Shown piece after piece: positions 1 to 64,000 of a DNA stretch of 64,000 bases. Both the position numbers and the translations under genes were made by a program. The stretch lies in the NCBI RefSeq assembly GCF_018476645.1, contig NZ_JAHCTB010000003.1, positions 62,001-126,000 of the forward strand, in the 5' to 3' direction. The number at the start of each line of letters is the position of its first letter. Within the stretch, counting starts at the first letter, position 1. Below the pieces are notes generated by a model. The model made no database searches. It had not been told where the DNA came from and worked only from the letters and a program-made list of their open reading frames with translations. Origin of the DNA: Aequorivita echinoideorum. GTDB taxonomy: Bacteria > Bacteroidota > Bacteroidia > Flavobacteriales > Flavobacteriaceae.

Positions 1-54
1 GTAAAAAAAGCTGTCGAAAAGAACAAGGCAAATAGAGCCAAGGCACTCACTTAG
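1..54 (+). CDS. possible C-terminal end of a protein cut by the window edge
   Basis: Frame 1 is open from the first base to a TAG at 52-54 and would encode 17 lysine/alanine-rich residues (ending NKANRAKALT). It overlaps by 8 bp the stop of the convergent minus-strand gene. This is too short to recognise a family, and an open stretch of this length can occur by chance. Confidence 0.25.
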   Translation, partial: VKKAVEKNKANRAKALT

Positions 55-268
55 AAACATTTGCACGCGGATTGTCTCGCATAAAAATAACCTCGCGTAT
101 CAACGCCACGTCTATTTCCAGATATTCCGCCACCTCGGGGATGGTTATGGGGCTATCTTTTTTCTTCCCTAACTTTTTTCGAATCTCCCGCAATTTTTTA
201 TTGCAGGTTTCTGGGGTCTTTCCCAAAATAACCGCCAAATCCTTGGCGTAAACACATAATCTACCCAT
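47..268 (-). CDS. small HTH-like hypothetical protein
   Basis: A 73-residue basic protein. I place the start at ATG 268 (MGRLCVYAKDL); an upstream in-frame extension to 322 gives an unconvincing N terminus. The sequence YAKDLAVILGKTPETCNKKL has the length and hydrophobic pattern of a helix-turn-helix, followed by a lysine-rich linker and a second possible helical pair (ITIPEVAEYLEID). Size and likely role resemble the excisionase-type HTH gene near 46.8 kb. A DNA-binding role is inferred from the pattern only; I do not recognise a named family. The next gene on the plus strand is a 250-aa unknown at 1258, and the intervening 990 bp are AT-rich and repeat-bearing. Confidence 0.6.
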   Translation of the reverse strand: MGRLCVYAKDLAVILGKTPETCNKKLREIRKKLGKKKDSPITIPEVAEYLEIDVALIREVIFMRDNPRANVSK

Positions 269-602
269 GCTTTCTAAATTAATTTTCAATAAAACAACAC
301 CCTTAGTTGAATAAAAGAACAAAGTCCTTCAATTGAAAATTAAAAGCTCAAAAACTTTTAATCAACAATCCTAAACTAAATGAATGTTTAGCTCATTTTT
401 TTTCATACTCGGATTCAAAGATTAATATTTGGTTAAAAAAGACTTGGTTAATGTCTAATGCAATGTTATAACATTTGAAATGAACTCCAATAAAAAGCAA
501 AGCAACGTTTTCAACTAATTATTAACATTGTTAAAATTAATAACTTATAAATGTATGTATATCAGATAATTAAAAAAATAGTATTCACAACTAAACGACA
601 AA

Positions 603-638
603 GTTATCAACACAATTAATTGTTAATATGTTGATAAC
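603..638. promoter_or_regulatory. 36-bp inverted repeat GTTATCAAC...GTTGATAAC
   Basis: Perfect 9-bp arms with an 18-bp spacer that itself contains the palindrome ACAATTAATTGT (612-623). Each arm includes TTATCAACA, one mismatch from a consensus DnaA box. It could be an operator for the upstream HTH-like gene or just an AT-rich palindrome; nothing else decides this. Confidence 0.4.
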
Positions 639-759
639 CAAATAATTAATATCACAATTAATTAACTATCAAGCTTTTTGATGTTATTGCAAGAAACAGC
701 ACCCCATTAATTAAATAATTACTATGTTAATCTCTTGATTTTAAGGATATACATTTCAC

Positions 760-929
760 AACCAACAACCAACAACTAACAACTAACAACCAACAACCCA
801 CAAACAACAACTTATCATCCGTCATTGCGAGCGAAGCGCGGCAATCTCATCAAACTAGCTCTTCACATAATTAATAATTACTAACTGCTAATTGATCATT
901 GCTAATTGATCATTGCTAATTGACAATAG
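760..929. repeat. heptanucleotide repeat arrays
   Basis: 760-811 is built from AACCAAC/AACTAAC-type 7-mers; 875-929 from alternating ATTGCTA and ATTGATC 7-mers. Both keep a strict 7-bp period although their unit sequences differ. Confidence 0.8.
821..851. repeat. REP-like palindromic element
   Basis: The sequence GTCATTGCGAGCGAAGCG continues into CGGCAATCTCATC, giving an imperfect GC-rich palindrome (ATTGC...GGCAAT) in an otherwise AT-rich gap. Elements of this appearance are dispersed in many bacterial genomes. It is unlike the REP units near the RAYT gene at 43.4 kb, so it would belong to another class. Confidence 0.55.
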
Positions 930-1257
930 CATGATACTCCCATGATACTCCCACCATGATTGCACCTTACCCCACCCTATAGAATATGAAGAGTTTCCAG
1001 AAATATCATCGAAAAGAAGAAAACAAGACGTTTTTAAGAAATTCAGTCGGATAGGCATTATAAAAGCCCCATACAAATCCTAACGGGAAAAATAAGTATT
1101 TCAGTTCCATTGGCACGACTGTAAATAGGAAAAATGTATCAAAGAAATACCAGCCGATTTTACTTAAAAACAGTTCTTAATATCATAAAAAAAACATATC
1201 ATTTGTTTGAAGAAGCCTGTATTTGCAGGGGCTCAACACCCGTCGTAATATTGCGCT

Positions 1258-2010
1258 ATGCCTAAGCAACGAGGCCCATTAAAAATTGTTGGAACCCTAG
1301 AGGACATCAATTTTTACAAATTGAAGAAAGGATACGCAGTCCGCATGAAGGGCGGTGTGGACAAAGACCGTATCCTAAGCGAAGCAAAATTCGCAAGAAC
1401 TCGTGAAAACATGTCTGAATTTGGTCTAAGCGCCACGGCAGGCAAGTATTTGCGTAAGGCAGCAGCAGGGTTGACGCTGTCTGCTAAAGACAATACCTCA
1501 GTCTCACGTTTGACTCAGGTTATGACCAGAATTAAGTATTTCGACAACACTTCCCCTCGTGGGAAGCGTCGGGTAGAGATTGGCATTCAAAACCCAGAGG
1601 GAATTGCATTGCTAAAAAACTTCAACTTTAATGATGAAGCCCCTCTATACGCTATTCTTAATGCACCTTACACGCTAGATAATGCCAGTGGGGAAGTTGA
1701 GATTCCGGTACTTATTACCGCTAAAAATCTCAACTATCCATCGGCGGCTACGCACGTAAGTTTTATGTCGGCTTTTATGGTTATAGATTTCGCCACTGGC
1801 GAATTTCAAGTAACCGAAAGCCCTGTGGTAAATCTGCCCATTAACCTGGTTTCCACCCAGGCTACGTTAACCCCAGCAGATGTGCCGTCGGGTACAGGAC
1901 CATCCATCTATCTTCTTGGAATCCAATTTTTTCAAGAAATAAATGGCGTTCAGTATCCATTATCTGAAGGAGCCTATAATACGTTGAGTATTATCGAAGC
2001 GGCAATCTAA
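1258..2010 (+). CDS. hypothetical protein, 250 aa, DUF6266-like architecture
   Basis: No family recognised with certainty. The first ~70 residues are very basic (KLKKGYAVRMKGG, then RTREN), and the remainder looks beta-rich and neutral. There is no signal peptide or membrane segment. The pattern of a basic N terminus with regularly spaced R/K, an xGTLEDINFYKLKKGY-type opening and a beta-rich C-terminal half recalls the DUF6266-type protein at 46.1 kb, and both genes stand alone with a small HTH gene nearby. The ATG lies directly inside the motif ATTGCGCTAT, which recurs upstream of the HU-like gene at 41.9 kb. A long structured terminator follows. Function unknown. Confidence 0.75.
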   Translation: MPKQRGPLKIVGTLEDINFYKLKKGYAVRMKGGVDKDRILSEAKFARTRENMSEFGLSATAGKYLRKAAAGLTLSAKDNTSVSRLTQVMTRIKYFDNTSPRGKRRVEIGIQNPEGIALLKNFNFNDEAPLYAILNAPYTLDNASGEVEIPVLITAKNLNYPSAATHVSFMSAFMVIDFATGEFQVTESPVVNLPINLVSTQATLTPADVPSGTGPSIYLLGIQFFQEINGVQYPLSEGAYNTLSIIEAAI

Positions 2011-2024
2011 GCCAAGCTCCATTA

Positions 2025-2107
2025 TAAAAGACCGGCGTTTTATACACCTTCAACTCTAAAACAAATTAACCGTAGTTGAAGCCTGTGCAAAATTGCTGGT
2101 CTTTTTC
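2025..2107 (+). terminator. long bulged stem-loop ending in a T-run
   Basis: Outer arms AAAAGACCGGCGTTTTATAC (starting about 2026) and GTGCAAAATTGCTGGTCTTT (ending about 2105) pair almost fully. An inner helix CTTCAACT/AGTTGAAG closes an AT-rich loop. A run of T follows. The long two-part helix is larger than a normal intrinsic terminator. Confidence 0.6.
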
Positions 2108-2169
2108 TATTATGTGAATTTTAACTAGGATTAACCCCGAAACAATTATCATTAATCGTCAATTGTAAA

Positions 2170-2296
2170 TCTCTGTCATACATCTTTCATCTTATGTCAT
2201 ACATCTTAAGTCCTAGGTCTTACGTCTTATGTCATATATCTTAAGTCTCATAAGACACTTCTCAAGTCTCAAATCTCAAATCTCAAGTCTAACATC
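2170..2296. repeat. degenerate heptad array
   Basis: Seven-base units of the types GTCTTAT, GTCATAT, ATCTTAA, GTCTCAT and TCTCAAA follow one another up to the promoter of the 2323 gene. Confidence 0.65.
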
Positions 2297-2302
2297 AATT
2301 AC

Positions 2303-2310
2303 TATCTTTG
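2303..2310 (+). promoter_or_regulatory. TAnnTTTG -7 element
   Basis: TATCTTTG matches the Bacteroidetes -7 consensus. It rules out the in-frame TTG at 2308 as start and supports ATG 2323 or 2329. Confidence 0.6.
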
Positions 2311-2322
2311 CCTAATAATCGT

Positions 2323-3504
2323 ATGAATATGAAACTTTTCATAACAACATGTCTTTTTATAATTTCCCAACTCACTTTCTCACAGACCGTAAACATTCCG
2401 GATGCCAACTTCAAGCAGGCACTCTTGGACCATACCCCTCCCATAGATACTAATAATGATGGCGAAATACAGTTAAGCGAGGCGCAGGCTACTTCAGTTG
2501 TTAATGTAATGAATAAAAATGTCTCAGATCTTACCGGTATCAGCGCATTTACAAACCTACAGGACTTATTGTGTAGGTCAAACCCCATAACTTCCCTGGA
2601 TATTTCCAGCAACACCCAATTGGTGCAGCTGTGGGCAGGATTTACGGATATTTCATCACTGAACACCTCCCAAAATGGAAATCTCTACATAATTCGTATA
2701 GAGAATTCAAACGTAACTGATCTAGATATCACTAATAATCCGCTTCTTGAATGGCTGGATGCAAGCTATTCACCTTTACAAAATCTTTCCACGGCTTCCA
2801 CTACGGCCCTTAGTGTTCTTTCTGTTGAAAATACTAATTTACAGTCCCTCGATGGTACCGCACATCCCCAACTGGAATTACTTAACATAGTCAATACCTC
2901 AATAACCAATATAGACTTTACTTTTTTACAGCAATTAAAGTCTATATCATTGGGCAGCGATTTAATACCCGAGACTTTGGACTTTTCCCAAAATACCAAT
3001 CTTTGCTCCCTTTATATACAAAACAGCCCCCAATTGGAATATATAAATCTAAAAAACGGCAATAATACGCTTTTGGTGCCTAACAGTGATTGCTCGGTAA
3101 ATCTTACTTATGGCGGTATAGCTACCACCTCGGGTGTCAACGCACAATTTAACGTCCCAAATCTGCAGACAATCTGTGTGGATAACATAGCCTTTGCACA
3201 ACAAAACTTCACCCTTGTTCCCCCACAGACTGTATTTATAGATGATTGCAACCTTGGCAATACTGAAAATCCACTGACTTCCCTGGAGCTTTATCCCAAT
3301 CCCGTTACGGAGGTGGTGTATCTTGATTCATACAAAACCATTTCATCGATAACAATTCTTAGCCCTTTGGGACAAACGCTAAAAAGCTTCAACCCCAACA
3401 ATAAGAAAATCAGCATCAATTTAGAAGAATTTGCTGCCGGCATCTATTTTATTCAAATTGAATCAGAAAACATCCAAATACTAAAAAGGATCATAAAGAA
3501 ATAA
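2323..3504 (+). CDS. secreted leucine-rich-repeat protein with T9SS sorting domain
   Basis: 393 residues from ATG 2323; the -7 element at 2303 excludes an earlier start, and ATG 2329 is equally possible. The N terminus (MKLFITTCLFIISQLTFSQ) is a signal peptide. It is followed by an EF-hand-like loop (DTNNDGEIQLSE), then about 200 residues of irregular leucine-rich repeats of the L..LD.S.NT.L..L type. The last ~75 residues are a type A T9SS sorting domain (LELYPNPV..., PLGQTLKSF, AAGIYFIQI, ending KRIIKK). The protein is expected to cross the outer membrane by type IX secretion and be anchored at the surface or released. The ligand is unknown. Flanked on both sides by heptad arrays, so probably monocistronic. 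Confidence 0.9.
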   Translation: MNMKLFITTCLFIISQLTFSQTVNIPDANFKQALLDHTPPIDTNNDGEIQLSEAQATSVVNVMNKNVSDLTGISAFTNLQDLLCRSNPITSLDISSNTQLVQLWAGFTDISSLNTSQNGNLYIIRIENSNVTDLDITNNPLLEWLDASYSPLQNLSTASTTALSVLSVENTNLQSLDGTAHPQLELLNIVNTSITNIDFTFLQQLKSISLGSDLIPETLDFSQNTNLCSLYIQNSPQLEYINLKNGNNTLLVPNSDCSVNLTYGGIATTSGVNAQFNVPNLQTICVDNIAFAQQNFTLVPPQTVFIDDCNLGNTENPLTSLELYPNPVTEVVYLDSYKTISSITILSPLGQTLKSFNPNNKKISINLEEFAAGIYFIQIESENIQILKRIIKK

Positions 3505-3591
3505 CCACCCATCAGGACAGCGAAAGACTATCGTGAGCTAAAATTATATTTCACTGAAGCAACTAATTAATTTTCAGAATAGAAAATCAAA

Positions 3592-4068
3592 AACCAACAA
3601 CCAACAACCAAGAACCAAGAACCAAGAACCAAGAACCAAGAACCAAGAACCAAGAACCGGGAATCAAGAATCAAGAATCAAGAACCAAGAATCAAGAACC
3701 AAGAACCGAGAACCGAGAACAAACAACCATCAACCATCAACCATCAACCAACAACCGAAAACCGACAACCGAAAACCGAAAACAGACAACCGAGAACAAA
3801 AAGCCCACAACATTCAACATTCATTAGTGAGCAACCAACAACAAAAAACCCCAACATTCATCATTCAAAATTCAAAATTCAAAATTCATTAGTGAGCAAC
3901 CCACAACAGACAACCGAGAACAAAAACCCCACAACATTCAACATTCAACATTCAAAATTCAAAATCCAACAACCAATAACCGAGAACACACAACCCACAA
4001 CAGACAACCGAGAACAAAAACCCCACAACATTCAACCACCAACCACCAACCAACAACCACCAACTATT
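3592..4068. repeat. long heptanucleotide array (about 65 units)
   Basis: Nearly 480 bp of 7-bp units, mostly AACCAAG, AACCGAG, AACCATC, AACCGAA, AACAGAC and later ATTCAAA. Each unit starts with AA, so the 7-bp phase survives unit-sequence drift. It fills the gap between two convergent genes. A plus-strand frame at 3892-4152 is a by-product of the repeat. Confidence 0.9.
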
Positions 4069-5089
4069 TCTTCAGCAAATAAGCATACGCTTCCATTCCC
4101 TTGGTATATTCAAATAGTACCTTTAGGACGCCTACCAATGGCAAGGCAATGATGGCTCCCACCGTCCCCCAGATTACCGAGAAGAGGATCACGCCAAAGA
4201 TGGTAATAAAAGGATTCAAATCCGTTTCGTCCCCTATAATCCACGGCGTAAGTACATAATTCTCTACCAGCTGCGCCGCAGAGATTACGCCAATTACAAT
4301 GAGTGCTGGGGTGGTGCCTGCGTACAAAAATGAAAGCAATACGGCTATTCCCCCACCTATAATGTTTCCCACATAAGGAATAATGGAGAAAAGGGCCCCA
4401 AACAGTGCCAGGAACAATGCATACGGTACAGAGCCAAGCAGGAATCCCGCATAATAGATCACAAATAGAAATACCATAATCTTGCTTTTCCCAATGAGAT
4501 AACTGCTCACTATCTTCGATGAGTCCCGTAACATCAACGCCATAGCCTTGGGATGGTCTGTCAACTTCTTAAAGAAATTCATGAACATCTGCTTCTGCAA
4601 TAGCAATAGAATGATGTATATGAAAATGATAAGCGATTGCGATAGTAAATTGATAAATGAGGAAAGAAAAGCACCCGCCATTCCTTCCAACTTATCCACT
4701 ATCTTTTGATTGTCCTCAATGTAATTTTCGTAATCCCAATGAAGGGTTTCATTGGCCCACTCGCTTGCGGCGTTCAACTTTTCAGTTCCCTTTTCCTTGA
4801 TGGTGGGCCAGTCGTCTGCCATTGCATTTATCTGTGAACCCACCAACCACGAAAGCAGTGAAAATACAATGACCATAAGCGTAACAGACAGGGTTATGGC
4901 AAGCCAATGGGGCAATCCCCATTTCTTGAACTGCTGCGTAGGCTTGTCCAGCAGCACAGCGATAATCGCACCCACCGCCAAGGGCATCAATATCCCGGAA
5001 CCTATAATCAGTAGTGCCAACACACCGCCAATTATAAACAGCACCTTCAATAAATACTTCCCAGAGATTTCTATTTTGTTATTATTCAT
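4064..5089 (-). CDS. AI-2E family transporter (PerM/YtvI-type permease)
   Basis: 341 residues. Two hydrophobic segments lie at about 10-48 (IIGSGILMPLAVGAIIAVLL) and a third at 58-82. A soluble stretch of about 65 residues follows (with NAMADDWPTIKEKG), then several membrane segments including the conserved glycine/proline region IIPYVGNIIGGGIAVLLSFL and ALPLVGVLKVLFEYTKGM near the C terminus. Length and layout fit the AI-2E exporter family (formerly UPF0118). Members export small molecules, or in some cases ions; the substrate here cannot be read from sequence. It stands alone between two heptad arrays, with its stop codon at the array edge. Confidence 0.88.
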   Translation of the reverse strand: MNNNKIEISGKYLLKVLFIIGGVLALLIIGSGILMPLAVGAIIAVLLDKPTQQFKKWGLPHWLAITLSVTLMVIVFSLLSWLVGSQINAMADDWPTIKEKGTEKLNAASEWANETLHWDYENYIEDNQKIVDKLEGMAGAFLSSFINLLSQSLIIFIYIILLLLQKQMFMNFFKKLTDHPKAMALMLRDSSKIVSSYLIGKSKIMVFLFVIYYAGFLLGSVPYALFLALFGALFSIIPYVGNIIGGGIAVLLSFLYAGTTPALIVIGVISAAQLVENYVLTPWIIGDETDLNPFITIFGVILFSVIWGTVGAIIALPLVGVLKVLFEYTKGMEAYAYLLKK

Positions 5090-5191
5090 TATGAATTTTT
5101 AGAATTGAAGAAACTAAAAGTAATTATTCATAAATGATAAATAACCAATAAACCAACAATTAATTTCTAAAAACAAAGAATATAGGACAAG

Positions 5192-5540
5192 ATTAGAGAA
5201 TCAAGAACCAAGAACAGAGAACCGAGAACCAAGAACCAAGAACCGACAACCGACAACAGACAACCGAGAACAGAGAACCGAGAACCGACAACCGACAACA
5301 GACAACCGAGAACAGAGAACCGAGAACAGACAACCGAGAACAGACAACCGAGAACTGGAAACAGACAACCGAGAACCGAGAACCGAGAACCGAGAACAGA
5401 CAATCGAGAATCAAGAACTAAGAATCAAGAACCGAGAACAGAGAACCGGGAACAGAGAACTGAGAACAGAGAATTGAGAACTGAGAACAGAGAACCCACA
5501 AAATTCAAAATTCAGAATTCAAAATTCAACATTCATTAGT
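5192..5540. repeat. long heptanucleotide array (about 48 units)
   Basis: Uninterrupted 7-bp units such as ACCGAGA, ACAGACA, ACCGACA, ACAGAGA and, at the right end, AAATTCA. Because 7 is not a multiple of 3, any open frame through it repeats every 21 bp, which produces spurious SVLG-type frames on the minus strand. Confidence 0.9.
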
Positions 5541-5552
5541 GATCAACAATCG

Positions 5553-6458
5553 CTAAACTTCCTCAACCACAAAAAACCCATCATTCCCTTGGGCCTGGTA
5601 AAGGGGCATAAAGATATACGCATCCCATTCACTGAAGACAGACTGTCCGTTGTGGTGCGCCAGCAACTCCCCTTTTTTGATAGGCTGAAAATTGGTGTAA
5701 CCCGCTTCCATCTTAAAGTCATCGCCGGGCTGCAGTCCATACCTATGTTTTATTTCAAAGGTTTTTTGCGAATCCTTTTTCTTGTTGAGCAACTTAACAG
5801 ATTCGGGATAATGGCGCAAAAGCTCGAGGTTGAGGCCGCAAGCATTCTGTATGGCCAGCCAGATCATCCCTTCATGGCTCACTTTTGAAATGCGGCTATC
5901 GTGCTGTCCTCCTTCAAAAACAAAGCCTGTAATGCCAATCCTGCTTTCGTAATGGTCTATACAGCCTAAAACAATATCCGAAAAACCACGAATGATGTAG
6001 GTAGGAAATTGATGCGCCCAAGCATCGTTATCATTTACTTCCTGTACAGAAATGTAGGGCTCGCTCGCCGCTGAGGTGGTATGGCAATCCAAGAAATAAC
6101 GTTTGGTAAAATCCTCCTCCGGAAACCGCTCTAGCACTTCAATGATGGAAAACATCTCCTTTTTTTCGTAAGTGTCCTTTATGTTTCCCTCAATATTTTC
6201 AACGGTCCACGTTCTGTTAAGGTCTTCATCTATATACCGAACCCCATTCTTTAGGGCATCCCGGTTTCCTATCACACCTACAACCTTTCCGTTTATTTCA
6301 GGTTTCTCATCCTTTAGGATCTTAAAAACATTCTGAAGCGCAATTACACCACTGGGTTCATTTCCGTGTACCCCTCCCGTTATGAACAGGAGCGGTCCCT
6401 TGTTTCCGCTGCTATATTCACCAACCACGCGAGGCAAATTTTCTCTATTCCTAAGCAT
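5553..6458 (-). CDS. M14-family succinylglutamate desuccinylase/aspartoacylase-like zinc hydrolase
   Basis: 301 residues. Zinc-site and catalytic motifs of the AstE/ASPA branch are visible: GGVHGNEPSG gives His31 and Glu34, DLNR at 79-82, His126 in LDCHTTSA as third ligand, and Glu182 in FVFEGGQHD as likely catalytic base. The enzymes remove an acyl or amino-acid group from an N-acyl amino acid; the real substrate is not determined. There is no signal peptide, so it is cytoplasmic. It lies downstream of, and on the same strand as, an ATP-grasp ligase and a DUF1704 peptidase, which suggests a shared pathway, but a 284-bp repeat-containing gap and its own -7 element separate it. Confidence 0.88.
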   Translation of the reverse strand: MLRNRENLPRVVGEYSSGNKGPLLFITGGVHGNEPSGVIALQNVFKILKDEKPEINGKVVGVIGNRDALKNGVRYIDEDLNRTWTVENIEGNIKDTYEKKEMFSIIEVLERFPEEDFTKRYFLDCHTTSAASEPYISVQEVNDNDAWAHQFPTYIIRGFSDIVLGCIDHYESRIGITGFVFEGGQHDSRISKVSHEGMIWLAIQNACGLNLELLRHYPESVKLLNKKKDSQKTFEIKHRYGLQPGDDFKMEAGYTNFQPIKKGELLAHHNGQSVFSEWDAYIFMPLYQAQGNDGFFVVEEV

Positions 6459-6541
6459 TGTTATCTCTTTCTGTTTTTTGAGTATATGGTTTTAATTAAT
6501 TTAATTAAGCGAAAAGGTTTCCTAAAACATCTCCACTTCTA

Positions 6542-6549
6542 CAAAAATA
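6542..6549 (-). promoter_or_regulatory. TAnnTTTG -7 element with TTTG about 20 bp upstream
   Basis: On the minus strand the sequence reads TTTG, a 20-bp spacer, then TATTTTTG: both halves of the Bacteroidetes promoter. It serves the M14-family gene with a leader of about 80 nt. Confidence 0.6.
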
Positions 6550-6589
6550 ATAGCTATGTTGTTTAAATTCAAATTGAACTAATAACAAT

Positions 6590-6655
6590 TAGCAATGAAC
6601 AATTAGCAATTAGCAATTAATAATGTGTAATTAGTAATAATTTAGCGCCAAACTC
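6590..6655. repeat. heptad array (AATTAGC type)
   Basis: Seven-bp units AATTAGC, AATGAAC, AATTAAT and AATTAGT in the 284-bp gap between the ATP-grasp and M14-family genes. Confidence 0.75.
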
Positions 6656-6742
6656 AATCTTGAAAACCAAACTCCCATCTAATCTCTTAAACATTTAAAC
6701 TTTTAAACTTTCAACTCTGAACTTTCAACCATTAACCATCAA

Positions 6743-7795
6743 CTAATCCATAGTAGCCAATTCCCGATTGCTGAGTGTTTTTTTATAATACTTTCTATAT
6801 TCCATCTTCCGTTCTATCGCTTCAATTACGGTATCGGTAAAGGCTGGTAGTTTTATCTTTTCGCAATAATCCAATCCGCCCGGGCTCAGTACGTTTATTT
6901 CTATCAGCTTATCCTTTACAATGTCAAGCCCCACAAAGAAAAGTCCGTCCCTGATCAGTTTTGGGGCAGTCAGTGCCACAATACGCTCAATCTCCGGGGT
7001 CAGTTTCGCCTTCTTGGCCTTGGCGCCCAGCGCCAGATTACTCCTGAATTCCGAGGAATCACTATTGACCCTGCGTATGATCGCCATTTCGCCATCTTCC
7101 TCCAGTATTTTCCCGTTCATTAAAATCACACGCACATCGCCCTTGCTCACTTCCGGCAAAAATTCCTGTGCTATGATATATCCCTTGGCACTGATGGTAT
7201 CTACAATCTGGTTTAGATTTTTCTTGTCCTTGTCTATAAGATAAACATCCTGTCCCCCCGAGCCTTCCAAGGGTTTCAGTACCATTTTCTTTCCCGCTTG
7301 CTCCCAAAATTTCAATATATCCTCCTTATTGCGAGTGATAATGCTGTCCGGTTTTATTTCTGCGGGCAATTCCTCAAAATATAGTTTATCAATAAAAGCG
7401 TGGCTCATCGCAAAGGCATCGTTAAGCACCAAAACGCCACTCTGCTGTATCATTCGCGCAAAGGCAATACCACTGTGCTCTGCCCAATGTCTATCTGAGG
7501 TTTCCTCGGTTGGGTTATTCCGAAGAAAAACAACATCCATATCGGCACTCGGCACGGCTTTATACTTCATTTTATCGTCCTGTACCTGTGCCCAAAATTC
7601 CTCAACGGTTTCCCCTTTCAGCGATTTGGGGAGTTTCTTACAGCGCAGACTTATGTTCTCATCGTGCTGGAATATAAAGTCGCCCACGCTCATCACGTAC
7701 ACATCATGCCCCCTTGTATGGGCTTTTCTCAATAATACTACCGTGGTCCCGCAGGTCTCGGTCTTAATGTCGCTTATTACAAAACATATTTTCAT
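6743..7795 (-). CDS. glutathione-synthase-like ATP-grasp ligase
   Basis: 350 residues. The N-terminal preATP-grasp domain (MKICFVISDI...) is followed by an ATP-grasp fold: Lys174 in MVLKPLEGSGG with the glycine loop 178-181, RVILMNG at 222-228, a GshB-like FRSNLALGAKA at 250-260, and Mg-binding Asp291, Glu299 and Asn301 (EINVLSPGG). These enzymes join an amino acid or peptide carboxylate to an amine through an acyl-phosphate. True glutathione synthase is possible, but no gamma-glutamylcysteine ligase is nearby, so the substrate is open. Its ATG overlaps the stop of the upstream DUF1704 gene (ATGA, 7792-7795), so the two are translationally coupled. Confidence 0.85.
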   Translation of the reverse strand: MKICFVISDIKTETCGTTVVLLRKAHTRGHDVYVMSVGDFIFQHDENISLRCKKLPKSLKGETVEEFWAQVQDDKMKYKAVPSADMDVVFLRNNPTEETSDRHWAEHSGIAFARMIQQSGVLVLNDAFAMSHAFIDKLYFEELPAEIKPDSIITRNKEDILKFWEQAGKKMVLKPLEGSGGQDVYLIDKDKKNLNQIVDTISAKGYIIAQEFLPEVSKGDVRVILMNGKILEEDGEMAIIRRVNSDSSEFRSNLALGAKAKKAKLTPEIERIVALTAPKLIRDGLFFVGLDIVKDKLIEINVLSPGGLDYCEKIKLPAFTDTVIEAIERKMEYRKYYKKTLSNRELATMD

Positions 7796-9636
7796 GTTGC
7801 TATCATTTTTGAAAGAGGAATTCCCTCTTTTAGTTTGTCCATTCGTTTTTCAAAATCTTTTTGTTGCAAGTAACGCGGTTTCAGTTTTGGAGGTTGCAAA
7901 AGTTCGCGCGCCGTTAAATCGGTAATCATCGGTACGTGTTTAAGGGCGAATTTTCCCGAAAGCAAAAACTCCAGATCGCCACCGTTCTTTATATAATCCA
8001 GAAGGTGTACCAATCCCTTCAGATAAATAATGTCCTTTAAAAACCCACCGCCCTGGAACATACGTGATGTAATATTGAAGGCCCTATCCTTGGAAAAATG
8101 GTGCGTTGTGTACAGCAGATTGAAAACATCCCTGAAATCTGCGTGGTCCAAAAGCGCAGCCCCCGCCACTACCCTTCCCGCCAATATCCGCAGCCTGTTT
8201 GCTGAAAGTCCGCCTATCAAATATTCTGAAAGTACCGCAATGCCCTCCTGCAAGGGATCGTAATCTGCAAAGCCAACGCTCAACTGACTCAAGGGCTGCC
8301 GTGACCCGTTAAAGTGTGTTAGGGAATGGGTTCCTATTTCGTGCTGTATTAAGGCCTTGGCGTCATTCTGGGTAAGGGTATAATCCGCTGGTAGATAAAG
8401 TTCGCCATTGCTTACCATCATTACGTTTACATCCTTACGGATATGTACTTTTCCTTTATAATTGGGATCCTGATTTCTGAAGAATTCAAATTCTTCGGTG
8501 GCCATGGCTCCAAATTCCACGGCATCGATTATTTCAGCATCCGTTTCCTCCACATCTTCAGGCAATTGCTGAAGAATCATTTCTGCCTCAGTAAGAATAT
8601 GTTTTTCCAACCCTTTATACAATCGCACGCTGCTGTAAAAGAAGTTTTTGGAACCGCGCTCCTTCAGCATGGTCAACTGCTGATCTATCTCCTCCCGCTT
8701 TTCGTCAAATAGATACGAAAGGGCGGGATCATCTATTTTATCAATATCCAGATTGTAGAGCTTTCGTTTCAGAATATCCGGATCTACGGGCAAAAGCCGA
8801 TAATGGTATTCTTCCAGCGTTTCAAAATTGGATTCAAAAAAATGTTCGCGCATCCGCTGAATGTTCACGGGTGCCAGCAATAGCAGAAATTGATAGCTGT
8901 TCTCAATCTGGGTAAGGGCCCTATCCATTTTAAAAACTTCCTTATGGATTTCCCTTTTCCCCAAGGCGTAATAACTGGCAAGATCGCTGGAGGTCTGTAC
9001 GCGTATAAATTCAAAAACCGATTTCTGTACCGCCTCGGCAAATCCTTCCCGAAACTTTCTGAAATACAACGGAAAAACATTCCCGGCAACATCCCTGTAA
9101 ATGGGCGGTACTTCAAGCCCTATCAATGTTCCCCCGCATTCCTTTATTTCTGAAATGCTCATGAGCGATTCCTCGCTGTCCTGCTGCCGCTGTTTGGTTT
9201 GTTCAATCCTGCTTTGCAATTGAACGCCGTACTTTCGGCTTTCAATGGTGTCAAGTTCTTTCTGAAGTACTTCCAAGGATACCGGGAGTTTGTGGGAAGG
9301 CCCGCGGATTACAAATTCGTTGCTTCCAAATGCACCGCTGTATAGTTCCATTAAAAAGAAACTGCCAAAGCGGGCGCTCATTTTTTGGGTCAACTGACCA
9401 AGAAATTCACGGAAATATTCAAAATGCGTTTCTCCAATAATCAAATAGCTGGCACCGGTTCTGGCAAGCCGAAGGGTGGAATGATCATTTTCACGTTTTC
9501 TATAGATAAGAAGAAAGGGCACGTCGTGCTCCAAAAAAAGAAACCCGCCGTGCGGAAGGTCCTTCACGGTCCTACGTCCATCTGCAAGCTCCCCGATTAA
9601 ATCCTCATTTTCAATAGAAGTGGATGCTTTTATCAT
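7792..9636 (-). CDS. DUF1704 / QEGLA-motif metallocarboxypeptidase-like protein
   Basis: 614 residues. The zinc motif HEIGTH gives His432, Glu433 and His437, and the QEG-type motif (LQEGIAVLSEY) gives Glu464 as third ligand. This is the layout of the DUF1704 family (TIGR-named as flavohemoglobin expression-modulating QEGLA motif protein), which also contains the vertebrate tubulin tyrosine carboxypeptidase MATCAP. Residues 1-130 form a separate N-terminal domain. No signal peptide. Peptidase activity is inferred from the family and intact ligands; the historic flavohemoglobin name says little about its job. Four-base overlap with the ATP-grasp ligase points to one pathway in which one enzyme adds and the other removes a residue. 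Confidence 0.88.
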   Translation of the reverse strand: MIKASTSIENEDLIGELADGRRTVKDLPHGGFLFLEHDVPFLLIYRKRENDHSTLRLARTGASYLIIGETHFEYFREFLGQLTQKMSARFGSFFLMELYSGAFGSNEFVIRGPSHKLPVSLEVLQKELDTIESRKYGVQLQSRIEQTKQRQQDSEESLMSISEIKECGGTLIGLEVPPIYRDVAGNVFPLYFRKFREGFAEAVQKSVFEFIRVQTSSDLASYYALGKREIHKEVFKMDRALTQIENSYQFLLLLAPVNIQRMREHFFESNFETLEEYHYRLLPVDPDILKRKLYNLDIDKIDDPALSYLFDEKREEIDQQLTMLKERGSKNFFYSSVRLYKGLEKHILTEAEMILQQLPEDVEETDAEIIDAVEFGAMATEEFEFFRNQDPNYKGKVHIRKDVNVMMVSNGELYLPADYTLTQNDAKALIQHEIGTHSLTHFNGSRQPLSQLSVGFADYDPLQEGIAVLSEYLIGGLSANRLRILAGRVVAGAALLDHADFRDVFNLLYTTHHFSKDRAFNITSRMFQGGGFLKDIIYLKGLVHLLDYIKNGGDLEFLLSGKFALKHVPMITDLTARELLQPPKLKPRYLQQKDFEKRMDKLKEGIPLSKMIAT

Positions 9637-9672
9637 AAAAGCGCTTTTTGTTATAAGGTTTCAAGGGAATAT

Positions 9673-9698
9673 AAAAAAAACCCTGCGCGAGGGCAGGG
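9673..9698 (-). terminator. intrinsic terminator of the sugar-nucleotide operon
   Basis: Stem CCCTGC (9681-9686) / GCAGGG (9693-9698), followed on the minus strand by a run of eight T. Confidence 0.7.
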
Positions 9699-9754
9699 AG
9701 TTTAGAGTTTATTTAACAAGATGTGATTTTTTAAATGTATAATTAGTGAGGAGT

Positions 9755-10034
9755 AATTAGTAATGAATAATGAATAATGAATAATGAATAATGAATAATG
9801 AATAATTAGTAATGAATAATTAGTAATTAGAAAGAACAAGATTTTAGGTTCAAGGTTTCAGATTTAAGGTTTAAAATGTAAATGCTGGGGAGTGTTCATT
9901 AAAATGTGTCTTCGGTGGGAGTGGAATTTAGATTCTTTCTGATCCCAACCCACAACGCACAACCCACAACCCACAACCCACAACCCACAACTCCTAACTC
10001 CTAACTCCTAACTCCTAACTCCTAACTCCTAACT
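9755..10034. repeat. three successive heptad arrays with different units
   Basis: AATAATG units at 9755-9832, AACCCAC units at 9945-9988 and TCCTAAC units at 9990-10034. The last two abut directly and switch unit without losing the 7-bp period. Confidence 0.85.
9888..9910. repeat. 23-bp dispersed sequence, possible insertion-sequence end
   Basis: GGGAGTGTTCATTAAAATGT followed by GTC; 22 of 23 bases recur at 45677-45699. It looks like a terminal inverted repeat left by an IS, but no transposase is next to either copy. Confidence 0.4.
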
Positions 10035-10042
10035 AAAAAAAA

Positions 10043-10918
10043 TCATTCATTGATAAACCGCGCCAAGTATTGCCCGTATTCCCCTTTTTTGAATTCTTCC
10101 GCTTTTTGCTTAAGTTGATTCTTGGTCATCCAACCTTTGTGGTAGGCAATTTCCTCAATGCAACCAATTTTAAGGCCCGTACGTTTTTCAACGGCCTTTA
10201 CAAATTCGGTAGCCTCGGTCAGGGCTTCGTGGGTTCCCGTGTCCAGCCAAGCAAAACCGCGGCTCAATAGCTGCATCTTCAGCGATTCCTGCTCTAAATA
10301 GGTCTGATTCACCGTGGTGATTTCCAATTCCCCCCTGTGGGAAGGTTTCACGTTTTTCGCAATCTCCACAACGGAATTCGGATAGAAATAAAGCCCCACT
10401 ACGGCAAAATTGGATTTCGGCTTTGCAGGTTTTTCCTCAATGCTCACCACATTCATTTCCGCATCAAATTCAGCAACCCCATATCTTTCGGGATCTGTTA
10501 CATAATTTCCAAAAACCACTGCCTTATTTTCGTTTTCAACAGTTTTTACAGCATCCTGCAAAATCCTATTAAGTCCCGCACCGTAAAAAATGTTGTCGCC
10601 AAGCACCAGGCATACGGGGTCATTGCCTATAAATTCCTCCCCGAGAATAAAAGCCTGCGCCAATCCGTCTGGGCTAGGTTGTTCCTTATAGCTTAAATGT
10701 ATTCCGTATTCGCTTCCATCACCCAGCAATTTTTCAAAATTGGGCAAATCGTGTGGCGTTGAGATAATCAATATATCCTTAATGCCCGCAAGCAATAAAA
10801 CCGAAAGCGGATAATAAATCATAGGTTTATCATAAATGGGCAACAATTGCTTGCTTACCGCAAGTGTAAGAGGGTGCAACCGAGTTCCCGAACCGCCAGC
10901 TAAAATTATTCCTTTCAT
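10043..10918 (-). CDS. rfbA: glucose-1-phosphate thymidylyltransferase
   Basis: 291 residues, the usual RmlA length. It makes dTDP-glucose from dTTP and glucose-1-phosphate, the first step to dTDP-L-rhamnose. Signature [13 protein letters not shown] (6-18) binds the nucleotide, [12 protein letters not shown] (22-33) follows, and Asp108 in LVLGDN is the metal ligand. Last gene of the minus-strand run rfbB-rfbC-rfbD-rfbA; 117 bp of mostly heptad repeat separate it from rfbD. A terminator lies about 345 bp beyond its stop. Confidence 0.95.
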
Positions 10919-11009
10919 TTTTATATTATTTTTAATTACTCATTTAAAATTTCAAAAATATACACTTCTCTAACCACCGATTACTGAATACAGAACACTG
11001 ACCACTCAC

Positions 11010-11056
11010 AACTCCTAACTCCTAACTCCTAACTCCTAACTCCTAACTCCTAACTC
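11010..11056. repeat. TCCTAAC heptad array overlapping the rfbD 3' end
   Basis: Six or more TCCTAAC units with the same unit as the array at 9990-10034. It runs through the rfbD stop codon and supplies the last codons. Confidence 0.85.
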
Positions 11057-11899
11057 AAATAAGCATTTCCTTAAACTATCCTTCCAAAAGGGAATTTGCA
11101 CCCCATAGGTCTTTTCTATTTTTGAAGTATCCAATAATGAATAATTTGGCCTTTTGGCTGCTGTGGGAAATTGGGACGAAGGTACCGGCACTACTTCACA
11201 TTCCAGTTGTGCAAGCTCTTTGATGGCGATTGCAAAATCAAACCAAGAGATTTTCCCCTTGTTCGAGTAGTGAAAAATTCCTGTCTCCCATTTCCCCGAA
11301 CTTACAATCTTCAGGATAGCTTCCGCCAAATCTAACGCATACGTGGGCGCACCTATTTGATCGTTCACCACAGTTAATCGGTCGCGTTCCTTTAGTAAAC
11401 GAAGCATGGTTTTTACAAAATTATTTCCATATTCTGAATAAACCCACGCCGTCCTAATGATTATAGCGTCATTCATAGCCTCCAATATGGCTTCCTCACC
11501 TCTTAATTTTGTTTCCCCGTACCAATTCACTGGCGCTGTTTTCGCCGCTTCATCAAGCGGGATTTGGCTGTTCCCATCAAAAACATAATCGGTTGAAATG
11601 TGGATGAGCTTCGTATTGTTCAGCTTGCACCATTTGGCAATTACACCTACTGCAATGTGATTCACTTGATCGGCCAATTCCCTTTCCGTCTCAGCTTTAT
11701 CCACAGCCGTATATGCCCCTGCATTAATGATACATGAAGGTTTTGTCTTTTCCAAAAAAGACACGATTGCATCCTTGTTTTCCAAAGGCATTTCGTCCCT
11801 TCCAGCAAATACAAAATTGAATTGCGCGAAGTTCGTGGATATCTTTCGAATTTCTGAACCGAGTTGGCCGTGGGCTCCCGTTACCAAGATGGTTGACAT
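11036..11899 (-). CDS. rfbD: dTDP-4-dehydrorhamnose reductase
   Basis: 287 residues from ATG 11899 (MSTILVTGAHG). The open frame extends to 11923 but that would overlap rfbC. NAD(P) site TGAHGQLG at 7-14; STDYVFDG at 102-109; catalytic Tyr127 and Lys131 in WYGETKLRGE. It reduces dTDP-4-keto-L-rhamnose to dTDP-L-rhamnose. It starts 4 bp after the rfbC stop. The C-terminal residues LGVRS and the stop codon are encoded inside the TCCTAAC heptad array, so the repeat has overwritten the normal end of the gene. Confidence 0.94.
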   Translation of the reverse strand: MSTILVTGAHGQLGSEIRKISTNFAQFNFVFAGRDEMPLENKDAIVSFLEKTKPSCIINAGAYTAVDKAETERELADQVNHIAVGVIAKWCKLNNTKLIHISTDYVFDGNSQIPLDEAAKTAPVNWYGETKLRGEEAILEAMNDAIIIRTAWVYSEYGNNFVKTMLRLLKERDRLTVVNDQIGAPTYALDLAEAILKIVSSGKWETGIFHYSNKGKISWFDFAIAIKELAQLECEVVPVPSSQFPTAAKRPNYSLLDTSKIEKTYGVQIPFWKDSLRKCLFELGVRS

Positions 11900-11903
11900 A
11901 GCA

Positions 11904-12449
11904 CTATTTTTTTTCAGATTCAAAAAAAGGCAATTGCATATCCTTTTCTGAAATAATTCTTTTTGAAGGAGCTATCTGCCAATCGATGCCAAAGGCCGGA
12001 TCGTCAAAGCGATAGCCGTATTCCGCCTGCCTGTCGTAAAAATTATCACATTTATAGAAAAAGATGGCGTCCCCACTCAATACCGAAAAACCATGCAGGC
12101 AGCCACGCGGCACAAAAAGTTGTTTCTTATTTTCTGCGCTTAACGATATTGAATAATGTTGAAGATAGGTTTGTGAATCTGGCCTAAAATCCACCACAAC
12201 ATCCAAAACTTCACCTTTCAATACACGAACCAACTTGGCCTGCGCCATTGTTCCTTTTTGCGCGTGAAGTCCCCTAATTACTCCATAATTGGATTGTGAT
12301 TCGTTATCCTGAACGAAACGAATTTGAAGACCCGTTGCTTTTTTGAAAGTATTTTCATTGAAGGTTTCCATAAAATAACCGCGGCTATCCTGAAAAACAG
12401 TTGGGGCAATCACAAAACAATCCTTTATATTGGTTTTTTCAACTTCCAT
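11904..12449 (-). CDS. rfbC: dTDP-4-dehydrorhamnose 3,5-epimerase
   Basis: 181 residues from ATG 12449 (MEVEKTNIKDCFVI), the normal RmlC length; the longer frame to 12494 would overlap rfbB. Cupin fold with catalytic His62 in RGLHAQKG and Tyr132 in FFYKCDNFY. SRGYFMETF (22-30) and VPRGCLHGF (113-121) are family motifs. RGLHAQ replaces the commoner RGLHYQ. Starts 4 bp after the rfbB stop. Confidence 0.94.
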   Translation of the reverse strand: MEVEKTNIKDCFVIAPTVFQDSRGYFMETFNENTFKKATGLQIRFVQDNESQSNYGVIRGLHAQKGTMAQAKLVRVLKGEVLDVVVDFRPDSQTYLQHYSISLSAENKKQLFVPRGCLHGFSVLSGDAIFFYKCDNFYDRQAEYGYRFDDPAFGIDWQIAPSKRIISEKDMQLPFFESEKK

Positions 12450-12453
12450 TTTT

Positions 12454-13509
12454 TTATAAGTATTGTTCTTTATAGTATTTCTGATAATCGCCACTGGTGA
12501 CTTTCTGCATCCAGGCTTTATTTTGCAAGTACCAATCTATGGTTTTTGAAAGGCCTTCCTCAAAGGTAACACTTGGTTTCCAGCCAAGTTCCTTATTTAT
12601 TTTTGATGCGTCTATGGCATACCGCAAATCGTGTCCCGGACGATCTTTTACAAAGGTGATTAGCTTTTCACTTTCCCCAACGGTTCTACCAAGTTTCGCA
12701 TCCATTTGCTGGCAAAGTAATTTAACAAGATCAATATTTTTCCATTCGTTAAAACCGCCAATGTTGTAGGTCTCGTGATTTTTTCCGGTATGGAAAACCA
12801 GATCGATTGCTTTTGCGTGATCTATCACGTAGAGCCAATCTCTTGTATAGTTGCCATCACCATAAACCGGTAGCGGTTTCTTTTCTATAATATTGTTGAT
12901 AAACAATGGAATCAATTTCTCCGGAAAATGGTTGGGCCCGTAATTATTTGAGCAATTGGTTATCACATATGGCAGTCCGTATGTTTCACCATATGCACGC
13001 ACAAAATGGTCGCTACTTGCCTTTGAAGCCGAATAGGGCGAATTGGGATCATACGAAGTGGTCTCGGTAAAAAGTCCGCTCTCTCCCAGAGTGCCATATA
13101 CCTCATCGGTACTTATATGGTAAAATCGTTTTCCGGTCCAGTCATTCTGCCACGTTTTTTTGAATGCCTGAAGCAAAATCATAGTTCCCAAAATATTGGT
13201 CTTGGCAAACGCCAACGGATCGGTAATAGAGCGGTCCACGTGACTTTCCGCCGCCAGATGGATAACATCGGTAAAGCGGTTTTCTTCAAATAGATTATTT
13301 ATGAATGCATCATCCGTAATATCCCCCTTTATAAAAATATAATTGGGAGAATTCTCAATATCGGTAAGATTTTCAAAATTACCGGCGTACGTAAGCGCAT
13401 CAAGATTGTAGATTTTATAATCTGGGTATTTTGTAACAAATTCACGAACCACGTGCGATCCAATAAATCCTGCGCCTCCAGTTATTAAAATCCTTTTTTC
13501 CGTTTCCAT
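12454..13509 (-). CDS. rfbB: dTDP-glucose 4,6-dehydratase
   Basis: 351 residues. Rossmann motif GGAGFIGSH at 11-19; Thr134-Asp135-Glu136 in STDEVYG; catalytic Tyr159 and Lys163 in YSASKAS. It converts dTDP-glucose to dTDP-4-keto-6-deoxyglucose. First of the four contiguous rhamnose genes, preceded by a 147-bp gap that includes a short heptad stretch. Confidence 0.95.
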   Translation of the reverse strand: METEKRILITGGAGFIGSHVVREFVTKYPDYKIYNLDALTYAGNFENLTDIENSPNYIFIKGDITDDAFINNLFEENRFTDVIHLAAESHVDRSITDPLAFAKTNILGTMILLQAFKKTWQNDWTGKRFYHISTDEVYGTLGESGLFTETTSYDPNSPYSASKASSDHFVRAYGETYGLPYVITNCSNNYGPNHFPEKLIPLFINNIIEKKPLPVYGDGNYTRDWLYVIDHAKAIDLVFHTGKNHETYNIGGFNEWKNIDLVKLLCQQMDAKLGRTVGESEKLITFVKDRPGHDLRYAIDASKINKELGWKPSVTFEEGLSKTIDWYLQNKAWMQKVTSGDYQKYYKEQYL

Positions 13510-13628
13510 AGTATCTTTAAATATTTATATAATGTAATTTCAAGTGTTTTTTATTGAACCAAAGTGAAAATAAAAAATGTATCGAAAACCCCATTTACAC
13601 AATTCAACAAAAAAAGTATCGTCAAGAA

Positions 13629-13656
13629 TCATTGCTAATTGCTAATTGTCAATTGC
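13629..13656. repeat. short heptad array (ATTGCTA type)
   Basis: ATTGCTA, ATTGCTA, ATTGTCA units ending exactly at the stop codon of the epimerase gene. Confidence 0.65.
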
Positions 13657-14652
13657 CTAAAGATTTTCCCAATACCAGCGCACCGCCTCCTCAATACCTT
13701 TATCAATGGTATGGCTCGGTTTGTAACCCAACAAACGCTCCGCTTTTTCCACAGAAGCCAATGAATGCGGAATATCTCCTTTTCTATTGGGACCGTGGGT
13801 AATGGGCACATCGGCAATAGCGGGATTAAAACTACTTAAATGTTTTTTCAACAGTTGCGTCAATTGCAATAAGGTGGTCCTATCACCTACCGCCGTATTG
13901 TAAATTTGGTTTAAAGCTTCATTGTTTTTTGTGGTTATGGCGAGCAGATTCATTTGCACCACATTGTCAATATACGTGAAATCACGCGAGAATGTTCCAT
14001 CGCCATTGATTGTTGGGCTTTCGTGCGCCATAAATTTCTTTACGAATAAAGGAATAACCGCGGCATAGGCTCCCTCCGGATCTTGCCTTCTCCCGAATAC
14101 ATTAAAATACCGCAACCCCACACTGTCTAGATCGTACGTAGATTTGAAGATGGTTGCATATAATTCATTTACATATTTAGTAATTGCATATGGCGAAAGT
14201 GGATTGCCTATTTTATCCTCAATCTTCGGAAGTGCCTCGCTATCGCCATACGTTGAGCTACTAGCGGCATATACGAAGCGTTTTACACCGGCATCGCGCG
14301 CTGCTACCAGCATATTCAAAAAGCCGCCCACGTTTACATCATTTGAAGTAATTGGATCATTTATTGACCTGGGTACAGAGCCCAAAGCCGCCTGATGCAG
14401 CACAAAATCCTGATGCTCGCAAGCAGCTTGGCAGGTTTCAAGATTGCGGATATCTCCTTCCACCATCTTAAAATTTTCGTTCGAAAGAAATGGCGTAATG
14501 TTGTGCCTGTGTCCTGTGGCAAAATTATCCAAGCAGGTTACCTTCGCATTCAAATCCAACAAAGCCTCACAAAGATTGGAACCAATAAATCCTGCGCCTC
14601 CGGTTACCAAAACTTTTTTATTTTCTAAACTCCTAAACTGTTCTAAATTCAT
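13657..14652 (-). CDS. UDP-N-acetylhexosamine 4-epimerase (WbpP/TviC-like SDR)
   Basis: 331 residues. Extended SDR: GGAGFIGSN at 18-26, YAASSSTYG near 128-136, catalytic Tyr155 and Lys159 in YAITK. The Ser-rich SSSTYG and the PRSINDP segment are typical of the WbpP/TviC group, which interconverts UDP-GlcNAc(A) and UDP-GalNAc(A). It is directly downstream of a WbpO/TviB-type dehydrogenase (82-bp gap), the same pairing found in Vi antigen and Pseudomonas O6 clusters, so a UDP-GalNAcA product is likely. Substrate assignment is inferred from context. Confidence 0.88.
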   Translation of the reverse strand: MNLEQFRSLENKKVLVTGGAGFIGSNLCEALLDLNAKVTCLDNFATGHRHNITPFLSNENFKMVEGDIRNLETCQAACEHQDFVLHQAALGSVPRSINDPITSNDVNVGGFLNMLVAARDAGVKRFVYAASSSTYGDSEALPKIEDKIGNPLSPYAITKYVNELYATIFKSTYDLDSVGLRYFNVFGRRQDPEGAYAAVIPLFVKKFMAHESPTINGDGTFSRDFTYIDNVVQMNLLAITTKNNEALNQIYNTAVGDRTTLLQLTQLLKKHLSSFNPAIADVPITHGPNRKGDIPHSLASVEKAERLLGYKPSHTIDKGIEEAVRWYWENL

Positions 14653-14734
14653 TCTTTTCGTTGCTTCCTAAGATGTTTCAAAATTGTTTGAAGACTTAAA
14701 TACCAATTCTCAAATCAATATTTCAGAATATACG

Positions 14735-16060
14735 TTATAGCTTGGCGTTGCTTTCCGCTAAAACACCCTTCACATCATAAACTATGGAATTCTCCTTTTT
14801 CCAAGGATTTAAATCCATTTCCAAAAACTGATTATGCGAAACGCCCAAAACAATGGCATCAAAAGTTTTGTTTATTTCCGAAGCATTTTTCACCGTCTCC
14901 GTATTGTATTCGTGCATTACCTCTTGCGGATTGGCCCACGGATCAAAAATAGTCACATTAATACCGTAATCCCTTAATGCAGCAACAACGTCAACAATCT
15001 TGGTATTGCGAACATCGGGACAATTTTCCTTAAAGGTGATGCCCAGCATTAAAATTTCAGCAGCATTTATAGCTATTCCCTTTTTTATCATACACTTCAC
15101 CACCTGTGATGCCACGTATTCGCCCATGGAATCGTTCAACCTTCTTCCGGCCAAAATAATTTCTGGGTGGTAACCGCGTTCCTGTGCCTTTTGAGCTAAA
15201 TAATAAGGGTCTACACCTATGCAATGTCCACCCACCAAACCTGGTTTAAAGGGTAGAAAATTCCATTTGGTGCCAGCGGCTTTAAGTACTTCGTGGGTAT
15301 CAATTTCCAAAAGGTTGAAAATCTTTGCCAATTCATTTACGAAGGCAATATTGATATCGCGCTGCGAATTTTCTATAACCTTGGCGGCCTCCGCAACCTT
15401 GATGGTGGGTGCCAAATATGTTCCCGCCGTTATTACCGAAGCGTAGATGCTATTGATCTTTTCGGCGCTTTCCGGCGTAGATCCGGCAGTGATCTTCAAT
15501 ATTTTATCAACGGTGTGTTCCTTATCGCCGGGATTAATGCGCTCTGGGGAGTAACCCACGTAAAAGTCTGTATTAAACTGAAGTCCGCTCTCCTTTTCAA
15601 GAACTGGCACGCACTCATCTTCCGTGACACCGGGATATACGGTAGATTCGTAAACAACGGTGTCTCCCTTCTTCAGCACCTTGCCCACCGTCCCGCTTGC
15701 GGCATATAATGGGTAGAGGACTGGGCGATTGTTTTTATCTACCGGGGTTGGGACCGTAACTATATAATAATTACAATCCTGAATATCCATCAAATCTGTA
15801 GTGCAGAATAGACCGTTATTACTCTCTTCTGAATTCAAGGAGTTTATGGGATTGTTTTTCAATAAAACTTCCTTCAAAATATCATCCGCAACTTCCAGCG
15901 TATCGTCATGGCCTTTTTGCAGGTTGGCCACGCGTTCCTTATTAATATCGAAACCGATTACGGGATATTTGGTAGCAAAAAGCCGCGCAAGCGGAAGCCC
16001 TACGTAGCCAAGGCCGATAACGGCTATTCTAATATCAGACTTTTCAATTGGGTTGTTCAT
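14735..16060 (-). CDS. nucleotide-sugar dehydrogenase (WbpO/TviB-like)
   Basis: 441 residues. NAD site [12 protein letters not shown] (14-25); the catalytic cysteine is Cys280 in [28 protein letters not shown] near the C terminus is the conserved UDP-binding segment. It oxidises C6 of a UDP-sugar twice, making a uronic acid. The adjacent 4-epimerase suggests UDP-N-acetyl-D-galactosaminuronate as product; UDP-ManNAc dehydrogenase is the alternative. First gene of the operon, with a -7 element at 16139-16146. Confidence 0.9.
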
Positions 16061-16138
16061 AGGTTTTTATTGAAAATTTGGAAATGTAAAATCATTTTTC
16101 GAAACTCGAAAAACAGAATACTATTTTGCAAATATAGT

Positions 16139-16146
16139 ATTCCCAA
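16139..16146 (-). promoter_or_regulatory. TAnnTTTG -7 element for the sugar-nucleotide operon
   Basis: TATATTTG on the minus strand, about 80 bp before the dehydrogenase start. Confidence 0.55.
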
Positions 16147-16286
16147 ATTACAACGAACTCAAATAAATTTTATATAATTATTGAAAAACAAAATATTATA
16201 GATGTTTTTTTATTTTACCATTTCTTTTAAATAGTTATAAATATTATTATAAACACTTTAATTATTTTAGTCTATCAATATATTAA

Positions 16287-16985
16287 ATGACTTTCATTGT
16301 AATCATCGTTGTTTCCGCAGCTCTTATTGTGGGTGCCGTTTGGGGTATTTATGGAAAATTGTCTGGATCTACTGAAGGATTTTTGGTGGCGCTTGCTGGA
16401 GGTGCTTTAATGGTTTCGGCAATTCTTGAACTTATTGAGCCAGCCAGCCATCAAGCGCCGTTGATGTACGCGCTAGCGAGTGTATTAATGGGTGCCTTTG
16501 TATTTTGCATATTGGATTATTATGTTAAACGAAAATTTGGAAGTGGTAATGGCGGCGGCCTTTTGGCGGCAATTACCTTAGATGGTATTCCTGAAAATCT
16601 CGCTTTGGGCGTTGCGCTTATTGGTGCCGATCCTTTGACTGTGGCGGCACTATCTGGTTCTATATTTTTGTCCAATCTTCCAGAAGCTGCTGGGGGAGCC
16701 AAGGAAATGGCAAATAATGGCCGAAATAAAAGGAAAATACTTTTTCTGTGGGTAGCTACAGCCGTTTTACTGTCAATCTCCGCAATTGCTGGCAACCTAT
16801 TGTTAGCTGACGTTTCGAAGGAATTTTTGGCTTATATACGCTGTTTTGCAGCGGGAGCTGTTATAGCATCATTGGCTATAGAGGTTTTTCCGCAGGCTTT
16901 TAAGGAAGATAGTTATTATACTGGGGTTGCTGCTGCGTTGGGAGTAATATTGGCCATTTTTCTAACCGATATGGGTGGACAATAA
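16287..16985 (+). CDS. ZIP-like metal permease
   Basis: 232 residues, about eight membrane segments. LDGIPENLALG (98-108) and SNLPEAAGG (129-137) stand where ZIP transporters carry HNxPEG and HExPxE. The usual metal-binding histidines are absent in both: Asp99 and Ser129 replace them, while Pro and Glu remain (102-103, 131-132). So it belongs to the ZIP superfamily by layout, but zinc transport is uncertain; another cation or a degenerate site is possible. Single gene, divergent from the sugar-nucleotide operon. Confidence 0.75.
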   Translation: MTFIVIIVVSAALIVGAVWGIYGKLSGSTEGFLVALAGGALMVSAILELIEPASHQAPLMYALASVLMGAFVFCILDYYVKRKFGSGNGGGLLAAITLDGIPENLALGVALIGADPLTVAALSGSIFLSNLPEAAGGAKEMANNGRNKRKILFLWVATAVLLSISAIAGNLLLADVSKEFLAYIRCFAAGAVIASLAIEVFPQAFKEDSYYTGVAAALGVILAIFLTDMGGQ

Positions 16986-17107
16986 GTGCTTGTTTTTATT
17001 AAAGTTTTAAGGGATGGTATTAAATAAATACTAAAGTGCATTCGAAAATATAGGTAGCAATGCAATTTGTAATATCTTCACACTAAATATCTAAAAAACA
17101 AAAAACT

Positions 17108-17341
17108 ATGAACAATAAAGGAAAAGGATTATTGGCACTTTTAGGAATTGGAGCAGGTGCATTTGCATTCTGGAAATATAAAAATATGACTCCAGCTGAA
17201 AAGCAAAATCTTAAAAACAAAGTGAATAATACGGGCCAAAGAATCAAGGAGACTGCACAGGATGTCGAGGCCAGTATTTCAGATAAATACGACAAGTTGA
17301 AAAATTCAACTAAACAAGAAATCAACGATATTACAAGATAG
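17108..17341 (+). CDS. YtxH-like small membrane-associated protein
   Basis: 77 residues: a short N-terminal basic stretch, a glycine/alanine-rich hydrophobic segment (LLALLGIGAGAFAFWKY, 9-25), then a charged amphipathic helix likely to form a coiled coil. This is the layout of YtxH-domain proteins, which are often induced by stress in Flavobacteriaceae. Function unknown. A terminator follows at 17365. Confidence 0.75.
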   Translation: MNNKGKGLLALLGIGAGAFAFWKYKNMTPAEKQNLKNKVNNTGQRIKETAQDVEASISDKYDKLKNSTKQEINDITR

Positions 17342-17364
17342 ATTATTTTTGTTTAAACATTTTT

Positions 17365-17395
17365 AAAATCCCTGTTGCCCCGCAATGGGGATTTT
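17365..17395 (+). terminator. intrinsic terminator
   Basis: Stem AAAATCCC / GGGATTTT followed by T-rich sequence, 24 bp after the YtxH-like gene. Confidence 0.7.
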
Positions 17396-17486
17396 TCTAT
17401 TTGGGCTTTATTGAAATTTTGCTCATTCTCAATTTTATGCAGGTTCTGATTTATTCAACTTAAATTGAAGAGAATTTTTATGCCTT

Positions 17487-19784
17487 TTAAAAAGGATAGC
17501 CTATGGCGAAGTTAAATATGGGTTCATCGTACCTAAAATCGAAGCGTTGTCCCACTTCCTGTGAAGGATCGTGAAAGGGTGCGGCAAGATCAAACCTTAT
17601 TACAAATCCCTGAACATCAACCCGAAGCCCGAAGCCTGCTCCCATTCCCAATTCATTCAGAAAATTAGAAGTGAATTTACCTCCCGGCAATGCTTCGTTT
17701 TCTTTGCTGTTCCAAATATTTCCGGCATCCGCAAATACAGCGCCCTTCAAATATGAAAAAATGGGAAACCTATATTCCACATTCGCTTCAAGACGGATAT
17801 TTCCGGTCTGATCAAAAAAGCTACTTTGGTTGGTGCCATCATCTGTATAGGTTCCCGGGCCGAGCGACCGTATTCTAAAGGCTCGAACGCTATATGGACC
17901 ACCGGCAAAATATTGCTTCACATACGGCAAAACATCAGAATTTCCGTACGCGAGCCCATATCCCGCAAAAAGTCGCGTTGCGATGGTTTGTTCTTTCGCA
18001 AAATTGAAGTGATAGCGCACATCTACATCACCCTTTGCATACTGCGCGTATTCCAAACCTAAAAATTCATTAGTTCCCTCTTCGTTTTCCTTTCCGAATA
18101 AACTGATTGAATTTCCGGCAACATCCAGCGTTGCGTTCAAATAAAATTGATGTGTTTTTCCCGCGTCAACCATCCCGTTGTAGGTAAAGGAATAATTGAG
18201 ACCCGAAATAAACTGCTGCTCAAAACTTCGTCGTAAAAATTCGTTGTCATCAAGAATTTGCTCAAATTCTGGTGTAGTATTTGAAAGTTTTGTGTAATTG
18301 ATTGAAATTGGAATAATTTCGTGAGTAACATATCGATTTGCCTGCCACAAATATCCAAATTGTCCTGTGCCGGAAATAAGGGAGTACAGTTTTGTTCTGT
18401 TTAAATAGTCCACACCAACACTGGTTTTGGTTTTCGGAATCGCATATTCAAAAAAGTCGCTATTTATTTTTATTGGAAAAATCACTCTTGGGAAAATGAG
18501 TTCGTTCTTCAACCCCAACTCCAGACTGCTTCTCCCCCCAGAATCGCCGCCGCCGGCTTGCACCTCATAACTTACTCTTCCCGTGATATTTAATATTTCA
18601 CCTCCTTTAAAAAGATTGCGGTTGGTATAGGTAAGTGCCAATCCCGGACCAGCAAAATTGTTTGATTTTGTAACTCCTTGCAGTTCAGCGCGGATGGCTC
18701 TTTTGTTTAAAGGCGAAAGAAAAATATTCGCTTCCAGCGCTCCCAAACTATCCGTTAGCAACGTATCTATTTCCTTGTATTGAATATTTACAAATTTATA
18801 TGCGCCAATGGTTGAAAGTCTGCGTGCCGTATTTTTTGAATTTTGAGGACTATAAAGCTGGCCTTCCTCTAATGTGATGTATGGATCCAAATATTTTGAT
18901 TTGAAAAAATCCTCACCATTTATATAATTTTTTTCATTGAAACGAATCACTTCATTTGAAAGTGAATCGGTGCCCACATTGTAATTTGGGTAAACGTTTA
19001 TTTTTGAAATTCTGTAAGGAACAACAGATTTTGCTGGTGTCTCATTCTTTAGCCTCAAAAATAAATCGAAACGTTTTTTGTCATATTGATTGGTATCTGC
19101 TTCAAAAATTAAAAAACCATTGTTGAAATTATAATATCCTTTTTGCTTCAGTTCGCTATCAATCCGCTCGCGTTCCAGCTTCAAGTTTGAAAGGTCAAAA
19201 CGCATTCCCGGTTTCAGCTTCGTATTTGCTACACTTTCTTTTATTTCAGAATAAAAAGGTTCCGAGAGGCTGTCCAATTGATAGGAGGCAATCCGGTACG
19301 GACTTGGCACGGTAACAGTATATTTTGCTGAAGCGTATTTTTCTTCCTCAATCATTTCTGAAGTTGCCGTACTGTAAAAGAACCCCCTATTTTCCAATCT
19401 ATTGATAAGAATTTCCTCAACCTCAAAAGGTTGCACGCTGCTTTCGTAGACTGGCTCCTCTCCTATTCTTTTGTAAAAAAACCGATTTAAAAAACCCGGT
19501 TTTTCCTGCTGCATCTTGTAATAATAATGAAGTCCAGGGCGCATCCCCAAAAATTTGCTGTTGGGCTTGGGCCGCAATGCTTCTTGCAAAACTGCTTTCA
19601 ATTGCGGTTCATTTTCAATGATGGAATCACTCTTTATTTCAATTTCAGCACCCGTGTAAAGTTTTTCATCTTCGGGGATATATTTTTCCACAGCGCAGGA
19701 ATACAAGGTTAATGCAGCCATTGCTAAAACAATGGTTGTTAATCTTACGTTCTTCAATCGATAATTTGGTTTCAAAAAAATCAA
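17487..19784 (-). CDS. tamL: TamL, BamA/TamA-family outer-membrane lipoprotein
   Basis: Up to 765 residues. The N terminus is a lipoprotein signal (VLAMAALTLYSC, Cys30 counted from the TTG at 19784). No ATG precedes it; the TTG at 19757 would give the neat signal MKNVRLTTIVLAMAALTLYSC. POTRA-like domains occupy roughly 100-380, then a 16-strand beta barrel with GLALTYTNRNLFKGGE and the VRGxG-like FAGGPYSVRAFRIRSLGPG near 640. The final residues FAIGYPF end in an aromatic, as in barrels recognised by Bam. With TamB it forms the Bacteroidetes translocation and assembly module linking inner and outer membranes. Starts 26 bp after tamB on the same strand. Confidence 0.88.
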   Translation of the reverse strand: MIFLKPNYRLKNVRLTTIVLAMAALTLYSCAVEKYIPEDEKLYTGAEIEIKSDSIIENEPQLKAVLQEALRPKPNSKFLGMRPGLHYYYKMQQEKPGFLNRFFYKRIGEEPVYESSVQPFEVEEILINRLENRGFFYSTATSEMIEEEKYASAKYTVTVPSPYRIASYQLDSLSEPFYSEIKESVANTKLKPGMRFDLSNLKLERERIDSELKQKGYYNFNNGFLIFEADTNQYDKKRFDLFLRLKNETPAKSVVPYRISKINVYPNYNVGTDSLSNEVIRFNEKNYINGEDFFKSKYLDPYITLEEGQLYSPQNSKNTARRLSTIGAYKFVNIQYKEIDTLLTDSLGALEANIFLSPLNKRAIRAELQGVTKSNNFAGPGLALTYTNRNLFKGGEILNITGRVSYEVQAGGGDSGGRSSLELGLKNELIFPRVIFPIKINSDFFEYAIPKTKTSVGVDYLNRTKLYSLISGTGQFGYLWQANRYVTHEIIPISINYTKLSNTTPEFEQILDDNEFLRRSFEQQFISGLNYSFTYNGMVDAGKTHQFYLNATLDVAGNSISLFGKENEEGTNEFLGLEYAQYAKGDVDVRYHFNFAKEQTIATRLFAGYGLAYGNSDVLPYVKQYFAGGPYSVRAFRIRSLGPGTYTDDGTNQSSFFDQTGNIRLEANVEYRFPIFSYLKGAVFADAGNIWNSKENEALPGGKFTSNFLNELGMGAGFGLRVDVQGFVIRFDLAAPFHDPSQEVGQRFDFRYDEPIFNFAIGYPF

Positions 19785-19810
19785 AGTTTTTTATCAGATT
19801 TTAAATAATG

Positions 19811-22800
19811 CTAATTTTCATCTTCCTTGGTTGCTTCGGTTCCCGTTCTTTTTTCCAGTTCCTGTTGCTCTTCTTCTTCTTTTTGCGCTTTCTTTTTTTC
19901 CTCAGCTTCCTTTCTATCGGCTTTTTCCTGTTGGGTTTCGCCTTTTAAAATTGCCTCCCAAAGCTCATCAAACTTGTTGAATTCCTGAGTGAAAATAAGT
20001 GCAATACCACTGGCAATGGTCTGCCCGTCAATTACATTCTCAAATTGATTTCTTCTGAAACCACGTAATCTATAGCGGCCATTTTCTGTCAATAAATACT
20101 CTAAACTTACATTGCCAATCAATGGTGCAGGTTCATTTGTCTGGCTGCTTCCTTGTATATCCACTTCGCTTCCCACCCGCACAATCAATCTATCATTAAA
20201 AAGTTTCTTTTGGGCAGCAATATCCAATTGGGTGCGCTCCTGTGGCGTGTCGCCCTGATAATCAGTATAACTGGCCAAGCCAAAATCCAGTTCAACTCCA
20301 CTATTTCCCAATAATTTATTTGAAAAGGTATTCAATTGATCTGAAACTGCATCATTAATGTTATCGCGGGCCACGGTTGCAAATCCGCCATTGCTGCCAT
20401 CGCTTCCGGGATCGGGATAAAATCTATTGAGCACCAAAAGTGAAAATACCTGCCTATTAAGTTCATCTTCCTGCTGGTTCAATTGCTGAACCCTTCCGTA
20501 AACCTGTCCGCCAACAGCACCCTGCTCATCCTCCGGCATATCAAGATTGAATGAAATTACGGGTTGCGTAAGCTCTCCATCTACATTCAAATACACATAA
20601 AAAGGTAAAACCTGTCTATATCTCGATTTAAATGAAGGATCTGCTGAAGAGCTCGTGGGAGCCATTAATGCCGAAGCGGAAGTTTCCAATTTATAGATCG
20701 CGCTTACATCCAATTTCGCATCAAAGGGATCTCCGGACCAGCTTACACGGCCACCGGGAGCAAGTTCGAATCTTCTGTTTACGAGATTGTAGAGGTTCAT
20801 TTCGTAATGGCCGCCAGCAATTTCGTAAACTCCGGCGAGCGTCATTTGTCCATTTGGATTCATTTTGAAATCTAAATCCCCATCACCAAATACCTTAAAA
20901 TTATCTCCGGTTTCCTCATCCAGCACAATGGTAATTTTTGCGGCCTTTCCTATTTTCAGCAGCGCACTTACATCAAAACCGCCCAGCGTGCCTGTTTCCT
21001 GTTGTGTTCGTGTAAGAATGGCATCTGGATTTTCACGGTTCACAAAAAGAACCACGCCATCGCGTTCCTCAATGGCCACGGAAGATGCTGGCATTACGTA
21101 TGTAACATTGGTATCGTCATTCACATCCAAATTCATGTCCAAAACCGGAATTTGGAGATCGCCCGTTAGTGTTGCGTCCACATCAAAAGCTGCCTTGCCG
21201 TACAGAAAATCGTTGTCATCCTCCGTGGCGTTCAGTACTTGGAAATTTGTAGCGTTCAGCTCAAGATCGAACGTTGGATTTACAAAACTTTCTGTACCTA
21301 CTTTACCGCTAATTACAAATTTATTGTTGTTTTCATCCCGAATCGTAAAATTATCCATTGACAGACCACTGTTGTCAATCTGCAATTCCTCATTGGCCAG
21401 GGTAAAGGGAGCATTCAATTTTTTAATTTTGAAAGCAGCATCATCAAAATAGAGACTTCCTTCATATTCTGGTTCGGTTGGGCTTCCAGTTACGTTGAAA
21501 TTTCCAGAAAAACTGCCATCGGTATCGGTAATTTCACCCAATGAAAAACCTTCCAAAGCTTTCATTTTAAATTCATTGATATCTAAATCAAGATTCAGCT
21601 TTGCCTCCGTTTCGGTAGCCACATAATCGCCCGTTAAATCGAGATCCACTTCACCTTCCTTTAAGGCCAGATTAAAATCATAATTATTTCCACCCAGAGA
21701 TTTGGCATCAATGCTCAATCTCCCCAAGTTTACATCTAAAATTTTCAATTTTTCAATATAAAGATCTGCCAAAAGCCCAGTATTTCCAAAGGGTTCCTCA
21801 AATACTAAATTTCCATTTAGATTTCCGGTAGCCAGTTTTTCATCCGGGTTCAGATAATTTAGAATTTCGCTTAAGCGAAAATTTTTAAAATCGATGGCAA
21901 CGTGGGTTTTGGACACATTGGGAAGTTTATCTGTAACCTCCACCGTTTGGCTATTTCTTCTGAAAATAAAATCATTGAATTCCAGATTATTTTCAGTAAT
22001 GATAATTTCGTTTTCCGCGGGTGTTTCCCAAGTTTTTTTATTCAGAATTAAATCTGCGGGAACTACATGAAAACGCAACTGCGTGCTATCTCCCGTGATT
22101 TTTGTTTGAATATTTATAAGCGTGCTATCTTTATGCGAAGCATTAAAACCAAGCGAAAGTTCATTGTTTTGCTGGTTTCCGGTAATTTTTGTTTTTTGAA
22201 TATCAATAGGACCTGCTTTGATGTTGTTAAACCCAAGATCAAAAACGAATTTTTCTCTATCTGTGTCCATCGAAAATGCGAGGCTGTCGATTTCATTTCC
22301 GCCATAATTTATATGCGGCGCATTGATATCGGCCTTCAGTTTTCTCGCCCTTTCATCAAAATCTACAGCGAGCGTAATGGTATCCAGCTCTTTAACGTTT
22401 ACCAAAAACACTTCATTTAAAACAGGATCCTCGGCAACTCTTCCTTTTATGTTCAATTTTACTGGGTTGGTTATGCTGTCGGGAAGTTTTATTTCCCGAG
22501 AAAAATAGCTTGCAATGTGCCTTTGAACGGCTGTGCCGAAAGTCGCCGGATCTGTGTTACTTTCCAGCTGAAGCTGTAAAATCTTATTGTCAAACCAAAT
22601 GGAGGTTGTGTCCTTTTCTACGTGCGCAGTTGCCAATACGTTACCAAGCAAATAGGTTTTATTATCATACACCACAACGCCGTCCCCGATGGTTGAAATG
22701 ACATCAAAATTTTCTGCGTTTCCTTTAAATTCGGCATCAAGTTTTAGGGCTGCGCGAACGTCGCGCGTCATAACGCCTAGAGATTGCAGATTTACACCAA

Positions 22801-24919
22801 TTAAATTGAGGCTTATATTCACTTCGGGCGCCACCGAATCCAGCACCACCCCTGCATTTAAATCCAGATTGAGATTTTGGTCTTTATATTTTGAAACAAC
22901 ATTTCCCTTGCCATCCTTAATATTTCCGTTTATCGCGAGATCTTTAATTTCGTAATTATTGAATTGAAAGCTGGAAATTGTGGCATCGAGCGTGGCATCG
23001 AGCGTATTGATATCACTACCCTTTCCGCTCGTTTTTATGTTAAGGCTTAAAGCTCCCAATTGTTCGTTATTCAGCAGCTCATTGAGCTTGTATTCTTTAA
23101 TTTCAAGGTCTGCGTCAAAAGCAATGTCAGCATCGTTTTTGAAATGCCCATCTATAATTGCAATTCCTTGGGAAGTGTTCAATTCTGCTTTCGCGAAAAC
23201 ATCATTTACATTGCCTTTGGCATTTCCTTTAAGCGAAACATTTTCTGGAAGACTTACGCCAAAATCCTGTTCGTTGACAAACTGGAGCAAATCCCTGCGC
23301 TTGGTCTGTGCGGTGAATCGAGGAATATTGAATTGAAGATTATCAGGATCTGTTGCATTCTGAATAAGTCCGCTTGCAGAAATACGGGTGGTATTTCCCC
23401 AGCGGATATTTACATTGGGTATTTGAATGGATGAAAGATATCCAGAAGCTTTTGCATTACCAGTGAGATATCGCTTGCTAAGGGTTACCAAATATTCATT
23501 TTTTCTAAGCTCTGGTTGAAATTTGAAAATTTCCTTCAAATCAACCTGAAATCTTGGGAAATCCAGGGCGATTTTTGATTGGTCCGGTGCTTCAATCATT
23601 TTGGCGAGCGATGGGTAATCCATCTTAAATTCGCCATTTAAAAGATTATTATTTAAAGAAACAGCTATATCATTTACATCCAAAAATCTATCGGTAATTT
23701 CCAGATTCAGTGCCATCTCCTTTAAATTAAATCCAGAAAATTCCTCAAAAGTGAGTGACTCCAAATTCAAACCTGCATTTTTTTCTTTCAGAAATATTTT
23801 ATTCGCCTGCAAATTGAAATCCTTTAAAACAATTGCATTGGGGTTGAAAATATTTTCTTTTGCTTCGGCATTTTCAACTAAATAGCTGATGTTGTTTTGC
23901 TCCAAATCAATATTGGCGATAGCAATTTTAAAATCGGGCCACTCAAATGCCTGAATTTCCTCTTTGGTTTGCTCCGTGGTTTCTTTTGCCTTTTCAGTAA
24001 TCGCGTTGGTTGTGGATTCGGTTGTAAGGGTGATTATTGAATTTTTCAATTGAACATCGCCTATTTCTATATCGTTATTGACCAAATCTGCTTTTGGCAA
24101 TTCCAGATAAAAATCGATTATTTCTAGATTTGCAGCAATGCCGTCCCCCATAGATTGATAATCCGCAAAAACGTTTTTCAGTGAAAGCTCATCGAGTTGT
24201 AAAAATGGCAGGGGAACTGGCTCAGCATTTGGGTCTGGCGGCACGGGGGATTGATGGTATTTAATTCTTGAATTTGAAATGGACGCATTCAATGCTCTGA
24301 AATCCATTGTTTCCAGATCCGTTTTTTTCATTTCAAGACTTAACTTTCCGACTTCAAATTGGCTGTCAATCCCCAAAACTTCATCGTTGTAAACTATATT
24401 GAAATCTTTAAAATTGAAGCTACCCAATACAATTTCCATCGCGTTTGAAGTAGTATCACTAGCAACGCTCGTAGTATCCGTAGCAACAAATGCATCCATT
24501 AAAAATTGGAAATTATACCCTTCAACGGAATCTTTTCTAACGATATTTGCACGGAGCCCTTCCCAATCTATGTAATTGATTGCAATGGCGTTTCCTTTTA
24601 TAATGGGCAAAAATGGAATATCGGCTTCCAGCGATTTTGAATAGATAAGCGTATCGCCTTTCTTATCTTCCAAATACAGACCTTTCAGCATAATATTTCC
24701 GCCGAAGGTGACAAAGAGTTTTTCAATTTCAACTTTGGTATTTGTCTTTTCTGAAACGTAATTGGTGGCGTAATCAACTATAATCCCTTGGCCCCAAGGA
24801 CTTCGTATAAATAATATGAGAAGAATTATCAGAATTATAAGAGCAGCAAAAACCTTCGCGATGATTCTTAAAAACCGATTTTTTTTTGATTTTGTTTTTT
24901 TCTTTTCCTTCTTTTCCAA
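19811..24919 (-). CDS. tamB: TamB, translocation/assembly module protein (AsmA-like, DUF490)
   Basis: 1702 residues. A lysine-rich cytoplasmic N terminus and one membrane anchor (residues ~19-41, FAALIILIILLILFI) precede a very long beta-helical periplasmic region of repeated AsmA/TamB-type strands. The C-terminal DUF490 domain includes MNPNGQMTLAGVYEIAGGHY and QPVISFNLDMPED. A charged E/K-rich tail ends the protein. TamB proteins form a hydrophobic groove bridging the envelope, proposed to move phospholipid or assist outer-membrane assembly. The start is TTG 24919: no in-frame ATG lies between it and the -7 element at 24940. Co-transcribed with tamL. Confidence 0.92.
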   Translation of the reverse strand: MEKKEKKKTKSKKNRFLRIIAKVFAALIILIILLILFIRSPWGQGIIVDYATNYVSEKTNTKVEIEKLFVTFGGNIMLKGLYLEDKKGDTLIYSKSLEADIPFLPIIKGNAIAINYIDWEGLRANIVRKDSVEGYNFQFLMDAFVATDTTSVASDTTSNAMEIVLGSFNFKDFNIVYNDEVLGIDSQFEVGKLSLEMKKTDLETMDFRALNASISNSRIKYHQSPVPPDPNAEPVPLPFLQLDELSLKNVFADYQSMGDGIAANLEIIDFYLELPKADLVNNDIEIGDVQLKNSIITLTTESTTNAITEKAKETTEQTKEEIQAFEWPDFKIAIANIDLEQNNISYLVENAEAKENIFNPNAIVLKDFNLQANKIFLKEKNAGLNLESLTFEEFSGFNLKEMALNLEITDRFLDVNDIAVSLNNNLLNGEFKMDYPSLAKMIEAPDQSKIALDFPRFQVDLKEIFKFQPELRKNEYLVTLSKRYLTGNAKASGYLSSIQIPNVNIRWGNTTRISASGLIQNATDPDNLQFNIPRFTAQTKRRDLLQFVNEQDFGVSLPENVSLKGNAKGNVNDVFAKAELNTSQGIAIIDGHFKNDADIAFDADLEIKEYKLNELLNNEQLGALSLNIKTSGKGSDINTLDATLDATISSFQFNNYEIKDLAINGNIKDGKGNVVSKYKDQNLNLDLNAGVVLDSVAPEVNISLNLIGVNLQSLGVMTRDVRAALKLDAEFKGNAENFDVISTIGDGVVVYDNKTYLLGNVLATAHVEKDTTSIWFDNKILQLQLESNTDPATFGTAVQRHIASYFSREIKLPDSITNPVKLNIKGRVAEDPVLNEVFLVNVKELDTITLAVDFDERARKLKADINAPHINYGGNEIDSLAFSMDTDREKFVFDLGFNNIKAGPIDIQKTKITGNQQNNELSLGFNASHKDSTLINIQTKITGDSTQLRFHVVPADLILNKKTWETPAENEIIITENNLEFNDFIFRRNSQTVEVTDKLPNVSKTHVAIDFKNFRLSEILNYLNPDEKLATGNLNGNLVFEEPFGNTGLLADLYIEKLKILDVNLGRLSIDAKSLGGNNYDFNLALKEGEVDLDLTGDYVATETEAKLNLDLDINEFKMKALEGFSLGEITDTDGSFSGNFNVTGSPTEPEYEGSLYFDDAAFKIKKLNAPFTLANEELQIDNSGLSMDNFTIRDENNNKFVISGKVGTESFVNPTFDLELNATNFQVLNATEDDNDFLYGKAAFDVDATLTGDLQIPVLDMNLDVNDDTNVTYVMPASSVAIEERDGVVLFVNRENPDAILTRTQQETGTLGGFDVSALLKIGKAAKITIVLDEETGDNFKVFGDGDLDFKMNPNGQMTLAGVYEIAGGHYEMNLYNLVNRRFELAPGGRVSWSGDPFDAKLDVSAIYKLETSASALMAPTSSSADPSFKSRYRQVLPFYVYLNVDGELTQPVISFNLDMPEDEQGAVGGQVYGRVQQLNQQEDELNRQVFSLLVLNRFYPDPGSDGSNGGFATVARDNINDAVSDQLNTFSNKLLGNSGVELDFGLASYTDYQGDTPQERTQLDIAAQKKLFNDRLIVRVGSEVDIQGSSQTNEPAPLIGNVSLEYLLTENGRYRLRGFRRNQFENVIDGQTIASGIALIFTQEFNKFDELWEAILKGETQQEKADRKEAEEKKKAQKEEEEQQELEKRTGTEATKEDEN

Positions 24920-24939
24920 CTGGCTGATTTCGTAGGTTT

Positions 24940-24947
24940 CAAAAGTA
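24940..24947 (-). promoter_or_regulatory. TAnnTTTG -7 element for tamB-tamL
   Basis: TACTTTTG on the minus strand, 20 bp upstream of the TTG start of tamB; supports the choice of that start. Confidence 0.55.
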
Positions 24948-25034
24948 TGAAATTTAGGTTATAACAAATGATACAAATCCTTTACATATTGGCATTTCGG
25001 CATAAACTTATGTTAAAAATAATTAAGTATAAAG

Positions 25035-25063
25035 CAAAAAAAAACCTTCGATAAACGAAGGTT
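25035..25063 (-). terminator. intrinsic terminator of msrA
   Basis: Stem AACCTTCG (25043-25050) / CGAAGGTT (25056-25063) with a T-run on the minus strand. Confidence 0.85.
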
Positions 25064-25166
25064 CAAAAAGCATAAATTAATTGGGGAGATAATTATTCTT
25101 GCTTTTTAAGATTTTATAAAAGTGAATTCCATTTACAAAAGAATTTTTTTTAAAAACGTAAAGGTG

Positions 25167-25715
25167 TTATTTTAATTTTTCACTGTGCATCTTCCGCAAT
25201 TTAGCCAATTTTGGATTAATAACCGCACTACAGTAACCCTGACTTTTATTATTTGCATAATAATTTTGGTGGTAATCTTCGGCGGGATGAAATTTTTCGG
25301 CAGGACTTAATTCTGTAACAATTGGATTATCAAAATATTGAGCCATTTTGTTAAAAATTTTTTCTGCGATTTCTCTTTGGATTTGATTGTGATAATAAAT
25401 TACGGAGCGATATTGCGTACCGCGATCTGCACCCTGTTGATTCAAAGTTGTGGGATCGTGCGTGGTCATAAATATTACCAATAAATCTTCATACGTAATT
25501 ATTGATGAATCAAATGTTACCTGCACAACTTCTGCGTGTCCCGTAAGCCCTGAGCACACTTCGCGGTAGGTTGGTACTCCGGGCACCTTTCCCCCGGTAT
25601 AGCCAGAAATCACCTTTTCCACACCATCAACTTCATTGAAAACTGCTTCCGTGCACCAAAAACAGCCGCCACCCACAGTCATTATCTCTTTATTCTTATT
25701 TTCCATTTTGCTCAT
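25167..25715 (-). CDS. msrA: peptide-methionine (S)-S-oxide reductase
   Basis: 182 residues. The active site is [12 protein letters not shown] with catalytic Cys18; the family motifs [18 protein letters not shown] and [10 protein letters not shown] are intact. It repairs oxidised methionine (S-sulfoxide) in proteins. There is no signal peptide, so it is cytoplasmic. The start may be ATG 25715 or 25706. Single gene with its own promoter and terminator. Confidence 0.95.
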
Positions 25716-25732
25716 TTGGTTCCAAATATAGC

Positions 25733-25740
25733 CCTTGCAT
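25733..25740 (-). promoter_or_regulatory. TAnnTTTG -7 element for msrA
   Basis: TATATTTG on the minus strand, 18 bp upstream of ATG 25715. Confidence 0.55.
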
Positions 25741-25882
25741 ATTTGTGATTTTTAAAATTAGTGTTAAAGATGGTTTGCTAATCAAATAACTTCATTTTTC
25801 AGAATTTAGCCGTTAAAGATTACGAAAAATTAAAAAAATAAATTTCTTATCATACATCAATGCCTTTCAAATTTTTGTAATA

Positions 25883-25890
25883 TAGTTTTG
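25883..25890 (+). promoter_or_regulatory. TAnnTTTG -7 element for the YceI gene
   Basis: TAGTTTTG, 38 bp upstream of the ATG. Confidence 0.5.
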
Positions 25891-25927
25891 CTTTGTAAAT
25901 ATTTAATAATTAAAACCTTATAATAAA

Positions 25928-26452
25928 ATGGAAAACAACGCAAAAACAACTTGGAATATAGACACCGCTCATTCAGAAATCAATTTTAAGGTGAAACACA
26001 TGATGATTTCCACCGTTTCCGGTCACTTTGAAAATTTTGAAGGGAAAGCCGAAACGGATAATCCAGATTTCAAAAATGCTGATTTTTCATTCTCTGCAAA
26101 GGTTGATTCCGTAAATACGAATAATAAGGACCGTGACAACCACTTGAAGAGTGATGAATTTTTCGGAAGTGACAAACATCCGAAGCTTACTTTCAAATCA
26201 AAATCCTTTGACGGAAACAAAGTAACCGGCGATCTTACCATAAAAGATGTGACCAAGGAAATCACACTTGATGCAGAATATAACGGCACAGCGGTAGATC
26301 CCTACGGACAGACCAAAGCTGGTTTTGAGTTTGAGGGCAATATAAACCGAAAGGATTTTGGGCTAACCTGGAATGCCGTCACAGAAGCAGGAAGCGTGGT
26401 TGTGAGCGACAAAGTGAAACTCATTGCATCACTGCAATTCATAAAACAATAA
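25928..26452 (+). CDS. YceI-family lipid-binding-like protein
   Basis: 174 residues, the size of a single YceI lipocalin-like barrel. WNIDTAHSEINFKVKHMMIS opens the domain; SDEFFGSDKHPKLTFKSKSF and FEGNINRKDFGLTWN are the conserved strands. Family members bind isoprenoid or amide lipids. There is no signal peptide, so unlike E. coli YceI this one is predicted to be cytoplasmic. Followed by a terminator, then two pirin genes. Confidence 0.92.
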   Translation: MENNAKTTWNIDTAHSEINFKVKHMMISTVSGHFENFEGKAETDNPDFKNADFSFSAKVDSVNTNNKDRDNHLKSDEFFGSDKHPKLTFKSKSFDGNKVTGDLTIKDVTKEITLDAEYNGTAVDPYGQTKAGFEFEGNINRKDFGLTWNAVTEAGSVVVSDKVKLIASLQFIKQ

Positions 26453-26481
26453 TTTTTACAAATTAACTGTTCCCTATTTTT

Positions 26482-26520
26482 TGATCGAGAACCTGTTTGA
26501 TAAGAACAGGGTTCTCGATT
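26482..26520 (+). terminator. intrinsic terminator after the YceI gene
   Basis: Arms ATCGAGAACCTGTT and AACAGGGTTCTCGAT pair with one bulge; T-rich sequence follows. Confidence 0.75.
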
Positions 26521-26621
26521 TTGTTTTAAAGTAAATAATCCACACAAAACTTCTTACCATACATCAATGGATAACAGTGGTTTCCGATGTAATTTTATAA
26601 AATAATTTAAAATTCAGAATT

Positions 26622-27500
26622 ATGAAAACAAGAAATATAGAACGCATTCTTACTCCGCCAAGACCTCACATGGTTGGGGATGGTTTTAGGGTTCATCAAT
26701 ATATTCCTTCAGCAATTAATGAAGGTTTTGAGCGAATGAATCCATTTATTATGATGGACTACAACAGTAAATTCTACTTCCCTCCTACGGAACAGCCTCG
26801 CGGAGTAGGTGTACATCCGCATCGCGGATTTGAAACCGTAACTATAGCTTACAAAGGCAGTGTGGCCCATCACGACAGTGCCGGAAACAGCGGCGTAATT
26901 GCTGAAGGTGATGTTCAGTGGATGACAGCGGCCTCAGGTATTCTCCACAAAGAATATCATGAGGAAAATTTCAGCAGGGCTGGTGGCTATTTTCAAATGG
27001 TGCAGCTGTGGATTAACCTTCCGGCCAAAGATAAAATGAGTGCTCCCAAGTACCAGGGAATTACAAACGCAGAGATGAAAAAAGTAGCATTGCCAAATAA
27101 TTCGGGTACAGTTGAAGTGATTGCAGGTACGTACAATGGGGAAAAGGGCCCGGCGCACACTTTTACTCCGGTGCATATGCTCAATGCGAAATTGAACAAG
27201 GGCGGAAAGGCAAATTTCAGTTTTCCAGAACACTACAATACCGTGGTTTTGGTTGTTGAAGGAACCATAAAAGTGAACAATACTGAACAAATAAATACCG
27301 ATGGTTTGGGATTATTTAAAAATGACGGGGAAGAATTTACAATTGAAGCAACCGAAGCCGCGGTAGTACTGGTACTTAGTGGCGAACCCATAGATGAACC
27401 CATTGCTGCCCAGGGTCCATTTGTTATGAATACGCGCAGCGAACTCGTACAGGCAATAAGTGATTTCAATATGGGAAAATTCGGCTATCTGGAAGAATAA
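26622..27500 (+). CDS. pirin-family cupin protein (first of two)
   Basis: 292 residues, two cupin domains. The iron site is intact: His65 and His67 in GVHPHRGFET, His109 and Glu111 in GILHKEYHE, with the same spacing as in human pirin. Bacterial pirins act as quercetin dioxygenases or as redox-linked regulators binding other proteins; the activity here cannot be told. About 80 bp before a second pirin gene, with a potential mRNA hairpin between them. Confidence 0.92.
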   Translation: MKTRNIERILTPPRPHMVGDGFRVHQYIPSAINEGFERMNPFIMMDYNSKFYFPPTEQPRGVGVHPHRGFETVTIAYKGSVAHHDSAGNSGVIAEGDVQWMTAASGILHKEYHEENFSRAGGYFQMVQLWINLPAKDKMSAPKYQGITNAEMKKVALPNNSGTVEVIAGTYNGEKGPAHTFTPVHMLNAKLNKGGKANFSFPEHYNTVVLVVEGTIKVNNTEQINTDGLGLFKNDGEEFTIEATEAAVVLVLSGEPIDEPIAAQGPFVMNTRSELVQAISDFNMGKFGYLEE

Positions 27501-27510
27501 ATTAATGTAA

Positions 27511-27569
27511 TTTAGAGGATGCTTCTGTGCGGTCAAGCGCAGTGTAGACTTTTATGGACATTCTCTAAA
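27511..27569 (+). other. potential mRNA hairpin between the pirin genes
   Basis: TTTAGAGGATG (27511-27521) pairs with CATTCTCTAAA (27559-27569), 11 bp with one G-U. Inside, CTGTGCG and CGCAGTG can pair too. There is no T-run, so it is not a terminator. Confidence 0.45.
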
Positions 27570-27583
27570 ATTCACAAAAAAAT

Positions 27584-28453
27584 ATGTCAAATTTAAGTAC
27601 AATAATCCCAGAACGCGCTGCCAACATTGGTAATTTTATGGTCGGCCGGCTTCTGCCATTTCGTGAAAAGCGAATGGTAGGCCCTTTCGCATTTATTGAT
27701 CATATGGGCCCGGTTTCCATGGGTGAAAATGAAAATCTGGATGTGCCGCCGCATCCCCATATTGGACTTTCCACGCTAACCTATTTATTTGAGGGAAGCA
27801 TTATGCACCGCGACAGTCTGGGTTTTGAAATTGAAATAACCCCAGGTGCGGTCAATTGGATGACCGCGGGAAAAGGTGTGGTTCATTCTGAAAGAACTCC
27901 AGAAAATCTTAGGGGCACTCGCAAAACATTGCACGGACTCCAAATATGGGTGGCGCTGCCAAAACATTTGGAATTTATGGAGCCGTCTTTCCATCATACT
28001 GAAAAAAAGGACATTCCCCAATTTGAAATAGACGGTGTCTCCATAAAAGTTATTGCGGGTGAAGTCTTCGGAAAAAAATCGCCCGTGCCCGTACACAGTG
28101 ACTTATATTTTTTGGAATTGAAAAGCGGCAAGAGAAAAAAGGTAAAACTAGGTGATTATCTTTTTGGCGAAAGCGGGCTATATATTTTGGAAGGAACGGT
28201 TATTAGTGAGGGAAATACATATAAACCTAAGCAAATACTGGTTTCAAAGGATAGCACTTTATGTGAATTTGAAATGGCGGAAAACACGACCGTATATATA
28301 TTTGGGGGCGAAGCATTCGCTGGAGAACGCCACATTCACTGGAATTTTGTTGCTTCAGAAAAAGAAACTATTGAAAAGGCACGAGCTGATTGGAAAGCGC
28401 AACGATTCCCAAAAGTTCCGGGAGAGACGGAATTTGTTCCCCTTCCCGATTAA
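27584..28453 (+). CDS. pirin-family cupin protein (second of two)
   Basis: 289 residues. Iron ligands are His57, His59 (PPHPHIG), His101 and Glu103 (VVHSERTP). It is clearly diverged from its neighbour: the family core is shared, but the surrounding sequence differs, so it is not a recent duplicate. Its stop overlaps by 4 bp the stop of the convergent Crp/Fnr gene. Confidence 0.92.
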   Translation: MSNLSTIIPERAANIGNFMVGRLLPFREKRMVGPFAFIDHMGPVSMGENENLDVPPHPHIGLSTLTYLFEGSIMHRDSLGFEIEITPGAVNWMTAGKGVVHSERTPENLRGTRKTLHGLQIWVALPKHLEFMEPSFHHTEKKDIPQFEIDGVSIKVIAGEVFGKKSPVPVHSDLYFLELKSGKRKKVKLGDYLFGESGLYILEGTVISEGNTYKPKQILVSKDSTLCEFEMAENTTVYIFGGEAFAGERHIHWNFVASEKETIEKARADWKAQRFPKVPGETEFVPLPD

Positions 28454-29064
28454 AAGGTTTTAAAATTATTGTGGGCAAGTTCTTTCCTTACGCGGCTAAG
28501 GCTTTCCGGGGTTATGCCCAGATAGGAGGCTATCATCCATTGGGGCACCCGCAACAATAAATCTGGGTACATCTTGATGAAACTTAAATAACGTTTCTGT
28601 GCCGTTGCACCCAATAAAAGATTAATGCGTTTTTGCATCTGCCGTATGTGGTTGTGCAAAAGTTTATCGTTATATCGTCCAAATGCTGGGCTCACCTCCG
28701 CTGCACGGCACATAAAATGCTCACCTATCCATACGGTTTCGGTGTCTTCTATGGCTTCAATATAACTTTCGGAAGGATCATTGAAATATACGCTGCTCCT
28801 ATCCACAATAAACCAATTTTCTGGCGCAAATTGTATAACGTGTTCCTTTCCGCTATCATCAAGCATATACGATCGCAAAAGACCCTTTTCAACGAAAAAG
28901 GAATGTTTGCATACATCGCCCCTGCGCAATAATATAGAACCCTTATCGTATTTTTCTCGATGCAACCCAGCTGAGATTTCTTTCGCCTCCACTTCAGGTA
29001 AACCCACCGTATTTATCAAATAGGAATTAAAATCTGAAGAAAAATCGCTACTATTCTTTATCAT
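28450..29064 (-). CDS. Crp/Fnr-family transcriptional regulator
   Basis: 204 residues. Cyclic-nucleotide-binding-like jelly roll at about 30-125 (YDKGSILLRRGDVCKHSFFV, GLLRSYMLDDSGKEHVIQFA). The C-terminal winged helix includes WMIASYLGITPESLSRVRKE. There are no Fnr-type cysteines for an iron-sulfur cluster and no PRX-like signature, so the ligand is unknown. This Bacteroidetes subgroup is often called a cyclic-nucleotide-binding protein. Convergent with the pirin pair, which may be among its targets; that is inference. Confidence 0.88.
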   Translation of the reverse strand: MIKNSSDFSSDFNSYLINTVGLPEVEAKEISAGLHREKYDKGSILLRRGDVCKHSFFVEKGLLRSYMLDDSGKEHVIQFAPENWFIVDRSSVYFNDPSESYIEAIEDTETVWIGEHFMCRAAEVSPAFGRYNDKLLHNHIRQMQKRINLLLGATAQKRYLSFIKMYPDLLLRVPQWMIASYLGITPESLSRVRKELAHNNFKTF

Positions 29065-29221
29065 TTTGGAAGTTTGATGTCTAAAATTAAAACTTTTAAT
29101 TTATATGATTAAATCAATATTAGAAATATAAAAATGTCCATTTCTTCGATTATCGGTATAATTATTACGTTAAATAAACATTATATTCCACTATTTTCTA
29201 AATAGTTATTAAAATTTTATT

Positions 29222-29229
29222 TATTTTTG
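29222..29229 (+). promoter_or_regulatory. TAnnTTTG -7 element for the three-paralog operon
   Basis: TATTTTTG, 20 bp upstream of the first ATG of the tandem paralogs. Confidence 0.55.
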
Positions 29230-29248
29230 AAGTCCCAAATCGATTATA

Positions 29249-29872
29249 ATGACCTACTTAAAGCAATTAGTGTGTTTAGGCACCTGCTGTATTTGCTTGA
29301 TGCCAAATGTTTTTTCCCAAGTGGGAATAAACACCACAAGCCCCCGCACGGCACTTGAAGTGGCCGGAAGCACAAAAATCTCTGATTCCATTGTGATCAC
29401 AAAAATCAAATCCTTGAAGGACTCTGATAATTCTACTTTTCTTATTCAGGATGAAAATGATTTTATTAAAACTCTCGATGTAAGCAACCCCACGGGGGCC
29501 GCACTGGGCTATATTCAGGAATATGTAATTGTAAACCCACAACTGGATTGGGTTTTGGATTTTGATACCCGCATAAGCGCTACTGATTATGTTTTAAACA
29601 CGGTTTCTGCCCATTACAACCGTGAACTTATAATGAACACCGCCAATGGTATTAATTCCAGTATTCCATACGCTTCAGCATTCATAAAAAATGGAACCTG
29701 GCATATTATTGCGGATTATCCTTCGGCAAACAATAGAACACCTTCAGAAATTGGTACTTGGACCATAACTACCTTGATATATTCCCGGGATCTTTCAAAA
29801 CAGTTCGGGACCGTAAACATTCCCATGGCAAATGCGACTACCGGCAGTGCCACTTCACCTATAATCAATTGA
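29249..29872 (+). CDS. exported protein, tandem paralog 1 of 3
   Basis: 207 residues. The signal peptide ends near LMPNVFSQ, followed at once by VGINTTSPRTALEV, the G(I/V)(G/N)T..P...L(D/E)V motif found after the signal peptide in many Bacteroidetes exported proteins. Next comes a GSTKISDSI-type beta segment, a linker and a ~130-residue C-terminal domain with a conserved DTRISATDYV stretch and NGTWHI. No T9SS sorting domain. The next gene begins 4 bp after the stop. Function unknown. Confidence 0.8.
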   Translation: MTYLKQLVCLGTCCICLMPNVFSQVGINTTSPRTALEVAGSTKISDSIVITKIKSLKDSDNSTFLIQDENDFIKTLDVSNPTGAALGYIQEYVIVNPQLDWVLDFDTRISATDYVLNTVSAHYNRELIMNTANGINSSIPYASAFIKNGTWHIIADYPSANNRTPSEIGTWTITTLIYSRDLSKQFGTVNIPMANATTGSATSPIIN

Positions 29873-29875
29873 TAT

Positions 29876-30508
29876 ATGGCTAGAAAAATTACTCCACTTA
29901 TATTTCTTCTTTTTTGTGCTTTTGGTTTTTCCCAAGTGGGTATTGGTACAGAAACCCCGCGTGCCGCACTGGACGTCCACGGGTCTATGCTCGTACAGCA
30001 AGGTTTTAATCTGGGAACACTCCCTACCGTTAAAAACACCGATGAAGATTTCAAACTGCTTACAAGGCTTACCAACTCAAGCCCGGTGGGCGAAATAACC
30101 GTGCTGGATGTAGATTCACTAACGGTTGCGCCCATTAACGTGATCAATTACCGCTTCAATAATGTGAGCTTGGACAATCTAACCAACGTCAATCTTCAAT
30201 ATGATGCGAACAAATATGTAGTTGCCGTGTCCAACTTTCAATATTTGGGAGATGCCATCCCAAAAACGGCGAGCGGCACCACTACTTCCATCGGTGCATT
30301 TTTGGTACGGGCATTCGTGGAAAACGGCACTTGGCATCTGGAGATAAAGAATCGATTTCTCGATTTGCAGGCAAGCGCCCCCAACGGCATTCGGTATAGG
30401 GCCACCCTCATTATTTATGACAAATCATATTTCCGCAACCTTCCTGTAATCACCACCAATCTTGGTGGGTCAAACACGGGAATGGCAAGCGCTGTTCCCA
30501 CTTTGTAA
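29876..30508 (+). CDS. exported protein, tandem paralog 2 of 3
   Basis: 210 residues. Signal peptide (FLLFCAFGFSQ), then VGIGTETPRAALDVHGSMLV, and a C-terminal half with NKYVVAVSNFQYL, VENGTWHLEI and ATLIIYDKSYF that aligns by eye with paralogs 1 and 3. Identity among the three is moderate, so the duplication is old. Function unknown; the tight spacing (3 bp upstream, 15 bp downstream) shows co-expression. Confidence 0.8.
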   Translation: MARKITPLIFLLFCAFGFSQVGIGTETPRAALDVHGSMLVQQGFNLGTLPTVKNTDEDFKLLTRLTNSSPVGEITVLDVDSLTVAPINVINYRFNNVSLDNLTNVNLQYDANKYVVAVSNFQYLGDAIPKTASGTTTSIGAFLVRAFVENGTWHLEIKNRFLDLQASAPNGIRYRATLIIYDKSYFRNLPVITTNLGGSNTGMASAVPTL

Positions 30509-30523
30509 AATTTTCTGTTTCAT

Positions 30524-31174
30524 ATGAAGAATTTTATATACATCGCCGCCATACTATTTCTACACACTACCGCTGTAGTAGCGCAGGTAGGTATCAACAA
30601 TCCAAACCCTCAGGAAACACTGGACGTGAACGGAAGCGCTATCGTGAGCGACCGACTTTATCTTGAAAATCCAGGAAACTCCACCCAAATCAGGGGTTCA
30701 AAATTATTGATACAAAAAACGGATGACCAGATTGTCCAGTATGATATTGAGCAAAGCAAATATGGACCCATAAATTACGTGGAATTTGTTTTCAGAAATA
30801 CGAATACGGCCGGTCTTACGGATTATGATACCAAAATATCCGCTACAGATTATCTGGTAACCATTCAAGGATTCTATTTTTTGCGCGCCGGCTCTACAGA
30901 CACCAATATTACCATTCGCAGTACGCTGGATAATAATAAAGTTGAAGGATTTCAAGTATATGCCTACATAAGCACCGCAACTAACACTTGGCACATTAAA
31001 GGTTTCGTGAACAATAGTAGATTCCAAAATAGTTCTGGCGCAGATACTTCAATAGATCTTTATATGAATTTAATCATATTCAGAAATGGTTTTATTTCGA
31101 AGCCACTCCCAAACATTACAGTAAATATGACCAACGCCGAAACAAAGACCGCTCCCCTCCCCGCAGGTTTTTAA
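30524..31174 (+). CDS. exported protein, tandem paralog 3 of 3
   Basis: 216 residues. Signal peptide ending at VVAQ, then VGINNPNPQETLDVNGSAIV. The C-terminal domain carries YDTKISATDYLVTIQGFYF and TNTWHIKGF, matching the DTRISATDYV and NGTWHI stretches of paralog 1. No sorting domain. Last of the operon; the following 476 bp hold a 21-bp repeat array. Confidence 0.8.
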   Translation: MKNFIYIAAILFLHTTAVVAQVGINNPNPQETLDVNGSAIVSDRLYLENPGNSTQIRGSKLLIQKTDDQIVQYDIEQSKYGPINYVEFVFRNTNTAGLTDYDTKISATDYLVTIQGFYFLRAGSTDTNITIRSTLDNNKVEGFQVYAYISTATNTWHIKGFVNNSRFQNSSGADTSIDLYMNLIIFRNGFISKPLPNITVNMTNAETKTAPLPAGF

Positions 31175-31650
31175 CTGAAAATCACCATATTTCAGAACAT
31201 TATTTTTGAAAGATTGAAATAGCAGGGTTAACCCTGAAATGAAAACTCATGGTTTTTATCAATCTATCCCCATATTTGAATAAATCGCCTTCCAAATTCA
31301 AACAAATCTCTTAACAACAGACATAGCTCTCCTAACAGCACGGACAAAACTCCTAACAAACAAACTAAACCTCCTAACAATACGAACAAACATCCTAACA
31401 AACTAATTAAATCTCTTAAATACTTACCTAATTTATTTTAAACAACAATTTTTCATTCCTTAAAAGATGGACGACCGATTGTAATATTTTAATCAATATA
31501 TTTTTCTAGAATCATAGGTTTTTGATCAAAAGTAGGTTTGTAGTATTACTAGCTACCAAATAAGATTATTGAACCATTACACTGTTCAAACCTGCTGTTC
31601 CATAATATTTTCTTACATTACCAATATTAATTATTTAAAATATGTGACAT
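31175..31650. other. intergenic region with phased 21-bp repeat
   Basis: 476 bp with no gene. The central part (31309-31434) is the 21-bp array listed separately; the rest is AT-rich without recognisable structure. Confidence 0.6.
31309..31434. repeat. 21-bp direct repeat array, six units
   Basis: Units start at 31309, 31330, 31351, 31372, 31393 and 31414, exactly 21 bp apart. The conserved part is T(C/T)(C/T)TAACA(A) at the start of each unit; the rest varies but stays A/C-rich. Twenty-one bp is two helical turns, so all conserved blocks face the same side of the helix. It resembles the CCGAACAAA blocks near 45.85 kb. Confidence 0.8.
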
Positions 31651-32949
31651 ATGAAAACAAATTACAAGAAGAGATTTATTTCGAAAATGGCAAAAGTTGG
31701 TATTCTCTGCCTTATTATGTTTAGCACAAGCCCGATACTTCACGCACAAGGATGTGTAGATCCAACCATCACCTCAACTGGTGGTCCCGGAACAATCTGC
31801 GAGGGTGATACGGCAACTCTTACGGCAACTCATGACGGAGAGGTTATTAATTGGTATGACGCCCAAACCGGAGGTACTTTGTTAGGTTCTGGTTCTCCAT
31901 TTGAGACGGATGCGCTCTCATCGACCACTTCATTCTGGGCAGAATCTGTAAATAACGCCATGGGCACACCTCAAACAGGAGCAGCTAGAGTTGCCCCGGC
32001 TGGAAATTCAAGTTCCTCGGTAGTTGCAGCAACAAGTCCGTGGGGATTGGCTTTCAATGCAGATGAAGATTTTACGATCAATTCAGTTGTTGTTTACTTG
32101 GCATCTGCCAATCCTGGTGATATTACCGTACAATTGAAAGATAATACACTGGCGATATTAGATGAAATAACAATTTCATGTCCAGCAGGTAATTCTGCCA
32201 ATCCTGTTCCATTTACGTTAGATTTAGACTTTTTTGTACCGACAGGCACCGATTATAATTTAGTAGCAAGCATAAGTCCCACGTTAGTACGTGAATTTTC
32301 AAGCGGGCATCCTGGATTTCCTTATCCCATAGGTACATTGGGCTCTGTTTTTGGAGGAACAATTAATGACAATGATACCAACGCTACACTATATTATTTC
32401 TTTTACAATTGGACAGTAACTCCGGGCGAGACCTGCACGTCAGATAGAGCCGAAGTTCTAGTAACAGTGACACCATCTCCAGCTGCTCCCGTAGCTGAAA
32501 GTCCACAAACTTTTGAGACTGGTGAAACGCTTGCAGACCTTGAGGTTACTGGTGAAAACCTTATCTTTTATTCCGATGAGGATGGAAATAACGAAATCCC
32601 AATTACTACGGTTCTTGAGGATGGCACAACCTATTATGTAAGCCAAACAGTAGATGGTTGCGAGGGTGATTTATTACCCATTTTGGTACAGCTAAACTTA
32701 GGAGTTCAAGATGAATCTTTCGGTAGCTTGACATATTTTCCAAATCCAGTGACAACTTCTCTAAAAATTTCAAATTCTGAAGTAATAGAATCTGTAATTG
32801 TTAGAAATATTTTAGGTCAAACAATATTAACAAAGGATAACGGTTCTTTGGAATTTGAAGTCGATATGTCTGCGCTTCAAGCTGGAAACTATATGGTATC
32901 AATATTTACCAAGTTCAATTCCAAAACCATAAATGTGGTAAAGAAATAA
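31651..32949 (+). CDS. secreted Ig-like-domain protein with T9SS sorting domain
   Basis: 432 residues. Signal peptide ends near SPILHAQ. Residues ~35-100 form an Ig-like domain of the T9SS-adhesin type (GPGTICEGDTATLTA, WYDAQTGGTLLGSG), repeated in degenerate form near 295-350 (FYSDEDGNNEIPITT). Between them lies a ~170-residue beta-sandwich-like region. The C-terminal ~75 residues are a type A sorting domain (LTYFPNPVTTSLKISN, ILGQTILTKD, AGNYMVSIF, ending NVVKK). Expected at the cell surface. Preceded by the 21-bp phased array, followed by a bidirectional terminator. Confidence 0.9.
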   Translation: MKTNYKKRFISKMAKVGILCLIMFSTSPILHAQGCVDPTITSTGGPGTICEGDTATLTATHDGEVINWYDAQTGGTLLGSGSPFETDALSSTTSFWAESVNNAMGTPQTGAARVAPAGNSSSSVVAATSPWGLAFNADEDFTINSVVVYLASANPGDITVQLKDNTLAILDEITISCPAGNSANPVPFTLDLDFFVPTGTDYNLVASISPTLVREFSSGHPGFPYPIGTLGSVFGGTINDNDTNATLYYFFYNWTVTPGETCTSDRAEVLVTVTPSPAAPVAESPQTFETGETLADLEVTGENLIFYSDEDGNNEIPITTVLEDGTTYYVSQTVDGCEGDLLPILVQLNLGVQDESFGSLTYFPNPVTTSLKISNSEVIESVIVRNILGQTILTKDNGSLEFEVDMSALQAGNYMVSIFTKFNSKTINVVKK

Positions 32950-32970
32950 TTTAAAATGTTCTATATTGAT

Positions 32971-33006
32971 AAAAACCCTTTCAAGAATTATTTTGAAAGG
33001 GTTTTT
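32971..33006. terminator. bidirectional intrinsic terminator
   Basis: Perfect 14-bp arms AAAAACCCTTTCAA / TTGAAAGGGTTTTT with an 8-base loop between convergent genes. Confidence 0.9.
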
Positions 33007-33010
33007 AAAT

Positions 33011-34282
33011 TTAATCTATCTTGTTCTCATGCTCCTCAAGATCTTTCCTAAGATCAAGTTTTCGAAGTTTTGGCAAGAAAACGCCCGTGGCAAAAACAGT
33101 AATCAACGTCATACCACCCCCGAAAACTACAGCGGTAACCGTTCCCATCAATTTGGCTGTAAGGCCGCTTTCAAATGCACCCAGTTCATTGGAAGATCCC
33201 ACAAACATTGAGTTTACGGAAGCCACCCTTCCACGCATGTGGTCTGGCGTTCGCAATTGCAGTATCGTTTGTCTTATTATTACCGATACGCCATCTGTGA
33301 TTCCGCTGAGGAAAAGCGCAAAAACTGAAAGCCAAAAAGATGTGGAAAGGCCAAATACGATAATACAAATTCCAAAGCCGAAAATAGCCGCGAGAAGTTT
33401 CATCCCCGCATTTTTATTTAATGGAAAATAAGCCGAGGTAAACATAATAATTAAAGCTCCCACAGCCGGCGCGGCGCGTAAAATTCCAAAGCCTTCCGGT
33501 CCTACTTTCAAAATATCCTGTGCATAGATGGGCAATAACGCTACGGCCCCGCCAAAGAGTACCGCAATCATATCAAGTGTTATGGCACCCAGAATAACTC
33601 TGGTGGTAAGAACAAACCTAACGCCTTCTCTCAAACTTTTGAAAATAGGTTCGCCAATGTTTGGATTGAGTATCGGTTTTTTCGGAATTTGAAAAAGAAA
33701 TAACAACGCTATAAGCGAAAGTGCAAAAATGAGGCACATAGACCAGTGCACGCCTATCCAGTGAATTGCAAATCCGCCAATGGCCGGACCCACGACTGCA
33801 CCCATTTGCCAAACCGAACTGCTCCAAGTAGCGGCATTCGGATAAATTTTCTTAGGAATAAGCAATGAAAAAAGTGAGAAGATAGTGGGACCCAGAAAAG
33901 ACCGCACGATACCTCCAATAAATACCAGAAAATATATGGAATATAAAATAGTATTTGTGGAAAAATCTGCAACAACTCTTGGCCAAGTAAGCAGGAAAAG
34001 TCCAAAACTTACAATTGAAAATCCACCGATGCACTTCACTAGCAGACTTCTCTTTTCTTTTTGATCAACAATATGTCCGGCAAAAAGTGCCATGGAAACT
34101 GCGGGAATAACCTCCATTAAACCAATAATTCCTAAAGAAAGTGGATTTTTTGTAATACTGTACACCTCCCACTCTATTACTACAAATTGCATACTCCAAG
34201 CAAAAACCATTGCAAAGCGTACCACTAAAAAAATGTTGAATTCCCGAAATCTCAACGCAGCATAGGGATCATTTTTATTCAT
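33011..34282 (-). CDS. MFS transporter (MFS_3, EntS-like)
   Basis: 423 residues, twelve predicted membrane segments. The conserved N-terminal-half loop AGHIVDQKEKRSLLVKC (between helices 2 and 3) and WSSSVWQMGAVVGPAIGG (helix 5) are typical of the MFS_3 family containing the enterobactin exporter EntS; the second half carries DGVSVIIRQTILQLRTPDHM. Such proteins export siderophores or drugs, but no siderophore gene is nearby, so the substrate is unknown. Confidence 0.88.
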   Translation of the reverse strand: MNKNDPYAALRFREFNIFLVVRFAMVFAWSMQFVVIEWEVYSITKNPLSLGIIGLMEVIPAVSMALFAGHIVDQKEKRSLLVKCIGGFSIVSFGLFLLTWPRVVADFSTNTILYSIYFLVFIGGIVRSFLGPTIFSLFSLLIPKKIYPNAATWSSSVWQMGAVVGPAIGGFAIHWIGVHWSMCLIFALSLIALLFLFQIPKKPILNPNIGEPIFKSLREGVRFVLTTRVILGAITLDMIAVLFGGAVALLPIYAQDILKVGPEGFGILRAAPAVGALIIMFTSAYFPLNKNAGMKLLAAIFGFGICIIVFGLSTSFWLSVFALFLSGITDGVSVIIRQTILQLRTPDHMRGRVASVNSMFVGSSNELGAFESGLTAKLMGTVTAVVFGGGMTLITVFATGVFLPKLRKLDLRKDLEEHENKID

Positions 34283-34346
34283 TGGTATTTCAGGATTTGG
34301 AGGACGGCAATTTTAAATCCACCAAGGATTTATAGGTCCAAAGGTA

Positions 34347-34961
34347 TTACACCAAGCTGAATATGGCAACCGCATACAAATAAAAACGAACAAAGCGCAA
34401 CAAGCCAAAAAGCAAGTATTTTCTGAAACTGTAATTAATGGTCCCCGCTGCCATGCTCGTCATAGAATATGGAATGGGCAACAGCGCGCCCACTACAATA
34501 AGAAACCCACCCCATTTCTGGATATGTTTCAAATGTTTTTTCATTTTTCCTTCCATATAAGCGTACACCTTCGGAATTGTAAAAATCCATTTTCCGATGA
34601 AGTAAGAAATAATTCCACCTAAATAGGAAATGGCCGCGAGTAAGGAGAGATATAGAATTGGTTGTGGCATTTTATCGCTCCAGGCAATAAAAATTTCCGG
34701 CGGCACTAAACCCAACAAGGATTCTGAAGCAAGAAAAACCAGAAGGATATTTATGGGAGCGTAATTTTGGGTGATGTACGTAAACAAATCACTAAAGTCA
34801 ACAACAAATTGATCCAACAAAACCAAAGCTACAACTGCAAATATGATTGGAACAATGGCTTTTTTGAGACTTTGACCCACAAAATTGTAGAATCCAGTAT
34901 ACTTGTAATAAAGGTGTGCTCTCTTGATTTTATTCTTTTCTGTTCTTTTCACGGTGTTCAT
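34347..34961 (-). CDS. DedA/VTT-domain membrane protein
   Basis: 204 residues. VTT (SNARE-associated) domain: a re-entrant loop around SLLGLVPPEIFIAWSDK, GGIISYFIGKW, and a second motif GGFLIVVGALLPIPYSMTSM followed by FRKYLLFGLLRFVRFY. DedA relatives recycle or flip lipid carriers such as undecaprenyl phosphate or phosphatidylethanolamine. A -7 element at 34988 supports the ATG at 34961. Confidence 0.82.
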   Translation of the reverse strand: MNTVKRTEKNKIKRAHLYYKYTGFYNFVGQSLKKAIVPIIFAVVALVLLDQFVVDFSDLFTYITQNYAPINILLVFLASESLLGLVPPEIFIAWSDKMPQPILYLSLLAAISYLGGIISYFIGKWIFTIPKVYAYMEGKMKKHLKHIQKWGGFLIVVGALLPIPYSMTSMAAGTINYSFRKYLLFGLLRFVRFYLYAVAIFSLV

Positions 34962-34987
34962 AATGTGTCCTCCAGTTCAATTTTTTG

Positions 34988-34995
34988 CAAAGATA
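34988..34995 (-). promoter_or_regulatory. TAnnTTTG -7 element for the DedA-like gene
   Basis: TATCTTTG on the minus strand, 26 bp upstream of the ATG. Confidence 0.55.
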
Positions 34996-35183
34996 ATTCT
35001 CTTTCATATTATTAACAATAAGGAACAACAACAATGCCGAAGATGGGTTAATGGGTTATATCCCAATTATTTTAAAATTCAAATAAAGTTAAGGTTTTGT
35101 TAATTCATTACTTTGTATTGCATAGTACTGTAACAATATTTCAAACGTGTCGTCTATTTAGTATAACCTTTAAAACTATAATT

Positions 35184-35270
35184 ATGAGAACCTTTGAGAG
35201 TATCCATTCCGCAGAAAAAATGAAATCTTCAAAAGCATATACTTGGAATTTAAAAAGAAGATTTCGATAA
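35184..35270 (+). CDS. 28-aa peptide, SKAYTWNxKRRFR family (copy 1)
   Basis: An ATG frame of 28 codons encoding a basic peptide beginning MRTFESI and ending SKAYTWNLKRRFR. The adjacent copy 2 ends SKAYTWNAKRRFR: 12 of the last 13 residues agree, and the codons for F and the last R differ synonymously (TTT CGA against TTC AGA). Both start MRT. No family recognised. The cluster ends at an intrinsic terminator, so it is probably one transcript. Too small for most gene callers. Confidence 0.6.
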   Translation: MRTFESIHSAEKMKSSKAYTWNLKRRFR

Positions 35271-35289
35271 CCTTTAATTTATAAGAATC

Positions 35290-35376
35290 ATGAGAACCTT
35301 AGATTCCAATGACACCCTTCACAGACCCAATACTTCAAAAGCATATACTTGGAATGCTAAAAGAAGATTCAGATAA
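35290..35376 (+). CDS. 28-aa peptide, SKAYTWNxKRRFR family (copy 2)
   Basis: Same length as copy 1, 19 bp downstream: begins MRTLDSN and ends SKAYTWNAKRRFR. The middle differs freely while the 13-residue tail is held. The five arginines and lysines in the tail suggest nucleic-acid, ribosome or membrane contact. There is no signal peptide and no cysteine, so a classical bacteriocin or lasso precursor is not indicated. Function unknown. Confidence 0.6.
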   Translation: MRTLDSNDTLHRPNTSKAYTWNAKRRFR

Positions 35377-35400
35377 CCAATCAATTCTAAAATTATATTT

Positions 35401-35532
35401 ATGAAAACCTTACGAAATATTCAAAATCGCATACGTGGCGCTTCCCAAAAACAGCATACGCTATATTTTCTTAGTGAGAGGCAATACAATCTTGAAGAAC
35501 CATCTATTCGAAAAACATGCAGATACATTTGA
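35401..35532 (+). CDS. 43-aa small ORF downstream of the paired peptides
   Basis: Starts MKTLRNIQNRIRG, sharing the M(R/K)T(L/F) opening and the preceding AT-rich leader with copies 1 and 2, but lacks the SKAYTWN tail; it ends KTCRYI. It may be a third, frame-disrupted or diverged member, since the ATG context is similar. The terminator begins 22 bp after its stop. Weaker support than the first two. Confidence 0.35.
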   Translation: MKTLRNIQNRIRGASQKQHTLYFLSERQYNLEEPSIRKTCRYI

Positions 35533-35553
35533 AAATCTTAAATGCGAAAAATT

Positions 35554-35586
35554 AAAAACTGAATCTCACAAACGGATTCAGTTTTT
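35554..35586. terminator. intrinsic terminator after the small-ORF cluster
   Basis: AAAAACTGAATC (35554-35565) / GATTCAGTTTTT (35575-35586) plus further T; can act in both directions, also for the convergent DUF1456 gene. Confidence 0.85.
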
Positions 35587-35862
35587 TTATTGCTTCTCCC
35601 CTTCCCCAGATTTTTTCTTTCGAGGCGCAGGTTTTTCCGGCATTGGGCCGCGCAAGTGTATTACAAGACCGTTCAAAAAATTTCTTAAAAATTGATCCCC
35701 GCATTCCATATATTTTTCGTGGCTTTCGTGTCTGAAAATTGCCCCAAGCTCACTTTTGGTTACACGGAAATCCACGAGCTCACATATTTTTACGATTTCA
35801 TCATCCCGTAGTTTGAGTGCCACACGCAATTTTTTCATGATATCATTATTGGAAAGTGCCAT
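35587..35862 (-). CDS. DUF1456 (YehS-like) protein, single domain
   Basis: 91 residues. ALSNNDIMKKLRVALKLRDD opens the DUF1456 domain, which ends at FLRNFLNGLVIHLRGPMP. A basic low-complexity tail follows (PRKKKSGEGEKQ). E. coli YehS has two such domains in about 156 residues; here there is only one. Function of the family is unknown. Convergent with the small-peptide cluster across a shared terminator. Confidence 0.85.
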   Translation of the reverse strand: MALSNNDIMKKLRVALKLRDDEIVKICELVDFRVTKSELGAIFRHESHEKYMECGDQFLRNFLNGLVIHLRGPMPEKPAPRKKKSGEGEKQ

Positions 35863-35989
35863 AAATTAAGTTTAATTGCGAAGATACCAATTTACCTTCC
35901 TTTTCTTAAACGCTTGTTATATTTTCTTTATCCTGTGTTAATTCGCGTTTTTATATATTTTTCATTCAATATCTTTAAAATAAAAAATT

Positions 35990-36301
35990 ATGAAAAATTC
36001 AAAGGAAAATAATAAGCCGAAAACTTCTTCGCAATCAAATGATGAAAAACTGCCCTATAACCCAGAAGTTACCAAACACGACAGGGATATCCTTGAACAA
36101 AGTAATATTCATGGCGATGGCGGGGATGATCAACAATTACGCGACAGAATGGAAAATGTGGATTTCGAAGGAAAAGATTTAGATGTACCTGGACGCAACC
36201 AAGCAAAGAAGAAAAATGGAAAGTTTACGGATGAAGAAAATAAACTTTTTAGCCAAGGTGGCGAGGACAATGAAAATTTAGAACAAGATACACCTCTATA
36301 A
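35990..36301 (+). CDS. hydrophilic hypothetical protein
   Basis: 103 residues, highly charged and probably disordered, rich in Asn, Asp, Glu and Lys (for example HGDGGDDQQLRDRMENVDFE). No signal peptide or hydrophobic segment. The acidic, glycine-containing composition recalls hydrophilins and other stress proteins, and the next gene is a universal stress protein. No family recognised. Confidence 0.65.
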   Translation: MKNSKENNKPKTSSQSNDEKLPYNPEVTKHDRDILEQSNIHGDGGDDQQLRDRMENVDFEGKDLDVPGRNQAKKKNGKFTDEENKLFSQGGEDNENLEQDTPL

Positions 36302-36311
36302 TGTAGGGGTG

Positions 36312-36770
36312 TTATTTTTCTCCTGTAGGAATTAAATAAACTGGGATTTTAGTGCGTTCCAAAACACCTGAGGGAACTGTCCCCAATAGTAATTTCTCCA
36401 AAGTACCGTGACTATGCGTACCCATAACGATAAGGTCTGCATTCCATTCTTCTGAAAATTTGATGATACTTTTCGCCGTATCACCTTCAGCTAAATGAGT
36501 GGAAACATTTTGATTGTCCAAATGTTTCGCAGTTTTTGCGAGATAATCTTCCGCCACTTTGATCATATCTTCCTGAATGTGAAAATCTACCGGAAACGCG
36601 TAACCCTCGTATCCCATAAAGGGTTCGTATTGCATTCCGTAATATCTCACATCTGCCAATACGTGCAACAAGCATATTTCAGCATTCATCAGTTGGGCAA
36701 TCTCCCGCCCCATCCTCACTACTTTTTCTGAAGTAGGATTGTAATCAATAGCAATAACTACTTTTTTCAT
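36312..36770 (-). CDS. universal stress protein (UspA family)
   Basis: 152 residues, single Usp domain. N-terminal strand KKVVIAIDYNPTSEKVV, and the C-terminal nucleotide-binding signature MGTHSHG...LLGTVPSGVLERTKIPV with GTHSHG and GTVPSG loops, so it is of the ATP-binding type. Role: general stress adaptation. Followed 32 bp away on the same strand by a secreted hypothetical gene upstream. Confidence 0.92.
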   Translation of the reverse strand: MKKVVIAIDYNPTSEKVVRMGREIAQLMNAEICLLHVLADVRYYGMQYEPFMGYEGYAFPVDFHIQEDMIKVAEDYLAKTAKHLDNQNVSTHLAEGDTAKSIIKFSEEWNADLIVMGTHSHGTLEKLLLGTVPSGVLERTKIPVYLIPTGEK

Positions 36771-36802
36771 ATTTTTTTCAGGAAGAATTTTTAAATGTCG
36801 TT

Positions 36803-37453
36803 TTACTCTTTTACCACAATGGCAGTCGCCTTATTGCCAGTCAACAGATTCCATTCATAACTAGCCAATAGATTTCCGGTTTCGTCAAAAACTTGGAGCT
36901 GAGCGGTATTGGGACCTGAAGAACCTTGATTGAGAGCTTCAAAATCTACCTTATTGAATCCACTTTCAAGCGGAAGTTCGAAACCACGAAACGCTCCTTC
37001 GAGCCGAACCCTATCATAGCCAACTTTTCCGTTTACATAGATTCGGATTAAATCGCCATCAACATATTCGTGGTCGCGGTACATAAAAGTAACCTTTCCA
37101 GCTTTGGTTTTAAAATCGCCCAAATAATCATCTTTACCATATTCAGGCTTTTCCTCTTTATCTTTTGAAAAATATTTTGGCGCTTTATTTGTTCCAGTAT
37201 ATTCTATTAATCCATCGCCGTTTTTGAAATCTATTGTTGGTTCTTCCGGTTGGCCCAATGTTGAATTTGATGTATTTGAAGGTAAATTGGTAAGCGTGGG
37301 TCTTTTGGAAGCTGGTATTTCAAAACTTGAGCCAGTTGTATTCGTTTCATTTGAATTAAACTTAACCGTACTGTTAGATGTTTCAAATTGCGCGAACACT
37401 GCAATATTGCTGGCAAATAGTAAAAGAAATACGACTATATATTTTTTCATCAC
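36803..37453 (-). CDS. secreted hypothetical protein
   Basis: 216 residues. Signal peptide MMKKYIVVFLLLFASNIAVFAQ, then a Ser/Thr/Asn-rich linker (to about residue 70), then a compact beta-rich domain of ~120 residues (VTFMYRDHEYVDGDLIRIYV, RLEGAFRGFELPLESGFNKV, NTAQLQVFDETGNLLASYEW). The pattern of the last part resembles a carbohydrate- or adhesion-type beta sandwich. No sorting domain. Function unknown; it could share a transcript with the universal stress gene (32-bp gap). Confidence 0.75.
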   Translation of the reverse strand: MMKKYIVVFLLLFASNIAVFAQFETSNSTVKFNSNETNTTGSSFEIPASKRPTLTNLPSNTSNSTLGQPEEPTIDFKNGDGLIEYTGTNKAPKYFSKDKEEKPEYGKDDYLGDFKTKAGKVTFMYRDHEYVDGDLIRIYVNGKVGYDRVRLEGAFRGFELPLESGFNKVDFEALNQGSSGPNTAQLQVFDETGNLLASYEWNLLTGNKATAIVVKE

Positions 37454-37519
37454 TAAATAATTTTAGAAAACTGTATTCGTCAATTATCACACCAAAATTA
37501 GTGAAAGTTTGGTTCAATA

Positions 37520-37705
37520 TTATTTGTTTTCGCTTTCGCGTCTGTTTTTTACCTTTTTCCACCACAATACAAAAAGTAAAATGCAAACAATTGGTAAAAT
37601 TATGTATATTATAATGTTTGCTGGATTTGTAAAGTCCACTGGTTGATCATCAACCTTTGGGAGGTCTGTAGGTTTCTGTAACAAGAAAAATAAATTTAGA
37701 AGCAT
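37520..37705 (-). CDS. small single-span membrane protein
   Basis: 61 residues: a polar segment (KPTDLPKVDDQPVDFTNPAN), one strong membrane helix (IIIYIILPIVCILLFVLWW) and a basic tail (KKVKNRRESENK), so N-out/C-in. No known family assigned with certainty. Same strand as, and upstream of, the secreted hypothetical. Confidence 0.65.
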   Translation of the reverse strand: MLLNLFFLLQKPTDLPKVDDQPVDFTNPANIIIYIILPIVCILLFVLWWKKVKNRRESENK

Positions 37706-37860
37706 ATTGGTGCATTTTCAGAGGTAAAATAATTTTCTTTGAAAGTAACTGAAAAAAAAATTTCTAATACACATTTTAACATAAGATGTTAAGTTTTTGG
37801 ATTTTACGCATTAAAAAGTTATAATGCCTTGTTACAATAATATAAACCCCTATAAAATAT

Positions 37861-38730
37861 ATGAGACAACTTAAGATAACGAAGCAAGTTACCAACCGCG
37901 AAACAAAATCCCTTAACAGTTACTTACAGGATGTAAGTAAAATTGATTTAATCACTGCTGAAGAGGAAGTAGAGTTGGCACAACGCATTCGTGAGGGAGA
38001 CCAGCGCGCGCTTAATAAACTAAGTCGTGCAAATTTACGATTTGTGATATCGGTTGCCAAACAATATCAAAATCAAGGTTTGAGCTTACCAGATTTAATC
38101 AATGAAGGTAACGTGGGCTTAGTAAAAGCTGCTAAAAGATTTGATGAGACGCGTGGTTTCAAATTTATATCTTATGCCGTATGGTGGATTCGCCAAGCCA
38201 TATTGCAGGCCATTGCAGAGCAATCCAGAGTGGTCCGATTGCCTTTAAACAAAATTGGCGATATCAATAAAATTAAAAAAGCAGCAATCCACTTGGAACA
38301 ATTATACGAGCGTCCCCCTACTGCTGCCGAAATTGCAAAGGAATTGGACTTTAGTGTGCAAAAAGTAAAAAGTTCACTAAAAAATTCAACGCGAAGTCTT
38401 TCCATGGATGCTCCTTTTCAGGAAGGCGAGAATGATAACAATCTTTATGATGTAATCAGTTCCGGGCAAAGTCCCAATCCAGATAAAAGTTTAATCCACG
38501 AATCCCTGCGCATCGAGATTGATCGGGCTCTGGATACCCTAGCTCCACGCGAGGCAGATGTCGTTAAGTTGAATTTCGGTCTTTGTGGGCAGCCGCCTAT
38601 GACGTTGCAGGAAATTGGCGAAACCTTTGACCTAAGCCGCGAACGTGTACGCCAAATTCGTGAAAAAGCTATTAGAAGACTCCGGCAACAATCCAAAAGC
38701 CATATACTGAAAAAGTATCTTGGTCAATAA
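37861..38730 (+). CDS. rpoD: primary RNA polymerase sigma factor (Bacteroidetes type)
   Basis: 289 residues, the short form typical of Bacteroidetes that lacks the large region 1.1 and the non-conserved insert. Region 1.2 ([20 protein letters not shown]), region 2 ([35 protein letters not shown]), region 3 and region 4.2 ([20 protein letters not shown]) are all present. It recognises the -33/-7 (TTTG/TAnnTTTG) promoters seen throughout this window. A related sigma of the same class elsewhere in the genome cannot be excluded. Confidence 0.92.
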
Positions 38731-38819
38731 CTCCATACAATCTTAATGTATTAATTTAAGATTTTATTAGTAACGAGTATAATATCTACGAGTATCTTTA
38801 TAATTCTAACCAAATTTAA

Positions 38820-40637
38820 ATGACTCCAGAGATTATACTCGTTTTTACAATAATAGGCATTGCCATTTTACTTTTCGCATTTGAAGTCTTTCCCGTAGAT
38901 AAAATTGCGCTATTCATAATAGCATCCCTTGCGCTCACCGGCCTCGTAAAACCCGAAGAAGCCATTTCCGGATTTTCAAATGCTGCTACCATAACCGTAC
39001 TTTCATTGATGATTATCGCGTTGGCGCTTGAGGACAACGGTGTTATTAGCACCTTGGCGCGGCTTTTAAAAAACCTGCACGTGCTGCCATTGGTTTTGCT
39101 TCTTCCCGCCTTTATGCTTATTACGGGCGGTATTTCAGCATTTATAAATACTACGGCAGTAGTAATCGTGTTCATAAAAATTATTGATGAACTTTCACGG
39201 AGATTCAATCTCCCAAAGGCAAAGCTGCTCCTGCCCATCTCATTTGCGGGTATTATGGGCGGGAGCTGCACGCTTATGGGAACTTCTACCAACCTTATTG
39301 TGAATTCCGTCGCGCGCGACTTGGGAGCGGAACGCTTTTCATTTTTTGAATTTTCGTTTTTTGGCGTAATCTTTCTGCTTGTAGGTATTCTTATAATTAC
39401 CATTGCTTCCCGCTGGTTACCAAAAGATGCAAAGGAAAACCTTCACGATGCGTATGAACTTGGCAATTACGTAACCACGGTAGTAATTAATGCCGATTCA
39501 GATTTAATTGATAAAACCATTGAAGAAACATTTCTATATAAAAATCCGGACATTTCAATATTGAAACTTACGCGCAGCAAACAGATTACAAATGCGCCGG
39601 GCAGATATATTTCCTTAAAGGAAAAAGACAAACTGCTATTGATGTGCGATATTGAATCGCTTGCCAAATTAAATGAAGCCGAAGGTCTGAGCGTCCATAA
39701 ACAGAAGGATTCCAACTCGCAGGAAGAAGTTGATGAGGACGGCGAGGAACAAAAAAGAAATGAGGATTTGGGCTTTGTGGAGTTGCTTATCCTTCCCGGT
39801 TCCCTATTGATAGGAAAAACATTGAAACAGTTACGAAAACAAACGTTTAAAAATGCGCTGCCAATCGCCATTAAAAAACGGCGGAATATCAGAAATACAA
39901 AAGAGCGCTTGGTGCGAAAGAATATTGATCAAATAACCGTAAAACCGGGCGACCGTATTTTGGTAGAAATTCCAAAGACCGAAATCGGCCAGCTCTATGA
40001 AATGGAAAATGTGGCTATTCTCCGGGAACACGAAACAAAACCGCCCGTAAATAAATACAAAAGAGCGATGTCCTTTGGTATTTTGGTGTTGGTGATAGCA
40101 CTTGCCGCAAGCGGTGTTCTCACCATCCTGATAAGTGCCTTGACGGGTGTTTGTTTGTTATTGTTGACCAAATGCCTTGATTTAAATGATGTTTACCATC
40201 GCGTAAACTGGCAGGTAATATTCCTGCTCGCGGGAATGATTCCATTAGGGATTGCTATGAACAACACGGGTGCGGACAAATGGATCTCAGATCATTTGCT
40301 TGATATTTTAAGCGGCCAATCTGATCTGTTCGTTATCGGTTTTATATTTCTTATAACCATGCTTATGAGCAGTGTGGTTAGCAATAATGCCACGGCAATT
40401 ATTATGACGCCCATCGCCATTGCGGTAGCAATTGGATTGGACCTTTCCATGAAACCTTTTATTTTAGCGGTACTCTTTGGTGCCAATTTCAGCTTTTTTA
40501 CGCCTATGGGATATCAAACCAATACCCTCATTTATGCGATGGGTTACTATAAATTCAAACATTTTGTTATAATTGGAGGTATTCTGTCCTTAGTTTTATG
40601 GGTTTTGGGTACTTTTATGTTATCGACACTTTTTTAA
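38820..40637 (+). CDS. SLC13-family permease with two TrkA-C domains
   Basis: 605 residues. Membrane segments at about 1-200 and 410-605 surround a cytoplasmic part with two TrkA-C domains (~220-290, NYVTTVVINADSDLID...; ~320-400, GFVELLILPGSLLIGKTL). TM motifs MGGSCTLMGTSTNLIVN (near 143-160) and SNNATAIIMTPIAIA (~520) correspond to the SNT-type substrate/Na+ motifs of the DASS family. It imports dicarboxylate, sulfate or a similar anion; which one is undetermined. Fourteen bp upstream of an MscS gene, so likely co-transcribed. Confidence 0.9.
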   Translation: MTPEIILVFTIIGIAILLFAFEVFPVDKIALFIIASLALTGLVKPEEAISGFSNAATITVLSLMIIALALEDNGVISTLARLLKNLHVLPLVLLLPAFMLITGGISAFINTTAVVIVFIKIIDELSRRFNLPKAKLLLPISFAGIMGGSCTLMGTSTNLIVNSVARDLGAERFSFFEFSFFGVIFLLVGILIITIASRWLPKDAKENLHDAYELGNYVTTVVINADSDLIDKTIEETFLYKNPDISILKLTRSKQITNAPGRYISLKEKDKLLLMCDIESLAKLNEAEGLSVHKQKDSNSQEEVDEDGEEQKRNEDLGFVELLILPGSLLIGKTLKQLRKQTFKNALPIAIKKRRNIRNTKERLVRKNIDQITVKPGDRILVEIPKTEIGQLYEMENVAILREHETKPPVNKYKRAMSFGILVLVIALAASGVLTILISALTGVCLLLLTKCLDLNDVYHRVNWQVIFLLAGMIPLGIAMNNTGADKWISDHLLDILSGQSDLFVIGFIFLITMLMSSVVSNNATAIIMTPIAIAVAIGLDLSMKPFILAVLFGANFSFFTPMGYQTNTLIYAMGYYKFKHFVIIGGILSLVLWVLGTFMLSTLF

Positions 40638-40650
40638 TCATTATTATATT

Positions 40651-41583
40651 ATGCAAGAAACAGTACAAGAGGTGCAGGAAGCACAGGAAAAATTCTCAGT
40701 AAATGATGCCATTTCGGGTTTATGGAACAAACTTGACGGATGGTTTGATGCGCTTATTTTGAAGTTGCCAAATATGGTTGTAGCCATTTTGGTACTGGTT
40801 ATCTTCTATTTCGTGGCAAAGATGCTTCGAAATGTATCCTATAAAATATTATTTAAGAAAATTCAGCAGGAATCCATTCGGCAGATGCTGAGCAAAATCA
40901 TCTTTGCCGTAGTCGTACTCGTAGGTTTTTTCGTGGCGCTTGGCGTCCTTGAACTGGATAAGGTTTTAACCTCTGTACTTGCCGGTGCCGGTGTGGTTGG
41001 TCTCGCAATAGGTCTGGCGTTGCAGGGTACGTTGAGCAACACGTTTTCCGGGCTTATGCTTTCCTTTCTTCCCAAAGTGCGGATTGGTGATTTCATTGAA
41101 ACACAGGACAAAAAAGGTTATGTAACGGAGATAAACCTACGCAATATCTCCATCCGTCAAACGGATAATGAATACGTTATCATCCCCAATTCCATATTTA
41201 TTGACAATCCCTTTACCAATTATTCGTGGACGGAGCGTTCCCGCGTGGACGTGAGCTGCGGCGTGGGGTACGAAAGTGACCTGCAACAGGTGGAAGATCT
41301 TGTGGTAAAGATTATTTCTGAAAATTTTGAACAGCGTGAGAACGAGGGCGTGGAATTCTTTTTTACTGAATTTGGTGACAGCTCCATAAATTTTGTGACG
41401 CGCTTTTGGATAAGCAGTAAAAAGCCGAAGCCAAAACTACAGGCACAGCACGAGGCCATCAAACTTATCAAGAAACATTTTGATGCCCACGATATTAATA
41501 TTCCATTCCCCATCCGTACGTTGGATTTTGCCAAAAACAGGTTGCGTATGGAAGAGCCAAATACTGGCGATAGAGACGAATAA
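40651..41583 (+). CDS. MscS-family mechanosensitive channel
   Basis: 310 residues. Three membrane segments; the pore helix is AGVVGLAIGLALQGTLSN, with the alanine/glycine packing of MscS TM3. The beta domain (GDFIETQDKKGYVTEINL, IIPNSIFIDNPFTNYSW) and C-terminal alpha/beta domain follow. It releases osmolytes on hypo-osmotic shock. Probably expressed with the SLC13 permease. One of three MscS-type genes in this window. Confidence 0.92.
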   Translation: MQETVQEVQEAQEKFSVNDAISGLWNKLDGWFDALILKLPNMVVAILVLVIFYFVAKMLRNVSYKILFKKIQQESIRQMLSKIIFAVVVLVGFFVALGVLELDKVLTSVLAGAGVVGLAIGLALQGTLSNTFSGLMLSFLPKVRIGDFIETQDKKGYVTEINLRNISIRQTDNEYVIIPNSIFIDNPFTNYSWTERSRVDVSCGVGYESDLQQVEDLVVKIISENFEQRENEGVEFFFTEFGDSSINFVTRFWISSKKPKPKLQAQHEAIKLIKKHFDAHDINIPFPIRTLDFAKNRLRMEEPNTGDRDE

Positions 41584-41604
41584 AACACCCTTTCACAAAT
41601 TTGC

Positions 41605-41638
41605 AAAAGGCTTCATATACTATATGGAGCCTTTTTTT
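41605..41638 (+). terminator. intrinsic terminator after MscS
   Basis: AAAAGGCTTCATATA / TATATGGAGCCTTTT followed by T-run. Confidence 0.8.
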
Positions 41639-41730
41639 ATTTATTATGAAGCTATTTCAGAGATAGGATATTGATTTTCGATTTTATAGTATCAAAGCAT
41701 CTTCCTCTAAATGGAGGCTTAGACATCAAT

Positions 41731-41795
41731 AAAATATTGCGCTATATTTTATAATTTATAGCGCTATTTATTTTGAAATATTGCGCTATATTTAT
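41731..41795. promoter_or_regulatory. repeated AATATTGCGCTATAT sites
   Basis: AATATTGCGCTATATTTTAT at about 41733, an inverted core TATAGCGCTATTTA at about 41757, and AATATTGCGCTATATTTAT at about 41778. The same AATATTGCGCTAT precedes the 1258 gene. Two direct copies around an inverted one look like an operator for a dimeric regulator. Confidence 0.5.
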
Positions 41796-41874
41796 ACTGG
41801 ACAACGTTTCCCATCATGAATATAATGCTGTACGAACAAGATACCTTATACATTCCGAATAAACCATAGTACTT

Positions 41875-42258
41875 ATGCCTTTAAAATATAAAATCGTAAA
41901 ACGGATAAATCCGCAAAACACTTCCGAAGAAAAATATATTATGCAGCACATTGCCACAGGGGTGGTAGACCTGGAGCGGCTGTGTGATGAAATAAGTAAG
42001 GAAAGTAGCCTTTCCCATTCAGATATCATAGGTGTTGTTACGGCACTTACCCGAAGAATGCAAGACCACTTAGAAAATGGAAATATTGTGGATATGGGCG
42101 GTTTGGGAAGATATAAAGTAGGGTTTAAGGCCAAACCTTTGGAACAAGAAAAGGCACCCCTAAAACCTCATGTCGAAAAGTTCTATATCAATTACCAACC
42201 CTCGCCAAAGCTGAAAATGTGGCTGAAAAACGGACTTAAACTAACGGTTGCGAAATAA
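41875..42258 (+). CDS. HU-family DNA-binding protein with C-terminal HIG-type extension
   Basis: 127 residues. HU-like fold: MPLKYKIVKRINPQN leads into HIATGVVDLERLCDEISKES, with the GNIVDMGGLGRYKVGFKAK beta arm near 72-91, then a short alpha segment and KLKMWLKNGLKLTVAK. This is the HU-HIG architecture widespread in Bacteroidetes, in which a C-terminal Ig-like region follows. Acts as a nucleoid-associated or regulatory DNA binder. The ATTGCGCTAT repeats upstream may be its own operator. Confidence 0.8.
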   Translation: MPLKYKIVKRINPQNTSEEKYIMQHIATGVVDLERLCDEISKESSLSHSDIIGVVTALTRRMQDHLENGNIVDMGGLGRYKVGFKAKPLEQEKAPLKPHVEKFYINYQPSPKLKMWLKNGLKLTVAK

Positions 42259-42335
42259 GTGGTACACGTTTGCGAAAAGTCTCATTTAACAAAAGTATAG
42301 CACGCGTTAACGTAATTTTTGGAGTACTCCCCTCT

Positions 42336-42343
42336 TATATTTG
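42336..42343 (+). promoter_or_regulatory. TAnnTTTG -7 element for the OmpA lipoprotein gene
   Basis: TATATTTG, 30 bp upstream of the ATG at 42373. Confidence 0.55.
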
Positions 42344-42372
42344 CTTCAACAAACCTTTAAAAATAAAGTATT

Positions 42373-43215
42373 ATGAGAAAAGCTATTGCACTAACGATGC
42401 TAGCGGGAGCAGTAATCACTACTTCATGCGTTTCAAAAAAGAAGTACAATGAACTACAAACACAGTACGACACCACGAGTTCTACCCTAAGCAAGACCCA
42501 ACTTGAAAAAGAGGAGCTTGAAAGAAAGATGGCGAAAATTGAAGAACGTGTAGCCAACTACAACTCAAAAATCCAATCCCTTACAGATTCAAACAATTCA
42601 CGATTACAAAATATTGACGGTATTGCCGTTTCAGAAAATGATAAGGTGAAAATGCGTGCCGCGCTTGCCAATGTAGATCCCCAAAAATTGGCACAGGCAC
42701 AAACATTGAAAGATTCCATGAACCTGATTGTTTCCTATAATCTGAAAAAGAATCTTGACAATACCCTGATTGCCGAAGGTGAGGAAGATGATATCAATAT
42801 TGATATTGACGAAACGGTGGTGATGATTACCGTATCGGACAAATTGTTGTTCAACTCCGGAAGCTCAAAAGTGAACCCAAAAGCAAACAACCTTTTGCAA
42901 CGTCTTGCTACGGTTATCAACAGCGAGCCAGCTATGGAAGTGATGGTTGAAGGCCACACCGATAGCCAGACCGTAAAGCCGGGCGCATATATTAAAGACA
43001 ACTGGGAGCTGAGCGTTGACCGTTCTACGGCAGTTATCCGCAAGCTACAAGACGACTACGGCGTAGCACCGGAGAAATTGATTGCGGCGGGACGTAGCAG
43101 TTTCCACCCGCTTACCGAGAATGACAGCAAGGAAGGCCGCGCAACAAACAGAAGAACGCGCATCGTTATCCTCCCCAACCTAGATAAATTCTTGGCCTTG
43201 CTTTCAGCGAATTAA
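42373..43215 (+). CDS. OmpA-family outer-membrane lipoprotein
   Basis: 280 residues. Lipobox TTSC with Cys19. A coiled-coil region (about 22-75, STLSKTQLEKEELERKM) is followed by a C-terminal peptidoglycan-binding OmpA domain: LLFNSGSSKVNPKA, VEGHTDSQT, NWELSVDRS and ATNRRTRIVI. It tethers the outer membrane to peptidoglycan. A terminator hairpin follows 21 bp after the stop. Confidence 0.93.
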   Translation: MRKAIALTMLAGAVITTSCVSKKKYNELQTQYDTTSSTLSKTQLEKEELERKMAKIEERVANYNSKIQSLTDSNNSRLQNIDGIAVSENDKVKMRAALANVDPQKLAQAQTLKDSMNLIVSYNLKKNLDNTLIAEGEEDDINIDIDETVVMITVSDKLLFNSGSSKVNPKANNLLQRLATVINSEPAMEVMVEGHTDSQTVKPGAYIKDNWELSVDRSTAVIRKLQDDYGVAPEKLIAAGRSSFHPLTENDSKEGRATNRRTRIVILPNLDKFLALLSAN

Positions 43216-43235
43216 AAGAAAATCATTTGATATTT

Positions 43236-43267
43236 AAAAAGGCGATTCAGAAATGAATTGCCTTTTT
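43236..43267. terminator. terminator hairpin, left island boundary
   Basis: AAAAAGGCGATTCA-GAAA-TGAATTGCCTTTTT with a T-run. The same hairpin sequence, with small changes, occurs at 47238 and, in opposite orientation, at 48095. Confidence 0.85.
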
Positions 43268-43324
43268 TTATTTTGGTAAGTTGTATATTGAGTAGCCTTT
43301 CGCTAGTCGTTGTTGTAGGTAACA

Positions 43325-43563
43325 TCGCTCCCGCGCTCCCGAGATTTCGGGAGCATCGCGTGGCATTACAGTATCAATTTCATTAAACTAAATTCTGAAA
43401 AACCAAATCATCGCTCCCGCGCGATTGTATCGCGTGGTATTCCCTTATAAATTTAATCTAGATTTTGAAAAACCACAATACCTCCTCGCTCCCGCGCGAT
43501 TGCATCGCGTGGCATTCTAGTATCAATTTGATTGACCTAAATTTTGAAAAACCACAATACCAC
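43325..43563. repeat. three tandem REP units
   Basis: Units begin at about 43325, 43410 and 43485 (TCGCTCCCGCGC...ATCGCGTGG, a hairpin around CCGCGCGAT/ATCGCGTGG). Each is followed by a ~40-bp segment with TTTTGAAAAACCACAAT or a variant. In the third unit that segment is the 3' end of the RAYT gene. Confidence 0.85.
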
Positions 43564-44095
43564 CTAACAAACCTTTTTCATCTGAATAGTCAAGGGCACT
43601 ACTATACAAATAATCTGAAGGTTTATAAACAACTCCAGCTTCTACGGGATTGTTGTGTATATAGTTTATCTTCTCCTGTATCAACTTGTTGCTCCAGAGC
43701 TCTATTGGCTTATTGTCGTGTCGCCAAAATTGATATTTGGAAACATTTGAGGTCTTTTCCCCGGCATTACTGAATCTGGCCAATAAAAATTCTTTCCTGC
43801 TTTCCCTGGGGTTTTCTGAGATTGCCTTTACCAAGGCCTTGCTGGTAAATCTCTTGAAATCCCCCAAAAGCAATTCAGGTCTTTCGCCATTTATACTTCT
43901 GAAGATTAAATGTACATGATTGGTCATAATGCACCACGCAATTATCTCCATCCCCTTTTCCTTTTGGCAGAAAGACAAACTGTTCAATAGAATATTTTTA
44001 TATTCAACTCTGGTAAACACATCGAGCCACTCCACCACCGCAAAGCTCACAAAATAAAGTCCTTCTGGATTATGGAATTTGTAGTTACGGCTCAT
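43523..44095 (-). CDS. REP-associated tyrosine transposase (RAYT, Y1/HUH)
   Basis: 190 residues. Catalytic metal motif MTNHVHLIF with His60 and His62; nucleophile Tyr145 in INYIHNNPVEAGVV. WCIMTNHVH and FWRHDNKP are family-typical. RAYTs process single-stranded REP hairpins and are usually single-copy and domesticated. REP units lie directly on both sides: three at its 3' end and one inverted copy at 44165. The final codons (VVFQNLGQSN) sit within the third REP unit. Confidence 0.92.
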   Translation of the reverse strand: MSRNYKFHNPEGLYFVSFAVVEWLDVFTRVEYKNILLNSLSFCQKEKGMEIIAWCIMTNHVHLIFRSINGERPELLLGDFKRFTSKALVKAISENPRESRKEFLLARFSNAGEKTSNVSKYQFWRHDNKPIELWSNKLIQEKINYIHNNPVEAGVVYKPSDYLYSSALDYSDEKGLLGGIVVFQNLGQSN

Positions 44096-44164
44096 AGATT
44101 ATAAAATTAAGCAAAAAAGCATTGGTAGATATTATGCTTGGTGGAAAGAACGCTTACTCTTGTG

Positions 44165-44196
44165 GCCACGCGATGCAATCGCGCGGTAGCGGGGGA
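44165..44196. repeat. inverted REP copy upstream of the RAYT gene
   Basis: GCCACGCGATGCAATCGCGC followed by GGTAGCGGGGGA; the reverse complement matches the units at 43325-43563. The tetranucleotide GTAG (44186-44189), characteristic of RAYT substrates, sits at the hairpin foot. Confidence 0.85.
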
Positions 44197-44235
44197 GAAC
44201 AAGCAATTACTTATAGATATTGTTGCCAGTAGTTT

Positions 44236-44820
44236 TTATATTCCCACTTGTCTTATCCAATCTCTTATTAAAGTCCCGATTCTCGCTAAATCCTGTTCTG
44301 ATAAATCTCCACTATGCATTATAACGTTTCTAGACCTTTCAAGAGCTTTGATAATTTGTTGTGCCCATTCTAAAGATACAATATGAGGTTCAAAATATGC
44401 CCAATTGTCTCCGCGCATAATTGCAATCAAATCTCCAAACTCTGTGTAATTAATAAAATTATCTCCTCTTTGTGTATGCCAGCGAATTTTATCTTCCTCT
44501 TCTTTTCTAGATTCGGCTCTTTCTCTAACTTTATTCGGAACACATTGTTCCCACCAATCAGCACCTTTTTCTTCGATTAGTTTTTGCGAGATAAATTCTC
44601 TTATACTATTTTCAAAAGCGCATATTGCCGTATATACATATGACATTTTCTTTGAATTTGACACGAATTCTTGTGGTAATTCATCAATACAAAGAAGGCT
44701 TATGATTTTTTCTTCATCAATCCTCCCGTAAGATTTTTTGTCTTTGGCTTGTGTATATTCTAATGCTTGTTTCGTCAAAATGCCTTTAAAAACAAAAGAA
44801 TATAATGGGTCGGACATCAT
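44236..44820 (-). CDS. Swt1-type HEPN-domain protein
   Basis: 194 residues. The C-terminal part is a HEPN domain with the RX4H nuclease motif RNVIMH (Arg164, His169), preceded by the helix EWAQQIIKALERS. The N-terminal ~60 residues are variable. The Swt1 branch of HEPN occurs in RNases and in toxin or anti-phage proteins. The ATG (44820 or 44817) overlaps the DUF5343 stop by ATGA (44817-44820), so translation is coupled. An RNase toxin partner to DUF5343 is inferred from motif and arrangement; no activity is shown. Confidence 0.8.
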   Translation of the reverse strand: MMSDPLYSFVFKGILTKQALEYTQAKDKKSYGRIDEEKIISLLCIDELPQEFVSNSKKMSYVYTAICAFENSIREFISQKLIEEKGADWWEQCVPNKVRERAESRKEEEDKIRWHTQRGDNFINYTEFGDLIAIMRGDNWAYFEPHIVSLEWAQQIIKALERSRNVIMHSGDLSEQDLARIGTLIRDWIRQVGI

Positions 44821-45446
44821 AATAAATGGTCTTTTAATGATTTGAAAATTGCATCGAATACTGAAATATCTTTGGTTTCAGGTAGATGTATTTGAATATT
44901 GTAATGCATCTCTGTAGTTATTTGTTTACTTATAATTTCTCCCAAATTCTTTGAATTTTTGTATTCGGGTTCTTCTTCGGTTTGATATTCCTCTTCTTGA
45001 AGAACTTTCGATAATCCAGTATTTGAAAAATCCGCAATACTGCAAAGTTCTTTAAAAGTTTTAGCCATTAAATCAAGAATATTATCCGTTTTTTTGCCTT
45101 GAAAAATTGTCTTCATTTTATTCTTAACTTCAGTTTTGGTCATATTTTGAGCATTTTTATTTAACTGAAATAAGTCCGAATATGCTTCTTGAATACATTC
45201 CGCCAATATCTTTTTAGTCCTTGATTGGTCAATGAATTCATAATATTTTGAAGTTGGAACTCCATTTCCGTCAAGCAATCCTAAATCCTTAAATAACTTT
45301 AAATACAATCTGTCATTGGTACTTTTGAAACCTAATTGTTCTAAAAAAGCAATCGTAAATTTGTCGGGTGCCTGAGCATTCACAACTGTATCAATAATTG
45401 GATTCAGGTTTTTTGTTGTTTGTAAATAACTTTCAATTAATGACAT
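44817..45446 (-). CDS. DUF5343-family protein
   Basis: 209 residues. The N-terminal DUF5343 signature is clear: YLQTTKNLNPIID, APDKFTIAFLEQLGFKSTND, GLLDGNGVPTSKYYEFIDQS and a helical ADFS region. The C-terminal ~50 residues (NIQIHLPETKDISVFDAIFK) are less conserved. Family members often sit next to HEPN or nuclease genes in defence-type contexts. A DNA- or protein-binding control role for the coupled HEPN protein is inference. No signal peptide. Confidence 0.8.
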   Translation of the reverse strand: MSLIESYLQTTKNLNPIIDTVVNAQAPDKFTIAFLEQLGFKSTNDRLYLKLFKDLGLLDGNGVPTSKYYEFIDQSRTKKILAECIQEAYSDLFQLNKNAQNMTKTEVKNKMKTIFQGKKTDNILDLMAKTFKELCSIADFSNTGLSKVLQEEEYQTEEEPEYKNSKNLGEIISKQITTEMHYNIQIHLPETKDISVFDAIFKSLKDHLL

Positions 45447-45676
45447 ATGTTTATTTTTTTAAATTACTGGCAACATGCTTATATATACATCTTTTAAAAA
45501 TAATGCTGTATATACACCACGGGAACATATTATAATTTTCAAATATTATAGTAAGATCGCTATCGCATGATACAACACACAAAAGCTAATTAATTGGGGG
45601 GAGATTTTCAAATGTAATAATTAATGTGAAATAAATGACAATGAATAATTAACAATGTGAAATTAATAATTACCAA

Positions 45677-45699
45677 GGGAGTGTTCATTAAAGTGTGTC
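45677..45699. repeat. 23-bp dispersed sequence, second copy
   Basis: GGGAGTGTTCATTAAAGTGT plus GTC; one base differs from the copy at 9888-9910. Confidence 0.4.
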
Positions 45700-45822
45700 A
45701 GCGGTTAAAATAGCTTTCTCTAAATCCATTACTACTTTGTTTCATGCTGTGTGCTAAAAGGCGTAACAAAAACACTTTCCCCCACCCTCACCCCACCCAC
45801 CTTCGGAAAAAAGGTGCTTTTT

Positions 45823-45999
45823 CCGAACAACGTCCGAACAAAACTGCCACTATCCCCGAACAAATCCACAAACTACCCGAACAAATCTTGCAATTGTTTG
45901 CAAAAGTGTGCAAATGATTGCAGCGGTACGCAATGGTTGGCATTGGCCTGCAATACGTTGCTAAAGCAAGCAATAACAGGCAATTGTAGGCATACTTTA
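45823..45999. repeat. helically phased repeat array upstream of the DUF6266 gene
   Basis: CCGAACAA occurs at 45823, 45834, 45856 and 45877 (spacing 11, 22, 21 bp). Then GC(A/T) starts every 10 bp from 45890 to 45990: eleven units, 8 of them GCAA or GCAT, with the intervening seven bases freely varied. Such strict 10-11-bp phase places all blocks on one face of the helix. Confidence 0.85.
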
Positions 46000-46070
46000 G
46001 GATGGGCCAACCTGTTAAAATACTTTTGGCTCAATCAATAACTAATGTTTAACCTTTAAAATTTAAAATC

Positions 46071-46715
46071 ATGGGAAAATTTAATGATGGCATCTTTGGT
46101 GCCTTTTCAGGACGGGTAGGTAATGTGGTAGGTGCCAGCTGGCGCGATATGGACGTGCTGCGCAAGCGACCCCGCCGCAAAAAACAGGATCCTAGTGAAA
46201 AACAAATGGAGCAGCGCCTCAAATTTGCCGAGGTGGCAAAGTTTTTAAACCCTATCAAGGAAGTAGTGGGTGCCTATTTTGGCAGGACAGAAAAAAGCAA
46301 ATCGCGCTTTAACCTTGCCACCAGTTACCACCTTAAAAATGCCGTAGTACCCGCACCGGATGGTACGTATTTAATAGATTACCCACGTGTTATGATAAGC
46401 CGGGGCGAACTGCGCGGTATGGAAGAGGGTACCATACAAGCGGCGGCAAACCATGTACTGCAAGTAACATGGGCTGACAATAGTGGGCAGGGTTCTGCAG
46501 CAGGGACTGACCTTCTTGTAGTGGTTGTGTATGAAAGCGACGGCCAGTTTTTCAGCATATACAATCCCGCGGGAACACGTAACGAGGCCACCAAGGCCAT
46601 TACCATGCCGGCCTATTATTTTGGTAAGGAAGTCCACGTTTGGGCGGCTTTTGTTTCAGCAGATAAAAAGGTTTCTTCCATAAGCACTTATTTGGGCCAC
46701 GTAACTGCGCAATAA
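46071..46715 (+). CDS. DUF6266-family protein
   Basis: 214 residues. MGKFNDGIFGAFSGRVGNVV is the N-terminal DUF6266 signature, followed by a basic stretch (RKRPRRKKQDPSEKQMEQRL) and a beta-rich C-terminal half (about 110-214). No signal peptide. Multi-copy in many Bacteroidetes and of unknown function; often located near mobile genes. Here it stands behind the phased repeat and before an excisionase-type HTH gene. Confidence 0.8.
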   Translation: MGKFNDGIFGAFSGRVGNVVGASWRDMDVLRKRPRRKKQDPSEKQMEQRLKFAEVAKFLNPIKEVVGAYFGRTEKSKSRFNLATSYHLKNAVVPAPDGTYLIDYPRVMISRGELRGMEEGTIQAAANHVLQVTWADNSGQGSAAGTDLLVVVVYESDGQFFSIYNPAGTRNEATKAITMPAYYFGKEVHVWAAFVSADKKVSSISTYLGHVTAQ

Positions 46716-46790
46716 TGATCCACAATGCCTTAAAGGTAAAATCCAAAAAGAGCGATGCATCTTTTTGGATTTTTTGTTTTAGGCCCATCC

Positions 46791-47033
46791 TTACTTTTTT
46801 ACCTTGTACCGGTAAATGCAGTTATGATGGCTTTGCTGTTCAATCATTTTATTGATTATTTTTTCTGAGTAGTAATACGTGCCGCCCATTTTTATAAAGG
46901 GAAGGTATTCCTTTTTGCGCCAGCGGTATAGGCTGCACTTGCTTACGCCAAAGAGAGTCATAAGTTCTTCGTCATTCAATAAACGATTCTTCTTTCCGAA
47001 ACTTTCATTTCCATCGGTAGGTTTTTGTGACAT
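46791..47033 (-). CDS. excisionase/MerR-like helix-turn-helix protein
   Basis: 80 residues. LLNDEELMTLFGVSKCSLYRWRKKEYLPFIKMGGTYYYSEKII is a complete HTH_17-type fold, with the recognition helix near SKCSLYRWRK and the wing GGTYYYS. Such proteins are recombination directionality factors or small regulators of mobile elements. No integrase is in the window. Convergent with the DUF6266 gene. Confidence 0.85.
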   Translation of the reverse strand: MSQKPTDGNESFGKKNRLLNDEELMTLFGVSKCSLYRWRKKEYLPFIKMGGTYYYSEKIINKMIEQQSHHNCIYRYKVKK

Positions 47034-47237
47034 ACATGATAAGATTTAGATAACGGGGAGGGCGCTAATGTAAAAAATATTCTTAAATTAATGTTAATTA
47101 CATAACTTTTTTAGTTGTGACGTAGCATAAATTTAATTTGAAAAGGTTTACAGCAACTATTTAGCAATGCTGGTTGCTTGAAAGAAATTATTATAATCAA
47201 AAATTATCTTGATAATAATCGGGAATGTATGTTTAAT

Positions 47238-47268
47238 AAAAAAGGCGATTCAGAGATGAATTGCCTTA
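47238..47268. terminator. terminator hairpin, middle copy
   Basis: AAAAAAGGCGATTCAGAGAT followed by GAATTGCCTTAT; nearly identical to the hairpin at 43236. It lies beyond the stop of the kinase-like pseudogene. Confidence 0.75.
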
Positions 47269-47317
47269 TAAAAATAAAAAGTGAAAAAAATCAATCAAAC
47301 CACTAGTCTTATTTGGT

Positions 47318-47961
47318 TTAAGATTTACAAAAAATATCGTTGTTGATAAAAAATACTGTATCAATAAAATATAAGATTCCCGTGTTGGCTAGTACATTTT
47401 CATCGTGCAAATCTTCTATTATAATTCCCAATTCTGAGTGAAAATAATCGTTACGCCTAATATTAACAAATCCATTGGCGCTCATAAATTCTCTAACCAA
47501 GGTTAAATCCGTAATACTGTCTGCAATTACAAAAGGTTGCTGAACTACTGCATAAAGCGTTTCATCTATAATATAAAATCCATTTAGATTATAGGCCGTA
47601 TCCGAAAAGAAATAATTATGCAAAGCAGGTTATGAAAATAGTCTTCCCAAGATGCGTAGTATATAGCATCGTTTAATTTTATTACATCCTTAGCTCCGTG
47701 TATATAAACTTTTTGTTCAGCTCCACTGGAGATAAATTTATTTTTAGAAATAGAATCCACAAATAATCCGTGCCTTTCTGCAAAAGCAATTAATCTCTTT
47801 GTTTTTTCAGCTTTGTGTTCGTGTTTCTCCTCAGCCATTGGGCTTGTTCTTTTGCCACTTCTAAGGTAACTGGAGATTGTCTGGATAAGCGCATCGTAGC
47901 TTGCGCCGCTCTTTCCTGAAATGAGATTTTGTAATTCATACTTTGTTTGCTCTAAATCCAT
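47318..47961 (-). pseudogene. kinase-like gene broken by a one-base frameshift
   Basis: Two overlapping frames, 47584-47961 and 47318-47623, read as one protein. The first covers DUF-like helices and FISSGAEQKVYIHGAKDVIK (residues ~75-105, resembling the Lys-bearing strand of a kinase N-lobe). The second continues with IADSITDLTLVREF, then IIIEDLHDENVLANTG and LYFIDTVF, which match a catalytic loop and DFG-like strand of the polyvalent-type kinases of mobile elements. At the join (about 47616-47622) CTTTG needs one more T to restore the frame. Either a real mutation, an error, or -1 slippage. Confidence 0.65.
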
Positions 47962-48094
47962 TTGATTAAAACTGGCTTTCTTAATTTTAAAACCGAAAGT
48001 TTAACTAGCTTTAAATGTAATTCTTTTGCAATGTCTATGCAAATATTCTATTGTAAGGGCCTATTTTGAAATTTCAATAATTATAAATATTCTT

Positions 48095-48127
48095 AAAAAG
48101 ACGATTCATTTCTGAATCGCCTTTTTT
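48095..48127. terminator. terminator hairpin, right island boundary
   Basis: AAAAAGACGATTCA-TTTC-TGAATCGCCTTTTTT; the loop TTTC is the complement of the GAAA loop at 43250, so this copy is inverted relative to the left boundary. It acts as terminator of the minus-strand SDR gene. Confidence 0.85.
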
Positions 48128-48148
48128 GTTTTACTTATTCTGAAAAAA

Positions 48149-48868
48149 TTACTTCGGCGTAGTGGGCCTTACCTCAATTTTGCTGGGCAAGGTGCGCGGG
48201 TTCATTTTCAATAAATCCACAACCATCTGCCCAATGTCCTCTGGCTGGATTTTCCAGGCATCTTTGTCATCGGGTTCATTGCCGTTGAATTGGGTTGAAA
48301 CCGAACCGGGCATAATGGTGCTCATCTTTATTCCATAATCCCGAACGTCCAGCATCGCGGCTTGGGTAAATCCGGTCACTCCAAATTTACTCGCATTGTA
48401 GGCACTGCCGCCTTTAAAGAAATTGGTGCCCGCCAAACTGGAAATGGTAATGTAATATCCTTTAGTTTTTTTCAGTTGGTCCAGCGTGGCTTTTAAGGTA
48501 AAAAATGGCCCGGTAAGATTGGTCTCAATGGTTTCCTGCCATTGTTCGGCGGTCAATTCTTCTACGGAGCCAAAATGCCCAAGACCTGCATTGGCAATCA
48601 CAAAATCGATACTTCCAAATTGTTCCACCGCCTTTGACACTGCTTTTTGCTGGCTGTCATAATTCCGAACATCCGCTTCCACCGCCATCGCCTTGGCACC
48701 ATCGGTTGTATTGCTATTTAATTTTTCGGCTGCCTTTTCAGCGGTTTTCAAGGTTCTTCCGGTGATTACCACATTAATTCCCTCGTTTAAAAGTGCTTCG
48801 GCTATGCCGTATCCTATTCCTTTGGTTCCGCCCGTAATCAGTGCGGTTTTGTTCTTTAGTTTTTCCAT
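48149..48868 (-). CDS. SDR-family NAD(P)-dependent oxidoreductase
   Basis: 239 residues from ATG 48868. An upstream in-frame extension to 48925 is excluded because the -7 element lies at 48886-48893. TGGTKGIGYGIAE binds the dinucleotide, NAG is at VIANAGLG, and the catalytic Ser-Tyr-Lys includes YNASKFG. Classical SDR of the 3-ketoacyl reductase type; substrate unknown. Confidence 0.9.
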   Translation of the reverse strand: MEKLKNKTALITGGTKGIGYGIAEALLNEGINVVITGRTLKTAEKAAEKLNSNTTDGAKAMAVEADVRNYDSQQKAVSKAVEQFGSIDFVIANAGLGHFGSVEELTAEQWQETIETNLTGPFFTLKATLDQLKKTKGYYITISSLAGTNFFKGGSAYNASKFGVTGFTQAAMLDVRDYGIKMSTIMPGSVSTQFNGNEPDDKDAWKIQPEDIGQMVVDLLKMNPRTLPSKIEVRPTTPK

Positions 48869-48885
48869 AAAATTGTTATTTTTCC

Positions 48886-48893
48886 CAAAGTTA
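48886..48893 (-). promoter_or_regulatory. TAnnTTTG -7 element for the SDR gene
   Basis: TAACTTTG on the minus strand; it fixes the start at 48868. Confidence 0.6.
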
Positions 48894-48927
48894 CAAATCA
48901 CGGTCTCCAAACTCCCTAAATTCAACT

Positions 48928-48935
48928 TAAATTTG
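48928..48935 (+). promoter_or_regulatory. TAnnTTTG -7 element for the dipeptidase gene
   Basis: TAAATTTG ends 4 bp before the ATG at 48940, leaving almost no leader, so the mRNA may be leaderless. Confidence 0.5.
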
Positions 48936-48939
48936 AACG

Positions 48940-49554
48940 ATGAAATTAACAGCCCTGCTCCTATTCCTTCTCATTTCTTTGAATTTTTCTTCGGAAGAAA
49001 ATCCGCAGGAGCAGTTGGTGGATATGGCTGAACTTTCTACTGAATTCAGCTATGAAATCCGCTACGCCACCCCCAACAATTTTATAGGCGAAACATTGTA
49101 CGATTGTCCAAAGTGCCTTTTGCGCCCCGAAGTTGCCGAAGCGCTTTTGCAAGCCAACCAATATTTCTGTGAAAAGGGATACCGCATAAAATTTTACGAT
49201 TGCTACCGACCGCTGGATGTGCAAAAGAAAATGTGGGCCAAAGTACCTCGTGCCACATACGTGGGCAATCCCTACGGCAACGGCTCCATCCACAACCGCG
49301 CGGCTGCGGTGGACCTAACGCTGGAGACGCTGGATGGCTGTTATGTGGAAATGGGCAGCGATTATGATTATTTTGGCCGTGAGGCGCACATTGACAATTA
49401 TAATTTTTCAAAGGAAATTCTTGCAAATAGAAAGTTGCTTTTTGATGGAATGCGAAAGTTTGGTTTCAGCACCATCCGTACTGAGTGGTGGCATTTCAGC
49501 TTCAAAAAGAACTATGCTTTTAAAGTGCTGAATATTCCCTTTCCCTGCGAATGA
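48940..49554 (+). CDS. D-Ala-D-Ala dipeptidase-like protein (peptidase M15D, VanX/DdpX-like)
   Basis: 204 residues. Short signal peptide (LLLFLLISLNFSS). Zinc ligands His118 and Asp125 in SIHNRAAAVDLTL and His185 in EWWHFSF, with catalytic Glu182 and substrate-binding Arg90 in CYRPLD. The full VanX set is present, so it should cleave D-Ala-D-Ala, either to recycle peptidoglycan dipeptide or to use it as nutrient. No vanA/vanH partner is near, so glycopeptide resistance is not suggested. Periplasmic. Confidence 0.9.
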   Translation: MKLTALLLFLLISLNFSSEENPQEQLVDMAELSTEFSYEIRYATPNNFIGETLYDCPKCLLRPEVAEALLQANQYFCEKGYRIKFYDCYRPLDVQKKMWAKVPRATYVGNPYGNGSIHNRAAAVDLTLETLDGCYVEMGSDYDYFGREAHIDNYNFSKEILANRKLLFDGMRKFGFSTIRTEWWHFSFKKNYAFKVLNIPFPCE

Positions 49555-49615
49555 TTTAATACTTCATTAATAGCCATTCCTATTCATTCATTGTAACTTT
49601 AGAAAAAAATTTATA

Positions 49616-50356
49616 ATGAAAAACAAAACAGTTATAGTTACTGGAGCTGGATCCGGAATTGGAAGGGCAATTTCACATAAATTTGCCGAAAATGGTGCTA
49701 ACGTTGTAGTTTCAGACATTGATGAAGAAGCTGGAAATAAGGTTGTAAACGAAATAACCGATAAGAAAGGTTCGGCAATTTTTATAAAGGCAGATACTTC
49801 AAAAGCCGAAGAAAATGAAAATCTAGTAAAGAAAACCGTTGAGAAATTCGGAAATCTGCATTATGCCGTCAACAATGCCGGGATAGGCGGCGAAATGGCA
49901 ATAACGGCCGATTACTCCCCTGAAAGTTGGGAAAAGGTAATTGCCATAAATTTAAGCGGGGTTTTCTATGGAACACAATCCCAAATTCCCGCAATTTTGA
50001 AAAGCGGAGGTGGTGCCATCGTTAATATGTCGTCCATTTTGGGTAGCGTAGGTTCTGCAAATTCCGTAGCGTACGTTGCCGCAAAACACGGCGTTGTAGG
50101 GCTTACCAAAACTGCGGCAATTGAATACGCAAAAGAAAACATACGAATTAATGCCGTAGGTCCGGGCTATATTTCCACACCGCTCCTCGAACAGTTGGAT
50201 CAAGAGCAAAAAGATGCGCTAATAGAAAAACACCCGATGGGCAGGCTCGGAAAACCTGAGGAGGTTGCCAATCTGGTTTTTTGGCTGTGCAGTGATGAAG
50301 CCAGTTTTGTTACCGGCTCCTACCATTTGGTAGATGGCGGTTACACGGCTCCATAA
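49616..50356 (+). CDS. SDR-family oxidoreductase (glucose-1-dehydrogenase-like)
   Basis: 246 residues. TGAGSGIGRAI at 9-19, NNAGIGG near 89, catalytic Ser and Tyr-x3-Lys in YVAAKHG, and C-terminal SYHLVDGGYTAP. An Asp at the end of strand 2 (VVSDIDEEA) favours NAD over NADP. Substrate unknown. Stop 4 bp from the convergent MscS stop. Confidence 0.9.
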   Translation: MKNKTVIVTGAGSGIGRAISHKFAENGANVVVSDIDEEAGNKVVNEITDKKGSAIFIKADTSKAEENENLVKKTVEKFGNLHYAVNNAGIGGEMAITADYSPESWEKVIAINLSGVFYGTQSQIPAILKSGGGAIVNMSSILGSVGSANSVAYVAAKHGVVGLTKTAAIEYAKENIRINAVGPGYISTPLLEQLDQEQKDALIEKHPMGRLGKPEEVANLVFWLCSDEASFVTGSYHLVDGGYTAP

Positions 50357-50360
50357 CTAG

Positions 50361-51290
50361 TTAATCAGAAATACGATCCTTTTTTAATCCGCCCTCGTGG
50401 CGGATTTTTACTGGAATGGCATCTTCGGTTCCGTAGATTTTAAGTTCCTTGATGTCTGCGGGCAGATTGAAACCAGCCGCTGCCAATTTCTCCTTGATTT
50501 CTTTTATAATAATTCCGCGAAGTACTAGGGAGGCGCGGCGATAATCCTTGGTATCTACCCAGAAAAAGACTTTCAGGTTTACCGTACTTGCCGCGAGTTC
50601 GTCCTCAATCACAAAATTTTCGTGCAATGCATCGTGCACAATCTCGGTATTTAAATCCAGAATATTCTGTATCAATGCTTTTGCGCCCTCAATTTCATCT
50701 TCATAACCAATTCCCACAACAAATTCAACTCTATAAAAGCCATCGGCGGTATAGTTGGCCACGGGTTTGGTAAGCACATCGCTATTGGGAATGTAGATAT
50801 CCCGCCCATCAAAGGTTTTGATGTGTGAATAGCGAAAACTCAGTTCTTTTACCTTTCCGAATATATCATCAATTTTTATGGTATCATCTATATTGAAAGG
50901 TCTGTTGAAGGCTAGGATTATTCCCGCTAGGAAATTTTTCCCAATATCCTGAAAGGCAAATCCCAGAATGATGGCTCCCCCACCCACTGCGGTCAAAAGT
51001 CCTGTTGCCACACCGTTTAACCCTGCAACCTGTAGCGCCAGCATAATTGCGATAATTACCAAAATAATTTTTATGGCTTGCGCAAGAAAGCGCGCCATCA
51101 GCGGATCTTCGGCTTTTTTAAGAATTCTTCTTTTATAGAAATTGGTTATAAGCTGGGCAATGAGAATTCCGGCGATAATAACGAAAATGCCCAACGCAAT
51201 GCGCGGCAGTACGCTCAGGAGTTTTTCATAATAATTATCCAATGATTTGAGAATGGTTGTTTCAGGGGATTCTTGTAGAAGTGCAAACAT
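50361..51290 (-). CDS. MscS-family mechanosensitive channel
   Basis: 309 residues. Membrane segments at about 25-115; the TM3 pore segment GVATGLLTAVGGGAIILGFAF is glycine-rich, followed by GKNFLAGIILAFNRPFNIDD and the beta domain IYIPNSDVL. Second MscS gene of the window, diverged from the one at 40.6 kb. Single gene, divergent from the DUF3817 gene. Confidence 0.9.
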   Translation of the reverse strand: MFALLQESPETTILKSLDNYYEKLLSVLPRIALGIFVIIAGILIAQLITNFYKRRILKKAEDPLMARFLAQAIKIILVIIAIMLALQVAGLNGVATGLLTAVGGGAIILGFAFQDIGKNFLAGIILAFNRPFNIDDTIKIDDIFGKVKELSFRYSHIKTFDGRDIYIPNSDVLTKPVANYTADGFYRVEFVVGIGYEDEIEGAKALIQNILDLNTEIVHDALHENFVIEDELAASTVNLKVFFWVDTKDYRRASLVLRGIIIKEIKEKLAAAGFNLPADIKELKIYGTEDAIPVKIRHEGGLKKDRISD

Positions 51291-51392
51291 AGAGATTTTT
51301 TGATTTCAATAAATATAGCGTACTTCGTATAAAGTCTATTCGCTTTTTCATATAAAATATTCATAAAAATATAGCATCCCAACTTCAACGTG

Positions 51393-51400
51393 TATCTTTG
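51393..51400 (+). promoter_or_regulatory. TAnnTTTG -7 element for the DUF3817 gene
   Basis: TATCTTTG; with transcription beginning a few bases on, the gene has a very short leader or starts at GTG 51418. Confidence 0.5.
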
Positions 51401-51408
51401 CAGAAACT

Positions 51409-51696
51409 TTGAAAACTGTGGAACTTTCAGTAAAATCATTCAAAATTATAAGCATTTTAGAAGCCGTATCCTTTTTAGTATTGCTATTGATAGCAATGCC
51501 CCTAAAATATATGTTTGAAATGCCACAAATGGTTCAGGTAGTAGGGATGGCGCACGGAATTTTGTTCATTCTATATTTGGGCGGTGCCATTTATATGTAT
51601 AAAAAATTGAATTGGTCTATTGGCACGCTCTTCATTGCGGTGCTATGTTCCATTATACCATTTGGTCCTTTCTACGTTGAAAAGAAATTCCTCTAA
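51409..51696 (+). CDS. DUF3817-domain integral membrane protein
   Basis: 95 residues from TTG 51409, or 92 from GTG 51418; no ATG exists at this end. Three membrane segments; FEMPQMVQVVGMAHGILFIL is the conserved DUF3817 core with its His. The family is of unknown function and usually adjacent to transporters. The TAATG overlap (51694-51698) couples it to the MscS gene behind it. Confidence 0.85.
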   Translation: MKTVELSVKSFKIISILEAVSFLVLLLIAMPLKYMFEMPQMVQVVGMAHGILFILYLGGAIYMYKKLNWSIGTLFIAVLCSIIPFGPFYVEKKFL

Positions 51697-52967
51697 TGAA
51701 TACGGAAACCATTCAAGAATATAGTTGTATTCTTCAATACTACCTTATAAATCAAGGTATGGCATTGCAATGGGCCATATTTGTGAATGTGGTGGTCAAT
51801 TGTGTCATTGTTCTTATTTTCATTAATCTGCTTGATGTTGTTCTTCGCAAATTTGTGGTGGAAGCTTTCAAGGCATTCAGCAATAAAACCACCACTACCT
51901 TTGATGATTATTTGGTAACGAGCAATTTCCCACGATACATCGCGCATACCATTCCGCTTGCAATTGTTTGGTATTTAATCCCAATAATTTTTCTTGAATC
52001 CCAATTGATTACCCGTTTGCTTTTAGTTGCAGCAAATGTTTACTTGATTATACTTAGTGTTTTAATTTTCAGAAGTATACTTAGAACTTCCAGACGCTTT
52101 ATGGCGGAGTCTGAAAAGTTTAGGGATAAACCTCTGGAGAGTTATGTTCAGGTAATGATGATTTTTGCATGGGGCGTCGGTATTTTTCTTATTATCCAAG
52201 AGTTGACCGGATATTCCGTGATAAGTCTGGCAACTTTGGGAGCCGCCTCTGCGGTGCTTCTTCTTATTTTTAGGGATACCATTTTGGGATTTGTGGCAAG
52301 CATTCAAGTTTCGGTAAATGATATTGTGCGCATTGGGGACTGGATAACCTTCAGCAAATTTGGTGCAGATGGGTATGTAACCGAAATAAACCTCGCCACG
52401 GTGCGCGTACAGAATTTTGACAATACATTCACCACGATCCCAACATATAGCCTAATTGCAGATTCCTTTCAAAACTGGCGCGGGATGCAGGATAGTGCTG
52501 GGAGACGCATAAAGCGGGCAATTTATATCAAGCAATCTTCCATAAAATTTCTATCGGAAGCGGAAATTGAGAAGCTGAAAAAAATACAATTGATAAAACC
52601 CTATTTGGAACACCGCCAAAAGGAAGTGGAAAAATTTAACAGGCAGAGTGAAGCCGACAAGGCGCTTTTGATAAATGGAAAGAACCAAACAAATTTGGGC
52701 GTATTCCGCTATTATGCCGATGCTTTTTTAAATGAAAATTCAGCAATAAACAAAGATCTTTTTATGATGGTGCGGCATTTGGCGCCAACGGATAAAGGCA
52801 TTCCCATAGAAATCTTTTGCTTCAGTTATGATAAGCAATGGGAAAATTACGAACACATTCAGGCAGATATTTTTGACCATTTGTTAGCTTCCATCCCCTA
52901 TTTCGATCTTGAAATATTTGAATTGCCCACAGGAAAGGATTTGCATCATTTCCCGAACAAGGAATAA
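51696..52967 (+). CDS. MscS-family mechanosensitive channel (YbdG-like)
   Basis: 423 residues, with a longer N-terminal membrane domain (five segments) than the other two MscS proteins, as in YbdG/MscM. The pore helix is ATLGAASAVLLLIFRDTILG. A beta domain follows (VNDIVRIGDWITFSKFGADG, TTIPTYSLI), then a long C-terminal domain. Starts by a one-base overlap with the DUF3817 stop. Confidence 0.9.
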   Translation: MNTETIQEYSCILQYYLINQGMALQWAIFVNVVVNCVIVLIFINLLDVVLRKFVVEAFKAFSNKTTTTFDDYLVTSNFPRYIAHTIPLAIVWYLIPIIFLESQLITRLLLVAANVYLIILSVLIFRSILRTSRRFMAESEKFRDKPLESYVQVMMIFAWGVGIFLIIQELTGYSVISLATLGAASAVLLLIFRDTILGFVASIQVSVNDIVRIGDWITFSKFGADGYVTEINLATVRVQNFDNTFTTIPTYSLIADSFQNWRGMQDSAGRRIKRAIYIKQSSIKFLSEAEIEKLKKIQLIKPYLEHRQKEVEKFNRQSEADKALLINGKNQTNLGVFRYYADAFLNENSAINKDLFMMVRHLAPTDKGIPIEIFCFSYDKQWENYEHIQADIFDHLLASIPYFDLEIFELPTGKDLHHFPNKE

Positions 52968-53357
52968 TTATTTCGCCAATCTATCTTTTACAAATTCAAT
53001 CTCCGTTTTTCCATGGGGTTTGGGCTTGCCGTCTTCGCCAAGGCTAACCATAATTATTTTATCGATGGTAATAATAACTTCGTGCGTCATTTTATTTCGC
53101 ACTTCGCACGATAGTGTTAAGGAACTGTTTCCAAAAGCGGTAGCTTCCAGGCCTATTTCAATAATATCACCTTTCGTCGCCGAACTTTTGAAATTGATCT
53201 CGCTCATAAACTTAGTCACCGTTCGCGGATTTTCGAGTTGGATGATAGCATAAAGTGCAGCTTCCTCGTCAATCCATTCCAGCAATCGTCCGCCAAAAAG
53301 CGTCCCGTTTGGATTCAAATCTTCAGGTTTTATCCATTTTCGTGTGTGAAAATTCAT
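52968..53357 (-). CDS. acyl-CoA thioesterase (hotdog fold, YciA-like)
   Basis: 129 residues, one hotdog domain. PNGTLFGGRLLEWIDEEAAL carries the catalytic Asp and the helix of the YciA/BFIT type. It hydrolyses an acyl-CoA, chain length unknown. Start overlaps the DUF72 stop by one base (TAATG), so they are translated together. Confidence 0.92.
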   Translation of the reverse strand: MNFHTRKWIKPEDLNPNGTLFGGRLLEWIDEEAALYAIIQLENPRTVTKFMSEINFKSSATKGDIIEIGLEATAFGNSSLTLSCEVRNKMTHEVIITIDKIIMVSLGEDGKPKPHGKTEIEFVKDRLAK

Positions 53358-54247
53358 TAGAATAATTTATTTGGTTTGTCCATTTGCGGAATGTGGAGAT
53401 TGGTTCCAAAGCGTTCGTTCGCCTTTTTTATAAAATGTGCGGAAAGCAACGGGGACGCCTGCTCGATGTTTTGATGTACGAAAAAATAGATGTTTTGCAG
53501 ACCTTCCTTCCACCATTTTTCAAGCCTTTCAATCCAATCATCAAGCCTTGTGTAATCGCTTTCGTGATTACTACCGTTATAGCGAATGAATGCCGTGGGC
53601 GTGGTGAGCCGCATATGAAGCAGGTCGCGCCTTCCCGCAGAATCCACAATGATATTCGTTATTTGGTGTCTTTCAAGAATGGAATATAATTCTTCGGAAA
53701 CTTCAGCATTGTTAAACCACTGCGTATGCCGAAATTCGATGGCGGGTTTTATGTCTTTTGGAATCATTTTAAAGAAAGGGTCTAACCTATCTATATCCTT
53801 TGGGCTAAAATTGTCCGGAAGCTGGACAAACGGCATTTCCAGTTTTTCTTTCAAATTTGAAGAGTTTAAGACAAATTCATTCAAATTTTCCTGAGCATCT
53901 TCCTGCAGCCTTTTCCAGTGTGAAATTCCCTGAAAAAATTTTGGGAAAAACCTGAAATCTGCGGGCGTTTTATCATACCAACCCGCAAAAACATCGGCCG
54001 GAAATATACGGTAGAATGTGGCATTCAACTCTATGCTATTGAATTGGGTGCCGTAATGTTCCAACTCATCCTTGGTACCTCTAGGATAAAAACCCTTTAA
54101 GTCTGATTTGTTCCATTTTGCACAACCCACGTAGAGATTTGGCCTATCCGGTTTTTTATGTTCTGAAAGAACTTTTTTTGTGCCGGGATGGTCTTCTGGC
54201 AAGCTAAAATCTATTTGTGAAGGGTCAGCTACTTTTCCGAATTTCAT
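53357..54247 (-). CDS. DUF72-domain protein (YecE-like)
   Basis: 296 residues, TIM-barrel-like. YVGCAKWNKSDLKGFYP at about 39-55, FRFFPKFFQGISHWKRL, and IEFRHTQWFN (strand with the conserved Glu, Arg, His). C-terminal IYFFVHQNIEQASPLLSAHF. Family function unknown. First gene of the pair with the thioesterase. Confidence 0.9.
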   Translation of the reverse strand: MKFGKVADPSQIDFSLPEDHPGTKKVLSEHKKPDRPNLYVGCAKWNKSDLKGFYPRGTKDELEHYGTQFNSIELNATFYRIFPADVFAGWYDKTPADFRFFPKFFQGISHWKRLQEDAQENLNEFVLNSSNLKEKLEMPFVQLPDNFSPKDIDRLDPFFKMIPKDIKPAIEFRHTQWFNNAEVSEELYSILERHQITNIIVDSAGRRDLLHMRLTTPTAFIRYNGSNHESDYTRLDDWIERLEKWWKEGLQNIYFFVHQNIEQASPLLSAHFIKKANERFGTNLHIPQMDKPNKLF

Positions 54248-54294
54248 TTTTTGATGGATTTAATATAAAACTAAAGAAGATGAATTTTCTTCAC

Positions 54295-55656
54295 TTATTT
54301 ATTGATAAAAATGGTTTTTCTATTCAAAAATTCATGAATGCCGTGTTCGCTAAGCTCGCGGCCGTACCCACTTTCCTTAATACCACCAAAAGGCAATCTG
54401 GGGTCGCTTTTAACCAATTCATTTATAAAAACAGCACCCTCGTCAAACTGGAACGAGAGTTTTTCAGCCTCTTCAATATTTTTTGTGAAGATAGAAACCC
54501 CCAATCCAAATTTAGACATATTTGAAAGCTCAACAGCCTCTTCCGCAGTTTTGAATGTTGTAACGGAAAGCGCTGGGCCAAAGGTTTCTTCCGTAAAAAC
54601 GGGCATGTTTTTGGTGACGTTTGTTAATACGGTAGGTTCAAAATAAGCACCTTGGCGCTTGCCTCCTATTACAATCTTTGCGCCTGCTTTTACGGATGCG
54701 TTTACTTGTTTTTCCAGATCCTCCGCCAAGTCCTCTCGTGCCAGCGTACCCACGTACGTTTCTTCATCGGCGGGGTCGCCACTTTTCAATTCACGAACTT
54801 TCACAACAAGTTTTTCTACAAATTCTTCTTCAATGGAAACATCGATAAGCAGACGTTTTCCAGCGATACAACTCTGTCCAGTATTTTGAAATCGTGCCTG
54901 CACACAAGTCTCAATGGTTTTTTCCATATCGCAATCCTTCAAGACCACCAGAGCATTGCTTCCGCCCAATTCAAGTACCGATTTTTTAATATTTTTCCCG
55001 GCAATGGAAGCTACGGAAGAACCCGCAGGCCCACTACCGGTGAGCGTTACGGCTTTAATTTTGTCATTCTTTATAATATCTTCAATGGCATCGCTGCCCA
55101 CCAATAAGGTTGAAAAGCAGTTATCGGGGAATCCTGCTCGTTTAAAAACTTTTTCAATATTGAGCGCACTCCCAAAAACATTTGAGGCATGCTTTAGTAC
55201 TCCTATATTTCCAGCCATCAACGCGGGTGCGGCAAAACGAAACACCTGCCAGAACGGATAATTCCAGGGCATAATGGCAAGTACCACTCCCATAGGCTCG
55301 TAACGCACGTAACTTTTATGTGCATCCGTTTTTATGATTTCGTCCTGCATTTGGTTTTGTGCGTTTTCAGCATAATATTCACAAACCCAGGCACATTTTT
55401 CAATTTCTGCAATGGACTGTGAAATTGGTTTTCCCATTTCAGCGGTCATTGTTTCCGCATATTCCTGCTTATTTTTTTTCAATTCAGCTGCTGCGGCTAG
55501 CATCAATTTTTTCCTTTCTGAAAAGGATGTTTCCCGCCAACTATAAAAGCGTTTGTCTGCTTTATCTATTATTTCTGAAACTTCGGCTTTTGTGTGGTTT
55601 TTATAACGCTCGATTTCTTTACCGGTGTAGGGATTTTTTGAGGTGGTTGTGCTCAT
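54295..55656 (-). CDS. NAD(P)-dependent aldehyde dehydrogenase (succinate-semialdehyde dehydrogenase type)
   Basis: 453 residues, the short form used by succinate-semialdehyde dehydrogenases. Catalytic Cys263 in GQSCIAGKR, Glu229 in LELGGSN and Asn132 in PWNYPFW are all present. Substrate is inferred from family; a broader aldehyde range is possible. Single gene, divergent from gcvT. Confidence 0.88.
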   Translation of the reverse strand: MSTTTSKNPYTGKEIERYKNHTKAEVSEIIDKADKRFYSWRETSFSERKKLMLAAAAELKKNKQEYAETMTAEMGKPISQSIAEIEKCAWVCEYYAENAQNQMQDEIIKTDAHKSYVRYEPMGVVLAIMPWNYPFWQVFRFAAPALMAGNIGVLKHASNVFGSALNIEKVFKRAGFPDNCFSTLLVGSDAIEDIIKNDKIKAVTLTGSGPAGSSVASIAGKNIKKSVLELGGSNALVVLKDCDMEKTIETCVQARFQNTGQSCIAGKRLLIDVSIEEEFVEKLVVKVRELKSGDPADEETYVGTLAREDLAEDLEKQVNASVKAGAKIVIGGKRQGAYFEPTVLTNVTKNMPVFTEETFGPALSVTTFKTAEEAVELSNMSKFGLGVSIFTKNIEEAEKLSFQFDEGAVFINELVKSDPRLPFGGIKESGYGRELSEHGIHEFLNRKTIFINK

Positions 55657-55775
55657 TGTTTTTCTTTTAAAAGTATTGAAAACATTAGGGAAATGTAAAG
55701 CGATTAAGATGATTTTAACGCCCGATTTATTTAAAATAATCGCTGCAAACCTTCGTTACCTTTAGTGGATTGTAA

Positions 55776-55783
55776 TACATTTG
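55776..55783 (+). promoter_or_regulatory. TAnnTTTG -7 element for gcvT-glsA
   Basis: TACATTTG about 70 bp upstream of the gcvT ATG; no glycine riboswitch structure was recognised in the short leader. Confidence 0.5.
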
Positions 55784-55853
55784 CCACAGGCGAAAAATAG
55801 GAAATTGCATGCGCCATGAAAATAAAAATGAACTATAGATCAAACCAGAATAA

Positions 55854-56939
55854 ATGATGAAAAATACTGCACTTACACACATACACGAACAATTGGGTGC
55901 CAAAATGGTGCCTTTTGCGGGCTATAACATGCCAGTTTCCTATGAGGGCGTAAATGCCGAGCACGAGACCGTTCGCAAAGGCGTTGGGGTATTTGACGTT
56001 TCGCATATGGGCGAATTTTTAATTACAGGCCCAAATGCACTGGATTTGATTCAAAAAGTAACCAGCAACGATGCATCAAAACTTGTGGATGGACAGGCAC
56101 AATACAGTTGTTTGCCGAATGACACAGGCGGAATTGTTGATGATTTGATCGTTTACAGGCTGGAAGCAGAAAAATGGCTGCTCGTGGTGAATGCCTCAAA
56201 TATTGAAAAAGATTGGAACTGGATAAGTGGTTTAAACACAATGAATGCTGAAATGCGCAACCTTTCCGAAGATTATTCATTGCTGGCAATCCAAGGGCCA
56301 AAAGCTATTGAAGCGATGCAATCGTTAACTTCTGTAGACTTAAGCACCATAAAATTTTACACCTTTAAAGTGGCTGACTTTGCCGAAATTGAGCACGTTA
56401 TTATAAGCGCAACGGGCTATACCGGAAGTGGCGGTTTCGAAATTTATTGCAAAAACAGCGAGGTAGAACAAATTTGGAATAAAGTAATGGAAGCTGGAAA
56501 GGATTTTGGGATAAAACCCATTGGTCTTGCCGCCCGTGATACTTTACGACTCGAAATGGGCTTCTGCCTCTACGGAAATGATATTGACGATAAAACTTCG
56601 CCACTGGAAGCTGGTTTGGGCTGGATTACAAAATTCACGAAGGATTTCACCAATTCCGAAAATTTGAAGAAGCAAAAGGAAAATGGCGTGATGGGAAAAT
56701 TGGTCGGTTTTGAAATGAACGAACGTGCCATTCCGCGCCACGATTACGATATTGAAGATAAGAATGGAAATATTATCGGCAAGGTTACCAGCGGGACTAT
56801 GTCGCCGTCCTTAAATAAAGGTATTGGTTTGGGTTACGTAAATACTGAAAACAGCGCCATTGGGAGTGAGATTTTTGTGAAAATAAGAAACAAATCTATG
56901 CCTGCTACCATTGTAAAACCACCATTTTATAAAGGATAA
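55854..56939 (+). CDS. gcvT: aminomethyltransferase (glycine cleavage T protein)
   Basis: 361 residues, the usual length. [20 protein letters not shown] and [15 protein letters not shown] form the N-terminal signature; [10 protein letters not shown] carries the catalytic Asp; [18 protein letters not shown] and [19 protein letters not shown] are in place. It transfers the methylene group of glycine to tetrahydrofolate. gcvH and gcvP are not in the window. Its stop overlaps the glsA start (TAATG). Confidence 0.95.
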
Positions 56940-57853
56940 TGCAGGATTATCAAACCATTTTAGAGGAAATTTACCAATCACTTAAAAACTGTGAAAACAC
57001 AGGTCAGGTAGCCAGTTATATTCCAGAATTGGCAAATGCTGACAAGAACAAACTGGGTTTACATTTGCAGTTGATAACCGGTGAAAATTTTGGGGTGGGT
57101 AACTCCTCCGAAAAGTTTTCGATACAAAGTATTTCCAAAGTATTCTCACTTGCGTTGGCATTTCAGCATATTGGGAATGACCTTTTGGAACGTGTGGACG
57201 TGGAACCTTCCGGAAACCCCTTTAATCACCTTTCGCTACTGGAGCAAGAGGATGGAATTCCCAGAAATCCATTGATAAATTCAGGTGCTATCGTGGTTGC
57301 AGACGTTTTGCTTTCGAACTTACAAAACCCAAAACAGGATTTTTTGGAATTTGTACGCGAGCTCGCGCACGATGATACTATAGAATTCAATGAGAAAATT
57401 GCGGAATCTGAACGGAAAACAGGGTTCAACAATTATGCTGCCGCCAATCTTTTGAAGGCCTACGGCAATTTAAACAACAAGGTGGAAGATGTTTTGGATT
57501 TCTATTTCCATCAATGTTCCATAATGATGGATTGCAAGCAGTTGACCGATGCTTTTTTCGTCTTCGCAAACAAAGGCTGTTGCAGGAAAAACAAACAACA
57601 TCTTACTGATAGCCAAGTAAAAAGGGTAAATGCCATTATGCTTACCTGTGGTTTTTATGACGAAGCCGGAGAGTTTGCCTTTGAAGTAGGGCTACCGGGA
57701 AAAAGTGGCGTTGGCGGTGGAATTGTGGCGCTTTTGCCTAACGAATTTATCATTGCGACTTGGGCCCCAGCGCTCAATCCCAAAGGAAATTCATATCTGG
57801 GAATGCAAGCCTTGGAACAATTTACCACCAAAACAAAACTTTCCATATTTTAA
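56939..57853 (+). CDS. glsA: glutaminase
   Basis: 304 residues. Ser-x-x-Lys catalytic pair Ser64-Lys67 in SIQSISKVF; EPSGNPFNHL and GAIVVADVL follow; LPGKSGVGGGIVALLP is the C-terminal family motif. It hydrolyses glutamine to glutamate and ammonia. Translationally coupled to gcvT by a one-base overlap. Confidence 0.95.
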   Translation: MQDYQTILEEIYQSLKNCENTGQVASYIPELANADKNKLGLHLQLITGENFGVGNSSEKFSIQSISKVFSLALAFQHIGNDLLERVDVEPSGNPFNHLSLLEQEDGIPRNPLINSGAIVVADVLLSNLQNPKQDFLEFVRELAHDDTIEFNEKIAESERKTGFNNYAAANLLKAYGNLNNKVEDVLDFYFHQCSIMMDCKQLTDAFFVFANKGCCRKNKQHLTDSQVKRVNAIMLTCGFYDEAGEFAFEVGLPGKSGVGGGIVALLPNEFIIATWAPALNPKGNSYLGMQALEQFTTKTKLSIF

Positions 57854-57873
57854 GAAAAGAACGAAGGATTTTA

Positions 57874-58731
57874 ATGAAGTTGAAGCAAGACAAGCAGCGT
57901 ATTTTAATTTTGGGAGGCAGTGGTTTTATTGGCAATGCGCTGTACAAAGAGCTTCTCTCCTATTTTGAGGTGTATTGTACCTACTGCCATCAGCACGGTG
58001 CGTTTTCTGAAAATCAGGTGTTTTTTCGTTATTGCGCAGAAGAAGATTCGCTTTTTTTATTGCTGAATGAAATTCAGCCTACTATTATAATTTCCGCATT
58101 TCACGGAAGCAATCAAGCACTATTTGAAGCTCACGAGGAAATTGTGAATTATGCAATGCTTCATTTTAATTGTACGGTTCTATATATTTCTTCTTCCGAA
58201 GTATTTGACGGCAAGTTTCAGCATCCGGCATTCGAGGATGATGCGCCACTTTCAGCGTCTGCATCTGGAAAATTGAAGATTTCAATTGAAAAATTATTAT
58301 TGGAACAAATCCCAGCACAAACAGCCATTTTAAGGCTTCCGTTTGTTTTGGGTATTAATTCGCCAGAGATTGTACATTTACGGCAATGTATCAGGCACGC
58401 GGCAACTTTTGATGTGTACCCAAACTTGGTAATAAGTGCAACCACAATAAATAAAGTGTCGCAACAAATCCATTTTATTGTCAATAAAGGTTCGACGGGA
58501 ATTTTTCATTTGGCCAGTAATGATATGATTCATCATGAAGACCTCTTCATGGAAATCACTTCAAAAATGGGAGATAAAATGCCTATCTTTAAAAGCATTT
58601 ACAGAAGAAATGAAGATGATTATCAAGCAATTCTTCCGAAGAAAAATAAGCTGCCCGATACTCATCAAATTACTGTTTCACAGGTTATTGAAGAATGTAG
58701 TTTGAAGGAAGAGATTATATCGATAAAATAA
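57874..58731 (+). CDS. NAD(P)-binding sugar-nucleotide reductase-like protein (RmlD-type SDR)
   Basis: 285 residues from ATG 57874; a longer frame from 57760 would overlap glsA and lacks a sensible N terminus. LILGGSGFIGNALYKELL is the dinucleotide site, and the fold follows the extended SDR/RmlD pattern (ISSSEVFDGKFQHPAFEDD). The usual Tyr-x3-Lys is not clear: at the expected place it reads SASASGKLK. So catalytic activity is uncertain. Twenty bp after glsA. Confidence 0.75.
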   Translation: MKLKQDKQRILILGGSGFIGNALYKELLSYFEVYCTYCHQHGAFSENQVFFRYCAEEDSLFLLLNEIQPTIIISAFHGSNQALFEAHEEIVNYAMLHFNCTVLYISSSEVFDGKFQHPAFEDDAPLSASASGKLKISIEKLLLEQIPAQTAILRLPFVLGINSPEIVHLRQCIRHAATFDVYPNLVISATTINKVSQQIHFIVNKGSTGIFHLASNDMIHHEDLFMEITSKMGDKMPIFKSIYRRNEDDYQAILPKKNKLPDTHQITVSQVIEECSLKEEIISIK

Positions 58732-58768
58732 ATAGAACTATTCATTTCACAATAAAATCAAAGAAATT

Positions 58769-59050
58769 ATGAAAGCGTTATCAGAAAAAGAAATCAATGA
58801 AAAATTAAAGAATTTTGAAGGTTGGGATTATCACGATGGTGCACTGCACACTGTTTTTGAATTTGAAAATTTCAAGGAAGCTTTTTCAGCAATGACGCGC
58901 ATTGCTTTTGAAGCGGAAAGAATGGAGCATCATCCAGAGTGGAGCAATGTATATAATTCATTGGAAATTTATCTTTCCACTCACGATGCCGATGGGGTTA
59001 CCGAGAAGGATTTTGAGTTGGCGGAAATCATAGATTCATTGGTTGGATAA
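58769..59050 (+). CDS. phhB: 4a-hydroxytetrahydrobiopterin dehydratase (PCD)
   Basis: 93 residues. AERMEHHPEWSNVYNSLEIY carries the catalytic histidines of pterin-4a-carbinolamine dehydratase, and the C-terminal DADGVTEKDFELAEIID matches. It regenerates the pterin cofactor for an aromatic amino-acid hydroxylase, or has a role in molybdopterin; no hydroxylase is seen here. Confidence 0.9.
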   Translation: MKALSEKEINEKLKNFEGWDYHDGALHTVFEFENFKEAFSAMTRIAFEAERMEHHPEWSNVYNSLEIYLSTHDADGVTEKDFELAEIIDSLVG

Positions 59051-59164
59051 ATCACAAAATATTTAAATTTAATTAGTTATGTATTGTAATCTAATCATTT
59101 AATTCAAATGTTTCTAAGTGGTAAGATTTAATAAAATGATTATTACGAAGCGATTGGGATTTTT

Positions 59165-59172
59165 TATATTTG
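59165..59172 (+). promoter_or_regulatory. TAnnTTTG -7 element for yebC
   Basis: TATATTTG, 48 bp upstream of the ATG. Confidence 0.55.
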
Positions 59173-59219
59173 ATCAGATTTTTCAGAGAATAATTAAAAT
59201 TTTATAACATAAAATAGAT

Positions 59220-59942
59220 ATGGGAAGAGCTTTTGAATTTAGGAAAGCAAGAAAAATGAAGCGTTGGTCCGCAATGTCCAAAGCATTTACCCGCATAGGA
59301 AAGGATATTGTAATGGCGGTAAAAGAGGGCGGCCCGGATCCCGATGCCAATTCAAGACTTCGTGCGGTAATACAAAATGCGAAGGCAGTAAATATGCCGA
59401 AGGATAATGTGGAACGCGCCATCAAACGTGCCAGCGATAAAAGCCTGGGTGAATATAAAGAGGTGCTTTTTGAAGGCTACGCGCCCCACGGTATCGCTAT
59501 TTTAATTGAAACCGCGACCGATAATAATACGCGAACAGTGGCCAACATACGTTCCTATTTCAATAAGTGTGATGGTAGTTTGGGAACTTCCGGTTCAGTT
59601 TCATTTATGTTTGACCACACGTGTAATTTTAGAATCAATCCGGAAGGGCTCGATATCGAGGAACTTGAGCTTGAGCTGATAGATCACGGAGTAGATGAAA
59701 TCTTTGAGGATGAAGATGGAATAATGATTTACGCACCATTTGAAAGCTTTGGCGCAATTCAATCCTATTTGGAAGAAAACAAAATTGAAATTTTATCTTC
59801 TGGGTTCGAACAAATCCCTCAGGTCACCAAAAAATTGACTGAAGAACAAGCGGCTGATGTAGAAAAATTACTTGAGAAAATAGAGGAAGATGATGATGTA
59901 CAAAATGTATATCATACTATGGAAGAAACCTCAGAAGAATGA
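59220..59942 (+). CDS. yebC: YebC/PmpR-family protein
   Basis: 240 residues. MGRAFEFRKARKMKRWSAMS opens the family; KEGGPDPDANSRLRAVIQNA and NMPKDNVERAIKRA follow; acidic C terminus (EEDDDVQNVYHTMEETSEE). Three-domain protein; some members act as DNA-binding regulators and others help ribosomes at polyproline stretches, so the role is not settled. Followed by a strong bidirectional terminator. Confidence 0.93.
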   Translation: MGRAFEFRKARKMKRWSAMSKAFTRIGKDIVMAVKEGGPDPDANSRLRAVIQNAKAVNMPKDNVERAIKRASDKSLGEYKEVLFEGYAPHGIAILIETATDNNTRTVANIRSYFNKCDGSLGTSGSVSFMFDHTCNFRINPEGLDIEELELELIDHGVDEIFEDEDGIMIYAPFESFGAIQSYLEENKIEILSSGFEQIPQVTKKLTEEQAADVEKLLEKIEEDDDVQNVYHTMEETSEE

Positions 59943-59960
59943 TTGTTGCAAAATTCATAT

Positions 59961-59990
59961 AAAAAAAGCCATCTTTATTAGATGGCTTTT
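59961..59990. terminator. bidirectional intrinsic terminator
   Basis: AAAAGCCATCT / AGATGGCTTTT with TTATT loop, T-runs on both strands, between convergent genes. Confidence 0.9.
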
Positions 59991-60013
59991 CTTTTTTTTT
60001 CAATTATTGTTTA

Positions 60014-61042
60014 TTAACGGTCTTCAAAATATACAGATGATGCACCTTCAAATGGGGTGCTGAGTGAAGGTCTAAGATTTCCTCCAGCTTCCACATTGGT
60101 GAAGAATAAAATTTTACCACCTTCATTTGCGCGTTCTGCTACCATTATTGTGTTTCTACCGTTGTCGTATGCTACTGAAACAGGATTCCCCAACTCGGTA
60201 AGGTTTCCTGATACACGCACTTGGTTTCCGGCAACAGCCAGTGTTCCGCCATTTTCTACGCTATTGAATTTTGAAACAAAGTTTGAGATGAAGTGTAAGC
60301 CACCATCTGTACTTATATCTGCATCACCAATATCTGTTAAAATTACAAAACCATCATCTTCAGCAATACCGTGGGTTCTAGCTATCCCTTCAATAGTAAT
60401 TCTTTTATCTGGAACTGCAGTTACATCTGTAGTGTAAGTGGTAAGGAAATTTCTTAAAACTGCCACATCTGAAGTTTTGTCAACTACAGTATATAGATCG
60501 TTACCGATAAATTCAATTCCCCATACTGCATAATCTACGGTCACCGTATTTCTCAAAGTATAGCCTTCGTTATTTCTTGAGAATACAAAAAATCGACCTT
60601 CGCCAGTATCAGGGTTTCCATCTAAATCTGTGTTATCGGCAACTACATATAGGTCGTTGTTTCTATCGATATCGCGTGGACTATCCAATACCGAACTGCT
60701 GGATAAAAATGGTGAAATTTCACCACTCTGTAAATTATCGATGTTTGAATAGGTATTAATAACACCCTGTGAACGTGACACTACGAATAATTCATTATCA
60801 TCATCATCAAAATAAACACCTTCATTATCGTTTGAACTTGTACTAAAAGTACGTGTTGCTATTCCATTCGGTGTAAAATCGAAAGAAATAACATTGTCGT
60901 TAAGATTGCTGGTTGCAAATAAATTGGCATTGATTACAGTTGGGATGGGTCCATCATCTGTTCCAGAGTTATCATCATCATTACTACAAGCAACCCCAAG
61001 CGTCAAAGCAACGAGCGGGAATACAAATTTTAATTTTTTCAT
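60014..61042 (-). CDS. lipoprotein, beta-propeller-like
   Basis: 342 residues from ATG 61042 (MKKLKFVFPLVALTLGVACS); the frame extends upstream but the signal peptide fixes the start. Lipobox GVACS with Asp/Ser-rich linker (NDDDNSGTDDG). The rest is a series of ~45-residue beta units with N-x-D-rich turns and strands such as NELFVVSRSQGVINTYS, FFVFSRNNEGYTL and NTIMVAERANEGGKI, suggesting a propeller. No catalytic motif. Surface- or periplasm-facing; function unknown. Confidence 0.75.
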   Translation of the reverse strand: MKKLKFVFPLVALTLGVACSNDDDNSGTDDGPIPTVINANLFATSNLNDNVISFDFTPNGIATRTFSTSSNDNEGVYFDDDDNELFVVSRSQGVINTYSNIDNLQSGEISPFLSSSSVLDSPRDIDRNNDLYVVADNTDLDGNPDTGEGRFFVFSRNNEGYTLRNTVTVDYAVWGIEFIGNDLYTVVDKTSDVAVLRNFLTTYTTDVTAVPDKRITIEGIARTHGIAEDDGFVILTDIGDADISTDGGLHFISNFVSKFNSVENGGTLAVAGNQVRVSGNLTELGNPVSVAYDNGRNTIMVAERANEGGKILFFTNVEAGGNLRPSLSTPFEGASSVYFEDR

Positions 61043-61197
61043 TTTTATGTGTGTTTGTTTGTTAATTTGCTGCATAGTTAATAAGAAGTCTGAAATTGAA
61101 AAAACACGTCGCGTCAAACTTAACTAAAATTTAACATTAAGTATTGAATATCAAATAGTTATGAAGATTTTTCAATTAGCTATTAACAAAAATCCAA

Positions 61198-61734
61198 CTA
61201 AGAATATTCCGGATTTTTTCCAATTATTCCCTTGTAGTAAGACCGAAGTCTTTTCGTATCCTTATCAATATCTCCGGATGGATAGAATGGTTTGTTTATT
61301 ATTACTTTTTTGTGCGGATAATCGAAAGCAACGCAAATAATAGGAACATTTGCAGCTAAAGCAATGTAATAATAACCCGTTTTCCAGTTTAAAACTTTTT
61401 TTCGCGTTCCCTCGGGAGCCATTGCGAGTCTATATTCATTTTTGGATTTGAAAAGTTGGGCGATGGCTTCAACTTTGCGTTGACCCGGTGTTCTATCCAA
61501 AGGCGCACCACCCATCCATTTAAAATACCAACCAAATGGCCAGGAAAATAGTTCTTTTTTTGCGATGTAATTTATTTGGGTTTTGGAAATTCTTCTCGCG
61601 AAGGCCCCAATGTAGAAGTCGTGCCAACTTGTATGCGGGACTACTATCACAACAGCTTTTTTAACTGATGGATCAAAAGATCCTTCGATCTTCCAGCCCA
61701 TTATTTTATTAAATATGAATTTTGTAATTCCCAT
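61198..61734 (-). CDS. 1-acyl-sn-glycerol-3-phosphate acyltransferase-like protein
   Basis: 178 residues. HX4D box His34-Asp39 in PHTSWHDFYIG; the EGTR motif in APEGTRKKVLNW; hydrophobic N terminus without a clear full membrane helix. It transfers an acyl group to a lysolipid; whether phosphatidic acid synthesis or another lipid is the role is open. Starts 17 bp downstream of the KdsB fusion on the same strand, so probably co-transcribed. Confidence 0.9.
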   Translation of the reverse strand: MGITKFIFNKIMGWKIEGSFDPSVKKAVVIVVPHTSWHDFYIGAFARRISKTQINYIAKKELFSWPFGWYFKWMGGAPLDRTPGQRKVEAIAQLFKSKNEYRLAMAPEGTRKKVLNWKTGYYYIALAANVPIICVAFDYPHKKVIINKPFYPSGDIDKDTKRLRSYYKGIIGKNPEYS

Positions 61735-61751
61735 ATTTGGTATTTACAGAA

Positions 61752-63581
61752 TTACATCTTCCTATATAGTTTTTTTAATTTTGAAGGCGTTATTATAGAT
61801 TGCCAATCTGCGCCCAGTGCGTTTTCCCATAAAGGAACCATACCCATTGCTATATGAACCATCATTTCCAATTGTTCTTCTGAAATATTTTCGCAAACTC
61901 CTTTCGGAATTTCCACATCATTTTTTAGTGCCATTTCTTTAAAAATTGCAACGTATTTGGGATAAAATTCATCCAAATATTGAAAAACGATACAATTACC
62001 TACCCCGTGCTTTGTTCCTAATACATATGAAAGACCGTAACTCATAGCGTGGCAAACACCAACCTGAGAATACGCAATGCTCATGCCGCCGTGCCACGAG
62101 GCCATCATCAATTTTGCCCGGGATTCTTCTTCCGAAAGTGTATTTCCCAAAAAGATTTCCAAACAAAGATCGTATGCCTTTTCACCGTAACTCTGGCTAA
62201 AAGCATTCAAAAAAGTACCATTTAGCGATTCAACACAATGAATAAAACAATCCATACCCGTATAAAACCATTGGTTTTTTGGCACACCCTGCGCTAAATC
62301 TGGATCCAAAATAACTTGATCAAATGGCGTGTAATCACTATTTATGCCCAATTTGCGCGTAGGGCCCGTTAAAACCGTTGTTCGTGAAACTTCAGCGCCT
62401 GTACCTGAAATTGTGGGAATTCCCACGTGGTAGATTGCTTTGTTTTTAACAATATCCCAACCTTGGTAATCTGCCGCGCTTCCCTCATTAGCCAGCATTA
62501 TGGAAACAGCTTTCGCTAAATCCATAACCGTACCACCACCAATTCCAATAATGCCAGAGGGACTGTTTTTGAATTCTGCTTTAATATTTTTTACCAATTC
62601 ATCAACTTGTGAGGTTTTTGGCTCTTCAGCTGCAGATATAAAAATCAATTTATCGTTGAAACGAAGACTTATTCTATTTATAAGTGAAGTATTTCCTTCG
62701 AAAACATCATCTACCAAATATATAAATGGCGCATTCTCCTTTTTATGTTCGGCCAAAATATCCAATAATTGGTTGAACGATCCTTGACCGAATACCACTT
62801 TTGGTACCATCGGAAAATTCCTAAATTTATTATTGACCGTTTTTGGTGAATTTTCCGCCAGCATTTTATTTGCTTTTACAAGATCTTCTGGAGTGTCTAT
62901 TTCTACACCGGCAATATTTGAAATTGCCATCTTTATATTTTTTCCGTATTCCAAATACCGGATGCACTCTATTTTTTCAACCGCTTCCAACGAACGCATT
63001 GGCAATCTATAAAAATCCATAATCGCCTGTTTTCTAAATGCATAAATACCTTTGTGCTTATAATATTTTACATCCACATTTTTATCACGCGGATATGGTA
63101 TGGGCGAACGGGAAAAATAGAGGGCAAAATTATCTTTATCTGTTAAAACCTTTACGCAATTGGGATCGCTGATTTCCTGCCAATCCGTGATTTCGGTCAT
63201 AAGGGAGGCCAAATCGATTTTTTCGGCATCGGTTTCGTTAAAAACGGACAATACTTTTTCAAGTCCTTCACGGCTGGTAAATGGCTCATCTCCTTGAACA
63301 TTAACAACAATATCCACATCCATATGTTCAACCGCTTCTGCTATTCGGTCACTGCCGCAATCGTGCTCCTTTTGGCTCATAATTGCCTTTCCGCCGTGCT
63401 TTTCAATTTCACTGAAAATAATATCGCTATCCGTTACCACATAAACTTCATCAAAAAGTTCCGTTGCTTTTGCGGCTTCATATGTTCTAACGATTACGGG
63501 CTTACCGCCCAAATCTTTCATTAATTTACCAGGAAATCTGGACGCGGCGTAACGCGCCGGAATCATTGCTATTATTTTCAA
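61752..63581 (-). CDS. kdsB: fused KdsB (CMP-Kdo synthetase) and KdnB-like iron alcohol dehydrogenase
   Basis: 609 residues in two domains. Residues 1-245 are Kds[16 protein letters not shown] with Arg10 and Lys19, [12 protein letters not shown], and NVQGDEP with Asp98 for metal and CTP. Residues ~255-609 are an iron-containing alcohol dehydrogenase: [10 protein letters not shown] at 348-357, and metal ligands Asp444, His448, His511 and His525. In Shewanella, KdnB oxidises Kdo at C8 and KdnA aminates it to 8-amino-Kdo, which a matched KdsB then activates. The fusion therefore suggests Kdo8N in lipopolysaccharide. A KdnA aminotransferase is not in the window. No frame break at the junction. 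Confidence 0.88.
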
Positions 63582-63606
63582 AAGAGATATTTTTTAATTT
63601 GGAAAC

Positions 63607-63614
63607 CAAAAATA
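63607..63614 (-). promoter_or_regulatory. TAnnTTTG -7 element for the KdsB fusion gene
   Basis: TATTTTTG on the minus strand, 26 bp upstream of the ATG at 63581. Confidence 0.5.
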
Positions 63615-63715
63615 AGAAGTTTGCGCACTTTATACTTTTTTTTCCAAGGTTTTCTAAAATTGGTGGCAAATAGCCGTTTCAATATAAATGATGGGAAATT
63701 TTGTGAATGGTGGCG

Positions 63716-64000
63716 TTAGGCTTCAAAAAAATCTTCTTTGAAACCAATGAGATATAACTTTTCCCGTGCCCGTGTAATCGCAGTGTAAAGCCAGCGAAGA
63801 TACTCTTTATCAACACCGTTCGGCAAATAGGGCTGCTCTACAAAAACCGTGTTCCACTGTCCTCCCTGCGATTTATGGCACGTGATGGCGTAGCTGAATT
63901 TCACCTGTAACGCATTGAAATATCTATTGTTTTTAACCGCTAAAAACTTTTTGTATTTGGATTTTTCGGAAGCGTAATCTTTCATCACTTCAACATATAA
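63716..64000 (-). CDS. C-terminal part of an ATP-dependent RecD/UvrD-type helicase (partial)
   Basis: The last 94 codons; the frame is open to the window edge (in-frame codons continue past 63988 without a start that must be used). KFSYAITCHKSQGGQWNTVF is the motif V-type helicase C-terminal segment (UvrD_C_2) and WLYTAITRAREKLYLIG is motif VI. Likely a RecD-like or AAA_30-type helicase; the N-terminal half is outside. Confidence 0.85.
   Translation of the reverse strand, partial: LYVEVMKDYASEKSKYKKFLAVKNNRYFNALQVKFSYAITCHKSQGGQWNTVFVEQPYLPNGVDKEYLRWLYTAITRAREKLYLIGFKEDFFEA

What the first reader, a model, noticed from the sequence alone, without database searches (positions are those of the whole stretch)
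35184..35586. Tandem 28-aa peptides with a conserved SKAYTWNxKRRFR tail
Two adjacent 28-codon ORFs keep 12 of 13 tail residues while the middle drifts, and the codons for F and R differ synonymously, a sign that the peptide rather than the DNA is conserved. A third ORF with a similar start follows, then a strong terminator, so the set looks like one transcript. Most gene callers would miss it. No known peptide family comes to mind; the basic tail suggests a nucleic-acid, ribosome or membrane target.
Basis: partly seen in the sequence, partly recalled or inferred. Interest (0 to 1): 0.72.

Follow-up and report, generated by a model that had tools for sequence, protein, structure and literature searches.

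The report
Stress-linked tandem micro-protein operon
The tiny repeated genes are real, conserved peptides without a family in the libraries searched, and in many marine bacteria they sit behind a shared promoter that probably switches them on when the cell envelope is damaged.

Summary
ORF1 (35184-35270) and ORF2 (35290-35376) encode 28-aa peptides. ORF3 (35401-35532) and a terminator (35554-35586) follow. All three occur in 26 of 28 genomes of the genus (probably Aequorivita), with dN/dS 0.24, 0.26 and 0.13. The 28-aa family is in 125 of 397 Flavobacteriaceae genomes at E<=1e-3. No Pfam, NCBIfam or Rfam family matched.

The promoter is strongly conserved: a 23-bp palindrome abutting GTAAC-N16-CGTC. 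The palindrome recurs beside PadR-PspC-DUF4870 genes; the window's genome has one PadR, in such an operon, behind a diverged copy. GTAAC-N16-CGTC looks like an ECF sigma promoter; one of 16 sigma genes in this genome carries it perfectly. Scanning a species collection with the compound promoter gave 80 loci: 73 drive this family and/or a second tandem basic family (37 aa). The two families rarely share a genome (5 of 397).

Best reading: an envelope-stress-induced, high-dosage set of cationic microproteins. The regulation is well supported by sequence. The site of action is inferred: inner membrane face first, ribosome/RNA second. Translation, induction and function are untested.

The parts
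35107..35129 (+). 23-bp palindrome ATTACTTTGTATTGCATAGTACT, probable PadR operator; it contains a TAnnTTG box
   Evidence: Only site in the own genome at up to 3 mismatches. In 62 of 120 family genomes at up to 2 mismatches; the reversed-pattern control hit 2 of 120. Of the 29 loci read, 13 are class A peptide loci and 11 lie next to PadR, PspC or DUF4870-like genes (Pfam for two of these loci).
35130..35154 (+). ECF-sigma-type promoter GTAAC-N16-CGTC, followed by GTATAA
   Evidence: Present upstream of 53 of 60 distinct class A operons that were not chosen by promoter. Perfect match 59 bp upstream of an ECF sigma gene elsewhere in this genome.
35184..35270 (+). ORF1, 28-aa class A peptide MRTFESIHSAEKMKSSKAYTWNLKRRFR
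   Evidence: family in 26 of 28 genus genomes; dN/dS 0.24 on 26 sequences
35290..35376 (+). ORF2, 28-aa class A peptide MRTLDSNDTLHRPNTSKAYTWNAKRRFR
   Evidence: same 26 loci; dN/dS 0.26 on the 25 of exactly 28 aa
35401..35532 (+). ORF3, 43 aa (44 aa in most relatives): basic peptide with a predicted amphipathic N-terminal helix
   Evidence: Present in 26 of 26 genus loci; dN/dS 0.13 on the 20 of exactly 44 aa, the window's own left out. A 40-47 aa ORF follows 68 of 96 class A operons against a 4.9% control rate. Helical moment of residues 2-19 in all 68 plus the window's: 0.437 against 0.258 permuted, 2 of 2000. AlphaFold: one helix, pLDDT 73.6.
35554..35586 (+). Intrinsic terminator, 13-pair stem then a T run
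   Evidence: It holds 3 of the 5 predicted pairs with a compensatory change in the 19-sequence genus alignment.

Best explanation
This is a three-gene operon of tiny cationic proteins that belongs to an envelope-stress regulon of Flavobacteriaceae. At rest, a PadR-family repressor (from the DUF4870-PadR-PspC operon) sits on the palindrome at 35107-35129. When the envelope is damaged, the PspC/HAAS membrane sensor releases PadR, and an ECF sigma factor, freed from its anti-sigma, starts transcription at GTAAC-N16-CGTC. One short mRNA then makes two 28-aa peptides and one 43-aa peptide in large amounts; tandem copies serve dosage. The peptides most likely act as stoichiometric cytoplasmic coating or binding proteins on an anionic surface, first guess the inner face of the stressed membrane: the Trp plus KRR[YF]R tail of the 28-aa peptides and the amphipathic basic helix of ORF3 touching anionic lipid. 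SHOWN by sequence: coding conservation, operon layout, promoter elements, shared promoter across peptide families, the same palindrome next to PadR-PspC. INFERRED: PadR and ECF binding, induction by envelope stress, abundance, membrane as the site of action (about 0.4 taken alone).
For: Coding: dN/dS 0.24, 0.26, 0.13. Spread: 125 of 397 family genomes at E<=1e-3 (hand-counted). Operon: ORF3-like ORF after 68 of 96 operons against 4.9% control, 45 of 68 exactly 44 aa; terminator in the window, and a terminator-like stem within 130 nt of the last small ORF in 40 of 94 operons against 29 of 940 random places. Promoter: GTAAC-N16-CGTC before 53 of 60 operons not chosen by promoter; 57 of 67 loci in an earlier, looser count. 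Operator: of 29 loci with the palindrome, 13 are class A peptide loci, 11 lie by PadR/PspC/DUF4870-like genes, 1 by class B peptides, 1 by a variant peptide, 2 by receptor-like genes, 1 by a secreted protein (class B placement). The own genome has one PadR, with DUF4870 and a PspC-LiaF-Toastrack protein, and a 4-mismatch palindrome 39 bp upstream of that operon. PSP link: PMC11237479 (passages) proposes HAAS-PadR as a membrane-stress signalling pair. ECF link: an ECF sigma / probable anti-sigma / DUF4252 operon carries a perfect GTAAC-N16-CGTC, the only one of 16 sigma genes to do so; PMC9723704 (passages) ties a -10 CGT box to ECF promoters in F. psychrophilum. Regulon: 73 of 80 compound-promoter loci drive class A and/or class B peptides. 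First ORFs there average +5.8 charge against +2.3 for control ORFs, and 72 of 75 contain Trp. ORF3 helix moment 0.437 against 0.258 permuted, 2 of 2000.
Against: No experiment here shows translation, induction, or PadR or ECF binding. The palindrome at the own psp operon has 4 mismatches of 23. Several ECFs may share promoter specificity. Class A and class B show no helical amphipathicity (moment at or below chance), so a membrane-inserted helix is not favoured for them. Seven of 60 operons not chosen by promoter lack the exact GTAAC-N16-CGTC; in the mixed set of 99, five show neither it, nor a one-base variant, nor a preceding small ORF. Two of 28 genus genomes gave no hit. In 22 of 73 loci an ExbD-family gene lies downstream on the same strand, so in those lineages co-transcription with it, and a role tied to it, is not excluded.
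Confidence: 0.6

Rival explanations
1. Same regulation, but the peptides are RNA or ribosome ligands: basic extended peptides that bind rRNA in stressed cells, analogous to small basic ribosome-bound proteins (RMF, Sra, bTHX; analogy recalled, not tested).
For: Strong positive charge with a Trp and an aromatic-basic tail. Class A and B lack amphipathic helix character. Tandem dosage would suit a stoichiometric ribosome factor.
Against: No significant profile match of the 28-aa family to a solved chain; best E 1.6, to the start of a eukaryotic ribosomal protein L9. No Pfam match. The linked regulator operon encodes membrane proteins.
Confidence: 0.3
2. Precursors of secreted modified peptides (RiPP, for example radical-SAM triceptides such as darobactin), with W-N-x-K as core.
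For: Tandem short precursors with a conserved aromatic-basic C-terminus; W-N resemblance to the darobactin core (recalled).
Against: No convincing radical SAM gene in the held flanks of 153 loci: 2 hits of a restricted motif, both in short lipoprotein-like ORFs, and 1 hit of plain CxxxCxxC in frames of 200 aa or more, unidentified. The N-terminus is about as conserved as the C-terminus.
Confidence: 0.05
3. Translational attenuator: the basic tail stalls ribosomes (a +X+ type arrest motif, recalled) and controls something downstream.
For: KRR[YF]R at the very C-terminus; several copies in a row. In 22 of 73 loci an ExbD-family gene follows on the same strand.
Against: In the window a terminator and then a gene on the other strand follow ORF3, and the stem is kept in the genus alignment. 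In many ExbD loci a recurrent TGGTATTGTTTTTGTG-like element stands between the peptides and ExbD (read by eye), which suggests a promoter of its own.
Confidence: 0.04
4. A regulatory RNA whose ORFs are incidental.
For: Short intergenic transcript with its own promoter-like block and terminator.
Against: dN/dS 0.13-0.26 and third-position excess. In the genus alignment of 19 sequences 5 of 40 predicted pairs have a compensatory change, and 3 of those lie in the terminator stem. No Rfam match in the window.
Confidence: 0.02

Closest known systems
Phage-shock-protein-like HAAS-PadR / PspC / LiaF / Toastrack system (PMC11237479, abstract and passages seen)
   Same: [quoted passage not shown] a palindrome like the one before that operon stands before the peptide operon.
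   Different: The passages I saw name membrane and cytoplasmic domains as PSP partners and no tandem microprotein operon. No Pfam domain was found in the three ORFs.
ECF sigma promoters of flavobacteria (SM6 motif of F. psychrophilum, PMC9723704, abstract and passages seen)
   Same: [quoted passage not shown] the text lists an ECF/anti-sigma pair among SM6-promoted genes.
   Different: SM6 genes named there are T9SS, Band-7 and others; no small peptide operon in the passages seen. The -35 motif was not compared.
Stress-induced small basic proteins such as RMF and Sra of E. coli (recalled)
   Same: Small, basic, presumably stress-induced.
   Different: No Pfam match; tandem multi-copy operon; PadR and ECF type control.
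Type I toxins in tandem (Ldr, Ibs; recalled)
   Same: Tiny ORFs in tandem repeats.
   Different: Those are hydrophobic membrane peptides with antisense RNA; these are hydrophilic and strongly basic.

Membership tests
Targets of the HAAS-PadR/PspC (PSP-like) regulator | Same operator at the peptide operon and at the padR-pspC operon | tested here: met
   11 of 29 palindrome loci lie by PadR/PspC/DUF4870-like genes and 13 are class A peptide loci. In the own genome the psp operon copy has 4 mismatches.
Targets of the HAAS-PadR/PspC (PSP-like) regulator | PadR binds and represses, stress relieves | not testable with these tools
   Needs gel shift, reporter and padR deletion
ECF sigma regulon | -35 GTAAC / -10 CGTC at fixed spacing, shared with an ECF gene | tested here: met
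   53 of 60 operons not chosen by promoter; one of 16 sigma-70 region 2 matches has the perfect element upstream
ECF sigma regulon | Transcription depends on that ECF | not testable with these tools
   Needs a deletion strain
Any curated protein family (Pfam, NCBIfam) | Profile match | tested here: not met
   0 families for all three ORFs at E<=10. PHROGs and PADLOC were not searched.
Any solved structure | Significant profile match to a PDB chain | tested here: not met
   28-aa family only: best E 1.6 (one of 42 profile rows had one mistyped residue). ORF3 was not searched.
Radical-SAM RiPP precursors | Maturase encoded beside the precursor | tested here: not met
   153 loci, no convincing radical SAM gene in the held flanks; flanks differ in length
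Leader peptide / attenuator | Regulated gene in the same transcript downstream | tested here: not met
   Window: terminator, then a gene on the other strand. In 22 of 73 relatives' loci a same-strand ExbD gene follows, so there the answer is open.
Type I toxin | Hydrophobic membrane-spanning peptide | tested here: not met
   Highest mean Kyte-Doolittle value of any 15 residues is 0.28 in 42 class A rows and 0.01 in 25 class B rows; ORF3 set median 0.05, with two outliers that look like chance ORFs

The most novel reading that the evidence does not exclude
A PSP-like HAAS-PadR envelope-stress response of marine Flavobacteriaceae uses, as an effector arm, tandem arrays of 28-44 aa cationic microproteins made from one compound PadR/ECF promoter. 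Different lineages fill the same promoter slot with different peptide families (28 aa WNxKRR[YF]R; 37 aa SKRVQW; 33 aa in Gramella), so promoter and dosage architecture are conserved while the peptide is exchanged or has diverged beyond easy recognition.
Probability: 0.5. Interest if true: 0.82.

Novelty: new variant of a known kind. Interest (0 to 1): 0.72.

Why it matters
PspA-free, PadR-linked PspC systems have been defined by genomics, but I know of no described effector beyond the operon itself (recall; the passages seen name none). Here is a candidate effector family with a readable promoter code, present in about a third of the family genomes sampled (125 of 397) and unmatched in Pfam and NCBIfam. 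It makes three things directly testable: what HAAS-PadR controls, what combined ECF and PadR control integrates, and what a multiply duplicated 28-aa basic peptide does in a stressed Gram-negative cell. It also shows that a promoter scan can link microprotein families that sequence searches barely connect.

Tried and rejected
Pfam, NCBIfam and Rfam: nothing for the ORFs or the window's RNA. PDB by profile: chance hits only. Plasmid and phage tblastn with one 28-aa relative (from L120): no match. The single-protein search also gave hits at E>0.05 inside long ORFs, which were ignored. The sigma-70 consensus scan found nothing above chance, as expected for Bacteroidota. TGTAAC-N15..17-CGTCT has 5 sites in the own genome (2 for the reversed control); besides the peptide operon, two stand at plausible promoter distance before secreted-protein genes (a carboxypeptidase-like receptor and a 169-aa protein) and two look like chance sites. 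RNA structure over the transcript: little outside the terminator. RiPP idea: rejected on neighbours. AlphaFold of ORF3: one helix, pTM 0.34, low weight; no fold search was run. Papers: 8 searches. One search searched three peptide tails, two further peptide motifs and the promoter core as letter strings: the 6 papers listed hold the promoter string only and are on other subjects by title. I found no paper describing these peptides in this library, which lacks most subscription journals. PMC12045153 was looked into by term and gave nothing on this.

Caveats on counts. The family-wide hits come from samples of genomes. The class A list at E<=1e-3 was copied by hand into. The order- and phylum-wide draws list few genomes without a hit, so the share of other families in them is not known to me. 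My first ORF3 helix test used 28 hand-picked sequences; it was repeated with all 69. My first sigma-gene scan misplaced some starts; it was repeated from frame starts with the same outcome for perfect sites. Fisher's test for class A versus class B ignores phylogeny. Redoing these counts did not change my odds.

Full report
OBSERVATION. The window carries, between a VTT-domain (DedA-like) gene (34347-34961, minus strand) and a DUF1456 gene (35587-35862, minus strand) (Pfam), three short plus-strand ORFs: 35184-35270 (28 aa), 35290-35376 (28 aa) and 35401-35532 (43 aa), then a terminator at 35554-35586. The full tail pattern at up to 3 mismatches occurs nowhere else in the genome.

CONSERVATION. 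A search of 59 genomes found the peptide in 26 of 28 genomes of the same genus, the own one counted. Those 26 loci each have ORF1, ORF2 and ORF3 in this order. Pairwise counts give dN/dS 0.24 (ORF1, 26 sequences), 0.26 (ORF2, the 25 of exactly 28 aa) and 0.13 (ORF3, the 20 of exactly 44 aa), with roughly twice as many changes at third positions as at either other position for ORF1 and nearly so for ORF2. In the named collection the same peptides stand in Aequorivita antarctica and A. vitellina, on contigs whose lengths equal those of two same-genus genomes, so the window probably comes from Aequorivita; this is inference.

FAMILY. A profile of 33 rows matched 153 of 397 genomes of the same family at E<=0.1, in 107 of 237 genera. 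At E<=1e-3 the count is 125 of 397 (hand list). A second profile matched 10 of 395 genomes in an order-wide draw and 4 of 395 in a phylum-wide draw, every match in the window's own family. Across 99 distinct operons the copy number is 1 (41), 2 (48), 3 (8), 4 (1) or 5 (1), with a median spacer of 50 nt. In the first alignment of 33 members, M1, W21, N22, R25 and R26 are invariant over 28 columns without a gap. No Pfam or NCBIfam family matched the three ORFs, Rfam gave nothing for the window, and the PDB profile search for the 28-aa family gave chance hits only.

ORF3 IS PART OF IT. After the last 28-aa copy, a 40-47 aa ORF starts within 90 nt in 68 of 96 operons, against 4.9% at 1920 random places in the same loci; 45 of the 68 are exactly 44 aa, and many end in WKGxKRYAH or close to it; a few of the 68 look like chance ORFs. 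Residues 2-19 have a helical hydrophobic moment of 0.437 against 0.258 for column permutations (69 sequences, 2 of 2000 reach it), while the 28-aa and 37-aa families show none. AlphaFold gives one helix for the window's ORF3, mean pLDDT 73.6, pTM 0.34, which is weak support.

PROMOTER. Upstream of the first peptide the loci share a strongly conserved block. The consensus over 87 operons reads TGTTAAattA.TACTtTGTtaT.CATAGTACTGTAACAaa.tt...tt...gTCGTCTaT..agTAtAA. It has two parts: a palindrome AGTACTWTGYAWTRCAWAGTACT (window 35107-35129) and GTAAC-N16-CGTC (35130-35154), the form of an ECF sigma promoter. Part of that set was chosen by promoter, so the fair count is 53 of 60 operons found by peptide alone, or 57 of 67 loci in an earlier, looser count. 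In the whole set of 99, eleven lack the exact element; four of those have another small ORF before the copy found and two have one-base variants, leaving five without any sign of it. PMC9723704 (passages seen) reports that a CGT box at -10 marks ECF promoters in F. psychrophilum, another member of the family.

THE PALINDROME POINTS TO PADR. Searching 120 family genomes for the palindrome (up to 2 mismatches) gave sites in 62; the reversed pattern hit 2. The 29 loci I could read fall out as follows: 13 are class A peptide loci; 11 lie beside PadR, PspC or DUF4870-like genes (L138-L141, L143, L146, L148, L155, L157, L159, L160); 1 lies before class B peptides (L142); 1 before a variant peptide with WNKRRHFR (L147); 2 before receptor-like genes (L149, L152); 1 before a 187-aa secreted protein (L156). 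Pfam confirms PadR and DUF4870 in L155 and PspC in L157; the others were classed by sequence resemblance. [quoted passage not shown] A palindrome with 4 mismatches stands 39 bp before the DUF4870 gene. PMC11237479 (abstract and passages seen) proposes the HAAS-PadR pair as an alternative to two-component systems in PSP-type membrane stress.

THE ECF. Of 16 sigma-70 region 2 matches in the genome (one is below the family's cut-off), one ECF gene (168 aa, G000:C21:283559-283744, minus) has a perfect GTAAC-N16-CGTC 59 bp upstream; a second scan from frame starts found no other. Behind it lie a 145-aa protein with one apparent TM segment (probable anti-sigma, inference) and a DUF4252 protein. This is the best candidate for the sigma that reads the peptide promoter; others cannot be excluded.

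THE PROMOTER AS A PROBE. At 15 bits or more, 45 have class A peptides only, 26 have a different tandem family only (class B, 37 aa, consensus MRAxxxxTPTESRxxSxFSxFKNSKRVQWAxYRNYxR), 2 have both, 7 have neither (with a looser cut counted 48 with class A). Of the 7, two (Gramella, Christiangramia) drive a third set of 33-36 aa (class C), one a 43-aa ORF ending WNGRRRFGY, two a larger secreted protein, one has another ORF, and one is cut off. Counting ORFs directly, 75 of 80 have a short ORF within 135 nt; mean net charge +5.8 (70 of 75 at +4 or more) against +2.3 for 2755 control ORFs (30% at +4 or more), and 72 of 75 contain Trp against 37%. Class B is in 57 of 397 family genomes; both classes at E<=1e-3 occur in 5, odds ratio 0.18 (phylogeny not corrected). 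The class A and B profiles align weakly in the SK...W...R region (hhalign probability 17.5%), which leaves common descent open.

WHAT FOLLOWS THE OPERON. In the window a terminator and then a minus-strand gene follow. Across relatives a terminator-like stem lies within 130 nt of the last small ORF in 40 of 94 operons, against 29 of 940 random places. Flanking genes recur in subsets of the 73 loci compared, the commonest in 43. One is on the same strand downstream: an ExbD-family gene (Pfam) whose start lies within about 1 kb of the first peptide in 22 of 73 loci. Many of those gaps hold a TGGTATTGTTTTTGTG-like element (read by eye), which looks like a promoter of its own; co-transcription there is not excluded.

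HOW IT MOST LIKELY WORKS. The regulatory half is inferred from sequence facts that agree: a palindrome shared with padR-pspC, a promoter shared with an ECF operon, both with membrane-protein neighbours. The effector half rests on composition: basic, Trp, aromatic-basic C-terminus, tandem dosage, no hydrophobic stretch, and an amphipathic helix in ORF3. I commit to cytoplasmic peptides that coat an anionic surface in stressed cells, with the membrane (about 0.4) ahead of ribosome or RNA (about 0.3). No experiment supports either yet.

WHAT IS KNOWN. The regulator type and the ECF promoter type are known; the peptides and their link to these are not in the libraries searched or in the papers found by eight searches of an open-access library. 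Small-protein catalogues exist (PMC11364881, PMC11796252; listing and abstract starts only) and may hold these ORFs as unnamed entries.

Noticed in passing
L188, L228, L156 (compound promoter or palindrome loci): The same promoter drives a secreted protein (about 190 aa in L156; MKTTQSKQNEIKSYSKYLLTFLLSVLF...; no Pfam match for the L156 copy) instead of peptides; possibly another effector of the same regulon.
   Followed up: partly
L149, L152: The palindrome stands before carboxypeptidase-regulatory-like / receptor-type genes, a further candidate regulon branch (by resemblance).
   Followed up: no
L200, L206, L214, L229, L233 and others: A further small ORF type (METLYPHQxRPRIYF..GWxTDRxYD, about 38 aa) opens several class B operons.
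   Followed up: no
L175, L230: Gramella and Christiangramia carry a third tandem peptide set (for example MTTLVSNTKSRRSFMTTEANSSQFSFSSKRRYF) under the compound promoter.
   Followed up: no
L117, L120, L123 and 19 other loci: An ExbD-family gene downstream on the same strand, often behind a recurrent TGGTATTGTTTTTGTG-like element.
   Followed up: partly
window 37861-38730: RpoD-like sigma factor gene; a second RpoD-like gene exists elsewhere in the genome (G000:C20:35869), with a 1-mismatch GTAAC..CGTC-like element upstream.
   Followed up: no
G032 (L029-L034): One genome of the family holds class A copies at six separate loci, two of them without the promoter, suggesting spread within the genome.
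   Followed up: no
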